A stretch of 64,000 nucleotides of DNA, taken from the NCBI GenBank assembly GCA_002205965.3, contig NADL03000748.1, positions 248,001-312,000 of the forward strand, written 5' to 3'. The notes under the pieces were generated by a model that had not been told where the DNA came from, did no database searches, and saw only the letters and a list, made by a program, of their open reading frames with translations. Origin of the DNA: Kappaphycus alvarezii (taxonomy: Eukaryota > Rhodophyta > Florideophyceae > Gigartinales > Solieriaceae). Of the stretch, positions 1-64,000 are shown one piece after another; position 1 is the stretch's first letter; the number at the start of each line of letters is the position of its first letter. Position numbers and translations under genes: made by a program.

Positions 1-741
1 TCTTGGTCATTTTGTTCAATCTCAAGCATGGAAATCCGTTTTCATTGCTTTAAGAATATCTGGGAGGCCTTCTAGTCCCCCATACGTATATGAGTATGCG
101 TTGTGCGCGAAAAAATCGGCCACTGCAACGTTATACACGAAGACAAGAAGTTCTCCTTCTTCTCATATTCGTTCAGATTGCGACCGTGTAACGTGGTCCT
201 GAAAGACAACTTTACACTCCTTCGGTATCAAAAGCGCTTGTAGAGTCGCTTGCGCTACCGTATTACAGATAAGAGAAGCAAAACTTCCTCTCCCGGCTGG
301 AAGTACTTGTCTAGGTCAGAACTTGAGCGCCTAAAGACAAAGTGCGTCCCGCTGACAACTGAGGCGAATCCGTGTTCGTTCCACAAAAATATTCGCTGAT
401 GTCTTTCTGGGTATGCAGAAGGGCTCCAGTCTTGGTAGGGTAAAAAAACAGAAAATTTCAGTAGAAGTTGACCGCGGTTGCTCGTTAAACGGGACTGTCA
501 GATGTCTAGCAAGCATGTTAAAGTTCGCTACTGTAAATACGCAGTGAAATGTGCACGGGAGTACAAACATAATTATGCGAGCGTTCTGTACCGAAAGTTG
601 TACCCTATTTGCAGTTTTAGGGCCTTCAGTTTTCAGGTAGTGTGAAACTATAGATGTATCTCCTTTACGCCCTTTAGGAGCTATAATCAATATTGATATC
701 GGCTGAATAGAGAAACGTATAAATGATACTGCAGGAGGCAT
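1..741 (-). pseudogene. Unidentified minus-strand coding relic at window edge
   Basis: I do not recognise the product. On the minus strand an open frame runs from 741 to 331. Coherent protein-like sequence then continues in other frames toward base 1, including the stretches FVFRRSSSDLDKYFQPGEEV (near 340-280) and ICNTVAQATLQALLIPKEC (near 270-210), then GLEGLPDILKAMKTDFHA (near 80-30). There is at least one frame change near 280, and stop codons near 160 and 30, so as written it is broken and it also runs off the window. It is arranged divergently from the ParB-methyltransferase relic that starts near 1260, and could belong to the same element. Coding character is inferred from amino-acid composition only; no family is assigned. 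Confidence 0.35.
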
Positions 742-1259
742 CTCCTAGGTTTGATTTAAATCGCTGCGACTCGACCTATACATGTCAATGAGGTGATGTT
801 TTTTATTTGGTAGATTCCAGCCATGTCACTTCACTTCTTCGAGATATCAAAATGCACCTGGATATTTCTCTTTAAGATGTCTTAATTTACATACTTATAC
901 TTGGTCTGCGTGTTTCATAGCTATAACTTAAATACTGATATTGAGTAATGGCTAACAATTCTTACTCTGCCTCAACTAAAGTGATTCACAAGAACCCGAA
1001 AGTCCACTTCAACTCAACAGGGAGGGTACTTCTAACGCATTTAGGGTCGGGGTATTTCTATGTCAAACTCAATTTATCAATACTGCGCTTTGAAGTAATG
1101 ATAAGCTCAATTTTGTTACCTTTTCTGGGATGGTTTAAAGTTTGCACATCAAGTTTAACTCGTTTTTGTTTTCTTAAGGAATCTTATTTTGACCTGGAAT
1201 CTCCCCTCAAAAATTTCTAGAACTAACTTCAGAATCTCCGGAAAGGAAATAAAAAGTCA
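742..1259. other. Intergenic stretch between two divergent relics
   Basis: AT-rich spacer between the minus-strand relic and the plus-strand ParB-methyltransferase relic. It contains a 90-codon plus-strand open frame (948-1220) with no recognisable motif. If the two relics are one divergent pair, this is where their promoters would lie; I see no specific promoter element. Confidence 0.3.
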
Positions 1260-3775
1260 TGCCAAAAGGAAATACAGAGTCCGCCAGTGTTCACGATGTA
1301 GATAGACAGCCTCTCTTCGAAAAGAGAGCGCCAGAGCCGTCTCAAGCTGAAGTCGCAAAGGCACTTTTTCAGGATATGATGTAAGGATCGGTGAACACCA
1401 CCGAAGAACCATTTGCTTACATTACTCTCACATGTGTCCGAAAAGAAAGTCAGAGGAGGAATAGGCAGACTCAAGCATATATTCTCGACTTTGCACTGCG
1501 CGGAACACCACAGTGAGGTTGGGCCGGCAACGTCCAATATTGGGATTGTAGCTGGATCTGACCCTCCAATTGTCATACCTCTCACCGGGGCTTTCCGCAA
1601 CAATGTAATAGAATATTTCAAAATGTAACGGAACATTTCTGAGACGGAGGCAAGAGAGAAAGCGAAATCTCGTCGCGAGTGGTATGGCGTTGTCGACGGT
1701 ATACACCGCTATAGAGCCATTTTAGAACTCATGGAAGAAGACTACGGCCGATATAGGGGCTTCTCTTGGCCAGTAACGGTTTTGAAGGGCGGTCATGACA
1801 CTTCGATACTAGGACAGCTTGCACGACATCAGAATAAGAAGCATTCAGCCGATTTTTTTATTGAAACCACTTCTATGACACGCGTCGAGGGCTGCGGGAT
1901 GATGATAACAAATTAATCGCGGCGAACAACGGAAAGAAGCCCAGTGCCAAAGAAGTCGCTCGCCAATAAGATTTTATGCCTCATAATCGAGAGAGCACCG
2001 TGAAGCAGACTGCCTCTACAGCAATGCGACTGTCTGAGGATGTGATTAAAGCAATTAGAGATATAATGAATTCAGAGCACCCTCATCTGGCTGACGAGAA
2101 CGTACAGACGCAAAGGAACTCTATTGGTCATTCATATCCTGCAGACGTGACGAAAATCATAGATTGTCGAGTCTATCGTAAATTCATACACATATTATCT
2201 TTGAAATCAGCCACAGTGTTCATGAACGCCGAAGAGAAAATGGATATAAAGTGTCGAGACTTGACGCTTTATCGCCTTAGAGACATTTTTCGCCAAAATA
2301 AGTACAAAGCAGCGAGCTACAAGACTGTCACCGAACAGTACGGAAAAGGCCGGCAGCGTATCAGGAATGCAAGAAGTTTGAATTACTCCTAGAATCAGAA
2401 TTTTGGACGGAGGAATTGAGTGTTATGAAACGTAATTTGCTAGAGGCTTGCAAATTTGACGACGATATTATTGTAAACAGCGGAAACGTCAGTGAAATAT
2501 TGCCTTTCATTTTGGGGAAGTACAGCTCATCTTGACCTGCAACTGTACCGTTGAAAGAAGCAAAATACAAAGCAATCATTTCGCAGAGCGGCGGAGAAGA
2601 CGTTGAACCTGTTGCGATATGATGGCCCAAATATTCGCGAGAAAGAACGTCACCCTAGAGATACAGAGGGATCACGACAGAAACTCGCTTCAGATACTGT
2701 CAGATACTATCAGCAAGATGAAGATGTTGAAGTTGCGGTGGGGAATGAATCGAGTACCTTTGTAGGAAGCAATGCGTCAAATCTAATTGATACTGGGGGC
2801 GTATTTAACGTGTATTTGGCCCAGTTTGTAGTTACCTGTCATCAGATGAAATGGCAGCATTTCAACCAGCACGTACTCTCTTCGGATGCTCCACTTTTCG
2901 ACATGCTTCTAACCAATCCACCATACGGTACACATCCTTCTCGTTCTCGCGCTGGCTCTGAATACAGTAATTTCGTTAGCCATAAGGAAATGAACTCATT
3001 AGCGCAGTTTGCCAGGAATGTGCTTTGTCCGGGTGGTTGGGTGTTTACTATTTACCTCCGTTACCTATTTTGGAAAATGTTTAGCCGCTTTTAAGTCTTG
3101 TGGTTTCAGCAGTCCGGGATACCCATATGTGATCGTAATGGATACAAGCAGTATGCGGGAATATAGAGGGAATGAGTTTCCTAGGAACGCATGTTAATTC
3201 GGCATTGTCGCGAACGCACCGGACCGTAGAGTTGTGGATTCAAACCGGATCGTAAGAGCCCCTACCACTTTGTTCCGGTTAGGGAGAAAAGAAAGTTTGC
3301 TTGCGTATCCATGATCCCGGCTACTCCGAATAAGCTCTTGAGATCTGGCACCAGAGCACCAGTGCTCGTAGAAGAGAAACACACGTCTTTGCTATCCGAG
3401 ATACTCACTATATTTTGCCTGGACGGTGGTTCCGTTATAGATACATATGCTGGAAACATGTCCACTGCAATTGCATGTATGCAGACTAACAGAAATTGCA
3501 CGGCAATCTAGATGAATTTGGAGACATATCGATTGGCCCATGTTCGCTTTAAAAAAATTGATAAGGAGAGGGAAATGCTAAACACAGCTCTTGTTTTAGT
3601 GAAGAGAAATCGTAGTTATATGCAGAACGATGATCAAGAAACACCATCAAAAAGTGTCAACGACACTCGTGAAATAGAAAATACGAACTCAGATCGGTTT
3701 CATGTGTCTATTTTAACTAATATTGATGTGCAAATCCCAGATGAGGATCTCGATGATGAAGAACTGAAGAAGTAG
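1260..3775 (+). pseudogene. ParB/Srx-like domain fused to beta-class DNA methyltransferase, broken
   Basis: Fragments in changing frames read as one protein of about 830 codons. After an ATG at 1260 comes a ParB/sulfiredoxin-type domain: DPPIVIPLTG (about 1560-1590) and VVDGIHRYRAILELMEED (about 1689-1742), carrying the G-x-H-R-x-x-A signature of ParB nuclease/CTPase domains, then WPVTVLKGGHD. A helix-rich segment follows (PSAKEVARQ, near 1940, then 1976-2392), comparable to the DNA-binding part downstream of ParB-N. The C-terminal half has the amino-methyltransferase catalytic motif NPPY (2915-2926), followed about 500 bases later by an S-adenosylmethionine-type motif (SVIDTYAGNMSTAIACM, about 3431-3481). 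Catalytic motif before SAM motif is the beta-class N4-cytosine/N6-adenine order. Stops at 1626, 1914, 3194, 3309 and 3509 and several frame changes show it is dead or badly sequenced. ParB-methylase fusions are known in phages and bacterial mobile elements; transfer into this genome is inferred. Confidence 0.62.
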
Positions 3776-3910
3776 TTAAAAGTGCTCCTCATTAACCCTG
3801 TCATTCAGTAATCCATGTCTCTATTCTTTCTCAACGGCGGTTGCCACGTATAGTAACTCAGCGACAGTTTTCTCATATGCTACATTAACGGCAGTAGCCT
3901 CGTATATAAT

Positions 3911-4356
3911 ATGTCAACTTCGTGGTGCAGTTTACGAGAGCCGAGCAGAAAAATGTCACCGGAATGTTGAAGAAATATTTGAGTACAAGGGGCGACACGC
4001 AACCAGGCGAATTTTCGCTTTCGAACACAGAAAGCGGGAGTTATTCAGAGTTTGGGAGCAAAAGTCCTCCCGAAAGTAAGCAGGAGAGTTGCCATAAGTC
4101 ATGATTTGGAGTACAGAGCGAACCAGTTCGTTGCTGTTTCGTGGGCAAGAATGCACAGAGGCAATGCCATTCTGTGTCGAAAAGGTCCGCAAGACCCGCA
4201 AAAATCCAGACGGGTTTTTGTACAGCTAAAATTTGGTGGTACGAAGTATACGATAAGGGTGATGCATTTTCTGGGAAGTATGGCCTTCGCTTTTACTATT
4301 CCAGCAGGCCATGGGTTGAAGAGATACGTGTAGACGCGATTATCGTATGCTTTTAG
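3911..4356 (+). pseudogene. Unclassified coding-like relic
   Basis: Downstream of the methyltransferase relic, the plus strand keeps protein-like stretches in two frames, for example LEYRANQFVAVSWARMHRGN and VFVQLKFGGTKYTIRVMHF (frame of 4052-4333), with a competing frame at 4141-4356. I recognise no family. It may be the tail of the same mobile unit or a second gene of it. No start can be chosen with confidence. The preceding 130 bases show nothing. Confidence 0.25.
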
Positions 4357-4483
4357 AGGCTGACTCAAGCTTGGAGGATTGTAGAGCGGGTTTCGGTCAG
4401 GATTAGGCGAGCGTTAGGAAAGCAGTAGTTTCTGGTAGCTGACAAAGAAATGGAACGTAATAGAATTGTGGGTAGAAGCACCA

Positions 4484-4900
4484 GAAAGGATACAGGGGGG
4501 GAACTGGGGCGGACAAGGAAGGCAGCGATATGGGAGCAGAATTAAGGGACTTCTGAGTGCAGTAAACGGGGCGACATGAGGGCGGAACTGAAGGACTGCT
4601 GGATGCGCGAACGGATACGATATGGACAAAAGTGAGGGACTGTTGAATGCGGGGAAGAAGACCATGCGGGAAAAGGTGGGGAATTTCTGAGTGCACAGAA
4701 GGGGCCGTCATGGGGGCGGAAGTGAGGTACTGCTGAGTGCGTAGAAGGTAGCGCCATGGAGAGAGTCAAAATTCATGCAGCTGAGCGCGCGAGAGAGGGC
4801 TTCATGTGAGCAAAAGTAAATGGCTACTGACCACACTGGAGGGGGCTACATGGGGGCGGAAGTGAGGCGCTGCTTAGTGCAGTAAACGGCAGACGAGAGA
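4484..4900. repeat. Degenerate 46-bp tandem repeat (about 8-9 units)
   Basis: Units share a core like catgggggcggaagtgagg followed by ctgctgagtgcagtaaacgg. The ATG inside the core recurs at 4530, 4576, 4622, 4664, 4710, 4756, 4804 and 4850, giving spacings of 46, 46, 42, 46, 46, 48 and 46 bases. Similarity continues weakly upstream to about 4484. The most alike copies are those at 4710 and 4850. Open frames here on either strand are by-products of the repeat. Confidence 0.8.
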
Positions 4901-6100
4901 GTGAAGGCGAATCCTTCGCCGAACCGCAGCCATCGGGTGCCTTGAGTGATTTAGGACATGGGGCCAAATATCATCTTCCCAGTAAGACGCAAGCTGACTC
5001 TGTCCAAGGTTGATATGATGTTTTGTATGTATTATGGGGCTTGGAGGCAAGAGAGGAAACCGTAAGGTCTGGATGGGGACCCTGGTATTGGTCGGGCACA
5101 ACGTGATGCAAGCGTCGGAATAATTCCACAGGCTGGCACGAGCTCCGGCTAGCTGGAGCGCTTGCGACCTGGCCAATGCGTTTGAACTGAGGTCGATGAG
5201 AGGATGGAGGGAGTGGGAGTTAATGATGCCGGCCGGGTGCGAATCAAGATTGAGCGGTGAAAGAGGGGTAAAGCAATGGCCTCCTAAGCTAAAGGGGAGG
5301 GCCACCTGCTGGTGAACCGAGTCAGTCAAATCGTTCGGTGTCAGCTCAATTTTATGTTGGAGCCGACGTGCCGAGGCAGCGATGTAGGGAAAAACATTTC
5401 CGACCCGCCGATGAGGGCCAGCTAGTTATTGCATGTATTACTGTTTTCCTCGATAAAGTTTCCCATGAAGGGGAGAGACCTGATAGAGGCACCGAGCAGA
5501 GCAATTCCCTGTTGCAATCAAGGTGGCGGAGGATGGGAACGGGGTGTTGTTGTGAGGGAGTTCCCCTCGCGTGAGTCTACCGAATACATCAGATAGTGCC
5601 GAAATACTCACGAACCCGGCCTGGGACACGACTGTCGTATGGGCGAGAACACCTTGAAGATGAACGAGGCGCGGGTGCATCCGATCCGGGCCCGGAGCAG
5701 AGTTTGGGTTGAAGTGGCGAACAGCTTCGAAGACAGCATCCTCCATGATCCTCATTGGCATGAAGAGGTCTGTGGCGGCAAGGGGTGTCACCGTTGTTGA
5801 TGGAGCGGGTTGCAGGGTTGGAGGCGGGCAACCACCGTGGGGTCCCTAGCATCGGCGATGCGTGACTGATACAGGGTGCGCATCGTCGGGCTGTATTGAG
5901 GATCAGCAGTGAGGCGCTGTGCCCTCTGAAACATTGGGTCATGTTCTCGGTCCTCAGAAGGAGGGCGACGTGGGACAGTGTTCCTGGCGGTTCAAGTGAA
6001 CATGGAGGGCTTCTCCCCGTAGTTCACCCCATTCACTGCTGTTGGCTTGGCGTATGCGATCTTAGAGTCCTTGGTGTTGCCGAATTTATTATCGCCAGCC
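4874..6100 (-). pseudogene. LINE reverse transcriptase relic (reversed)
   Basis: The minus strand at 5791-5438 encodes AVRHFNPNSAPGPDRMHPRL, which parallels the RT palm-entry motif ALQALNRHSAPGPDGMRPS of the LINE at 19.4-23.5 kb (SAPGPDGM is the conserved core). Further along the same strand (5329-4874), QVALPFSLGG parallels CATLPFTMGG of that LINE's post-RT region. The intervening catalytic YADD block is missing or lost in frame changes. The relic ends next to the 46-bp tandem repeat. No target-site duplication was found. Confidence 0.6.
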
Positions 6101-8561
6101 AACCCCCCTTGGAGTAACTGACGGAGAACGGCAGTGGGGAGGAGTTGGATTCGTAGGGAAACAGAGTGAGGGGTCTCTGTGTTCCGCGCAACTGTTCACG
6201 GTACAGTATTGTACAGTACGTGTAGGTACCGGACGGCAACAGTCGCCCATTCTATGCCATATTTATCAGTTACACCTGCACCGTTTAAAATTGTTTAATC
6301 GTGATGTCTGAAGTGTCCAGTTTCGACTACTTGAGGCCCAAAGGAGTTGATTGGGCAGATTTTTTAATTACACTGTACGTTTTTTCCGATATTTACTCAA
6401 AGGGAGTTGTCGTATGGCATCATGCATGAGTGTACAACATGGTAAAAACGTGCAGTACCGTACTTTACCGTACAGTACAGTACAGTGCTGTGCTGCACCA
6501 TTTGTTGCACTTTGCACTGTACTGTTCTCCACTTTAAATGCTGAAATTCGCCAAATCCGTGTTCAAATCATCTGTCAATTCTCGGCCCGCGATCACACCA
6601 CAATTATAAATGAGCTAGGAGGCATTTTAATAGCGCAAATAGATTTCACCTTTGCAGGAGATGATAAAATTGGCTGCTATTTCCACAACGACCCGTTAAA
6701 TCTCCCCTGTTTGCACTCGCGCTCGCCCAGAGTGTTGGATAAATGCTTGTGTGCGACGCTGGGTTTAGAGTACGTGGCCCATGAGGGGCAAGCCGGGTCC
6801 GGCTGAAGGGACCACAAAATGGTGTGGCTACTGTACAGTGCAGGCTGCACTGTAGGCAGCTGTAATTATTGATAACCTTAGTATCCGCGGGATATGGGAC
6901 AACTGTCCATGAGGGTTGCCGCCGCCTTGTTACTGTACAGTACACTGGCCGGACGGAATGAGACCGCAGAGGGTCCATAAGTAAATGGGCAGAGGGCCGC
7001 CGGTAAGTGCGAGGAAGGAGTTATCACGGTCGTCATCTTCACAGAGTACATGCACAGCTGCCCTACGCAATCAGTCTGCCGTAGTCGCTGTGCCTCTCCA
7101 ACAAGCGCGGAACTCATGTCCTTCCCGATGCCCATTTACGCTAACCCTGCGACGATCTTGCAGGAAATTATAACGGTGCTACTTCGTAGTTGTAGGATAA
7201 TAGTCTATCCTCATGCAAATAACTGTACAAAACGGTCTTGAATATTTCGAACAGTTAAAGTTCTTAGCTCTTATCTAAGAAGCCCATCGGTCGGCGCACT
7301 CACTAGAGAACTACTGATTAAATATCATCTTCCTCTCTTCAATATACCTCACTGTAGAAAACACCCGTGCTGAGCCCCTTTTTACATATAAAATCAATTT
7401 AAATATGTTATATTTACAGTCCTATTGGATAGCCATTTTCCCTCACTATTATTTTAATCTCCGTGTTATGTATTTTGTCTATCCTATTTGACTACTTGCA
7501 AAGAGCTACACATGTTGTATTTTTGTGCTTATTTTACGGTAAGGTGCCCTAGAACATACGCTAGGGATCGTAGCTAGTAGAGGAGTAGGTTTGCTAAAGC
7601 TAGAAATACGGCGCATAATTGCCTACAAAAGGCTTCTCCGCCTTGATTATGGTGCAGTCTGAGGAGTGACGTGTCACAGTCCCCCCTTCAGAGAGCTACT
7701 GATCAATTTTTCAAAAAAAATTGGCAATTTCTCCATGATTGGACAGTATTTGTCCAGTATGGTAATTTTAATTAATTGGAGCCATGCACTAAGTGGAACT
7801 CAGGGTTTTCTCCTGAGGTGTTCCGCTTATTACAATTTGATTTCGCCGCTCTGAAAGGATGGTTAAGTTCTAGCGACAATTTCAAAATCTTAATTCCCTG
7901 CTTTAGAAAAATAATAAGCTAAGAAATGTCTCCTTTTAAAGCATGTACCTTATTTTTGATACTTCTCTAATTTACATCACGACCAACCGTAAAAGTCTAA
8001 AACAGAAACTACACGGGACTGAAGGTCAGAGAAACGATAACATGTACATTTATTAGTCCCTTACACTGTGTGGTAAAGTTGAAGTACTTTTACTGAGTGA
8101 CTAATTAAAAGTTTAATAGTTCCATGTTTACATACAACATTTAATAGCCTAATGAATTGTGACCAAATAAAACCCATTAAAATATATCAATAGAAAACAT
8201 AGTACTGATATATTATATACATCAAAGGTAACGAAGTAATAAAATATATTGCTTAGAAGTATTATTTTCTAATAATACAAAATTGATAAAAAATATAACG
8301 CTGATCCAAAAGAAATTGTTGGTACCGACATGAAAAAGATATTATACTAACCTATTGGAGTTCATTAGTTCTAAACCTTTAAATAACAATGGAAGATTAC
8401 AATTCAATTCCGTTAATAGCATAACATTTATTATTACACTAGTAAAAGAAAACGTGACGATTACGTGGCACTGAAATTAGTTTAGTTCAGTGATAATTTT
8501 TAGTAGTATTGTAACAATAATACCATTGGTGTGGTACGCATAGCATATTTGGTATAACATT
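6101..8561. other. Long stretch with no gene; GTACAGTAC-type palindromes
   Basis: No supported gene. The first half (6190-6960) holds several copies of short palindromes built from GTACAGTAC/TACTGTACAG, with the densest cluster at about 6450-6495, and a near-perfect inverted pair around 6828-6858. From about 7240 onward the sequence is strongly AT-rich with only short open frames. A motif gattaaatatcatcttcc at about 7317-7334 recurs elsewhere in the window. Confidence 0.4.
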
Positions 8562-11500
8562 TCATCCTATGTGTGGCGTAAATCCATCTGCGCTTGTGAG
8601 AACGCGATACTTGCCATCAGATTTCACCGTCTTGCTGTACGTAGCGACCTGTCCAACAGGATTGAAACTACAGTTTTCGTCGCAGATATGTACCAACCCT
8701 ACACGGCGAACATTTGCTTTGAGTATTAAAATCCTAATATCGCTTTCCTCAAATGTCACCGAACCTGCTTCGTAGCCCGCTACTCTTTTCATTTCCTTAA
8801 CGACTGCCCAAATATCTTCGAAATTTGCGGCTGCTATAATTCCAAAAATGTCATACAAAACTTGTTGTCCAGTACCGTCGTCTGTGGTCTGGGCAGCCAC
8901 ATCGCCATCACTTTCTAATTTCCTGACAGCCGAGACTTCATCTCCTTTCCCTACCGTACGGTAGGGATATGACCTTTTTAGACCTCCATAATTTTGATGG
9001 GGAAGTATCGAGCAGTTCGGTATAATCTATAAAATAGTTGAGTGGATGATGCATTACTCGCGTATCTCTCTCTCACCATATTCAAACCAAGTTGCTGTTC
9101 GATGCACTGTGGTCCCTCCTTCTGAACATTTCGAAAATAACCTCCCATCTTTAAACCCTTGATCAAGGACAGACGATATGTTCAAAGGCCTGAAGCATCC
9201 TCGGTAGGGGCGGTCTGAAGCACTTTCCCAAGCGATATCGAAATTCATGAAGTAGGAGCATCACTTCATCACTTCTTTCATCCAGTAAAAGATTAATTTC
9301 TTCGAGCACCAATCGCCGCAGACCAATCTCCGCACAAGCCCTCTCTATTCCTCCTCCATGTTGCTAGCACATGTAAAAAGCGTACAGAAGACCATGATAG
9401 TCGCGTGTTAGCGATCGCTCAACGGCGGTGAGATGCGAATCGACATGAGTATTTCTCTCGAGCTAGTCTTTGAATGACCGGTGGAACATTTCTAGTATCA
9501 TCTCTGAACAATTTCTGGTATGACAGAAATATGGCACCGTGTGAGTGCACAACTCAACTCCCCGATGGACGTTTGGCTTATCCATCATTTGATCTTCAAC
9601 ACCATAACTTCTCTATACATCTGCAGAAGATTCAATAAAGTTTTTCACCTTATCCTGCGGACGTTGTTGCGCACGAATGAAATAATAAAAGTCAATAGAG
9701 GGGGCCCAATACCTTCGGTTAACTTTGCGGCCATGTGTACACTTGACAGACGATATCCTGAAGCTTCCGTGGTAGAATAAATACAGACTTCTGTAGCTTA
9801 CCATGCAACTCTTCAAAAACCACTGCCGAACATAATATCACTGCAAACAGTTGGGACATCGTTAACCCTAACAAACTCTTCCATTCCCCTTTCTTTCCCA
9901 ACATAAAACCGCCCAACAGACAACTCATTCTCCGCCGCACAACTTGAGATCTTTTTTTCCACCTCCAATCTTCGGTCGTTTATACCCAATTCATAGAAGC
10001 AGAGATAAATGACTTCCTTAATTATACCAGTCAACATATGATCGGGGACTGCCGCTGCACTCAAAGATGAATCAAAAAAAGGTTGCAGCACTGGCATGCC
10101 GCATACGTCCTTCACAGTTACAGTAACAGCACGAAACTGTTCCCAAATCCATGAAAGGATACTATGAAGTGGCGGCTGCATGATCCCACACCGAAATCCA
10201 AGCCGATTCATCAAAACAGCACTTGGGGAAGACTCTCATATTATTCTCAATCTTTAATCAAACCTCATATGACCCAGGCTTCTTGAGTTTACTTTGGTTG
10301 AATAAAGTATTTCAGGGTTCTTGCCACCTTCCTGTCTCCGTATTGCGCACAGTGGGCAATAAGTGTCTGCCCCATGATCCATGTGATCCGAGATAGAGCT
10401 CATTGCAGAGTAATCTTCAAAAAAAAGCAACAGAATCAACTAATATTTTTACCCGTCTACCATATGGGTCCACCCCATCCACGCCCTAGCGCGCCACACA
10501 CAATGTTGTCAATGATGTGTTACAAGCTATCGTTAATCTTCTGCCAGTCATAAGTAATGGTTAGAACCCTTGCAGCAGCCACTGACCCCTGATTCCTGTG
10601 GATAAACCCGGCATCAAATAACATCCAACAACTGAACTTTGAGCAGCCAAGGACTTGTTTTGACTAAATCCATCCGTACAATGCAACTCTATATATTAAA
10701 AAAATGGGTACCGTCTTCAAGATAGCCTTGGTTACCGCATGATTCTGATCTCTGAAATGTCTGTACTTCCCTCAACCCACTACGCCATAATGGTAACGCG
10801 CCGATATTCACCCTAGCAGCTTCTTCCAATTCAAGTAAGTTATTTCTTACAACTTCGCCCAATCTCACTCACACAAGTCGCTCTGCAGGCTGCCTATTTC
10901 TGTGCCTCACGAATGATGCGATCAAGATACAAACAATTCCTGTTGGTCCCTCGTAATGTTCTGGACGAACGAAAGAGACGAAATCTCCGGACAAACACGT
11001 TAATCTGTTAAGTTTTCACTTCCTGTTAAAGAGGACTGCGTTTCTACACAATCATCTCGCAATGAAGTTACCATTATGTGGTGGATCTGTGACAGAGACC
11101 TAACAGACTACCGACGAAGTGCTTGGTAAACATTGAGTTCATCGCTGTTTCATTCAGAGCACCCTGCTGGGTCAGGTAGGGACATACCTGTCCGGCCAAC
11201 TAACAACCACACACTGCCCATCACACCGCCAATGTGCACCCCCGGACCCGGTGATGACTGCCGCTGTACTGAAAACCGGAGATTGGCCGCAATCTTGCCG
11301 TGACTGAACTCTGGTGGCGAGGAACAAGAAAACCACAACTTATCCCCGTACTCCACGAGACACACTGGTCTTTCGAACGTTGCCCAACAGGTTAGTCTTG
11401 CACTTACTGTAGTAGCACGGTGGCGGACAATCGATGCATGTTCAATAGATAAGAAATTAGTATCGCCAGCTTCCGGGTGCTCAAATACATCTGAGTAGAA

Positions 11501-11863
11501 CGTGTATGCAGTTATATCAACCTTCACCCATTCTGTCCGAAAACTATCCGCGCACAGTGAAAGGGGTGTTGACTACCGCCATTCTTTGTGTTAACACAAA
11601 CTCCATCTCTTCGCATGGGTGCTGGCCTATCGACTTGTGCGAGAAAGACTGTAGAACTTTCCGGGAACGCATGATTGGGGAGGTACTTCTTAACTCGTCC
11701 CCTGACAGTCTTGTATGTTGGTAGGGCCCCTGTATCATTTGCGGTACGCAAAGCTTCCACAAGAATTCCGTATTGTGAGGCAGAAATTCTTATAGAGCCT
11801 GAAACGGCAAGAAAAGAGAGCATCCCTGACCACGACAGGAATATCTTCATTCGAATCTTGTAA
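8562..11863 (-). pseudogene. Large transposase-like ORF relic (possibly tnp2/Plavaka-like)
   Basis: Protein-like blocks follow each other on the minus strand in N-to-C order: 11850-11524 (N-terminal part, with ISASQYGILVEALRTAN and LPTYKTVRGRVKKYLPNH), 11527-11150, 10439-10254 (DHGADTYCPLCAIRRQEGG, a C-x2-C block followed by YSTKVNSRSLGHMRF), 10214-9813, 9248-8980, and 8900-8562 (C-terminal part ending with GLVHICDENCSF). A Cys-rich block after DH-G-H followed by a long ORF recalls tnp2-type transposases of CACTA/Plavaka elements; that family call is tentative. All blocks are separated by frame changes or stops, so the gene is dead. Terminal inverted repeats were not located. The C-terminal Cys motif could bind zinc. 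Confidence 0.4.
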
Positions 11864-12159
11864 ACAGTGATAGATTCAGGGGATATGTACCTATAAATGC
11901 AGTGATCACTACTGATATTAGGAAGAGTGACATCATCATGGTCATCGCAACTATCGTACTCGTTCTCCTCTACAATATCAACGTCTCGCTTTAGGAAGTT
12001 ATAACCGCAGAGGTCACAACCGCCAGGAACACCCGGACAAAGTGTTTGGTCATTATCCGTGTGCGTAATAGGTGGAAGGGGTGGATTGGTATCGGGATTA
12101 ACAGAGAGGGGAGCGAGAGGATTCGGCTTGTCGTTGTGGAAGGCTGTTGATTGATGATG

Positions 12160-12550
12160 TAGATGCGGTATCTGCCCATAAACACAAAGGGAGGAGGGAG
12201 CGGTGGGTTCGGGCTCGTCGGAGTGGACGGCGATAAAATTAAGTACAGCTCTAGGCGGTGTGTGTCCATGAATAGGAAGGTTGACAGGACCGGCGGGGTC
12301 TTGGTTGTCGGTGGGTGTTTTGTTACTAATAGACTGAGGTGGAGGCGGCGTTTTTCCATCAGAAGCAAGGAGAGGGGATCAGCGGGGTGGGAGACAGGAG
12401 CGGCGGGGTCATCGTTGTCGGTGGGTGTCGGGTTAGAATGAATTGGGGGAGGCTTTTGTCCATTAAAGGCAAAGGGAAGGGATCGGTGGGGTGTTCATTG
12501 TCAGTGGGTGTCGGTGGATTGTTGGTGGGGACGGTGGCAAAATCAAAAGG
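12160..12550. repeat. Degenerate tandem repeat, about 90-100 bp units
   Basis: Four irregular units, each with a block like gtccattaaaggcaaagg, then ggatcggtgggg, then tcattgtcggtgggtgtcgg. Block starts lie at about 12172, 12267, 12354 and 12459. The G/T-rich strand produces stop-poor frames on both strands (proline/threonine-rich on minus), which I regard as repeat artefacts and not genes. Confidence 0.65.
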
Positions 12551-12754
12551 AGGATGGGGTTCGTCACCGAAATTCTTCACATAGTCTTATTGAGCACGAG
12601 CGAAAGCAAACAAACGCCTTCCCTTAAAGTTTGCAAAGCTTGATGTAAACACACCTTTCTGCCTCCTGTCCTTTCTTCTGCCATGGAACCTCTTGCGTGC
12701 TTGTGGGAGTAATTTTGTGTTGAAACGCAAAATAAGGGGTGTAAGGGGTTGGGA

Positions 12755-12975
12755 GTGTTGGGAGAGGGGGGAGGAATCGTTATGCGGTGGGAGGGGGTCG
12801 TTGATGGTAAGTGGGAGGAAGGGTGTGGTGGAAGGGAAAAGGGAGTGTGTAAGAGTTTAAGAGTGTTAGATAAGGAGGATAGGAATCGATGTGCAGTGGG
12901 AGGGGGTGGTTGAAGATAAGAAATGGTGGTTCCGTCAGTGTGGGAAAGTGAGTGGGGCAAGTATCAGGGTTGAGA
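12755..12975. repeat. Two-copy 108-bp G-rich tandem duplication
   Basis: gtgttgggagaggggggaggaatcg at about 12755 recurs as gtgttagataaggaggataggaatcg at 12863, and both are followed by a shared gtgggagggggt(c/g)gttga block. The period is about 108 bases. It follows the 12.2 kb repeat and has similar G-rich composition. The minus-strand proline/serine-rich frame (12960-12577) is a by-product. Confidence 0.6.
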
Positions 12976-13539
12976 GACGGGAAGTGAAATGGAAAGGGTG
13001 TATTGTCACGTGAAGTGAAGGTCGCAGTTTGTGGAGACGTGGTGCGTGGGAATGAGCCGCGTCGAGATGTTAAAATTAAATTTGTTAGAGATTAAAATCG
13101 GTTAAAATTTTGAAACGAAATTGAACGCGCGTGAAAATTATACGTTAGTTGAAAGAAATGTATCATGCGGTTCATATGACAAATGAACCCGCAAGGCTGC
13201 CTGCCAGGCAGTGCGTCGTAAAACCGCCGAAGTCGGGTATTTCAGTGACGTCTCCCACGTTGCACACGCAACTCCGAAATTATTGCCGAAATTGTCCATG
13301 TTTTGGTCTAGTTCATCGGATGCCCTTTGCAAAAACCGTTCCTCCCGTAATTCCACTTGCGAAATTTACGTGGGATATCCGACCGGCATAAATACCTCAT
13401 CATCTTGTCGAGCTCACTGTATCGACTACCCATCTCTGGCCGCCGGAGATTCGATCAAATAATTCAACGCACTCTCCACCTCAATTCTCTCGGCCCCAAT
13501 ACATTTAAATATATTGGGACGAGGGGATTGAACCGAGTG
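12976..13539. other. No gene recognised
   Basis: Overlapping short frames on both strands at about 13138-13462 share no motif I recognise. Near 13523-13533 the sequence gggattgaacc is the reverse complement of a tRNA B-box-like sequence, but no full cloverleaf could be drawn. Confidence 0.3.
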
Positions 13540-13990
13540 GTAGAGAGTCTACCCTATGAGAGCTCTCCCTCAATAGGCTGCTTTTTATATCTGACAGACT
13601 CAGTCTTAATACTCGAGAGTGTGCCCTGTCATCAATGAGCTGCTTTTTATGTCTGACTGGTACGTTACTGAGTAATCTTAGCAATTGAGAGTCTACTTTC
13701 TCCTCAATGTGCTTTTTTTTGTCTTACTCAGTCACATGACTGGGTTTAGTATTATAAAAACATGAGCTCATTCTAGAGTATATTCTAGTCCTCAGTGACC
13801 TTTCTTTTTATGTCTGACTGACTTTTGTTGTTAATAATGAATTTACCTCTCCTCAATGATCTGCTTTTTATTTCTCAGTCATAATAGTTGAGAGTGTAGC
13901 CCCTCAACCAGTCTATTGACTATCTCGTCAATAGGGTACTTTTTCATTTCATTCTCGATTGTCAATAATGTTGTAACAGTACGGTACTGT
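13540..13990. repeat. Degenerate tandem repeat with ctgctttttatgtctgac core
   Basis: Six imperfect units of about 60-90 bases. Each contains ctcaatgagctgctttttatgtctgac or a variant (starts about 13568, 13630, 13699, 13789, 13850 and 13924), and most are followed by gagagtctac or gagagtgtag. Unit length and sequence are variable, which suggests an old array. Confidence 0.7.
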
Positions 13991-14673
13991 ACGAATGAAT
14001 TGTTTTCTATGAGAGTCTACTAGAATATTAGTGCTTAGGTGCCTGGAACTTTTAACAGAATTCAGATTTATCGCTCTGAAAGGAAGGATGAAAACAAAAA
14101 ATAGATTCCACTAACAGCAATTGGGAAAAAAATCAACAATGGTTTACTGTTGATTCCGAAAACACGAAGGGGAATGTACATACACAGCATTTATAGCTGA
14201 GTTTGTGTTTTCTTTGTATTCAAATTACACTGGAATCTCAGTTATAGAGCACGAAATTGTACATCCTGAGAACTTTTTGTGTCTTCAACTCTCTTATTCC
14301 CACCTTCTCTAACTTCTCAGGGTAACTATCTAGTATAACTTCATCATGTGGACATCTTGGTCGCTTCTGAACTCTTTCAAGCCACTTGCGCCCTATGTTA
14401 TCACAGAATTGATGCTAGTGAGCTATCACGGATGATATGCTCAAGGGAATAGTTTCCTCAGCTCTCCATTTTCTAATCATCTCACCGAAAGCTGTCTAAT
14501 GGTAAACTTTACGTGAAGCATCAAACTTGTAAAGCTACCATAATCTATCTAGCTGCGCGAAATGAACATACCATTGAATGTTCTGTGTTCGCAACTACTG
14601 TACTCTAAAGGAACCAATGAGGTTATTAATGACTATTACCTTTTAGGGTTCAAATATTGTAGACAACTATGTC
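13991..14673. other. Intergenic stretch downstream of acidic-protein gene
   Basis: No supported gene. A 67-codon plus-strand frame (14562-14765) runs into the antisense of the acidic tail and is an artefact. It begins with a GTAC palindrome cluster (acagtacggtactgtac, about 13977-13993). Confidence 0.3.
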
Positions 14674-16366
14674 CTACATGTCAAGTTCCATTTCTTCGTC
14701 GTCGTCCTCCTCTTCGCCTTCCTCTTCCTGTCCATCATTTTCATTCTCCATCTCTTCCTCACTAGCCATCACGGGCAATAGATCTTCCTTGCTTTCATCA
14801 TCCTTCTGACTATCTTCTTTCAGGTCCTTTTCCACATTCTCCTCATCGTGCTCCTCCTCCGTGACCTTACATGTAACCTTCTAGATTCTCACCGATCATC
14901 CCCTCGGGAAGCATCAAAACAGTAAAGATTCCGTCTAAAGTACGTTCACGTGCATCAATAGAGGTAGCTATTTCAACTATATCACAATAATCGATAACCA
15001 TCAAATCCTAGGGTCCAGAATCTCTCACAGCACACGGGAAATGGCATAAAAGGCAGCAATACACCGAAGCGGATAACGTTATAGCTCATGGATTGGCAGA
15101 GCCTTATCAATCCACAAAAAAAGCGGATGAAATATGCCGCGGCGTCCATTAAGCTGACAATACGGCGCCAGCTTCGCTTCTGAGTTCCTTTGCGTCTGGG
15201 GAGTGCGGACTTCCTACCACCAATCTTAACAAAGACGTCATGTTCTGCAACAAATACCGCCTCCAATCGTTCCTTTCAGAAGTCCAAATACGCCTTCTTG
15301 TTCTTCTCGTTCATACCTTTGTCATTTTCGAAGGGAACCACAGTGTTCGGGATTGAGTTAATCTTCACTTTAGAACACATATCTGCGTTTGGTATGCCCG
15401 ATAGATGTACTCTGAATCGTGAACAGAAACTCCACGTCAGTCCAGTTCACAAATAGTTATCCACATGTTCGAAAGAAATCTAGAAGAGCATTTTTCTTAC
15501 CCTTGTTCGGCACTAACAAAATGTTACCATAAAGTTATTCCGTGACATGCAGTCCTATCTCCATTCTCGTCGGCGCACGCTTACCGGACAGAACAGGTAT
15601 TACATTGAAAGTTTGGTCCTTCCAAACTCGCTTCACCTCCCGTAGCTCAACAGATCTCCTACAGGAAGAGTCGACGGGGCTCTACTACTGCTTGGATCAC
15701 TGTCATTGCAACTAGTTAGACAAGAAGCCGTTGACCGACTAGATGCAGCCTTTTCGGTAACACCTCCTGCCTCCTCCGTATCTTTAGGTGCACCCTCAAT
15801 GATGTGGCGGAAGGGGGGTCCTTTTCTGAATAATTCTTTTCGCCTCTCCCCGGGTGTGGACTTCGGCGTGCTCTCTCCCGTACCTGCCACCGTCATTCTG
15901 AGCAACTGCACTTGTTCAGAACCATTCTCCCTGTACAACGGCATATGTCAGCTTTATCCGTGTCTTTCCCTCTTCTGCACTCCTTTTCGCTCCCTCCGAT
16001 ATATTCTCCCCGAACTGTTAGCAGAAAGAGACTCGGTAGCCTCCGATTTGTCCTCATCATTGTTTCCTTCCTTTTCAATCTCTGAATGGGCGTTCTGAGG
16101 CTTCATTCCCAGAACAACTCTGGCCCGAACGACATTTCTCAATCGGCGTTTGGTAGAAAAAGGGCAGCCTGACGCGAGCAGCCTTGTTCGTCTTTTTCGT
16201 AGAAAATGGGAGCTCCACCGAGTAGTCGGTGTTATTGGAGACGCAGCGCTCTTCTGCTTCTTAGACGCTCTCTCCAACACGGTTGGGGCGGTACGTTTCC
16301 CACTGGAAGATGTCTTCTGCGCGAGCGACGAGCTCCTTGTCGTGGTTATCCCTTCCCAGAATCCAT
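14674..16366 (-). pseudogene. Probable nuclear protein with basic N-terminus and acidic C-terminal tail, frame-broken
   Basis: Reading from an ATG at 16366, the N-terminal part is Ser/Lys/Arg-rich, with nuclear-localisation-like runs (ERASKKQKSAASP, FLRKRRTRLL, KRRLRNVVRARVVL). The middle part is charged (REVKRVWKDQTFNVIPVLS near 15640-15585; KVKINSIPNTVVPFENDKG near 15375-15320). The last 60 or so residues are dominated by Glu/Asp (EEEGEEEDDDEEMELDM then a stop at 14674-14676). At least four frame changes and stops near 15535 and 15455 separate these parts. An acidic tail after a folded core is typical of histone chaperones and other chromatin proteins, but I could not match a family, so function is not assigned. 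Length would be about 560 residues if continuous. It may be intact in the organism if the breaks are assembly indels. Confidence 0.45.
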
Positions 16367-17555
16367 TCAGCGGTTCGAGATGGGAGAGCTTGCTATGGGA
16401 AGGGTCAAAAAGTTGCTAAAGTAAAGAGGAGAAAGTTGGAAGTATGGGAAGGGGGAAGTGGAGATTGAAGATGAAACGAGAGTATTCTCACGTGCTTGGC
16501 TGAGCAAGAGGTCACTTGATGTTTTCGTGCTCACCCTCCAGGTCCTCTCTGCTCACACATCCCCGGGGGTGTGAAGTGCAGTGGAAAGCTCGCATTATAC
16601 GTGGGGTTGTGTGCTGTCTCAAATTATGGTGGTTTGCTACTCGATGGAAACATGTGGTTTCCCGGTAGATCACACTCCCGCTCTCAGTAGTAATAATAAA
16701 CATAAATTTTAAATATTTTCAGAGTATAATTAACGTACTATCAATAGTTTGTGATTTTTGATGCTTGAGTCCTTGAGACCCAAAAAACGAAACACAGATT
16801 GTCAATTTTTGCCGCGTAAACTCCATAGCCGTAACCAAGTCCCACTTCCCAATTACACCATCCTCCTTCCCCATTGCAATTGGAGCTTTGAGGTGCGTCC
16901 ATTTTCACCATTCCCTTAACCATCCCCTATCGATCACCAGTGCGACCTTCCCCTCACTCCTTTTCCAACGTATAGGTATATTCCTATAGCATTCTTCCTT
17001 CTCTCTCCAACTACTCTATCATTCAGCGTCCCCCATATCTCCCTTCATTGGACCGGTACTTTAACCCGATTCCATCACCCGTCTCTGCTCTCCTGCTCAT
17101 GACCTACAGCCAACAGTGTCACCACCATCTTCTTTGTCTATACAGGTGACCTGTCACAATGCCCCTAAACCTTCCGTCCCACTCCAAATCTATTCTCGTC
17201 GCCTATATCCTTCCAAATGGAAGACAGGTTTGGTACCCTGCGACCGTAGAACATATACACGTAGTTCTACTAAGGGAGGCTCGTGTGCAAGCTGGGTATA
17301 TTATTGCGACGGAGCACTAATGTTTGAAGCGAGCATGGGCACCAACAGAAACGTAGCCAGGTGGAGTTTGTGCAATTTTGAGCTCAGGATAGAGATGATG
17401 AGCATGGGCCACATGCTGCGCTGAATGGAGATTTGAAGAAGGCAGTGACTGCTTCGGCACAGCTGACGGGGTTCCTGAAAAGAACCATTCTGATTTTCCC
17501 AGATGCGCAAGAAACGACGCCAACGCAGTAATACTAATACTGTGAAAATACCCTG
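16367..17555. other. No gene recognised
   Basis: Several overlapping frames of 60-100 codons on both strands (for example plus 17116-17424 and minus 17562-17317), none with a motif I recognise. The first 100-200 bases would hold the promoter of the minus-strand acidic-protein gene; no element stands out. Confidence 0.3.
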
Positions 17556-18360
17556 TTGCCACGTACTAATAATATCAGTGGAATGAATCAGGATAGTTTG
17601 TCACGTCGAGAATTTGAGGACTTCGTGCAGCAACTGCGTTCGGCACATAATTATTTACTCCAAGTTGTAACGATGATGAAGCAAATGTCCTCAACACAGA
17701 CATGTGATCATCATGAAGTTATCGAGGAACGAGTAGATTTATTCGACTGAATAAAGGTGGACATTTTCAGGTGTCTGCAGGCCACTTACTATATCTTGTC
17801 TCCGAAAAATGAACCTTTCGGGGAGTCTCTGGAATTCGACAGCATCATGCGCAGTTATCGACTGGAATTTAAGTACGACTGTGACTTTACACTATTCAAG
17901 TACATTGTCACCACATTTCCTGTGCGATTACCTCCCTGACGGTGCCCTCCGGAAGCTCCTTCGCCCCATCCCTAATGGACATAAATATCCTCGCCAGAAC
18001 CTAAACGAGGCTGAAGCTATTTTGCTACGGGGACTTCTTTCTTCAGGTGGTGGTTTCTCTAACTTTCGGACGTGCGGTCTTTAATAGTGAGAAGGGAAAC
18101 ATAAATGCGCGTCCTGGGAGGGTTGCAGCAGATATGGAAGAACGTCTTTCTCAATGCGTTTTTTTGTTGACGAAGCTGTAACACTGATCAAGTCAGATTG
18201 GGAAATCAGTGGAGTCATTAAATTGCCCAACGTTAACATGGATAAATTCTGTTTGGGATCAGGAGAACATAGTATTCTGTCTAAGCCCGAATGGGCTGAA
18301 GCTGATCAAAACTTAACAGAGGGGGATAAATCCAAGCTACATACCTTCTTGCTTCGATAG
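17556..18360 (+). pseudogene. Unclassified plus-strand coding relic
   Basis: Consecutive plus-strand frames read as protein-like sequence: RREFEDFVQQLRSAHNYLL (17556-17750), then SLEFDSIMRSYRLEFKYDCD (17757-17939), LNEAEAILLRGLLSSGGGF (17809-18084 frame) and MRFFVDEAVTLIKSDWEISG (18154-18360). Each is broken from the next by a stop or frame change. The first block is helical and could be gag-like, but there is no zinc knuckle and I assign no family. It lies 950 bases upstream of the Gypsy 5' LTR and outside it. Confidence 0.3.
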
Positions 18361-19309
18361 ACTTGGGAAGGTGATGCTTCTGTTCGGATGTTTAGGTTGA
18401 ATGGTAGTTTGCATGGTACGGATACACAAGGGGTGCGTCTTGGAGTTCTGAGAGTGCATATTCCCGTGTAGTCTTCGCAGGAGTAGAATTATACAGATGA
18501 AATTGATGCTTTACTTAACCATTTTTAGATCAAGAGAGCCTTGAGAAATAAACAATCGCGAGGAGGATATTTGTGAATTTTTCGCCAGCCAAATTACTTC
18601 TACTTCTACATAATCCTTACTAGCACATTATTGGTTTCATACTAGTAGAAGTAATACAAGCCAATATGATTCCATTAGATAAAATATTATTGGAATCATT
18701 GTTCCATTCTACAGATTCCATTATTATGCAAGCATTAAAATTGTCACGTTATATATATCAGTATGGTATTGTTACTTTTTACTGAACAGGTATATTTTGA
18801 TAGTATGATATTAATAGTAATCCAACACTGTACCAGTAAATAAGAAACCAATACATTTTTTGTCATTATCCAATGTTTTTAGTGTATTGCGCAACTACTA
18901 TGCAGTGTAGGGTCTAATTTTACCATCCTCGGTAATAAAAATTATTTGAGCGCTTCGCTTCATCAGAGAACTATATTTTTCCTATATCAGTCACGAAATT
19001 ACTTCTTGAAATGATTATTCTGTTTCATTATATTTTAACATTGATTTCGAATTCCACTCTACTATTTCTGATTGGGATTGCATTAGACAAGACTAAATTC
19101 TGTAATCAGTCCCATGTGAGGCTGAAAGTTTGCAACTAAGTTCTGAATGTCTTTTCTGATTTTTGATGTGGTTTGAATTAGCATTTTGTGCGCAGATCTG
19201 TGGCTCAAATTTGTACGTAGTCATTTCCACCTGTGCTCTGTGAATGTACACAGTAGATAGATCCGCTACCTGCTATAGTCATCCATGACTGAAGCGCAAT
19301 ATCTGTTAC
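18361..19309. other. AT-rich spacer, no gene
   Basis: Strongly AT-rich and without usable open frames. The last five bases (gttac, 19305-19309) are the probable left half of the target-site duplication of the Gypsy element. Confidence 0.4.
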
Positions 19310-19398
19310 TGTTACGACTGAGAGCAATTTTGGAGTACTGGAGTTGCAAATGCGCGGATATCTGCAGCCTTATATTCGTCCAATATTGATTAATTGCA
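19310..19398 (+). repeat. Gypsy 5' LTR, first part
   Basis: Aligns with 29403 onward: both start TGTTACGACTG and share gcaaatgcgc(a/g)gatatctgcag. It is interrupted at 19398 by the LINE insertion and resumes at 23509. Confidence 0.85.
19386..19398. repeat. LINE target-site duplication, left copy
   Basis: ttgattaattgca, identical to 23496-23508 on the other side of the LINE. The flanking bases on both sides differ, so the exact match is 13 bases. Confidence 0.88.
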
Positions 19399-19491
19399 AT
19401 TTTGTCTTACATCCTTGTTGAATATGCGTAACAACACACCATCCCCACCCTCCACCCGGAGATCTTCGCCACTTCGTTCCTCAAACTGGCC

Positions 19492-20590
19492 ATGGGCTTC
19501 CGCTCCTTCAGCCCACTCGACCTCGACGACGACGCCGCCATCTCTCGTTTCGCGGCGTCCATGAAGAAAGACGCCGGCTTCCCGGCCGTCAAAACAATGA
19601 TGAGACAAGAGTTCGCTCTTCTCACCAAGCTCTCGACTGCCTTCTTCCCGGACCTCGCCACCCCGCCGGCCCCCGTAGATAATGGCGACGCCCCTACGCC
19701 TGAGACTTCTGGAACCGCCCCCATCCCTACCTATGCCGCTGTCGCTGCACGCCCTGCACCTGCACGCCCCGCGCGCTCCCTGCCCGCTCTACGTCTTCAG
19801 GACCCTCCTCCAACCGACACCCCGAAGAACCCGACTGCCCGATGCCCTTGACTCGACGCGCCCGCTCTACGATCGCCTCCACTGCACGCAGGCTCTGTGC
19901 TCCAGAACCCTGCCAATTCGTGTACGTTCAGGCCGCCGAGCAAACCGGCCGCATCCGCAACCCCTCCCACATCCGTCATGCTCTCCGCGAGGGAGGACTG
20001 CGCGCACCAATCGCCGTACTCCAATCGAGCACCCCCTCTGTCTTCTTCCTTGTTGCACCCGAGCGAGCCGTCCCCCTCATCCCCTACGCCTATCGACGCT
20101 TTCGTCAACAGGCCACCGCCGAAGACCTCATCGTCCCGACACTCACATTCACGGCACTTCGCCACCCCCGTGACGCCTGCGCCTCCGCTGCTGATATCGC
20201 TGCCCTTCATCAAATCATCATGGCGGAAATCAACCGCCTCTCTTCGGAGGAATGCATATGGCGCCTGCGCCACGACTTCCTTGCACGCTCCGCCCCATCG
20301 CTGACTCCCTCACCCGGACCCAACGCGAACCTGCTGCACATCTCAACTCCGACAACACTCCCCATCCCTCCGACCAGTCCCTCGCCGCCGTACCCCCAGT
20401 GCAGCACATCACACCCCAGCCGCCTACATCCCCCGCGCCCCACGCCCCGCAGCGCCAGGATGCTTCCCTCCCCTCCCCCCACCTCCCCCACATCCCCCTC
20501 GACGACCTCGACGCCACCGGCAATATCCCCACGAGCCCACTTCGCACACCTCCCCCTGTCGATGCTGACATGGCAACGACGCAATGAGTA
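19492..20590 (+). pseudogene. LINE ORF1-like region
   Basis: The first part (19492-19851) starts MGFRSFSPLDLDDDAAISRF and turns Ala/Pro-rich. The text then continues in another frame from about 19842, with QFVYVQAAEQTGRIRNPSHI, SVFFLVAPERAVPLIPYAYR and ADIAALHQIIMAEINRL. After about 20300 it becomes low-complexity Pro/Ser/Thr. At least one frame change (near 19840) breaks it. No RNA-recognition motif or zinc knuckle was identified, so calling it ORF1 rests on its position upstream of the RT ORF. Overlapping frames on both strands here are produced by the GC-rich composition. Confidence 0.5.
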
Positions 20591-23445
20591 CAACCGGCAT
20601 GAACCCCCAATCGTGCCCTCTACCCGATATCATCTTCCCGATGCGGGTTCCAACGCTCAAATACCTACCCAACTGCCTCCGCGCAGACCTCCATCGCCTA
20701 TTCCACGACCTCTACTCCCGATACAACTCAGCCCGCACACAAGACACCCAAGCTGACGCACTCTCTTGCATCCTGGCAACGCCAAAACTAGTTCTTCGCA
20801 GGAATGGCCGGCACGAGACACGAACTCGCTCTTCACTGGCGTTCATCTCAACCCTCCGCAACCGCATCCGCCTCGCTAGGCAAGGACAGTGGCAACAGCT
20901 TTACACGAGCTGCACTGACGCCTTTCCACCACTGCAACACCCCACTGCGCCGCAGAGGGCGACCCAGTCTCCAATACAACGATGTCAACGATACGTCCGG
21001 GACGGATGTCTCTCCAAAGCAACGGCTGCCCTCCTACAGAATACGCCACCGGCGACGCCTTCCCCACACACACTTCCCATCCTCCAAACCTTCACCCCTC
21101 GCCCCTCCAAGCCACGCCAACCCCTCAGCCCGAACTCCCCACCGTCACCCCCTTCGCCGAGTCCACAGTTCGACGAGCCTTACAAGCCCTGAATAGGCAC
21201 TCGGCACCCGGACCAGATGGCATGCGACCCTCCATCCTTCGCGTCCTCTCGACGGCTCCAGCGGGCGGAGAACCACAAGCAAACGCACTGTCAGCCCTAA
21301 CGGACTTCGTCAACAAGCTCGCAAACGGCACTGTACCCTCCTCACTCCAAACCTGCCTCTCCGCCGCATCACTGATCGCAATCCCGAAAAGCTCACCTGA
21401 CTCTCTACGTCTACGGCCCATAGCAATCGGGATCCTATACAGACGTTTTGTGGCACGGCTCCTCGCAGCTAGACTCAGCAACGACGGCGTCTTTCTCTCG
21501 CACCTACGACCGCTGCAACACGCAGTTGGCTCTAAACACGGCATTGAAGCTATCATACACGCCCTCCGCCTCACGGCTTCTGCCCTCAAAGATCAAGACT
21601 ACGTCCTACTGAAAATCGACCTCTCCAACGCCTTCAACAGCGTGGAGCGCTCCTGTTTTCTCCGCTCGGTCATCGACTACGCTCCACAGGCGGCCAGGTT
21701 CGTTCACCTAACCTACGGGAGGGCCTCGGATTTGCACTTCGGCCCCTACGTCCTGCAGTCTGCCACAGGTACACACCAAGGCGACCCTCTCGCCATGCAC
21801 CTGTACGCACTCGCCATCCAACCTTTCCTCCGCCATCTGCACACATCCTTCCCCGCAGCGCGATGCACGCATGGTATGCCGACGACGGCAACATCATCCT
21901 TCCCTCCCGTGACGCCCGGATCTACTGCATACAATCGAGAGGGAAGGCAGGCAGATAGGAATGTTTATTAACTTGCAGAAGACTGAAGCATGGTGGTTCG
22001 GAAAGGACAACCTCCCCCGCCTCCCCTGCAAAATCGTCACTGCCGAGGCCACTACAGTGCTCGGGTCCCCGATCGGAACTGACCGCGGATGCTCTTCTCT
22101 CTCTCCCACACAGCCTCCAGTCCGCCCGGAACATCTGGGCAGCCCTTCCAGCCCTCCGGGATCCCCAAACTTCCTTCCACCTCCTTCGCCACTGCGCAAG
22201 CGCATGCAAGCTCGTGTACACCCTTCGGACAACCCCGCCGCACCTAACCCTTTCTTTATCAAATGCGTTTGATGAAGAACTGCGAGGGGCTTTTCAAAGG
22301 ATTCATCGCGACCTTCATCAGGCTTCTTGGCACTGCGCAACACTTCCATTCACAATGGGCGGCCTGGGGCTCACACTCACATCCTCAATCTACGCCGCCG
22401 CTCATCTATGTTCCATGCTCAGTACCTACCACATCATCCTCGACCTACTCCCGGAAGACGGACGCCACCTCCTCACCTCTGCCGTCCGCAGAACGCACAG
22501 CTCCCTCGACCAGTCCCTCCTCCCGACCACCTCCAACTCGAGCCCCTGCTCGCCCGCCTTCAAACGGTGGGCCCACCGCAAGGCGTCCAGCCAACTATCA
22601 CCAATGCCATTCACGAGCAACGCCTCCAAGCATACCTAACTTCTCCCCGCAACATGAAACCGCAGCCCAACGCCTCGCGAGGAACCTTAGCTGCCGAACC
22701 CGCTCTGCCAACTCCCCTTTCCTCACACTCCCGGACTCACGCAGCTCTACTCGAGTCTCCCCCGAGATCTGGACGTACATGGTCCTACTGCGCCTCGGCA
22801 ACCCGGTCTTCAGTGGCCTCGACCGGTGCCCTCGATGTCTGCTCTCCAACGCTCGCTCCCGCCCATCCTCGACCCGCTCGGCAGACACGCGACTCATTGC
22901 CCAACTATGGAAGGATTTCTCCGAAGGCACAACCACCTACGGAACAAGCTGTTCTCCCTACTTCGGCACCCATCCGCAATGCTCAACCCCACCCTCGAGT
23001 ACACCTTCCCCGCGGAAAACCACCTCCCGCCCCAAGACCGTCACAGGATGGACATCTTAATCAACAATTACGAGCTCTCTCCTCGCCCCTGCGCCATAGA
23101 TGTCTTTGTCGCCAGCCCGTACACAGCTGCCGCCATCCCCCACGCCCGCAAGACCCCAGGCGGCGCCACTTCCCTGTGGAGACCCAGAAGAGGGCACGCT
23201 ACGCCGACCTTTGCGCAACAATACACGCCGACTTCTTCCCCCTCGGGTTTGACACACATGGGGCACTGGGCTCCTCTGCTCCACACGCGCTAGGGAAGAT
23301 AGCCGCCTTCTTCTCCACACGACGCGGCACTACCGCTGCCGTCGAATACGACCGCCTGGTCACTACCCTCTCCTCCCTCGTTCTCCAGCTCACGGCCCAT
23401 GCCGTAGCTCGCCGTGCCCTGTCTCTCGCATCACCTGATGCGTGA
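20584..23445 (+). pseudogene. LINE ORF2: reverse transcriptase plus restriction-like endonuclease, frame-broken
   Basis: Starting at ATG 20584, the N-terminal part includes LYSRYNSARTQDTQADALSC and RRNGRHETRTR. RT follows in a second frame: HSAPGPDGMRPSILRVL (about 21200), LRPIAIGILYRRFVARLLAA, LKIDLSNAFNSVERSCFL (catalytic Asp, about 21615) and SATGTHQGDPLAMHLYALA. The second catalytic pair WYADDGNIILPSRD follows near 21869 after a frame change. After RT come KTEAWWF and TTVLGSPIGTD, then LPFTMGG. A C-x2-C element (LDRCPRC, about 22820) leads to DPLGRHATHCPTM and LRRHNHLRN, then MDILINN and CAIDVFVAS, fitting a Cys/His finger and an RLE-type nuclease. The C-terminal end reads RARYADLCATIHADFFPLGF and stops at 23445. 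At least five frame changes interrupt it, with few stops. Confidence 0.8.
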
Positions 23446-23495
23446 GTGACCCTGCTCGGTTTAGTGAACTTGTAATAAAAGCGTTTGTTTGTTTG

Positions 23496-23508
23496 TTGAT
23501 TAATTGCA
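23496..23508. repeat. LINE target-site duplication, right copy
   Basis: ttgattaattgca, identical to 19386-19398. It directly follows the GTTT tail of the LINE. Confidence 0.88.
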
Positions 23509-23758
23509 TATTTCTCTTTCGGTATGAAACTTAAACGGAGCCACATACAAGTTTGTGTGGCACGACACTAAGACATTTGAATATTACTGTGGGTCGCCAC
23601 AATTGAAGATCCCCAAAAACGAATAAAGTTCCAATCTACTCACTAGACTGAGGGGTTGGGATGCAACCGGGGGAGCAGACTCCTCGGGAATTTATGTTTT
23701 CTCTGTTGTTTCTTCCGCTTCATGCGTACAGTCTCCGCCGTAGTGAAACCAACCAACA
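23509..23758 (+). repeat. Gypsy 5' LTR, second part
   Basis: Aligns with 29482-29747: shared ctttcgg(g)tatgaaac, cggagccac, tactgtgggtc, gggatgcaacc/ggatgcaacc, gggagcagactcctcgg, gcgtacagtctccgccgt, ending ccaaca. It contains an AATAAA polyadenylation-type hexamer (near 23620) that is also present in the 3' LTR. Confidence 0.85.
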
Positions 23759-25900
23759 AAGCGCTTTGAGTGATTGAAAATCGCAACGTTACACAACAGC
23801 AGAAATATAATCGTACGTACTAGTAAACACTATTCAGGCGCCGACGCTCAGCATTTCCACGCATCCAAATTTCATTAAGTTTGATACAGACTACGCTGCT
23901 TATGTGAAACGAGTAGAATGCATCAGCGCCGATGGTGTAGTTCAATTGGCACTCATACTGCACTGCCACTAGAAGAACTGATTTCGTTGATCCCTTTTAA
24001 TCCAATTCTTTGTACAGACCATACCACTGCCATCCACAGGTACGACATTGCACAGTAACGGAATTTATGCCAATTGCCGACCATCATCGGTCTGGTTACT
24101 GAATAACCATCCGAAAGGCCCTGAGAGCGGGCAGTTCAGACCACTTAGCCGCACAATTGGACCTGATATTTCCGCAGGTGAAAGGCACCTTTTGGGCCAA
24201 GTGTCAACTTTACTCATCTTTAACTTGGATCTCCAGTACTTGGCTGAAATTGACTTCTCTTACCCCGCCGTCGTCGATAACCCTAACCTAGCTAACTATT
24301 CTTTATATCCATCTGGTCACTAGGACCTTAGAATAAACAGCCACCCCGGTGTTAGCTGTGAAGTTGACTCCCAACTTCCGCCTTTGCCACAACCTTGCCA
24401 ACGGAAACTTTGTCTTTAGCTATGTTTATCGACACAGATTTCCCTTTTTGTTTTCCCCTCTCTAACCCATACTTTACAATTCCTTCCATTTTTCGTTTGT
24501 GATTTTTACTCACACTGGGCGCCCAGACTCCAGCAATATACAATTAGTAACTTCAAGGTCGTCGTTGGTGACAACACCCTTATCTCCAAGAGGAGATACT
24601 CAGCACTGCTGATCTCTTACTACATCTTTTCTGTTCCATATTTCACTCCTGGTGTCTACTGTTCTTTGGAATCGATTTTTCTCAAGTTTCTAGCATTCGC
24701 AGATCCCGGCCCAGCCTTACAACCTGGAAGACATGTACACTGTCCACCCATCCAAGGAATCACTCCTGCTCTATCACCCCAAGTTCTCCTCGCCGTTGAC
24801 GAGTTGTGCTACTTCATCCCAGGGTGCTTAAAGAGAATGAAGGACAGCGAACACCCTGTGAGTCTTTGAGTGTGTATGTTGGTTTTCTCATTGTCGGACG
24901 GGATTCCGTACCTAGGCGGGAACAAATGCGCACCGTGCATTGCATTAGGGACAGAACTTAGAATCAGGAAATTGAGGCAGCAAAAAATCGACAATGCACT
25001 AAACTAAGCTTTTGCACAGTCTTTTCATACTCAAACGAATCGAAGGGCCACGAAATCAGAGGACACAACACATGAAGTGGTCGAAAGTTGGTTCCATACG
25101 GGCCTGCAGCGATTATCATGACACTTGAACGAATTGGTTGAATAAGCGACAGTAGGAGTCCAGTACGCTATCATGCCGAGATATCTAAGAAGATCCGCCG
25201 TGCAGTTTGTTTTGGGCATTATTGCAGCTCTCGACAGACAATATGCATCGGAAGTTTTCGTAGAGGTAGAAAGATGCAACTAGTTGACCACCAAATTGGT
25301 TCACAAAGTGCAACCAGCGGAGCTGAGGCAACTGCTGCGAGACCAAATGAATGTGTGTACAGCTGCCAGAAAGGCGATCTAACGTTCTTTTCCAACAACT
25401 TGGCCAACCTTTCCGACCAGGTCCACGCAGTGCAACCAGCGACGTCCAAGCTTAGAAGGAAGTAGAAGAAGCAGGTACATCATCGACAAGTAGACGAGTC
25501 GACCCGTAGAGAGCCTTCCGTGAAAGAGTCCAAAACAAACGGCCAGTCCCGCGGGTAGCAAAGCGCGAACTACCGAATTGCTTTCAAAACGGTGTAGGTG
25601 GCGACAAACAGTGGACAAAACCTTGCTGGAAAACTGCGGAATGCGACGTCCTGCACCCATCCGCAATTGCCACAAAACGTCGAAAACGAAGCAGCGAGAT
25701 TTGTTGGACCAACACTGGGCGCAGAAGAAGAACCAGAAGAAAGACGCAAGGTCTCATATATCTGGTCGAGGGACAACTCTGTTCCCGACGAAGAAGACGG
25801 GCGCTACACAATAATGCTGAAAATTGAAAGAAGTGGCTATTGGGGACTCGGGGGCTGATTTCTCGACCATATCGTTGAATCTGTTCGCAGGTATCCTTCA
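23759..25900 (+). pseudogene. Gypsy 5' internal region (gag expected), decayed
   Basis: This lies between the LTR and the first recognisable pol motif, where gag belongs. Only short broken frames survive (for example 24048-24323, 24666-24869, 25598-25858), and none shows a C-x2-C-x4-H-x4-C knuckle. No clear primer-binding site complementary to a tRNA 3' end could be identified after 23758. The gag label is positional only. Confidence 0.4.
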
Positions 25901-28900
25901 AAACACCCAGATAAAGTATATGAGCGTTTCAAGAATTCTATCAATCCTGAAGCGGCTGTCAAAGGCGGCGTACCAGACAGTAAATTAACTGCGTCGTAAA
26001 CCCGTATAGATCGGACAAACGTTCTCCCAGGGACTGTGCCACCTATGCGTATTCTAGACGTATAATTCTTGGTTGCAGACAAGAACGTGGCCAAACTTCT
26101 GCTTCGACACCCCTGCTTAAGGCAATGGGCTTCTATTTAATCAATCACCATCAGAAAGTACGTCACACAATCAATTAGATGGGCAGAGAAGAACTGATAG
26201 CAGGCAACGACAGCTTATTTGCCACCTTTTTTAATGTAATGAATTACTAATAGGAGTATGACGACCCGATAAACCCTCCGGAATCTCCAGGCGGGGTCTG
26301 GGGATGATTCGAAAGAAAATATCGATGCAGCAGTATATAAAGCAGTCAGAGATGCTCGATAGAACTGCACGGCTGTCAACGGAGTGCAGACACTCCGGTC
26401 ATTTCTCGAGGGTCCGAAACTGCTTCAGGACCAAACTAGCATAGGATCCTCCCGCGAAGTTACGTCCGACGTCAGTCAAGTTGAAGCCGAGCGAAACTTC
26501 CTTTTATAAAACCGAACGCAGATTAGCTCATATTAGCTCTTTAGTACAGAACATTCGTCGGCCACACGATAAGAAGTCTGGAAAAAATCGGTGCTGTGTA
26601 CACGAGTCCGGGACCTCGGTGGGCGAGCGCGGCACTGAATGTCCCCAGCCTGGATCTGACAAACTTCGTTTCACAGTAGACCTATGTGGGGCAAATTCCA
26701 AACCGTACCGCTGCAGTCCTCCATGCCCATCCAGACTCTGCCCCAGGAATGTAGCGGAAGCTTCGTTTTGTGAACGTGGATTTCACACATAGATACGGGC
26801 AGATGCCGCTCGACAAGGCATCTCAGAAATTAATTTACATACAAACACTATACTTCATATACTCGCCTACGCGAACGCTGCACGTTGGGACTGACTCCCC
26901 AAATAATTTTCAATCCGTTACGGCCGAACAGTTCTCCAGAAGAGTCAAGCAAATGATCCAGTGTCTGGGTGATTTCCTCCTGCACGTAAGAACCGAGGAA
27001 GAGCTGCGCAAAGACATCTCAGCATTTCTCACAGTTTATAGGGACATCGGCTTCAGAGCTAACTCAGCAAAGTCGTCCTTATTTTGTAAGGAGGTAATGT
27101 TCTGTGTCAGGATCATATCTTCCGACAGGATTCGTTTCAACCCTCGAAATCTCGAAACCCTAATGTCGATGAAGAAGCATCAGTTAGGAAACAAATTGCG
27201 ACAGGTTCTACGCGCCGCGAACTGGATGACAATTTCGATCCCGAACTATTCACATACAGTTCGACCACTACATAAACCCGCTTGAGAAGGCATATCAGAA
27301 GGCTTTAAAGCTTGAGAAGGCTGTAGCGAAGATCCTCATTTCCTACTTATGGGAAACTGCCTACGACGAAGCCATTGACACAGTCTTAACGCAGATGGCG
27401 TCAGACACAAATCTTTCCATCCAGAAGGAAGAGTATAGGACTTTTTTATTCACAGACGCATCAGAAAAACACTGGTCCGCCATCTTCATACAATCTCCGT
27501 TACATGAGCGTAGAAAACCAGTAGAACAGCAGACCCATGAACCTACTTGTTTTCTCTCGGGGACCGAAGATCATTTGCGATTTTGCGAGCAATGTTCAAG
27601 ATTCATTACCTGACGTAGGGTAGTAATACGTCATTCTACACAGACCACACCAACCTCGTGTACATTTACGATCTCTTCGGACAGAACCAAGATATATATG
27701 GAGACGCATTAGCAACAAGCTCATGAGGTGGGCCCTCTCGCTAAGCGCATTCTGGTATTTCATCGAGCATATACCGAGCGAAAGGAACGTCTCGGCATAA
27801 ATTCTTTCCCATTGGACAATGCGCTCACTGCAGCAGTGTCAACCTAAAGTCTGGGTATAATAAGTGCCCTAATGACTGCTTTAATTGATAAAAGCACGCG
27901 AAAGGAACTTTACTTGCCATCCTTGGATTAAATATGAAACAAACAGCACTAAAGCGCTGCGAATGCCCCTAGTTCAGTCTCCAGGAATAATACACGTTAA
28001 GCAACGACCGCTCAGATATTCTGGATGCAGAATGATGCTACAAACCTTCGACTAAGAATCCTGATAGCAGATCGAACAGGGCAAGGAGGTCAAAAAGCTT
28101 TGAGCCTAACTTTTGCCTCTGTTTTGGAACAATTCTGGTGGAAATATCTGCGAAAGCATATGCACGAGTTTGAAGTATCTTGTTTTCACTTCATCGCAAC
28201 CAAGCCCTGGTGCACCGTCCCAAGAATACTGAGACACGCTCTACACGCCATGCGCCCCAATAAAATTATTCACTTCGATAATTGATATAAGAGTCGAGGC
28301 GAACATGAAAATATCCACACACTCATCGTCAAGGAAATCCTCTTTGGGTACGTAATGCTCAAAGCGACCTCCAGAGCGGATGCCGAAACTATCGCAACTG
28401 TGTTTATGGACTGGTGCGCATCTTTATGTGTTCCCCAGTCATTTATGTAAGACAATAGATTCTATTTTAGCACTTTGATGAAGGAAACTGCAGAGGCACT
28501 CAAGTCCGACCATCATTTCATTCTCCCATACTGGTCGTGTGCAGGGAGCTTCTACGAGCATGTAGAGCTGTTATATCCGAATTAGAGCTACCTCAGGCAG
28601 AATGGTCATCCGTACTCCCACTTTCAACCCGATCTTAACAACTCAAAAAACCCGCAAGCTACACCACATACGCCAACTTTCGTTGTTTACTGGATTTCCA
28701 AGGGTTAACTCATTTCTATCCGCAGATTGCGATGGATCTGTGAAAACCGTGAAGTGTATCGAAAAATCAAAGCTACACTCGCTGCTTAAAACTGAACGGC
28801 TACAAGAGGTGCTGTCCAAGCTTCATCGCGAATGCGCAGAGAGAACTGCAAAGCAAATGAAAAGCGCTGTCGATGCGCATAGCCACCGTACAGAAGTCGG

Positions 28901-29330
28901 ACCAATTAACTTCTCGGAAGGATGTTTCGCCCTTTGCGGTGATATGAGGAGTCGTAGGAACTCGACGATGAAACTGAAGTGGAATGTACCCTTCCAATTC
29001 ACGCATTCTCGGGAAAAACTACATTTTCGTGGTTGAAGAATTACTATCTGGGGAAAAAGAATGGTTACACGGCTGTCGTTTGAATTTTTTTAGAAATAAA
29101 GATATCGAAGTAGCCGAAGAAGTAGAAAACCCTTGCTCTGTTACTCAAACGAACTATGTGCAGTCGAAGAGTTCATGGATACTCGAAAAAGCAGGTCGCA
29201 GTCGAACTGCTTGTCAAGTTGAACGGATTTTCAGATGAAGATCAAGATTGGGTTACTGAATAATTGCATCACGACGTACCGCACCTTCTCCGTGAAAACG
29301 TCAAAGACCTGAAAAAATCAGGGACCAAAC
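25901..29330 (+). pseudogene. Gypsy pol polyprotein relic: protease, RT, RNase H, integrase, chromodomain
   Basis: Domains appear in Ty3/Gypsy order despite dozens of stops. A possible protease end is near 25990-26130 (LLRHPCLRQW, the position of LLGRP-type motifs). RT: GSDKLRFTVDLCGANSKPYR (about 26655-26710), RYGQMPLDKASQKLIYIQT (26792-26850), then LGDFLLHVRTEEELRKDIS (26970-27020), where the usual YLDD-type catalytic box reads CLGDF, followed by MFCVRIISSDRIRFNPRNLE. RNase H: FLFTDASEKHWSAIFIQ (27440-27490). Integrase core: ALHAMRPNKIIHFDN, AETIATVFMDWCASLCVPQ (28385-28440), HHFILPYWSCAGSF. A chromodomain-like end is near 29195-29310 (LLVKLNGFSDEDQDWV, HHDVPHLLRENVKDL). Chromodomains steer such elements toward particular chromatin. 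Expression of a working polyprotein is impossible as written. Confidence 0.82.
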
Positions 29331-29402
29331 GCCAACGCCAAAATGCTCTAATCTTCAAACTTTGATAACTATGCAATGCGATCCCCGTTTGATTATGGGA
29401 AC

Positions 29403-29747
29403 TGTTACGACTGCAAGGAATTTGGAATTCTAGAGCTGCAAATGCGCAGATATCTGCAGCCTTAAATTCTTCCTTTAGATGATTGATTTTATGTTTCCCT
29501 TTCGGGTATGAAACCTAGACGGAGCCACCCACGAGTGTGGGTGGCCCGAAACTACGACACCCAAAGAGTACTGTGGGTCCCCACAGTTGACGACCCCGAA
29601 GAAAGAATAAAGGTGTACTCTCCCCCGCAGACAGAGGGGATCGGATGCAACCAGGGGAGCAGACTCCTCGGATTGGAACTTTTTGTCTGCTCTGGTGTAT
29701 CTTCCGCTGCAAGCGTACAGTCTCCGCCGTGGCGTAACCCACCAACA
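29403..29747 (+). repeat. Gypsy 3' LTR
   Basis: 345 bases, TGTTACGACTG to CCAACA, matching the split 5' LTR. It is preceded by the weak purine stretch gattatgggaa, the only candidate polypurine tract. It includes an AATAAA hexamer near 29605. Confidence 0.85.
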
Positions 29748-30710
29748 TTTACAGATTTATCGAGTTGTCTGCGAGGTTTACTTTATCGGGTATATTATAA
29801 GTGCTATTTTCAGTTAGTAAGTAAAAGGACACAGCGGCAAGTGTCAAATGTTTGTGCTCGTGGTCAGATCTCTCTTATTCCCCAATTGAGTTCAAGTGCT
29901 CACCATTTCGTCACTCCGACAATGTTGATGATTAAAAAGCTATGCTCTCACTGAGCAGGGAACTCGTGACAAAGCATTAAGGGCGGGGGGTCTATTCTGG
30001 TTTTTAGCCGTCGACATACATTTTCCTTGATACTAAGAGCACCGTGCAAATCCGTGCAAATGTCTCATGTGTATTGTTACCTTTACATTTTACCTTATAT
30101 ATTTATTTAAGGGTGTTAATAGAATTTCCAGAGTTATGGTCCCCACAACAGTTACCACTCATGCTGACTATGATTTTCAGTGGGTTTTACCGTAGTCTAC
30201 TTCTTGACTAGCTTTCGTTGTGAATAGCCAGTGATGGCACTGGTATAAGTACTGCAGGACCTCGCGCTATTCTTGAAAAAAGAGACATCGACAACTTGAG
30301 TATTCAACCATCCCCTCTGGCTTTTTTCAATACCGACACCATTACGACGTTTTCGAAGGATAAAATGTTCTTCACATAGCTTCTACCCTTGTCGACCAGT
30401 ACTGTCGTTCCATCTGTTTTTTCCCGAAAAGTACCATGATACAGCCGCAAAGCGATAATAATCGACGAATGTGGTTTCGTGGTCGCAGAGAAGGGGAAAC
30501 CCTTTCATTTTCGGCCGTTGTCTGTGTTTCTTTGTAATAATGGACCTGACGCATTCGCCTCAAGTACACAGCGCTGGTACAGTAGGCATTTCCGGCATTC
30601 GTTTGGCGCTGCGTGTCAAATTGAAGGTAATGTGAAAAGGGAGGGTAACTGGGGGGCTTTTACTGTCGGAGCTGGGAAGGCTGAGAACCAGAGAGGTTTG
30701 CGAGGAATTA
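29748..30710. other. Spacer between Gypsy and pogo-like element
   Basis: It begins with tttac, the probable right target duplication of the Gypsy element, and ends with the TA at 30709-30710 flanking the next transposon. Open frames of 60-87 codons (for example 30479-30742) have no motif. Confidence 0.4.
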
Positions 30711-30735
30711 CAGGGAGGGGTCGCCGAATAATGCC
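30711..30735. repeat. Left terminal inverted repeat of pogo-like element
   Basis: Starts CAG after a TA dinucleotide; pairs with 32501-32525. Confidence 0.75.
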
Positions 30736-30930
30736 ATTTTGAGTAATGCCACCCTCGATATAGTGCTACCCCAGCACGCATGGCACACCTACAGGACAGA
30801 GGGCAAGCTCAGTGGACGGCAGAAACTCTGACTTGCCTCTCTGTAAGCAAATCACGATAACCGTCTCAGCATTTTGTCATCATCATGACATTGCCTCCAG
30901 CTTCGCGATCGATACAAAATCACACTTGAT

Positions 30931-32234
30931 TAAACGTAGCGCAACAGATTCAAATTGCAAAACTACTCTCCCAAGGCCATGTAGCCAGAGATGAAATGAA
31001 GGAGTTTTCCATTTCTCGCCGAACCGTTTCAATTAACTCATGGAAAAGGCCACTGGGGAGATTCAAAAGCAACATCGACATCGCTCCGCGGCATCAAAAG
31101 GATGGGTAACGAATTCTACAAAGCGACATGCAATGCGATCTGTGTCCTTATGGAGAGAGGAACTAGCGCTAACGCGCAATCTGTTGCAGCCGATATGTCC
31201 GCTTTTCGTCAAAAACTAAGAGCGTACGACATTGACTGTATCTTTAACATGGACGAGACAGGCCTTTTCTACAAATTGCTGTCTCGGAGAACCTACGTAT
31301 CTCCATTGTAATCAAGGAAAGTTGTTCGTGGCATCAAGGCAATGACAGCCAAAGATTGCGTCACAGCATATGTTTGCACTAACGCAAATGGGACCGCGAA
31401 ACTACCCATGGCGATTATCAGTAGGCCAAAAAGTCCTCGCCGCTTCCGACTCGGTTCTCCACCTGTACCTTACATGAGTCAAATAAATTCTTGGTCAGAC
31501 AGTGTTACGTTTAGGCAATGGTTCCTTGATGTGTTTTTACCTTTTGTGCGAAAGTTTACCTCGCGAAATTGCGTGCTCATTATGGACAACTGCTGTCCGC
31601 ACGGCACAGATATCTCGGATATACGCGGACAGGTGGATGTACTAACACTTACTCCGATTTGCACTTCGATCCACCAACCAATGAACATGGGCATAATTGC
31701 TTAATTGCTGCGTTTAAGAAACGGTACAGGGGATTTTTACTCTGTGATATTGTAAAGGATGTGGAAAGTCGGCAACAAAAGAGACTAGAGAATCTCAAGT
31801 AAAGCAGGGAATGCGTGATTAGCCGACAGATTTGACCTACATCTTCTTGATGTTTGCAGGTTGGTGGAGAAGAGTTGGAAGGACGTCACTGTGGCAACTG
31901 GTGCGCGATGCTGGTTAAATCAAATTTTTTGCCGGTGCGCTACGCTGCTTCAGTTAATGCTCTGGAGGGAAAAATGTCGTCCTCTTATGAGGATAAGAAA
32001 TCGCTTGAAGCGGTGGTGCAGATGTTGCCAAAGTTGAACTGTTCTGTCAGTGAAGATGATCCATTGACGGGGCAACTGTACTAAGATGCAGAGGAGGAGG
32101 ACATTGAGCGGTGGTTTACAATAGAAGATGATCTAATCACCAAGACCGCACTTGTTGAGGACGCTTTGGAGAACCTTGGATTGGATTACAATGATTCAAA
32201 TAGTATGGAAATGAATGAAGAAAGCGAGACGATG
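30931..32234 (+). pseudogene. Pogo-like transposase (HTH plus DDE_1), broken
   Basis: The N-terminal helix-turn-helix (about 30931-31050) reads QQIQIAKLLSQGHVARDEMK then FSISRRTVSINSW, like CENP-B/pogo DNA-binding domains. The DDE_1 catalytic region follows: FNMDETGLFYKLL (first Asp at about 31252), MTAKDCVTAYVCTNANG, and VLIMDNCCPHG (second Asp at about 31584). The third site reads IHQPMNMGII where active relatives have QPMD-x-G, so the third catalytic Asp is Asn. Stops at 31309 and 31702 and further frame breaks follow toward the Glu/Asp-rich C-terminal end near 32234. Transposition by this copy is not expected; the enzyme would cut and paste via the TIRs. Confidence 0.8.
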
Positions 32235-32500
32235 ACAGGGTGATTGCCTCACCGCCACCAGAGGCTGAGATTCGCTCGCAGTTTCAACAATTAGGAACAA
32301 TTTCTGTGGAAAGTTTTGTTACTGACGCTGTTTATCACCTTCGAAAAGCTCGAGTCGCGCTGTGAGAAGCAAAGAGAACTGAGCAAAGAGGTTGCACGCG
32401 TCAAATACTCATCACCGAGATAATGTAAATGACCTTCCTTGTCTGGTTCTGAGTAGTGCGCAACTTGATATAGTGCTACATATCACCGTATGGCACGGGG

Positions 32501-32525
32501 TGGCACTATTCGGTAGACCGTACTG
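32501..32525. repeat. Right terminal inverted repeat of pogo-like element
   Basis: Ends GACCGTACTG followed by TA; the reverse complement matches the left end at most positions. Confidence 0.75.
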
Positions 32526-33069
32526 TAATGGATTTTGTAAAAGTAATTGAGATTTAGGGTATTCGCAGTACACTGTATCGTATCCTGGATTGCATAACGC
32601 CCCTCACAGAATAAATGAAGATGAATCATTCTAGCTAGAGATGTCAGCAGCAGTCTTTTGCAAAATCAGGTACAATTTGACGTTGAGGTCTAGCATGCTT
32701 TGTTTTCATCTGAAGATTCCTTGTTGCCGTAAAGAAAATAACGAGGACGGGATTGGTACCCCAGTAAGAATTCTTCGTAGGCCATGCACACCGGGGGGTT
32801 TGTAATAGGGGTTATCGAAAGTTGCAGTTATGCTGTAGAGATTGCTGTTCTTTGAGGGTCGATCGAGACTTTGCGATGATTGACAAACAACCCCTGTTTA
32901 AAAAGCATTTGCAAAATTGGAGGCGACCTTGCTTGTGCAGGATTCGGACCTTTGGATTGTGGGTGTGGGCGCGGGATGCGGGGTGCGGTGAATTTTGCAG
33001 TTTTGACTGCTAGGTCATAGATGATCTTTACGCCTTCCCTGGAATAATCTCCCCTTCCGCAGTCCGAAT
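32526..33069. other. Spacer; possible upstream part of a LINE tail
   Basis: A 63-codon plus-strand frame (32822-33013) leads without long interruption into the LINE C-terminal motif at 33070-33145 and might be its decayed upstream coding part. No RT motif seen. Confidence 0.3.
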
Positions 33070-33195
33070 CCTGAAAGATGTGAATTTTACGATGACACTG
33101 GTGCCATTGCACGTGGCTGCCGTGCTTCATCCAGTTAGTTCTTAACTTAATAGTTGGTCAGTCGGTGTATACTCGCTATATTGAATGAGTAAATT
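33070..33195 (+). pseudogene. LINE 3' tail (copy 1)
   Basis: The plus strand ends LVPLHVAAVLHPVSS and a stop, matching ISRFPLHVTDVDHPVSS of the copy at 38.7 kb. The shared 3' UTR begins ccagttagttcttaacttaatag(t/c)(t/c)ggtcagt and includes gtgtatactc and a trailing gagtaaa. Only the last 20-odd codons are recognisable. It is a truncated insertion or the remains of one; no target duplication found. Confidence 0.7.
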
Positions 33196-34529
33196 TCTTT
33201 TAAGGGGGGGAATGATGGGGTAGTTTACACTTCTAGCGCGGGTAATGTAAACGAGTAAATATCATCGTGGTGAAATTAGTATTGATTATTGACTTAACTG
33301 ATAGATTCAGCCGTAAGTCACGGTTGAAGTAGAGACCGACAGAAACACATCCTTACTCAAATTAATGACCATCGGAGGCAAGTGCGTTACATGAATTCTC
33401 GATAAAAGCAATTGTCGCAACTTCAGCATATGGAAAATTACAAAAAAACTTGCGTATGAATGAGGAGCTTCAGTGAACGCCACAGAATAACCTTGTCACA
33501 ATATGTGTACCATAATTGCTCCTTTGCTGGAACGAAAATTGCTTAACAGTTTGTAATTCAGGAATATGGTTAAGAGTTGATAGCACATTTACTTCAAAGT
33601 AGCGTGAAATGATACGTAATGTCCTTTATGTAGGTACTCTGTATCAGTTCGATGTATAAAAGCATTCGAGGAAAACAAATGCAGCTGTGTCTGATTGGAA
33701 GACGGGTATTTCGTTAAAAATGCTGGGACCGATGCCAGCAAGAGAAATACCCTTAAAGCTAAGTTCGACTACAAATTTCTTGTGTTCTTGGGATGAGATA
33801 GCAAGATTTGAAGCACGTGATCGAAATATGAGGCTGGCGTCCTACGCTCATACATAGGCCTGCACAAGCAACGCAAAGTACCACAATTTCATGTCTATCT
33901 GTCCAAGTTTTAGTTACAATCTCAGAACCTGTGTGTTTATTGCGTACTTATTGAATCATCCGTTGATTTCAGAGAGAGATTGAGAGTGGGAAACTTTAGT
34001 ATGAGAGCAATTCATCGAAATGGCATCTGTACTGAGATTTCAACATTTAGAGTTGAACGTGATGGAAGTGGCCACTAATATGTAGTGTAAAAGGAAACAG
34101 GCAGCTTGATGGCCATTGAGAAAAAGTCTCGGTATTTGTACACTGCAGTGAGAGGAAGTATGAAGTTGTTCTCAAAAGCGCTGCTTGTAGGGACTACACT
34201 GGCAGTCCAAGCCAGGACACTACGATAAGGGTGAAAAGCGGAGGGGTAACGTCGCAGAGGCATGGGGAATATCTCAAGGTAAACTCTCCGCGTTGTCTAC
34301 CAGGAATATTATCTCTTGGTTTTGAAAATTGCAGCATAGTATTAAGCTTGTTCGGAATACCTTGCTGTCCTCGAGAATATCCACGTCAATAATGGTTCGA
34401 TTCTGAATCTCGGCCCTCGGTACATCACTCGATTGTATTTCTACCAGAAAAAACAGCTTGTTGCTCGTTAAAGTATACACAGACTGAAAAAGCAGACTAG
34501 CAGGCTTCTTCGGAGCTTCCAATCACCCA
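33196..34529. other. No gene recognised
   Basis: AT-rich with short frames only. The longest is minus 34522-34274 (82 codons, containing TSNKLFFLVEIQSSDVPRAE), which reads as possible protein but matches nothing I know. The motif gagtaaatatcatc occurs at about 33255. Confidence 0.3.
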
Positions 34530-34790
34530 AAAATACAAGGAACCGATAAATCCAAGCAATACGACTCACTAGGGCTTAACGCCTTTGTTCTCGACAGCCT
34601 GCTCAGGGATACGGAGGGTGTGCATTCTTGGAAGCAACTGCTGGCCTCTGAAAACAACGAAATGTAGCGGGCGCGGTGGTCTCCTCCCTCGGGCATCCCA
34701 CTCCCACTGCACGTGGCCAACGTCGAATACCCGGTTAATTTTTAACTCTAATAGTCGGATCCGGCAGAGGACATACTAAAACATGCATTG
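34530..34790 (+). pseudogene. LINE 3' tail (copy 2, divergent)
   Basis: A plus-strand frame reads SLGLNAFVLDSLLRDTEGVH, then a stop, then ends GIPLPLHVANVEYPVNF with a stop at 34743-34745. Its end PLHVANVEYPV parallels PLHVTDVDHPV of copy 4, and the UTR keeps taatagtcgg. It is more diverged than the others. Confidence 0.6.
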
Positions 34791-35515
34791 ACGTAAATTC
34801 ATTAAATCGTTACTTTAGTTGAGGCTCAGGCTACAGGGTAGATCGAATTTATCTTCCAACAGCAAAAATACCCCAAACTTCCCCGTTGAGGCTTGCGATT
34901 CAATTGTCCCTCTAAAGTAGACGTCAGCGAGTACTAATGATATCAGGACGAGAATATCCTCCTGTCGATTTGTATTGAGTAAATATCATCTTCCTTCAAA
35001 TCACAGGTTGCGACTTGGCATGGTTAGTCTCACGATAAGCTCACCGTCGAGACTTAAAATTTAGAATTACGTTAGCAAGTAAACCACAGATGAAAGTCTC
35101 AAGCAGTGTCCGACCAATGAAGCCTTCGTTTGTGTTCAACAGCGACAGGATTGCTAGGATTACCTTGCAAAAGTGGGTAAGGATTTTTCGAGGCAATCTG
35201 AATCAAGATATTGCTTCAATTCAATTTTTTTGTGTGAACTATTTTAATCGCGCTTTTCATCGCAAAGGACAAACATCAGTATCTTTTGTTGTTAAGCATG
35301 CTGCGCAAATGCATTTAACGCACTGCCCACGCACCTCCAGCTGATAACACAACGCTTCGTTTCTAAGCCAGCGATCACTGCTCTTGCGTATTTGTTGCGA
35401 ACGGGGGCAGTGAAAGTGCTTAAAGGTACCCTCCCCATGATCATCGTCGACGAAGACGGGCGGTCAAGTTGCGACGAAAATTTGTATTGAAGGATACAAC
35501 AACCGGTGTCACATA
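34791..35515. other. No gene recognised
   Basis: An 84-codon plus-strand frame (35090-35344) has no recognisable motif. gagtaaatatcatcttcc occurs at about 34976. Upstream of the reductase start at 35516 I see no clear core-promoter element. Confidence 0.3.
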
Positions 35516-36533
35516 ATGTCGGATGAATACAGTCCGGTCCTGGTAACTGGAGCTACATCATTCATCGGTGCCCATGTCATCAAGACACTTCTTGACCGCA
35601 ACTATACAGTTCGTGGTACCGTTCGAGACCCTCTTCTCCGAAAGTAGCCCAGTGAGAGAAATGGATCCATCCGGTCACCGACTGACAATCGTGAAAGCAG
35701 ATTTGAACGATATACATTGCTTCCCTAGAATTGTGGAAGGCTGTCAGGCTGTTATCCACGTGGCAACTCCGTCATTTTCCCCGCTGACGATTCATTCCCT
35801 TACAAGGATGAGCAGGACGCCATGGACCGTCAGATTCGGCCTGCTGTAGAGACAACAACTCAGCTGATGCAAATTGCAGCTGATAAAGGGGTACGCAAGT
35901 TCGTCCTAACTTCATCTCAGGTCGCGATGTACGCGACTCCGGAGCCCCCTGATGTAATGAGCGAAGCCTGCTGGAGTAATGTCGATTATTTGCGAAAAAT
36001 TCTTCCAGAACGCGGTGCCGCGGCATACATGTTAGCCAAAACTTTGCAGAGAGGGATGCTTGGGAGTTATCAAAGAATATTGACATGAAGCTCGTTGTGA
36101 TCTGCCCTGCTCATGTGCTTGGCCCCAGTTATTTCGATTTAGTCCATCCGAGTCGTGAGTATGTGCTCAAGATTGCAGAGGGTGGAGGGGCATACGGGGA
36201 CTTCTGCGCCAGTGATAAGATCCCAGATTCGCAGGTTGCCCTAGTTGATGTGAGAGATACTGCTCTGGCTCATGTTTTGGCGATGGAGAAGGATTGTGCA
36301 GAGGGAAGGTATCTTGTCGCATCGTACCCTGTGCACTGTGAAGAGTTGCTTCGAGTGGCAAGGAAAGTAGCTGGATGTGAAAAGATTCCGGACATGAAAG
36401 TGGACCAAAAGCAACCTCGAGCACAAATGAAGTTCGATAGCTCGAGATTTATGGATTTGATTGGGAGGTGATTCCGTGGGAGCAAACTGTAGAAGATATG
36501 ATTCACGATTTTCTACAGAAGAATCTATTGTAG
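35516..36533 (+). pseudogene. NAD(P)-dependent extended SDR (dihydroflavonol/cinnamoyl-reductase-like), frame-broken
   Basis: The ATG at 35516 opens SPVLVTGATSFIGAHVIKTL, the Rossmann dinucleotide site of extended short-chain reductases (TGATxFIG). Then come LTIVKADLNDIHCFPRIVEG and AVIHVATPSF (next frame), VRKFVLTSSQVAMYATPEPP (35822-36045 frame), AAYMLAKTL with the Y-x3-K catalytic pair (about 36029-36055), KLVVICPAHVLGPSYFD (36088 on), VDVRDTALAHVLAM and YLVASYPVHCEELLRVARK. The end EVIPWEQTVEDMIHDFLQKN lies in yet another frame and stops at 36533. Four frame changes but no internal nonsense codons within the aligned parts, and the full family length (about 335 residues) is present. Relatives reduce aldehydes, ketones or dihydroflavonols with NADPH; the substrate here is unknown. 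Either a young pseudogene or a real gene with indel errors. Confidence 0.8.
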
Positions 36534-37483
36534 AAAATGCGCCATGTGGACGTAACTGACTTGCTTGTGCAACATTTGGGATCGATCAGGAGCGCTTGAT
36601 GTCGATCAGAACCCTTAGCCAACAGGAGATTGTTTGCTGCATGGATACGTCCGTATTGACTGAGTTGAATTTAGGAGGAAAGCGGGGTTCATAACCTCCC
36701 ACAGGAGTTAGAGGGAGACCTCATGAATAAACATTTGAGCCATTACAGCTTATGGAACAGTGCATGCGACCACTTGTGGATGGTGCGCAATTAAACCAAC
36801 ACGCTGTGGCTAAGAAGGATTCTCTTGCGTTCCGCGCCTGGACTGGCCCCTTTCCTACAGGTCATATATTTCAGATAGAGCAAAGTCACGCTTTTGTACT
36901 TGAGCTGTGCAGTATGCAAATCGCAATTTCAAAATGACTGAGGCTAGGAGATAAAGGGAGTGAATAGATGTAATGGGATTTTATTGTGAAGGCTCAATGG
37001 TACTATAGGTGGGGTGGAGCTAGACATTAACGGAGAGGCCTAATTTGCGTAGCGACTGATACACCCGGAGAGCGGAGATTCTCTGGAACCAACTCACTGC
37101 GGCATTAAGATTCGCCCAAAACTGCTTCCAACAGACAACTGGCGTTATTCTGGAAAGTCTCGCCGCGTGGCGAGCGAACAGTGTTAGCCGCGCCTCGGCA
37201 ATCGGAACAGCTGAACTGGCAGATCTCCGTCAGACTAATCATTCAATAGCACTAAAGAGACTGTTAGATTAGGACTTGAGTACACGTACAGTATGTCGGG
37301 CATTGACCATTTTCATAGGTGGACCCTTTTTTCAGAGGGCATCTCCAGATTTAATCCAGATATTCATTTACACGGCTTCCGTTAGTGGTCAGTTATATAG
37401 ATGCAGCATGTTGACATGGGGCGCTGCACTCCGCAGAAAAGGCTACGGGCAAGAGAGAGAGAAATCTTTTACTCTTTTATCTT
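36534..37483. other. No gene recognised
   Basis: Short plus-strand frames at 36752-36937 and 37276-37485 have no motif. An AATAAA (near 36726) about 190 bases past the reductase stop could serve as its polyadenylation signal. Confidence 0.3.
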
Positions 37484-37880
37484 GAGTGTACACCGACTGA
37501 CCGACTATTCAGTTACGAGCTAACTGGATGGACCACATCGGTCACGTGCAGTGGGGCCCGCGATATGATGGCCATAGCACCGACGACCAAAGTGCAACTG
37601 ATACGCTGGTAAGGATGGCTTCCGCAACGTTGCACCAAAGCGAGTGGCCAAGCTGCGGCTCTACTCAGATCGTCGCTGCCGCCACAAGTACGCCTCAGGC
37701 TTCACACTCAGACGTCTCTCGCTATGAAGCACCAAGCGCGTCAAAAAGGCAACAGGCAAAGCTCCCAGTCGATACTCACAGAGCCGACTTCATCGCGGTT
37801 GGTACGCCGGAACTCCTGTGGAGAGAGGCTGGCTCAGCCGCACCGGCGTTGCGATCTGCTGAAATGTAGGACATGTCTCT
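37484..37880 (-). pseudogene. LINE 3' tail (copy 3, reversed)
   Basis: The minus strand ends VGAMAIISRAPLHVTDVVHP with a stop at about 37510, almost the same as the plus-strand copy ending at 38.8 kb. The UTR is gtaactgaatagtcggtcagtcggtgtacactc. Upstream on the minus strand, LRRTCGGSDDLSRAAAWPLA fits the preceding C-terminal region. It abuts the plus-oriented copy 4, making an inverted pair. Confidence 0.7.
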
Positions 37881-38822
37881 GTGCAGTTGTCTGGTCGTGG
37901 CACCCAAGGCAGTGTGTTCCTCAAGGAATGCGCCGGGCCCAGGGGTGAGGGGTTGAGCCGAGATGTCGGCTGGGTGTGGTCCCGTCGTCGGATACGCGGT
38001 CTAGCTTTTCGCTACTCTGCGGCCGCCGCCTTCCTACAAGCGCATCCGCCCAATGCGTCCAAAGTCTCTGATGCTCATTGGAGCATCATGCTCCGTCGCC
38101 ACCTCGGTCTTCCAGTATATACGAACTCGATCCCGCCGAAGTGTCACCATTGCCAGCAGACGGTGGATCTGTATGGAGACCATGCGGCTGACCTCTGCCC
38201 CTCGGGGTTTGGCCGCCTACACCGGCATAACTCCATCCGTAACGCCCTCGCATACCATGTCTTCCGCGCTGCGGGTTTGGACTACAAGTTCGAAGTCCCT
38301 CTGTTTATTCCTGGAACCGATCTTTGGCCTGCTGACCTCCTCGTGCAACCCCCGGCCCCTACCATCAGCCCCAAGGAACGGCCGATTGCCTGTGCCGTTA
38401 CTATTGTTTCGCCGGTCAAACAGGCCTCTGTCACGAAAGCAACGCAAGCCGCCGCAGGCGCCGCAAATCAAGCTTACCGCAACAAGGTCCAGGACCTTTA
38501 GCGTAAGCTCTCCAGGCGCCTTGTACCACCATCTGACAACCCGTCTCGCCAGCCGAATTTCTGCTTCTAACCACTCGCTCTTGACTCCCTTGGAGCGGCA
38601 TCCCAGGCCACTGCTCTGTTTCAGGAAACGTTCATTCCGCGGATTGCTACCAGATACCACACCTCTGACGCCACTATTCGCACGCGAATCCATCAGCACC
38701 TCAGCTGTGTCCTGTGGTCCTCGGTGGCTATGGCCATCATTTCCCGCTTCCCACTGCACGTGACCGATGTTGACCATCCAGTTAGTTCTTAACTTAATAG
38801 TCGGTCAGTGAGTGTGCACTCC
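37881..38822 (+). pseudogene. LINE C-terminal region and 3' tail (copy 4)
   Basis: The longest surviving tail. In the frame 37881-38501 it reads RRHLGLPVYTNSIPPKCHHC, then a Cys/His arrangement (CHHC...DLYGDHAADLC), LHRHNSIRNALAYHVFRAAG, DLWPADLLVQPP and IACAVTIVSPV. The RHN and P-A-D...A-V-T pattern parallels the restriction-like endonuclease end of the LINE at 22.8-23.1 kb. After frame changes it ends IHQHLSCVLWSSVAMAIISR, PLHVTDVDHPVSS and a stop near 38784, then the family UTR. The RT part is absent, so this is a 5'-truncated insertion. Confidence 0.75.
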
Positions 38823-39613
38823 AGAAACATCATGAGTAAAGCAGTTGGAGAGGTCTCGCAGTTAACATCCCCTATTTTCCCTCCTGATAGTAATTGCAGA
38901 GGATAGTTTGCATTCGACGGGCCAGCGGAACCGTTCCAAAAATGTGCCACAGAAGTTTGAATTTACCAAGCGGTAGAGAAAGCAGTTGGTTCGACTTGAG
39001 ATGGGAAAGCGATGTGATGCTGGAAGATTTAGAAGGGTTCAGAAGGATTCGCAACTAGGACGCTCGACGTCGTGAGGCTGGATAGTGGCGGCGCCCAGGC
39101 CGAGCTCTATTTTGGCCCCTCTGGAAGCTACGGAAGGGTCGCTCGGAAGGATCTGCTGAGAGCCTAGGATGTGCATTCAAATGAAACGGCCTTTGGCAGT
39201 CCGCGGCGTGAGTATGGACACTGAAACCTTAAGCAAACGTTTCCAATGAATTCACAAAGCAAGCAGTAAAGAAAGCAAATCTTGGTATCGCTGCACAACC
39301 ACAGCAATTGAAGAACATGGAAGAGAAAGGTAACTTGAGTTAGGGGTGGACACTTGAGAGAGCCGCTGCGTAAAGATTAGTTGGAATGGTTCCAGGTGCA
39401 CATTTTTATCCCGGAATGAAGGGAGCTGGGAGTGACGAGTTGAAAAATGATCTCTAGTTGAAAATGATCTCTAGCATGAGGGAACAGGAAAGCAGGTCAG
39501 CGTACATCGATGGGCAATCGCGGGGACGGTGACGCATTAAGCTTTCCTTACAAACTTGGAAGGTTTGATAATCCTCTTCCCATGTAATTTCAAGCATTTA
39601 CACCTCCTCCACA
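38823..39613. other. No gene recognised
   Basis: Only a 60-codon minus frame. A short duplication, tgaaaaatgatctctag/tgaaaatgatctctag, lies at about 39441-39472. It is the region downstream of the UBA gene (minus strand), where its terminator would lie. Confidence 0.3.
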
Positions 39614-40598
39614 TCACCTTGTCAAAATGTCAACAGCCTTGACCATATCCCCACCAGCCTCCGCAAGCGCCACAACCGCTTCTTCAAAACCAAACCCAAT
39701 TTCCACCAGCTGGTTCACCAGCATTTCCTCATCTGACATTCCTTCTCTTCTTCCAACTTGGTGACGCTCATTTCTCTCAGCAATATCATCTCTCCCCTCT
39801 TCGACCGAAAACACCCCAACCAGTCCCCTCCCGCTCGATTTTCTTGATCCACAATCACTTGAACCTTCCCCTCCCCCCATCCGACAATCCTCCCCTCCCC
39901 CCAAACTCCAGTACGACAAAACTCTCAGTACCGGCTCGCCCACTCCCTACTCCCTCACTCCCTTCTCCCAAACCCTCTGCAAACATATTCACAACTTTAA
40001 ACTTCATGCCCCCAACAATTCTCTCTCCTTCAACTTCTGCGATTTCCGCGTCCAGATTTTCTACCCTTAATGGAGCCTCCACATTCCACCGGCCCTCATC
40101 CTTCCAGCTTTCCATCAGTTCTAACCTCTGCTCCTTTTCCAAACGGTTCGCAATCACCATCCGCACCACTCCCCGTTTTCCACCCCTTCCCTTCAACCTT
40201 TCCACTCTTCTCTCTAATCCGCGTAATGCCTCCCCTCTACGCTTCTCATTCCCACGATGCTTTCCTTCACGCCTGACACTGCTCGATCCCACGTCGCCGC
40301 TATCACTATCTCCCCTGCTCTTGCCGCTCATCATCCATCCCCCAAACTGCCGCTGTCCCTTCTCTCTCCTTTTCCTGCTTCCCTCATTTCAAGGCTTACC
40401 GCTGCCTTCCTGCCACTTCGACACAGCCCTTAACTCCACGCTTGACTCCTGTACGCCAGCACTGTTTCCCTCATTCCCTTTGTACCGTCTATTTCCGCTT
40501 TTCTCCATTCTCCTTATCACATCTTTCAGTCTAGTTATCAATTCATCCCTTGCTTCAGGTGAACCACATGCAATCTCCTCCCTCAACCACTCTCCCAT
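39614..40598 (-). pseudogene. UBA-domain protein, frame-broken
   Basis: From ATG 40598 the minus strand reads MGEWLREEIACGSPEARDEL. A basic, coiled-coil-like middle follows (RRGEALRGLERRVERLKG; VIANRLEKEQRLELMESW; LRVENLDAEIAEVEGERIVG, all in the 40334-39855 frame). The last 40 residues, in the 39943-39614 frame, contain EEMLVNQLVEIGFGFEEAVV and AEAGGDMVKAVDILTR, a clear UBA fold signature (x-L-x-E-M-G-F...A...A-x-G-G-D...A-V-x-x-L). UBA domains bind ubiquitin. Two frame changes separate the parts; length would be about 328 residues. It lies 220 bases downstream of VPS13 on the same strand. The stop-poor plus-strand frame 39844-40692 is its antisense. Confidence 0.6.
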
Positions 40599-40817
40599 TT
40601 TCGGCTTCACGCGCTGCCCAACAGCTGGTGCGTCCCATGGCGCAGAGATTAGCGAGTGTGCCCCGAGAAAAGACCACCCGCATCCCCTTTAGGTCCACTG
40701 CGCAAACCAGACTTTAGCGTTACACATAAATAAACCTCCTTCCCTTTCCCAGAAATGTCGTACAAGCAGTCTGTCCACAACGGTATACTGGTGACAAGCT
40801 GCAGTCTAATGTCGCGA

Positions 40818-43800
40818 TCACAACATCTTCATCGTTACTAAAGCTACACGGATTTTTTCGGGCCGAATACCCATCTCAGACCAATTCTCAGGTGGAGTCT
40901 TCTCAGAGCCGCGATTCTGTCTTTTTGCACCAGGCATCGCTCGTGAATATCGTTGTATAATGTTCCAGACCCATTCCTCCGAGCCGCCATCCCTGCGGCC
41001 ATTCCGTCCACTTAACTCGATCCAATCCAGAAGTTCTCCATCGTAACTCACCCCGACACAAACTGCACAGCCTTGTATATACAAATGCCCACGGAATAGC
41101 GCATATCAAAGCTGTCTAGCTGTTGGTTCCGACCTCGAAATGCGCGAGGAGGGCGCTCCGGCACTACCGGTGGATTATTCCTGGCATGAGAGGATTTCAG
41201 TATCAGCAATCTGCCGAGATAATCCAGCTGCAGGTTCTGCGACGAGGTCAATGCTCCAGCCACTGGTTTCGCCACTCCACCAATAAACGCTCGGCCTATT
41301 CCCTTCAGTAAACCGCCGGCGCCCCCTTGTCTTGCTCCCTGAACGGGTTCTCTAATCAACCCTGTTACACCAGAGGAAATTCCGTGTGCAAAGGAAATCG
41401 CCCCTGTCGCAAGGCCTTGCGCTGGGTTTTTCGCAGATGAACCACGATGACTGCCTGGAACATTCGAACCCCGAATACGCTCTCTCTCTGCCAAGTAATC
41501 ATTGTCTCCAACAGCCTTCTCGAGCCCTGACGAGACCGCCCGCGGAATACTTCCCACAGACTGGACCAAACCTCCGACCGTATTCGCGAACAGTGACTTC
41601 GATCCTCGCCCAACGCTAACAATGAAATCTGCACCCCCTTTTGCGCGCCCTGGTTCCACAAAGAAATCACGGGCGCCAGTGCCAACGGCATCGAACAGGG
41701 CAGCTGGGTTTCCCACGAGTGAATTTGAAGCCAAAAGCTTTATCCTTTGGTTTCTCGCCTGAGATACATAATATTCCTTGACCAAGACAGCAAAATGGTG
41801 CATTGAATCAAATATGTTTTCAACATGGAGCAGCGGGAACGAAATTCGCAGTTTTCAACGTTCAGCACCAGAGCAACGAGTGCCTTTGCAGAGAGTTAAT
41901 ACCGGCTGCCTTTGCTACAGCGGAGCCACTCCCTGATGATGTGAGACGCAGTGTTGTCTTGTGAATCTTAAAGCTGTGGACATAATATTCGCTTAGAGGC
42001 TGGTACACTTTCTATTCTTGACCCCGTCCCATCAAAACGTTCTTTGATACCCTCCGAGATATTTTCTTGAACTCCTCGTAGTCGCTGTCTGGATCATTGA
42101 GTACATCACTGGTTGGCTCTCTACCCATGATAGTTGTGTCGGAGAGAAATCCAAGCGCCTTTGAAACAAATTCATCTTCGAAGCAGATACTAAACGGTCT
42201 AATGGCGGCTTGAAAGCTTTTGATCATGAGAATGTCTTCATCAGTGATGGTTCGATGGACTTCTACTGCCAATGCTTTGGAAATACAACTGTTTCCTTAC
42301 CACTATGGCCTTGGTTTCTGAAAGTGCTGCTGTTGACGTCCACATTAGCACAGGGTATGGTGTCCGTTCCAGTTGGTTATCTATCTGAAAAGCACTAACA
42401 TGAAGTGCCAAGCTTTCCAGGGTACCAATAGACTCATAGTTGACATGTACATCCTTCCATGACATGTACACTAGCTCGGATGGTTCAGTAGTTATCACGG
42501 AGACACCAATCGAATCTAAGAATACCGCTGCATCAGTATTCAAAGCTCCACCAGGCTTGTTAGCGTTATACCTTGTTTTGAAAGTAGTAGGTGTTGACGG
42601 GTAGTCTGATACGTTGACGGAAATAAGGCTGGCGCCCTTGACTAATTCTGAAGTATCCGAGTCTCCTGTCAGAGAAGAGTTTCCAATGTCATCCCAGCCG
42701 AGTACCGGAACCGGAGTATCGACTGAGTCATCCCTAGGCAGCTCATCACTGCTACCACTTGCAAGCAATTTACCGTTTTCATCTTCCTCACAGAACATCA
42801 CGATCTTTGTCGCTCCGTCCACGGATATGCTTATAACAACTGCAGGGTTGTACGTATCAGAGAGTACCATGGCTCGATCACCGACAACATCAATATTTAG
42901 GTCGCACTTCTCGTGGCTGTGCGACGGTACACTTGGATTTGCGGACGATACTTGAGTACCCTCTGTTAGGGAGAAGATCCTCTGGTTCTAAGATTCGTAT
43001 TGATAACAACCTCTGACTGGGAGATGCAAGCGGGTTGTCCCAAGAATAACGAGTCGTCTTTCCTGCTCTCACCAGCCACGGACGCGTTCTTGTGAACCCA
43101 CTGGAAAATGCAATTGCACGATTTCGGCACAAATTGACTATGCGGTACGGCGGGTTGTTCCGATCTTCCCCGTAAATTATCAAAGCTGTAGACCCACCAC
43201 CAGTCTCTTTGGATGCCACCCGAGCAATGTATTGTTCATGCGTTTTTGGTCGGTACATTTTTCGCTGGCAACTCTCTCTCGAGTGCCCAATGTTCAACGG
43301 AATAGCTGGAGACCATATCCAATCACTCTGACCGCGTCTTCAGCAACCCTCAAGTGAACAGCCCGGTAGAGGTCCTCTGATCCCAATGAATACCGTGAAA
43401 TTCACCTGGAGATAAGGTTTGACCAACCTCATTACACAGTTTCCACGAGAATCGAGAGCGGATGTTTGACACCATTGCAAAGTTGATGATGTGCAGTTGC
43501 AGATCCACGAATGGTTTCTTACCGTGACGATCGAAGTATCTGCGTTTAGTTCAGCCGGACTTACCTCGATATCCAGAGATAGTCCACGGAGACCAACTTC
43601 CATGGGCTTGTCGATATCCTCTAGCATTGATGGGGAGGTCCACCATCTGACTGATCAAGTAAATCATCCCGTGAATTCTCAGCGCTATGTAATCTTATTG
43701 AGAGATACGGGCCTTCAAAACAGACGAAGTCGTCGGAGGTTGCTGCGGAGGGCAGGCGCGAAGATGAAAAGCTTGGCTACCTGCTCCGTAGTAGGAATTA

Positions 43801-46800
43801 CGGCTGCATATCACCAGAGACGAATCTGACCTATTCCTAATCCAAAAGCCAGCAAAAATATTGAAGGTCAAGTTACTTGCTGGCGTCGAGAGCACAGTCG
43901 CTCGGAAATCCCTCCGTGGTTGACCCCTTCCATCAACTGTTCTAATAGCAGATGGTAACACAACTGCGGTTTTTCTCGAAGCTAGTTCATCGAAGCTTAC
44001 TTCAGGTCCAAACCGTGCCGGTGTACTTCCATCGAAATCCCCAGCACCCCGCAAATTGTGATTATCTGCATGGAGTCCAGTACAATTATCGAAGGCCAAT
44101 GACAAAACGTAGTTTTCCAATTTTGCCCAGAAAAATGAAGATGGGTCTGTTTCAAAGGTTCTATTGTCCCTGCTGCAATGACGATACCTTCCCTCCCTTT
44201 TTCGGCCCCAGTTCTAACTTCAGCTGATAACTCTCGCTGAACTACACGGTATGAAAGAGTTCGCGGAAGATTATTACAGAGGACACAGGTGCTCTCGCAA
44301 CAATGTCTACCCAAGGAAAGGTATCTCGTTCCTGTGAGCTCAATGGATGAATGCACTTGTTGTTACGGCGAAAAGGAAGTCAGTGGACCCCCCCTGAGTG
44401 CTTCGACATCTGATTGAAGCATTCCTGCCTCGACGCGTTGCCGAATTTCGGGAATCTGTGACATTCGAATGTCTGTCTGGCAACTCCCGCACATTCTTTG
44501 TTAGCCACGACAAACTTGGAAGGGCAGGGCTCCAATCGAACAAAACTCGGGACGGAATGCCTGGTATCTCAGATATTGCCTCTGTCACTACGCTGTTCCA
44601 AAACGCGGCCTGATCCGAATCATGCAATGCTCACAATTGATTGGAAGGGCAAGCGACTTCCCCGCAGCAATCACCTCAGAGGACCCAGAGCTGCATTCCC
44701 CAACGGCATCGTCGACGTTTTCAATACGCAGCTCCACGGGAGCTTCTGTTTTGTTCAGAAAACGAAACAAGGATCTCAAAGTACACACAGGGATCCCGTT
44801 CGCCATTTCTACCTCCCACATGACATGTATTGGGCGAGAGGGCTCTTCGTGTTTCATGAGATCATCGCGAGAGCTCGATAAATTTTGCGAGGGATAAAAC
44901 GTGACACAATGCTTACCAATTTCAGCTGCTGACAAATCTAATGGTATGAAACTTGGAATAAACAGGCGGCACTTCAACGCCTGATCTCTCCTACTCCTTT
45001 CTCCTGTGGCGGTGGATGATACCAAGTCTTCAGAGTGAATACCTGCTTCAACCTCAGTATTGTTGACAACCAAAGTCTTGCTCGGGGATCCCATCCAGGC
45101 CATATATACGGGAATCCCTAGCTCATTGCGCATCAAGAAAGCCGCAACACTTGGTCGTCGGGTAGGTAACTTCTCCGTGCTTCGACCTGATCTATATATC
45201 CCTTGGCCCTCTTCCTCATGAGCAATTTCCAAGCTATCTGCATTACCTGCCCGTCGTCGGGTGGTAGCACTCTTTAACGATTTCACCACCGTGACAACCG
45301 TTGAGACAGTGGTCGGAGTAACATTGACATTAAGGCGTTCTTCTGATTTGATTACTATGGCCCTCGTACCGCTATTGCCGTGGCTTACGCTTGCTGAGAG
45401 TGGCCATGACTCCACTGCTGGTTCCCACCAGCCTTTTTTTGCATTGAACAAATCCATCGCGATCTCACCGTGCACTTGTACCATGCTCCCCACATGGGCG
45501 TTGATATCAAAAGATTTCAACCGAATTTCAAGTACAGGTATATATCTGCCGCTTGCCTCATCAGTAATAAGATACCTTGCGTTGGGTATAGTTACAGATA
45601 AGCTCATATTCTCTCGTGCCTTCCGAATTCCTTCTTTCTTTGAGTCCTTGGTAGACCTCCTGCGGACCTGAGGAGGCTAGAAGACTGGACCCATTGCCGC
45701 CCTTGCAAATAGGTGGTTTTCATTCTAGATGGACGAGATATTAACGATTTTAGTGGAACCTCCCCGACATTAATGAGGCAGAGGACAGAATCCACAGATA
45801 TGTTCAGACGACATCCACCTTCATCAACTTGAGCAGCTGTGTATTCGATGAAAGAGTTTGTTGGATAGACCAATGGAATGATGCTTTTCTCTAATTGGGG
45901 TGCGTAGAAAACCTCCACAGGACTACTAACATCTGCACGGATTGGATGCGGAAACGCCGGCGATGTAGAAACTTCAACTTGCGTTGACTGCAAGGATACG
46001 GTTTTGGCACCTGTTCCCCTCATCCAATCTATCTTCAGCTGAAATTCTCCGGTAAAAGCAACAGCTCGATGATCACCCTTGTTCTCGTCAGTGCGCAAAA
46101 CCACCTGTGAGTTGCTCAGTAAGACTGTCATTGTGCGACCGATATATGGAATGTCAGGGGCCAGCGATGATGTCTCGAGATATGGCCACCCTGGAATAGC
46201 TAAGAAAGTAAGATCCAGGACCAACTCGGGAACTACCTCAACTTGCAAGCCCTTGAGATAGACAACAATTGAAGGTCTATCCCTGTTTTCCTTTTCATAC
46301 GTTAGAGTTATGTTTTCACTTCCTTTTGTCTGCTCAGTACTACTTCCTCCAGTTGTCGCACCTCCCATTATGGACTCTGGTTGAACAGGGACCACAAACA
46401 TTTCTGATTAGCTGACCTCTCTCGAGTCAAGTCTTGAATCGCAAGTAGATTCCCGGCTAGTTCAAAAAATAGGTGGTAAGGATTGCTGTAAGTGAAGCGC
46501 AGCACTAAATCACGGAAATATAGTCCCAACACTTGCAGGATTCATCTGAGACGTTCCATCCACGCGAAAGTTCAATGCTAAGGTGAGGCATGGATACATC
46601 AATATCAACAACAGATTTTCTCTGTCCCTTGTGCAGATGTCGCAGCTGTCGTTTCTTCTTGACCAGTCGACATATTTATGTCTGGGTTGAATATTTGAGC
46701 CTCCGAGGACCCCCACCTGCACGTGACGTGTAGATTCCATCTCATCGAGGTCACTAAGGTCTATCGAAAGTTCCGAACCATTTATGGTTTCTGCCAATTC

Positions 46801-49800
46801 TCCGTTAGGATGAAGTAAGAACTGTGTACTGCGCTTCGCAAAGCTCGATGAGGGACATTTAGACATTCGCAAATGCACACTGAGGGCATACGGAACGGCC
46901 TCCGTGTCTAAACTGATATTTTTGCTGTGACTCCTCTGAACTGTCATGTCAGCTTCAAAATCCTGCATGAATGCGGATGCAAAAGGCCTAGACTCATCCC
47001 CATCCAAAACATTATTCGGACGTATTCAACAGCGTACTGAACACCCTCAAACTTTGTGCACCATCGCATCTCGTCATCATTTCCTAATTCATTCTTAAAT
47101 ACATTCTTGAGGTGTTGATAGTTAATGCTTCAGAGGAGCATCCGGAATGTCGTGGAATCCGCGCGGTTAGCTCTGACAACTGCATATTGATCATTACTGC
47201 GGACCTCTGCCTGGCAGCTTTTTCCGGGAGAGAATGCGATGCATGACTTGCGATGCTTTGGTCCCCGACCTGATCTAGAACAACTTGAATAACTGGGTTA
47301 ATTCCTTCCATTAACGCTGAGAAATATTGCTGCAATACAAAGGAAAAGCGATAAAGGAGGCAAGCCTTGATTCCTCTAAACGAAGCTTGGAATTCATAAT
47401 GTTCGTTTGCAGCTTGGGTATACATAGAACCCATTCATCTTTCTCCGATGAATTGCTAGATGGGGTACCCTCCCTCGTGTGTTGCGTTACCCGCCGACGC
47501 AGGCACTTTCTCATAGGTTAGCACAGCCCCATGGTCGGCTATAGGGGCAGTTAAGTCCTTCACTGAAAAATTGGAAGTCTCCCCACGCCTTCATATTTGC
47601 GCTCTGATCTCGAAGGAACTTGATCTTGCTGTTCCTCACTTCCACAAACGCGATTGCTCCACCAGAGGCTACCAGCTGAAAACTGAAGCCATCAAATTGC
47701 GAGGTAAGTAATATTCTACTGCGACGACTGGCAGCACCAACAGCTGCCTCTTCCCCGTCACCAAATCCGCATCAGAGCTAGCCTCTCTGGAGATATCTCC
47801 GCTGTGGGACTGCTCGACAGGTGGAGATTGATCGCTAGCAGTCTGATGGGTGGCGTTCGGGCGGCCCTGTACACCCTGTAAAAGAAGGAGGCTAGCCGAA
47901 TATAGGTCTCTCGAATACAGACAACGTTAAGCGAAAGAAAGCGAACAGAAAACGTATGCTCGTTAGAGACCAGATCGAGCGTGTAATGGATATTGACGAA
48001 GTCTTCTCCCATCACGACAGGCCGCCTTACGTTTCCAGTTGCAGAGGACAAACTGCTAGGTGGAGAAAATCCCCTTGATCCCTGAATGTTCCGGCGTGAA
48101 CAAGTTCCCTAAATGCAGCTGTGCGCCCCCTGCTGGCGTCCGTCACAGACCAACTTTGAAGCCTGAAGCTTGCCTGCAAAGTTTTCCTACCCGTTTTCAC
48201 AACACCAGCTTGCATATTCGATGCAATCGCAGTTACGAGTCTAGCTTCGTTTGTGTTTCGAAGTTCGATAGACACCTTCTGAACCAATATTTTCACGTCG
48301 TAAGAGGCAAGAGAAGTCGGTGGGGGCCCGTCCTCATCAACCCACGGGGATATCCGTGCCTCTTGAAATGGCTAGCAATTTGATTCGATTCAGAATAAGC
48401 GATGGCTAAGTCCTCATCATCTCTAGCAACAGCTCGCCACCCATCCCCAGAGGGGTGCCCTGAATACGACCCACTTCGGTGTACAATCTTCGGCCGCAAT
48501 TCTTTTCCCCATCTCGAGCTTCTACAACAATATGCTGGAGTGCGGCTTGCGTCAAAATTAAGTTCAAGCCTGGGATATTTCCCCTTACACGGACTTTTGC
48601 AATTTTGTTGCCATCAAGATTGCTGAGCCTCATCTCCGCGGAAGCATGGGCCACTTGAACTACACTAGAATCTCGCAGAGTTTGAAGGATGAAACGGAGG
48701 GAAAATGGGCGCACTATTCTTTCGACACCCGTCGTATCGGAATGATATGGGATGCAAAATCATGACTTGATAGAGTTTCAACCGTAGGACTTTCAATCCT
48801 TCTTTCAAGATGCTGTGAGATCGCTGTGGACAGGCTTGGAGAGAAGTAAACTCCCAAGTCATCCAGTGTGAGAACATAACTAGAGTAGTGCACATAACGC
48901 GAGTCTTGATCAACATGGGAAGGGTCAACCACTGGTGAACTTTCTGAAGTACAAACACCTAGAGTACCCATGTTCATAACGACAGCTGAAGCAGACTCGA
49001 TTGAACCTGGGAAAATAAACCGTGGCGCTAGGATAACGGCATTGATTTGCATAGGCACTTTGTTAGCAAGCAAAGCCTTCTCTAACTCCATGCGCAGCTC
49101 TGCTATCCTTGCTCCTGCAGCGGCCCCAAGAAATGCCATGATTGGGTCCTGAGCCATTCCTTTTGGCTGCCAGAACTTCAATCCCCACACAAATGAACCT
49201 TTTGGACCGTCAACGATAGCCTCCAAGGTCGCAACAGAGACATCCAGTTTACTGGCGGGTACTGTCGAAGAGCCCATCCCACTTGGACTGGTTTGAGAAT
49301 AGCGGAAGGCAGCAACATACTTCTGCGTGCTATGTTCACAGTGTAGGTTGCCCCAAAATTCGCTTTCTGCAACCCTAAAGGACGAGGAAGGTGTTGAATT
49401 TCTGCTTTCGCTACTGCCCCGAGCTCGCCGTCTCGATTCCTTTCGCTCGGTACCAGAATTGTCACAGGCACTTGGCGTTCGCTCGTTGTCAAGGCTACCA
49501 ACTACTTCGGGTTGGTCTTCCCCAAAATCGTCATCGCCGTTAGAGCATGTGTCATCTTCGTACAGTAACTCCTTGCAGGATTTGATCCGCTTCTGATTGC
49601 CTCAATCGCCTCAGAGACATTGGAAGGGTATGCGAACCCGTCACTTGGTGGACCACTGCTCGTTTCATGCACATCAGGAACTGGAGCGACGCGACTGTAC
49701 ACCATTTTGGTGTCATGTAGAAGATCCCACGCCTCAATATTTCCCAAAAGTGCCTCCACTGTCAAAGATCCTCCTGCTGTGTACATAATGCCGACCTGCA

Positions 49801-51485
49801 AACCTTTCAATTCGAGAGCCACGCGGGGAGTGGACGACTTGGGGTACCCATTCTGAGCTAGCCGAATACTTGCGGCCTGCAGAAGGAATGCTGCTCGAAG
49901 TGCTACGGGATCGCCAGCCCCCTGAGTTGAAAGCATTGACCCAACCTTCGGCTGCCGTGAATCACTTTTTTCATGTGTGGAGCTGGAGGTCCCAATGGAA
50001 TTCCTATGTCTTCTTCAATAGTACGTCTTTCTTCCTCAGATTTCTCATCCGTGTAACCAAGCATTCTCCAAAGTGTACTGACAGTTGTTCCGTCGCTTTG
50101 CTGATCTCCCGCTGTCGGTGAGGCCCGAGCTCCTACAGGACTCCAGTGCTCCCCGTCTTCCTCAATCTAAGATCGACATAGTCTCGAAGCGAAATAACCT
50201 CCTCGTATGAAAGCTCGTCCTCAAACTTTTCGAGCTCGTCTGCAATGTCTCTCGGTTCCTCCACAGCCATACGCCGCGCTTTCAGTAGCGATTTCCGTCG
50301 CACGTAGTACTGGAAACTACGCTCCAGAGCCTCACGAGTGCCCTCCTCCGTAAACATCAGCAACCGTCTCCTTCGCTCACTGAAACCTGGTAGCAATTGA
50401 TCGACCGCCCAGAGCCACCTTCCTTGGGCGTCTTTGGACGAAATCCTCGAGTTGCAAGCTTCGCAAAGTATACTGAGGTTTGCAGCAAGCAAGCATACTG
50501 CACATCATCTAAGTCGATGACAAGGTCTGGAAACCGAACGTCGATATCCACAGGAGGTTCCGTACATGCTTCTGCCGAACCCGCTGATGATCTGCCCGAC
50601 GCAAGAAATCTCAAGCGCAGCGACCCATCCACAGGGTGCAACAAGCACTGTACGTAATCGTCGTCCTTGCTATCTCCGCCACTCGAAATTCCACCCGTGA
50701 CAAACTGCTTTAGCATTTCCGGCGTCTCAAACTTGGTACCACCCCCACCAGGAGCAGTTCCTCCTGATAATCCCGGGGCACCTCTTGGTGTTATTGGCGC
50801 CCAATCAATGCGAAAACCAGTTACCTCCAGCAGCTTCCTAGTTACATTATTGGGACCCTCGGCAATACGTTCCACAAAGGCCTCTTGCCAGTTCTCATCA
50901 GTGGAAATGACTTTGAGTGAGTCGCAGCCGACTGAGGCAACGTACGGCCTACGTGGGTCAGAGAAGGGTCTTCGAAGCGCAACAGAATGCCTTTGAGCGT
51001 AATCTGGATGTTGTCAATGATTTTTGCGCGCAATTGATCGCTCACCAACCATGACGCCCAACGAGTACCCGCGGTGGCCTCATCAGAAACTCCCCAACTT
51101 GCCTCTCGCACAGCATCATCCGTATTCAACTTGGCACGAGTAATGCGCCTCTCACGAATTCGCAGCTCTGAATCGTCGGAGCCGTCACCACGGACCGGAC
51201 GAGCCATGATGGTAATATCCTCCATCAGGATCTGAACCGGTGTTGTACCGATAGTTTTCCATGGAACTTGAAGACGGAGGAGACCGATGAAACCAGCCTC
51301 GACGGTGACGGGAAGGTCCATGCCTAGAGTTTCAAATAACACAGCGAGGGCCTCTGGGCGCAAGGCGACGCCACGAAGCTCAACGAGGCCGGACCACGCG
51401 CCAAATCGGACTGAGTCGCGGTCAATCCCTCCAGGTACTGGCCCAGGACACGGGTGAGAACGTCAGCGAGAACAGATTCCAACAT
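40818..51485 (-). pseudogene. VPS13: VPS13-family bridge-like lipid-transfer protein, frame-broken as written
   Basis: ATG at 51485 opens MLESVLADVLTRVLGQYLEG, the chorein N-terminal motif, then (next frame) GLVELRGVALRPEALAVLFE and TTPVQILMEDITIMARPV. Collinear blocks follow to the C-terminal end: RRRRLLMFTEEGTREALERS (about 50360), LEGLQ/VEALLGNIEAWDLLHD (about 49770), SYVLTLDDLGVYFSPSLS (about 48850), the longest clean frames 46401-45604 and 45607-44588, and a SHR-BD/VAB-like start (PVCTLRSLFRFLNKTEAPVE, about 44760). The VPS13/ATG2 C-terminal domain is NSLVGNPAALFDAVGTGARD (about 41725) with SGVTGLIREPVQGARQGGAG and RAFIGGVAKPVAGALTSS. About 3,500 codons, normal for the family. VPS13 proteins move lipids between membranes at organelle contact sites. 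Roughly twenty frame changes, few stops. The 3' end (41048 or 40818) depends on one of them. No introns evident. Confidence 0.88.
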
Positions 51486-51891
51486 TTTTAGGGGTAGGGA
51501 CTGTTGAGGGTCTTCAGATGAGAAGATCCGCTAGGAAATTGAGAATGGAGAAGTTAGATATTGGACGCAATCTGTACTCAGCAGACGGTTGAAGGCATCG
51601 TCGGGGTGAAGCAGGGGTAAGGCACAATGGTTACGTTGCGATGGGATAGGAATGATTCGAATTCTTCGGGCGAAACAAAACCGTTTTTGATGAGGGAAAT
51701 TAGAATCGGTGATTTCTGATTTCAATCCGAGGTTTATGGTGTTTAGGCTTTTTCGAGAGCGTCAAGCAACGATTCGAAATATTGTACCGTACTGTACCTA
51801 TGGTCGTTTACAGTAATTACAGCTTCTTGCTAGCGTGAAAGTTATTGTCACTTCTACAGTAAGACTCTGGGTCTACCCATTGTCCTCCTCT
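51486..51891. other. VPS13 upstream region
   Basis: Intergenic stretch between the VPS13 start and a TIR-bounded element 400 bases away. It contains a GTAC palindrome (accgtactgtacc, about 51785). No clear TATA or initiator can be assigned. Confidence 0.3.
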
Positions 51892-51948
51892 CTAGTGTCT
51901 ATTCGACAAGTGTCATCAATTGATTACATATGTAGTCAATTGATGACA
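51892..51948. repeat. Left terminal inverted repeat with internal palindrome
   Basis: 18-base perfect TIR followed by a 38-base palindrome centred at about 51929. Confidence 0.8.
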
Positions 51949-52255
51949 TTTTCTACGAACAAAAAATAATTTTAAAATATTCTTTGAACGCCTTTTCGCT
52001 TTCCATTTTCCTTCATGTTCTGCTAGCTGTGCAAGGTTGCCGTTCAGAGCTTTCGCACGTTCACTGCCTCGAAACCAATTTACTCCTGCGCAAGATATGT
52101 TGTAGCGGATGCGCCTGAGTTTATTTGTGTTATAGTAGCTGAAAATCAAAAATCAGATGCACCATGCATCATTTTTTAAAAAATTTTAACAGTAGGGTTT
52201 ATTTCTTGTTCCCTCGAGCATCACGTGGGCATTGTTTTCGTCTGTGCTGGGTGGT

Positions 52256-53748
52256 TACAGTTGGGAGTATCAACGTCAGGAGGATCTGAGCCAGTTGTCC
52301 ACGCTATACGGTGACTTTACGAGGAGCATGGTGAATCGCGGAGTATGCACTGTTAACCGATGACCTTCAAAACGCTTTTAACTTGGTCAGCCGCAGTGCG
52401 ATTTTGACGGAGGTCGAACAGGATTCCCGGAGCTCTTCCCTTGGGTCCATTACACGTACGCGGAAACCGGGTCATCTATGGTGTGGGATGATATGCTACG
52501 GAGCGTGGTTGGCGTGCAGCACGGGGATCCGCTGGGTCCACTTTAATTCTCCCTTGTGCTGCAAGAAGTGACGCTGCAAGAAGTGACGCGGGAACTCAAA
52601 ATCCCCTGGAAAATGTGGGCGACCCACAGGCGGGCCTTCCCTACTCCTATGATGGGTATATACTGTAGTTGGCACCCATGAAGCCATTCGAACGGCACTA
52701 CAGTTCCTCTCCTCCCCAGGTGCGCAGTTTGGGTGTAGACCTCCGCATCGATAAGTGTGCCGGCTGGTGGCCAACCATCCCGACCCTACCTGGTCAGCAG
52801 TCCCTCCCATATGAGCTTCGGCAGAACTATGACGACGGGACAAAAGTGCTCCGCGCTCCCATCGCGTCGGACCTAATCATGGAGCGCGAGTTCACAACGC
52901 ACGTCACTTCGTTACAGCCTCTCCTCAAATCCCTCTTAACCCTGGAGGATACTCATGTAGCTCTCCACCTACTGCGGACCTGCTTTGTGTATGTCGGATC
53001 AACTACCTCTTACGTGTAGTTCTCCCTAATTCCACTCTCAAGGGAGCTGCGGAATTCGACACCGCTGTTGAAGACAGGCTGCGGCGGATGGTGGGCGGGG
53101 TTCTGGACGCCGACACTTTTCGGGAATTACAACTTCCTATTGCGCCCTTTGAGCCCCGCAAGCCAACATTTGGCATCGGGCTCCGCTCCGCTAAGCTGAC
53201 TGCGGCGGCTGCCTTCCTTTCCTTCGTGTCCCACATGTGCCCTGTGCTCTACCCTTCTCCCTGTGCTACCGAACACTGCTCTCCAATCTTACACATCCGC
53301 AGTTCGGGCTCATGACGAGTGGAAGAGCAAGTGGCACCCGAGAAGGTTGTCCAGTTCACGGCTATAGACTCAAGGCAGCGGTTTGGGCAAGGGCAACTCG
53401 CTCTCCCAGTTGAGTAAAAGGCCTTTGACGCCATGCCAAAGGGGTGAGAGGACCGCGGCATTCGGAGCCTCGTTGTCAGTGGATGGTTGTAAGGACTGGC
53501 TTTCATGCCAACCGGCTCTAGACCTGGGCACCTACATCTCGGACCGCAATTATAAGACGTGGTTGCAGTTTCAGGGCACCACTGCTTCCTCCCGCTTCAA
53601 AATGCCACAAGGGGAAATGCCTATGGCACGACTCGCAAGAACGGTTGTTTGTCGCAGACCTCTCCAAAGCCACCCGGCACCCTGTCCTCGAGCCCCGGCG
53701 TCGGTGAGAGCAATTCCGTACAGCGCCTGGTAGCAAACTTCTATTGAG
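52256..53748 (+). pseudogene. LINE reverse transcriptase fragment inside TIR element
   Basis: The plus strand reads QNAFNLVSRSAILTEVEQ (about 52366-52420), the first RT catalytic block, paralleling SNAFNSVERSCFLRSV of the 19.4 kb LINE. A block VVGVQHGDPLGPL follows (about 52505-52545), matching GTHQGDPLAMHL. Then come DLRIDKCAGWWPT and TSLQPLLKSLLTLEDTHVAL (52669-53019 frame), and near the end DWLSCQPALDLGTYISDRNY, a conserved segment before the Cys/His finger. The N-terminal part, the YADD box as such, and the endonuclease are missing or unreadable. Multiple frame changes. Confidence 0.65.
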
Positions 53749-53859
53749 CGTCGGGCATCCACAGCGGGACTGGCGTTGCGGACGATAGACAGGCTGATGC
53801 AGAGAGATGCGTAAAGTAACTGCAGTATTATTTTTTTGAGAAAATTGTCCAAATACCCA

Positions 53860-53923
53860 TGTCATCAATTGATTACAACAATGTAATTAATTGATGACAT
53901 TGGCCTTGTCGAATAGACACTAG
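53860..53923. repeat. Right terminal inverted repeat with internal palindrome
   Basis: Palindrome 53860-53899 followed by the 18-base perfect TIR 53906-53923. Confidence 0.8.
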
Positions 53924-54267
53924 CCTACCTCCTCAAATGCTGTTTTCGCTCTTCTCGGCTCCGGCGCTGCACTTGACGCGGGCGCCGGACCTATGTCTGC
54001 TCGCATGTCCTAGCGAGGGAACAAACATGACTCAACATCCCTCGTTGCGCCGCTGTTGCTGTTTCGAGTGGATTGTCGTCCCGCGCCCCAGCGCACGTGG
54101 GACGACCTGAGAAAGGCGTGTGAGGACGGCTCTTCCACTCGAACAGGGTTTTCAAATTCGCTGTTCCCTATCGCGTTTCAACCTACTGTCTTTGTTACAG
54201 TATCCGAAGGAACGTGGTCTGCACAGCCCCGTCAGTCAATCGGCAAGTGCGTCCGTAGTTTTCTTCA
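53924..54267. other. No gene recognised
   Basis: Two overlapping plus-strand frames of 63-71 codons without motifs, ending at the 87-bp repeat. Confidence 0.3.
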
Positions 54268-54354
54268 TTAGAGCTTTTCTCATAGTTAACAGGAAACCTT
54301 TTAAAGTGTGAGTGCTTCTGTGACGAATGGCTGGTTTTATGAACCAGACAATAG
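54268..54354. repeat. 87-bp dispersed repeat, copy A
   Basis: ttagagctttt...gacaatag; same length and orientation as 56231-56317, sharing aaccttttaaagtgt, tctgtgacgaa and ggctggttttatgaa. Copy A stands alone, without the inverted arms around copy B. The region from here to the transposase relic holds nothing else. Confidence 0.8.
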
Positions 54355-54651
54355 GTCTCAAAGCCAGTTAGTGATTAAATCGCGGAAGACAGGGCAAATG
54401 AAAAAATACCGGGAGACATTGTAAATGATTTACCAAATACCGTTGCCCATTTCCCAGTATCCTAATTACTCAGGAAGCATATGTAACATTCAGAGAAATA
54501 ACAAGAACGTTGGGGAGGTTTAATCATACCGTCAGATGAACAAATCACTAAAAAACTTATGAAAATTCTAAAAAATCAGATGTTCCGACAGCATCCATTG
54601 CCTGCAACAGTGAATGCCGTCAAAACTGGGTCACAAGCTCAAACATCACTA

Positions 54652-55799
54652 CTACTGTACAGTACTCGGCTGCTGCCCCATGCCAGCGCTACTCCTAGCA
54701 CGAAACTGCACATCCATTCTAGCCTTTCGTTTCCTCCGATAGTTTTCCTGCACTTGCCGACGCTTCCTTGCAGTGTTGACACCAATGTCCAACAGGCGAT
54801 TTCTAAACCGATGATACACATCTAAATCTACATTTCGAAGTGGATGCATGTGAATATGGATGTTAGTAAGCGCTACACAACAACGAAAGTAATGATCATA
54901 GCTATCCTCCGCCCATCTCCATTTCTACGACATGACCCCCCACAAACCACACAACCGGCCAAAATAATTTTCCACCACAACGCGATCAGAAGACACTTTG
55001 TCATTCCGTTGCTGATCGGCCCTTGACAAAAGACTGTTCTGTAGCTTCTTTTTGGTAAAATTGCACAAGAGAGCTCAGAAACACCTTGGTAGCCTTTGTC
55101 TGCCAAAACAGCCCAAAACGAGGATACTCTGTAGAAAATTCACCGGTATCCTCGCGGTGGCGTTCCTCTCTCGTTTTACGCAGGCATTGGGGTGTAAATC
55201 GCGATTTTCTTGAAATATAGTCAGGCCCGAAACTGATCCGGGGTCATGCTTGCTACATCCGATCGCAATGCCATTAGGCAAAACTGACATCTAGACTTTG
55301 AACCGGTAGAGCTTGTGTTACCGCCAAAATACAGTTTAACTTCTTGTAGATTTCCACTCGGACGGCATGCTTATTGGAATTTCATGTCGCTTGCGTACCT
55401 TGCATACTTGAAATGAGAAAAAAGAACCCGATCACTTCGTAGTTTATCCATCGTGAATTGAGCTCCCGGTGCCAAAGCTGCGGATTCGTACATGAATTCA
55501 CTGATCATCTTCACAAACCGGTTGACTAAGTCTCTACAGTTGGCCCCTTCTTACCGAACAATCGCGCCAGAAAATCCCATTGCCCTCCGTTCTTCAGTAC
55601 TGTCAGAATCATAAAAAATGCATCTTTACTAGAGACATCGCTCTTTCTTCTTGGCCAATGTTGTAGTGTGTTGTCACATAGTTACCAAATAGGCTCCATG
55701 TATACCCGAATTCCTGCGGATTAAAATTGCACATCCTTAAAATTGCATCGCTACCCCCGGTCTCATGAAATCTGTCGAAGATGGGGCTTGTTGAGTCAT
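54652..55799 (-). pseudogene. DDE_4 (PIF/Harbinger-like) transposase relic
   Basis: On the minus strand from ATG 55799, coherent blocks run in changing frames: FGYTWSLFGNYVTTHYNIG (about 55700), DRVLFSHFKYARYASDMKF (about 55435-55380), SGNLQEVKLYFGG (about 55355), SVLPNGIAIGCSKHDPGSVS (55290 on), VLADKGYQGV (second catalytic Asp, about 55110), VSSDRVVVENYFGRLCGLWG (catalytic Glu, about 54995-54935), then VALTNIHIHMHPLRNVDLDV (about 54870) and an Arg/Lys-rich end to 54652. This is the DDE_4 nuclease of Harbinger-type and related IS5-like transposons. Stops near 55380 and 54920 and five or more frame changes inactivate it. TIRs of the element were not located; it sits between the two 87-bp repeats. 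Confidence 0.75.
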
Positions 55800-56129
55800 T
55801 TTTTCCTCGGAGTCTTCAATTCTATCGTGCGTATAGGCCCTTAAATTGACATCTCGCTCTATCCAGGCCTCAACAAGTAGGCGGAGGCCGTTCGTGGCCT
55901 CTGAGACGGAAATAGGGCAAGGGAGGACGGGTGTGAGTCAGTTTGGATGCTCTCGGGGATGTAAGAGGCATGTTGAAGGCAAGGGATGGTTAGGATGTGC
56001 GGCGTGCTGTTGGTGCTGTGCGTTTTCGGGCTTGTGTGCTATCTGTCTATCGGAGACCCACTGATATTGTAAACAGGCTACTCTTTTGCCAAATGGGCGG
56101 TCTTTTGTTTGCCCGCTCAGTGTCTTTTC
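55800..56129. other. No gene recognised
   Basis: A 72-codon plus-strand frame (55846-56064) with a Cys-rich run (CAACCWCCAFSGLCAIC) but no family match; probably chance. Confidence 0.3.
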
Positions 56130-56449
56130 AAATATTTCGACCTCGCTGTGTGACCACGTGTTTGGTAAATTGAGTCATCAAGTTATCAAAGATATGTTTA
56201 TTGTTTTAGTCATAACAATATCTATATTTATTAGAGCTTTGTTATAGTTAGCAGGGAACCTTTTAAAGTGTTAGTAATTCTGTGACGAAGGGGCTGGTTT
56301 TATGAAACAGACAATAGAAATATATATTGTTATGACTAAAACATGACCAACAGAAATATATATTGTTATGACTAAAAAAATTAACATATCTTTGATGCAA
56401 ACATGACTCAATTACCAAATCTGTGTCACACAGCGAGGTCGAAATATTT
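56130..56449. mobile_element. Fold-back/MITE-like inverted-repeat element
   Basis: The left arm (56130-56229) begins aaatatttcgacctcgctgtgtg, contains ttggtaaattgagtcat and atcaaagatatgtt, and ends tagtcataacaatat. The right arm (about 56352-56449) is its reverse complement in the same order. Between them lie copy B of the 87-bp repeat (56231-56317) and an extra copy of aaatatatattgttatgactaaaa. The whole could fold into a hairpin of about 100 base pairs. The element abuts the truncated gag knuckle of the second Gypsy. No coding capacity. Confidence 0.75.
56231..56317. repeat. 87-bp dispersed repeat, copy B
   Basis: Sits exactly in the loop between the fold-back arms. Same orientation as copy A at 54268-54354. 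Confidence 0.8.
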
Positions 56450-56454
56450 GCCAC

Positions 56455-59400
56455 CGCAATACGCGTTGCTCTTATTGCGGAAGCACCGGTCATTCCGAAG
56501 CCACTTGTTGGCCTGTCGCTAGGGACAGGTCTTCGGGAGCTCACGATAAAAACGAGGAGGAAAATGGAAAAGAAGGTCAGGTTAATGTAGTCTGTGAAAG
56601 CTATTCAGACACCGATTCTGCTGTCTAAGAAGTCGTCTATGCAACAAAAAGAACAGCCGCGGGCGATTATTTACCAAAAAAGCCCCGCCAAGGAAACTAA
56701 GAGGGGATTCCGATACCCTGTCTCGTGAATAACCCACAGCAAGCCAGAGTTATACCCTCTATCCCAATGGTAGAAAAATTTCGTGATTTTAATCGCAGGA
56801 GGAAGCCGATGAAGAACAAAAGCGCGAAAAAACTCAAGCAAGATACAAGAGTACGTGGGCAAATATGACGTCGTGTCGGACCTTGCGAATGCCAACTGCG
56901 GTCTGACATTTGGTCAGATCCTTCGCGGGGATACAGATAGAGCTACCAAGATAATGAGCCGTTTGCTCGGGAAGCAGTCAGCACCCCGCGTCGCAGTCGT
57001 GTCCAACCCGGAGTCTCGCCTATTACGCGTCGTACAACTTAAGGTTTATGGCACTGATATTTGGGCATTGCTAGATTCTTGGACAGTACCCAACGTGATG
57101 TCCGCCGTTTTTTCTCGACGTTTATGTCTATCGCCGAATTTTTCGTCAAGGAAGATAACAGTGGCTAATGGAGAAAGTTCGTCTTGTGTCGGCTCGTTGC
57201 TGAATGTTGCTACTTTCGGAGAAAAAGGGGTCAAGTTGGACTACCTTGTTGTCGAGAAGTCTCCATTCTGCATTATCATTGGGTTTCCTGCAGTCACATT
57301 TATGCACAAGCCTTGAATTTGGAGCGCAGAGTGTGCTCCTGTACATTAGGTCCGAAGATTCGTGCTACCGCTCGAAACTGATGCGAAAGAAAACGAAAAG
57401 AGGCCCGTTAAAGGCGAAGATATCGGTACTTCCAGCGAAAACTTCACATCCGACTCGAACGCTGGGCCGGAGGCATTGGATTCGTCCGAAGAGGAACTTG
57501 TTTTGTTCATCCGCGGAGACGTGGTGGAGCAAGGAGACGGGAAGCCTTCTGGCGGAGAAAGCACCAACGTTGAAGAAGAAGATGGAGTTCGTGGCGCTCT
57601 TAGGGCTCGTCTATCGCACCCTCGAGAAGAAGACCAAGCGCTACTAAACGATTACTTCCGAGGCAATGGAATAGTCGCTTGGAAGATTAACGAGCTTCGT
57701 CCCGCCGCGGTTCCACTGGAACACAAGTTTGAGCTAAAGGAACCAAATAAAGTTTACCACAGAGCTCGTCGCCTGGCTCCGCGTCACAATGATACGGGCC
57801 GACAATAAGTTGATAAAATTCTGAAAGCAGGTATTATTACCCCAGAATCTTCGGAATGGTCCTTTCCTGTAGTGATATACTCCAATAAGGATGGAAAGCT
57901 AAGATTCTGTGCGGATCACCGCACTTTGAACCGCAATATGAAGGCTGATCGTTGTCCTCTGCCCAAAATAGAAGAGATATTCGATAACCTAAAGGTAGCT
58001 CGGTATTCACTAACCTCCACTTGTTCGCAGGATACTGGCAGGTTCGCATGGGAGAGGAGTGTAAGGAGATGACTACCTTGTTTACAGTTATGGGACGTTC
58101 AAGTTTGAGCTTATGTCCTTTGGTTTCATGAATGCGCCGTCAACTTTTCAGCCCAGGATGGACTATGTTTTACGGGACATTCCCTTTGTCCGCGTTTATC
58201 TGGAAGATTTTTTCGTCTTTTCTAAATCCGTAGAGAAGCAAATTGATCACTTAAATATAATTTTAGACGCTATCGCAAAGGCGGGCTTGAAGCTCAAGAG
58301 CAACTGGCTTCGCAAAGTCACTAAGTGTGACTTTGCGAAACCAGCTGTGAAGTTTCTGGGACAAATAGTTGACAAAAACGGAGTTCACGTCGACGAAGAG
58401 AAGATTAAGGCTGTCAAGGAAAACCTGGTTCCGAAGGGTACGACTGAGTTGCGCGGTTTCCTGGGCCTTTCCGGTTATTACCGCCGTTTTATTCGGGGTT
58501 TCGAAGAGATTTACGCCGCATTACATGATTCTACGTCTGGCAATAAGGATTTCAACTGGACAAAGGAAATGATGGAGGCATTCGAGACTTTGAAAGAGAA
58601 ACCCACCACTCCACCTGTTCTGGCATTTTCGGACTTCAACTCCCCATTTATGGTGGAAACCGACGCTTCGAGCGTCGCAGTACGGGCAGTCCTCGCCCAG
58701 GAAAAATAGGACGGGAAGATAAACCCGTGCAGTACGCTAGCCGCACCATGAATTAGGCTGAGAAGAACTATTCCGCATGTGGAAGAGAAACTCTAGCGGT
58801 AATTTTCGCCTTGCGGAAGTTTCGGGTATACTTGTTGTCGACAAAGCCATTCGGGTTGGTTACCCATCATCAAGACCTTCGCTACGCATTTAAAAATAAC
58901 GACATACATGGAAGGATGGTGCGGTGGCTGGAATTTCTTGCTGAGTACGAGTTCGAAGTCGAGTATATGCCGGGCGCAAATAATGGAGCCGCGGACTACC
59001 TTTCGCAAGCCGTCCCTTCTTGTTCCACACCATTCTCAGGTGTGGATGAAGGAGACTTGGTTGCAACAGTTGGTCTAGTCGCTGTCGTAGAGGGCCGTTC
59101 ATTTGAATCACATATAATTGAGGTCGCTCGTCATCCACAGGAGTTTAAGATCGAAGAAGAAGACGAAACCAAAAGGCGTACAATCAAGCGTATGGCGAAG
59201 CGCTTCATGGTTTGGGAGAGGGAACTACCACGACGCACAGAAATGGAACTCAAGAATATTCCCTCCCTTGAGGATAGGACGTCGATACTCCACAGCTTCC
59301 ACGACGATATTGGACACTGGGACACTGAAACCATGAAGAAGTTCGTCTCTGACCGCTACTGGTGACTGTATATGCATTGGGATATCCAAAACTAATTGAA

Positions 59401-59661
59401 AAGTTGTGAGGGATATCAGAAGACAAAAACGATTCCACCTTACCGTACAAGCCTGAAAATACCGCTGTCAAACATATTAGAGACTTGGTCGATCGATTTC
59501 GCGGTCCGCTTCCGAAGTTAAAGGGCGGGGAGAAGTATGTCCTCATTGCGGTAGAGCATTTAACGGGTTGGCCAATAGCTTTGGCCACCGAAGATTCGTC
59601 GGCCAACACTGTTGCTCAGTTTTTAAAGAAGGAAATTTTGTCAAAACTGGCGCATCCTACT
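56455..59661 (+). pseudogene. Second Ty3/Gypsy element: gag end and pol, truncated
   Basis: A gag zinc knuckle C-x2-C-x4-H-x4-C (CSYCGSTGHSEATC, 56467-56508) opens the relic. Protease: VYGTDIWALLDSWTVPNVM (about 57046-57100), where the usual DSG is DSW. RT: KDGKLRFCADHRTLNRNMKA (about 57888-57947), SFGFMNAPSTFQPRMDYV (58116 on), and VRVYLEDFFVFSKSVEKQID with the catalytic YLDD box read as YLED (about 58191-58220). Then LRGFLGLSGYYRRFIRGFEE and RNase H VETDASSVAVRAVLAQEK (58653-58709), RWLEFLAEYEFEVEYMPGAN. Integrase: a His-rich start (LHSFHDDIGHWD, 59290-59325) and core KGGEKYVLIAVEHLTGWPIA, ending abruptly at 59661. No LTRs were found: the 5' side stops at the fold-back element. It belongs to a different lineage from the 19.3 kb element. 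Confidence 0.85.
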
Positions 59662-62600
59662 TGACAAAAATTCAAGAAATAACAGCTCTTTGCAAGGGAT
59701 GATAAACCAAACCCAACAAGAAAACCGATACCGTACTGTGCTTCCCGATTTAGAACAGCTCCAGCCTTAATTCGGTAATGCAATGTACTTGCAAAGTCAC
59801 TGGCAGAAAATAAAGCTGGTACATTACTCATGGTACAGTCCGGGGCAAAATTATGAGATTAGGAGGCATGAATGTACTAAATAGCCGTCCTACATCCCTA
59901 ATCAGTAAAGAACTGCAGTTTACCTCCCTGTACTAATTTGAAGCACTGTATGCACAGGGAAAATATATCATATTAAGGATCTATAGAAGCTCTTTCTATC
60001 TATCCAAAATTTTTCAAACAGTAACGGACGGACACATGCAAATTTAATAAAAACGGATTAAGACCGGTCAAAAATATAAGTTTGTTTGGAAAAAAAGCAT
60101 TACGCACACAGTACATTACCACTTTCAATACTTTTTTTTCGGTCTCATAATTTTGAATCGCATTGTACTTTACTAAGGCTGATTTATCTCAAATCTCTAT
60201 GAGACATATTTGATGTTTCAACTGCAATTTACGACATATTTCCTTAATTCATCATCAATTCAGCCCTACGGAACTTCTCGGCGAGCATTTTTGTCCATTC
60301 TCTGCGATTCGAAAGTCTTGAAAATTTTCACGCCCATCTAAAACAACGAAGAACGCTCCTTAACACACGCTTTCAGTCGAAGCGGAACAGTAGGGGGCGT
60401 TATCATGCTACCGAACGAGATTATTCTACCGCAGAACTTCTGTGACAAATGTAAGAATTTTATAATCCTGTATTGAACTGTTTGATTTTGAATCCACTAC
60501 CACTTTGAAACTAAATAACTCAGTTTGAACTTGAAATTAAATTTAAGTTGATACCACTATCAAGACTGCAATTTTACGTATCATACGAAATGACCCTGAT
60601 ATTACTGCGCACTAAATAGTTCTGGTTAAAACTTCGATAATATACTATCCTTTATTTAGCTTTCGAGCTTAATTTTTATTAAAATTTTACTCTGTGTTCA
60701 TGCTTTTAATTTTCTTCCTTGTTTTTGCGCACGATAGATGGTCGCACGTTTATGCTAGAAGAAAGTAAAGTATCTCTCAGGGTAGTAACAAGTACTCTTC
60801 AGCAGGAAGGAGAAGGTAGCATGGGGGAAAGAATCTTTGTTTATGGTATAGACTGTTAATGTTTTCTGAAAGACATGCGTCTACAGAATATTTTGAATAA
60901 ATTTAATCCATCAACAGCAATTTTTTTATGAAACGACTCTATGTGGTATGAAACGACTCTATGTGGTTCTAGTCTCAATTTAAATAGACAAAAAGACGGT
61001 AAAACCACAACGTCACATAGAAAACTCCCCGCCTATAGTACAAAGAGTCCTTGAAGCATTTTGCTCTCATTATTACCTACTCTTTGTTACAAACAACCCA
61101 AACCGAAAAGCTAGCTCCACTGAACCGGTACGTGCTACATGAGACTATCCTAGTAGTAATTCAGACCATTTAGAGCATTGGGATCGAATTTGGCACTCAA
61201 GAAACTCTATTTTGTCCTTTTCCGAGTTTTAAAGAGTCACGTTATTTTTATTCACCGAAATCTCATCTGTGGTCAAAGAAGAAACAGTAAAAGTTTCCCC
61301 ATTTTAATTTTCAAACTGAGATGTATTGTGCAAGAATTGATGAATACAGCAGAATTTGTACCAAGATTGAAGACTTACCTGAATACTTCTTTCAGAAAAG
61401 AAACTTTTGGCACAGGAATCTGAATTGATGAAAATTTTCTGTACTTTCCTAGCCCATAAGGATAACTGTGATACTAAAACTGCTCGGGAGGTTTTTCTTG
61501 GACCTTTTTGGACAGAAAATCTGTCAAAGTCAACTGAAGAGGAGTATAAAGGGATAGAAATGGCAATGTAAATTTGGACTTTTGTGTGAATATAATATAA
61601 ATCTCTACAAAGCTGCTTAATTCAATGTTCTGTGCATTGTTGTTTCCTTCGCGTTACAGAAGTTCGTCGGAAAATGAAAAAACACAAAGTAGTCAAGACT
61701 CACATGGTATTAGCTTCCATCTTATCTTTAAACACCCTGAGAGGCAGTAGCACAGCTCGGTGGTGGCGGAGAGAATTTTGGGTGGAAGAACGAGGGTTAT
61801 TTCTTGGAAGACTGGAGGTTATGCTTTTTCTTCGGGTTGTAAGGCTGGAACGCATTCCTTTCCGCGGAATGCTGGAATCTTTCCAAGAACCGGAACAAAA
61901 AAAAAGAGATGACGTCAGGGAGAGAGATCGGACAACAACGGATGTAGAAGTGGTTAATCAGCGCAGGGTAGCCCTATTGGAGATTAGGGTTTTGTCACGA
62001 ACAACAACTTTGAAGTTCCGACTTAAATGCAGAGGACAGAATCCGAGGAGCCATAAGTGAGTAAATATCACCGACTAAAAATCAAATAGGGTAGAGAATA
62101 GAAAAAGAGAGGGACCATCGGCGGATAAACGTTGCTATATTCAAAGCTACAGTCTGCAGGGAGTTACATAGGCGAAAGTGGGGAGTCGATTTCGGCGCCA
62201 ACAATGGGGAGGATGTTCTCCCTAATAGAAAGGCAGGTATAAATTACAGTTATCTAGGTTGTATATATCTAAAACGTCTCAGTAAGTAAACTAAATGTAA
62301 GTCAAGTAATAAATATCAAAGTTGGAGATGAGATAGTTCGCCACTAGGCCCAAAAAGTAGCATTCACATATTAAAAATTCAAGTCCAAGTTGGCGGCAGG
62401 GATAAACTTGACTTTAAGAACGAAACAAGAAGATAATCGTTGTCTGGTGGGTGGTTTCGATTTTGCCGAACTTGTCGTATGGGTTCTTGTGGTAATGTCA
62501 AAAATTACAAATTACAATGCGCTTGAAAAATAAAGCTTTTTTAGGATACGTTTTCATTGCGGACAGAAAGAATATATTTTGGATTGAATTGGACCCCTTG

Positions 62601-64000
62601 AACTGTAAATGTGTGAGAATCAATAGTGAAAGGGCTACTTTCAGAATAGGTCCATCTGATACGATTATCTTTGCAACAATATTATCAGTAAGATTCAATG
62701 AGTTAATTATCTAAAATTCAGAATTACGGGTATAAAATCTATGGGTCTGCTGAAAGAATTAGCTTCTGAACTCAGACATCACCTAGCCTTCATTTTCATG
62801 GGTAAGGTGAAATCTTACAATTTTTATCCCTTTCCTCCAGTTTTTATCAAGTCTTGAAGCCCTACGGTTCAGTAGCAGTAATATGTATTAAAGCTTAGAA
62901 CATTTTTTTCCTTTTAGTGCTGAAAGTAACACATACTTCTCTCCACAAGACAAGCCAACTACATTCATGATACCTGATTCTGTAGTTTCCATTTTTTTCA
63001 TAGCCGAAGTGTATTTCAGGTCAGTATTTCACTACGAGTTTTACCGCGCTTCATTTTCAATTAACGATCGGTATTATTTTTCGATGTTAAGGAATAAGAT
63101 CAAGATCATCCAAAGGGTCACGGTTACGTATTGTTTACCGTAATCTAAACAGTAAGATATAAACATTGTTGGGATATGAAATCTTCAATAGTAAGTGGGA
63201 TACAATCTACAAAAAAAGTAGTGTTCAAAAAAGATATTATTTCGATGGAAATATTCACTCGTTATACATAAATATTCACCCGAATGAATTATAGAAGGAA
63301 AAATTCAGAACACTAGCTCAGTCCTGGATCAATGTTACGAAAGGAAGGGGAAATATGTATTTCGGACGGAAAAAAAACTCGAAAAAACCCTATGCTCAAG
63401 TTTTTATAAATATATGCTCTTAGGACTGCAGCCATGTTTCGTTGTTTCTAAAGATGCGTCCTAGCTATATAAATTGAGAATGGGGAGAATTTAATAAAAT
63501 TGTCGTCTACGAAAGTACGCTTACTGGATATTTACCAAATTAGTACTTTAGTTTGATTGAAAAGGGGTAAGTTTAGTCATGGAAAGAAAAATAATACGTA
63601 CACTGCAATTCTGGGGTTTTCGATCCTTAAATAATGGCATATGATTATCAGGAAATTTGGAGCGTTGATAATTATCTTTGATGAATATAAATTCATAAAT
63701 TCTTTTTGTGGCAAAGGGCATCGATCACTATGTTCAATAAGTTCATAAATTTATCTGGAGATATTTTATATTAATTCAATAGCAAATTATGATTTATGTT
63801 ATTTTTTGCATCAAAAGGCGTGAAGAAGATAGTGAAAAACAAATGCAATTTTTCAGAAAAACGTCGATTCGTGAAATTTCAATGTTTTGTCTGAGTAGCA
63901 AGGATAAAAATATGTAAAATTGGAAAATATTCAAACAAAAAGCTACAATTGACTACAAATTTTAGTGTTACTAAAACTTCAAACTACCTCCTATAGGAGA
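59662..64000. other. AT-rich 4.3 kb with no recognised gene
   Basis: Mostly AT-rich, stop-dense sequence. Plus-strand frames of 65-142 codons (61178-61423, 61632-62060, 62517-62714) have no motif I recognise; the 61632-62060 frame is charged (KKRDDVRERDRTTTDVEVV) but low in information. A direct duplication of about 20 bases, tatg(t/a)ggtatgaaacgactc-like, lies at 60928-60965 (gaaacgactctatgtggt twice). gagtaaatatcacc occurs at about 62056. Confidence 0.4.

Follow-up and report, generated by a model that had tools for sequence, protein, structure and literature searches.

The plus strand of the window, the 64,000 nucleotide stretch of Kappaphycus alvarezii DNA that was analysed, carries the remains of a gene that runs from an ATG at 1259, opening MPKGNTESASVHDVDRQPLFEK, to the stop at 3773-3775 that terminates its final piece. 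About six frame changes and no fewer than three in-frame stops (1382, 1626 and 3509) break up the reading frame, so the feature (1259-3775) was annotated as a pseudogene, the putative product being a ParB-like/methyltransferase accessory protein. Four regions, all on the plus strand, were delimited, 1) a ParB/Srx-like region (1395-1913) with one internal TAA (1626), proposed from PHROG ParB-like matches and the sub-threshold matches of relatives, 2) a middle region (1970-2535) in two frames, well conserved in the family, for which tblastn with two middle pieces gave up to 75% identity over 60-70 residues to family members, 3) the first part of a methyltransferase (2555-3094), assigned from matches in the same genome and a weak Pfam match to the UPF0020 methyltransferase family (0.021) and 4) the second part of the methyltransferase (3230-3511), assigned from matches to Pfam N6_N4_Mtase and a PHROG methyltransferase family. 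A six-frame motif scan of the window located VVDGIHRYRA at 1689-1718, NPPY at 2915-2926 and the SAM motif, VIDTYAG, at 3434-3454, 519 bases after NPPY. The original prediction had listed VVDGIHRYRA, a helical middle, NPPY and a SAM motif about 500 bases further on, and all were present on one strand in that order. Motif strings were rejected as sole evidence; the patterns G.[HQ]R..A and [DNS]PP[YFW] occurred 7 and 9 times, respectively, in the six frames of the window. Since single motifs recur by chance, the pieces were searched against the whole genome.

The genome searched comprised 336,021,096 bases in 884 contigs. The first methylase piece gave 36 tblastn matches and the ParB-like piece 33, the window included, and merging yielded at least 38 loci, 24 of which were matched by both query pieces; the locus counts are lower bounds, as the search scores the best candidates only. 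A further locus on contig C851 with the same piece order was reached only by way of the Pfam search. At most loci with several pieces the order was kept and the spacing was similar, and this recurrence of separate pieces at many places in the genome argues that the family is real. The loci were sorted by eye into three groups, group A, which resembles the window copy (about 75-83% DNA identity), group B, in which about half of the amino acids are identical to those of the window copy, and the more distant group C (about 37%).

The original prediction had proposed a search for intact, multi-copy versions elsewhere in the genome, and this recovered many copies (38 loci). No intact full-length copy was present among the loci read, most of which extended only 1.5 kb past the match, and consequently no activity can be claimed for the genome today. 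The longest uninterrupted frame seen in the family, 343 codons on the minus strand of one relative (L036:2247-3275), began close to the N-terminus, spanned the ParB-like part and entered the middle region, where the end of the locus truncated it. Two other relatives, L035 and L044, had frames that were open across later junctions. Because these three relatives are open across junctions that are broken in the window, the window gene must once have been a single reading frame, and introns were rejected as the explanation for the broken frames.

The C-terminal half is, on the strength of its homology, firmly assigned as a methylase. The piece at 3230-3508 matched a PHROG DNA methyltransferase family at 3.2e-6 and a group C piece matched a PHROG methyltransferase family at 3.9e-11. 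The profile search proposed with the original prediction recovered the amino-methyltransferase homology; the match of the window piece to Pfam N6_N4_Mtase (E=6.9e-4, 20.1 bits) was under the cut-off of 26.7, and five family loci (on C73, C131, C133, C135 and C130) passed the cut-off in the genome profile search. Motif IV ([DNS]PPY), represented by the NPPY at 2915, precedes the FxG-like motif I, represented by the VIDTYAG at 3434, on one strand, and the family alignment agrees; this order, IV before I, is that of the beta-class amino-methyltransferases. Among solved structures, the methylase profile (A2) found none, and two single window pieces gave weak phmmer matches only. The idea that the C-terminal part of group B is a plant-transposon domain was dropped; of three pieces, one matched DUF7497 at 0.0017, under the cut-off, one matched nothing and one gave weak unrelated matches.

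The N-terminal half is very probably ParB-like, judging from a set of matches that individually fall short of significance. The window ParB piece matched two PHROG ParB-like families (0.046 and 0.11), and the ParB region of the relatives matched GmrSD_N (0.055, 1 row), DndB (0.14, 1 of 14 rows) and DGQHR (0.16, 2 of 14 rows). DndB and DGQHR are presumably members of the ParB/Srx superfamily. All of these matches were sub-threshold (E 0.046-0.16), and the five separately built families belong to one superfamily, in which GmrS has been placed (PMC5512222). The four ParB-superfamily matches whose positions are given cover the GxHR/GxQR site. Matches to unrelated families were also obtained in this region, namely Perilipin_2 (5 of 14 rows, best 0.0026), an IF-2 family (0.029, 1 of 14) and PHROGs of unknown function. 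A single-sequence model of the ParB-region fold had a pLDDT of 37, too low to be informative, and a search of solved structures with the ParB-region profile (A1) returned no ParB chain and four unrelated chains at E 0.087 or worse.

An N-terminal half that is an unrelated DNA-binding domain, with the methylase alone of prokaryotic origin, is a rather improbable alternative. It would account for the failure of every ParB-superfamily match to reach threshold, for the absence of any Pfam ParB_N (PF02195) match at the 38 loci with E values up to 1, and for the reversed controls (n=7, searched against PHROGs only), which produced four chance matches, the lowest at 0.027. It would not account for the convergence of five families of one superfamily, four of them on the GxHR/GxQR site, nor for the ParB-labelled PHROG match, which appeared with 2 of 7 forward sequences and 0 of 7 reversed ones, and an algal protein of this architecture has been published (PMC12477816). 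With a ParB-like N-terminal half as the preferred reading, the proposed fusion of a ParB/Srx domain to a beta-class methylase held for the methylase, which was detected by Pfam and PHROG with five loci over the cut-off; the ParB part was reached by sub-threshold matches within one superfamily and missed by ParB_N at all 38 loci. The sole ParB_N match of the genome (G000:C534:295298-295573, E=1e-34) was in a 327 amino acid open frame outside the transposon loci.

The pseudogene is contained in a 10.2 kb element (G000:C744:244406 to 254561, with window position 1 at 248001), the left end of which lies 3.6 kb before the window and the right end at window 6561. The part inside the window (1-6561, plus strand) was delimited by DNA searches of the same genome with window 1-2600 and 3200-7200, by the locus L063 and by a terminal motif. 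In group A the DNA similarity extended beyond the gene on both sides and then stopped sharply, with many copies ending near base 3364 of the 3200-7200 query (window about 6563), and an inverted partner was found across the gene on C744, C502, C587, C519, C653 and C9. Thus, for the repeated unit whose boundaries the original prediction had proposed to seek, both ends were located and inverted arms were observed on six contigs. The left arm of the window copy is L063:55-1511. By blastn, the inner right arm (3918-4703, minus strand) was 88% identical to L063:711-1511 and the outer right arm (5899-6561, minus strand) 82% identical to L063:55-713. The right arm exceeds the left by about 1.2 kb, a segment at 4704-5898 that blastn showed to be absent from the left arm. 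Part of this segment, 5438-5845 on the minus strand, is related by blastp (E=6e-10, 32% identity over 125 residues) to the reverse transcriptase of a LINE that lies elsewhere in the window. As the segment was also matched in the right arms of other copies, the element probably continued to multiply after gaining it.

The LINE-like reverse transcriptase to which the right arm segment is related is GC-rich and lies at 20919-21971 of the window (RVT_1, 2.4e-8). Elsewhere in the window, a retrotransposon was recognised at 58065-58709 from matches to reverse transcriptase and RNase H, and a piece of a VPS13-like gene on the minus strand at 44588-45676 (VPS13_M, 1.4e-10, under the cut-off), to which the flanking minus-strand frames may belong.

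The terminal motif was found at L063:57 and at window 6541-6561, and the terminus reads CACGGATTTGGCGAATTTCAG inward. All eight termini, from four loci, begin with the 21-base motif CACTGATTTGGCGAATTTCAG with 0-5 mismatches. The left ends at the four loci start with CACTG, and the right ends with CACGG, TTCTG, CTCCG and TAGTG. The ends of group B, read at two loci, are CAACC, unlike CACTG. Imperfect short GTACAGTAC-like repeats at 6449-6498, just inside the right terminus, are possible candidates for binding sites of the transposase or of the ParB-like half, and about 60 bases near the right end (6488-6548) were matched by 3 of the 20 group B and C loci (L034, L054 and L012). No target-site duplication was found, in that no common triplet was seen by eye beside the ends at any of the four loci with both ends read, which include C502 and C587; these are, however, old copies with degraded right ends. 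The outer flanks of C502 and C587 are in common, so these two represent one insertion that was duplicated later. For both reasons, mobility is deduced from repetition and boundaries.

The hallmarks of EnSpm/CMC transposons include a 3 bp target-site duplication and a transposase of the DDE type that bears C(2)C and H(3-4)H motifs. The CACTG of the group A left termini fits the EnSpm pattern, described as 5'-CAC..GTG-3' (PMC12730594). However, the right ends are variable, the group B ends differ and a target-site duplication was not found at the ends read.

Pfam DUF7869 was matched by two pieces (4.3e-17 and 1.4e-9) that lie on the opposite strand to the left of the window, and the genome profile search detected DUF7869 beside the window copy at E=4e-33. 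The ParB-methylase gene and a DUF7869 gene occupy opposite strands of the 10.2 kb inverted-arm element, a pairing that recurs in the diverged subfamilies. Genome-wide there were at least 144 DUF7869 matches (150 of the 187 candidates were scored), or 129 after merging. Of the 38 loci, 22 had a DUF7869 match within 10 kb, which was upstream and divergently oriented in 20 cases and downstream in 2, compared with a chance expectation of about 0.008 per locus or about 0.3 loci in all; at the other 16 none was found within 10 kb. When 12 pieces of the element (5 from L063 and 7 from the window) were scanned with Pfam, DUF7869 and the methylase alone were recognised. Because of this linkage, and because it is the sole other gene recognised in the scanned pieces, the DUF7869 gene is likely to be the transposase. 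Algal ParB-methylase accessory proteins are encoded in DNA transposons, opposite to the transposase, and the location of the window gene, between inverted arms and opposite to the putative transposase, agrees with this. Just beyond the left arm, the plus strand carries another DUF7869 match (G000:C744:243246-243791), which was attributed to a neighbouring element of the same group. Taken together, we put the probability that the pseudogene is the remnant of an accessory gene belonging to a red algal DNA transposon of the DUF7869 type at roughly 0.8.

The mismatches between the window copy and its relatives were counted by codon position. Compared with 13 group B loci, 37%, 30% and 67% of positions 1, 2 and 3 differed (5,025 codon comparisons), and compared with four distant loci (L012, L019, L021 and L023) the values were 47%, 38% and 69% (861 codon comparisons). 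These group B and C comparisons used protein-guided alignments, built from the best tblastn stretch (E up to 1e-5) for each piece and hence biased towards conserved codons. Within group A the three positions were nearly equal, 19%, 18% and 22% for five loci (2,463 codon comparisons) and, in a DNA-only alignment, for example 0.17/0.14/0.17 for the window against L029; the L031 rows and the pooled values of the DNA-only test were set aside, the upstream part of L031 being non-homologous. The loci compared were hand-picked, other loci of groups A and B being left out, and the comparison pools related loci. The pattern suggests purifying selection on the protein between subfamilies and near-neutral decay of the copies within group A, such that the protein appears to have been selected during the divergence of the groups, with the decay of the A copies coming later. 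It also suggests that the protein once mattered and that the copies read are fossils.

The same data bear on the idea that a host or bacterial gene was captured by chance, as in Pack-MULE-like cargo, and then copied along passively. In its favour, all the copies read are broken, group A decays almost without codon constraint, and the right arm contains a LINE fragment that was multiplied in just this way. Nevertheless, the third codon positions differ most, and a gene carried passively should have lost its frame at a much earlier stage. Moreover, the orientation beside DUF7869 was kept in groups whose non-coding DNA hardly aligns; window 1-1255, which is non-coding, was matched by none of the 20 group B and C loci, many of which are short. 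Passive carriage was accordingly considered improbable, and an accessory gene of the transposon remains the preferred reading.

Bacterial or phage contamination was rejected. The copies are on large contigs, for example the 2.66 Mb C744, and the genome has 17 matches to the phycobilisome linker (PF00427), several of them beyond 1 Mb of their contig. Phycobilisome linkers mark red algae. The original prediction had named a contaminating contig as the finding that would overturn it, and the size of the contigs and the linker matches make contamination very unlikely. A related possibility, that the element derives from an endogenous DNA virus or a bacterial contaminant and not from a transposon, is highly improbable as a whole. 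Phages and mobile elements do encode ParB-like/methylase proteins, inverted terminal arms occur in some viral elements, and tblastn of a group C methylase piece against phages gave weak matches to 255 records, all below 60% identity, with the 15 matches listed at 28-38% identity over 30-43% of the query. However, the group B methylase piece had no phage match in the same type of search, and pattern-based scans of IMG/VR and prokaryote genomes, in which only contigs with the exact degenerate peptide are visible, revealed no relative. Furthermore, no gene other than DUF7869 and the methylase was recognised in the 12 scanned pieces, and the contigs that carry the copies are large contigs of a red algal genome. 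The proposal of a bacterial or phage enzyme captured by a eukaryotic element was thus upheld for the element, which is 10.2 kb long with inverted arms, recurs at 38 loci and is paired with DUF7869, and was left without a donor, since neither the group B phage search nor the pattern scans returned one.

The closest published counterpart of the window gene is the accessory protein of Sola1-1_Ec32, a DNA transposon of Ectocarpus, which is described as having a ParB-like domain and a predicted 4mC/6mA methylase (PMC12477816). As far as the description goes, the two have in common a ParB-like domain and a methylase in one protein, a large DNA transposon and a location on the strand opposite to the transposase. 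Sola1-1_Ec32 differs in being from a brown alga, with a Sola-1 transposase, a 1104 amino acid protein and a length of 21.5 kb (PMC12477816), whereas the element described here is from a red alga, has a DUF7869 gene, is 10.2 kb long and is represented by broken copies. The same paper states that similar proteins occur in transposons of red and green algae, citing a 2011 paper and Petroll et al. 2025. Because a ParB-methylase gene in a brown algal DNA transposon is already published, together with red and green relatives, the window gene is not the first of its kind, and it is less of a novelty than the original prediction supposed (PMC12477816). Giant EnSpm elements with accessory genes have also been reported from Bostrychia moritziana (Petroll et al. 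2025, as cited in PMC12477816) and are likewise red algal DNA transposons that carry such genes. The present analysis adds the pairing with DUF7869, the boundaries of the element and another family of methylases, which is accompanied by a putative SET domain. Literature searches by topic, and one by the name DUF7869, did not encounter the DUF7869 partnership, which Petroll et al. 2025 may contain.

Other precedents are more remote. Bce_0392 of Bacillus cereus, cited in PMC5512222, is a ParB-like domain fused to an adenine methylase, the ParB half of which is reported to be a nonspecific nicking enzyme; by that description it has the fusion in common with the window gene and is bacterial. DIRS elements with Dam-like methylases, retrotransposons of Symbiodinium and Klebsormidium with DNMTs (PMC5890265) and methylase-carrying Mariner elements in giant viruses (PMC3627910) are, like the element described here, transposable elements with their own DNA methyltransferase. 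They represent other classes of methylase and element, and the passages that describe them make no mention of a ParB-like domain.

By homology, the intact protein would have bound DNA through its N-terminal half, the ParB/Srx-like fold together with the middle region, and would have methylated adenine-N6 or cytosine-N4 through its beta-class half. Its target would have been the DNA of the element itself, most likely the terminal arms with the GTACAGTAC-like repeats. The most likely consequence of such methylation would be to counter silencing of the element, or to time or control the binding of the transposase. The ParB-like half may also have nicked the ends, a possibility raised by analogy with the nickase of Bce_0392 (PMC5512222). 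Self-methylation of the element by the intact protein is put forward tentatively, at somewhat less than even odds. The copy in the window is incapable of methylating now.

A second family of beta-class DNA methylases was seen in the same genome (L006:619-2244, minus strand); inspection by eye showed much the same layout in L002 and L004, and the 10 kb around the family contained no DUF7869 match. A single stop separates the L006 methylase from a SET domain downstream in the same frame (Pfam SET, 3.8e-4, 1 bit under the cut-off), whereas at 0.001 the corresponding piece of L002 did not match SET. It would be unusual for a DNA methylase to be joined to a histone methyltransferase.

A wider proposal, which we regard as speculative and on balance doubtful, is that DUF7869 is the transposase of an unclassified group, that the ParB-methylase is its standing partner and not cargo, and that the methylase writes 6mA or 4mC on the ends of its own element as an anti-silencing or transposase-control mark. 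If so, the SET-linked second family would mean that the coupling of a DNA mark to a chromatin mark has arisen repeatedly in red algal mobile elements. Methylase-carrying transposons offer a test of whether mobile elements write epigenetic marks as well as suffer them, and the window copy supplies the boundaries of such an element, a linked gene that is likely to be its transposase and signs of past selection on the protein.
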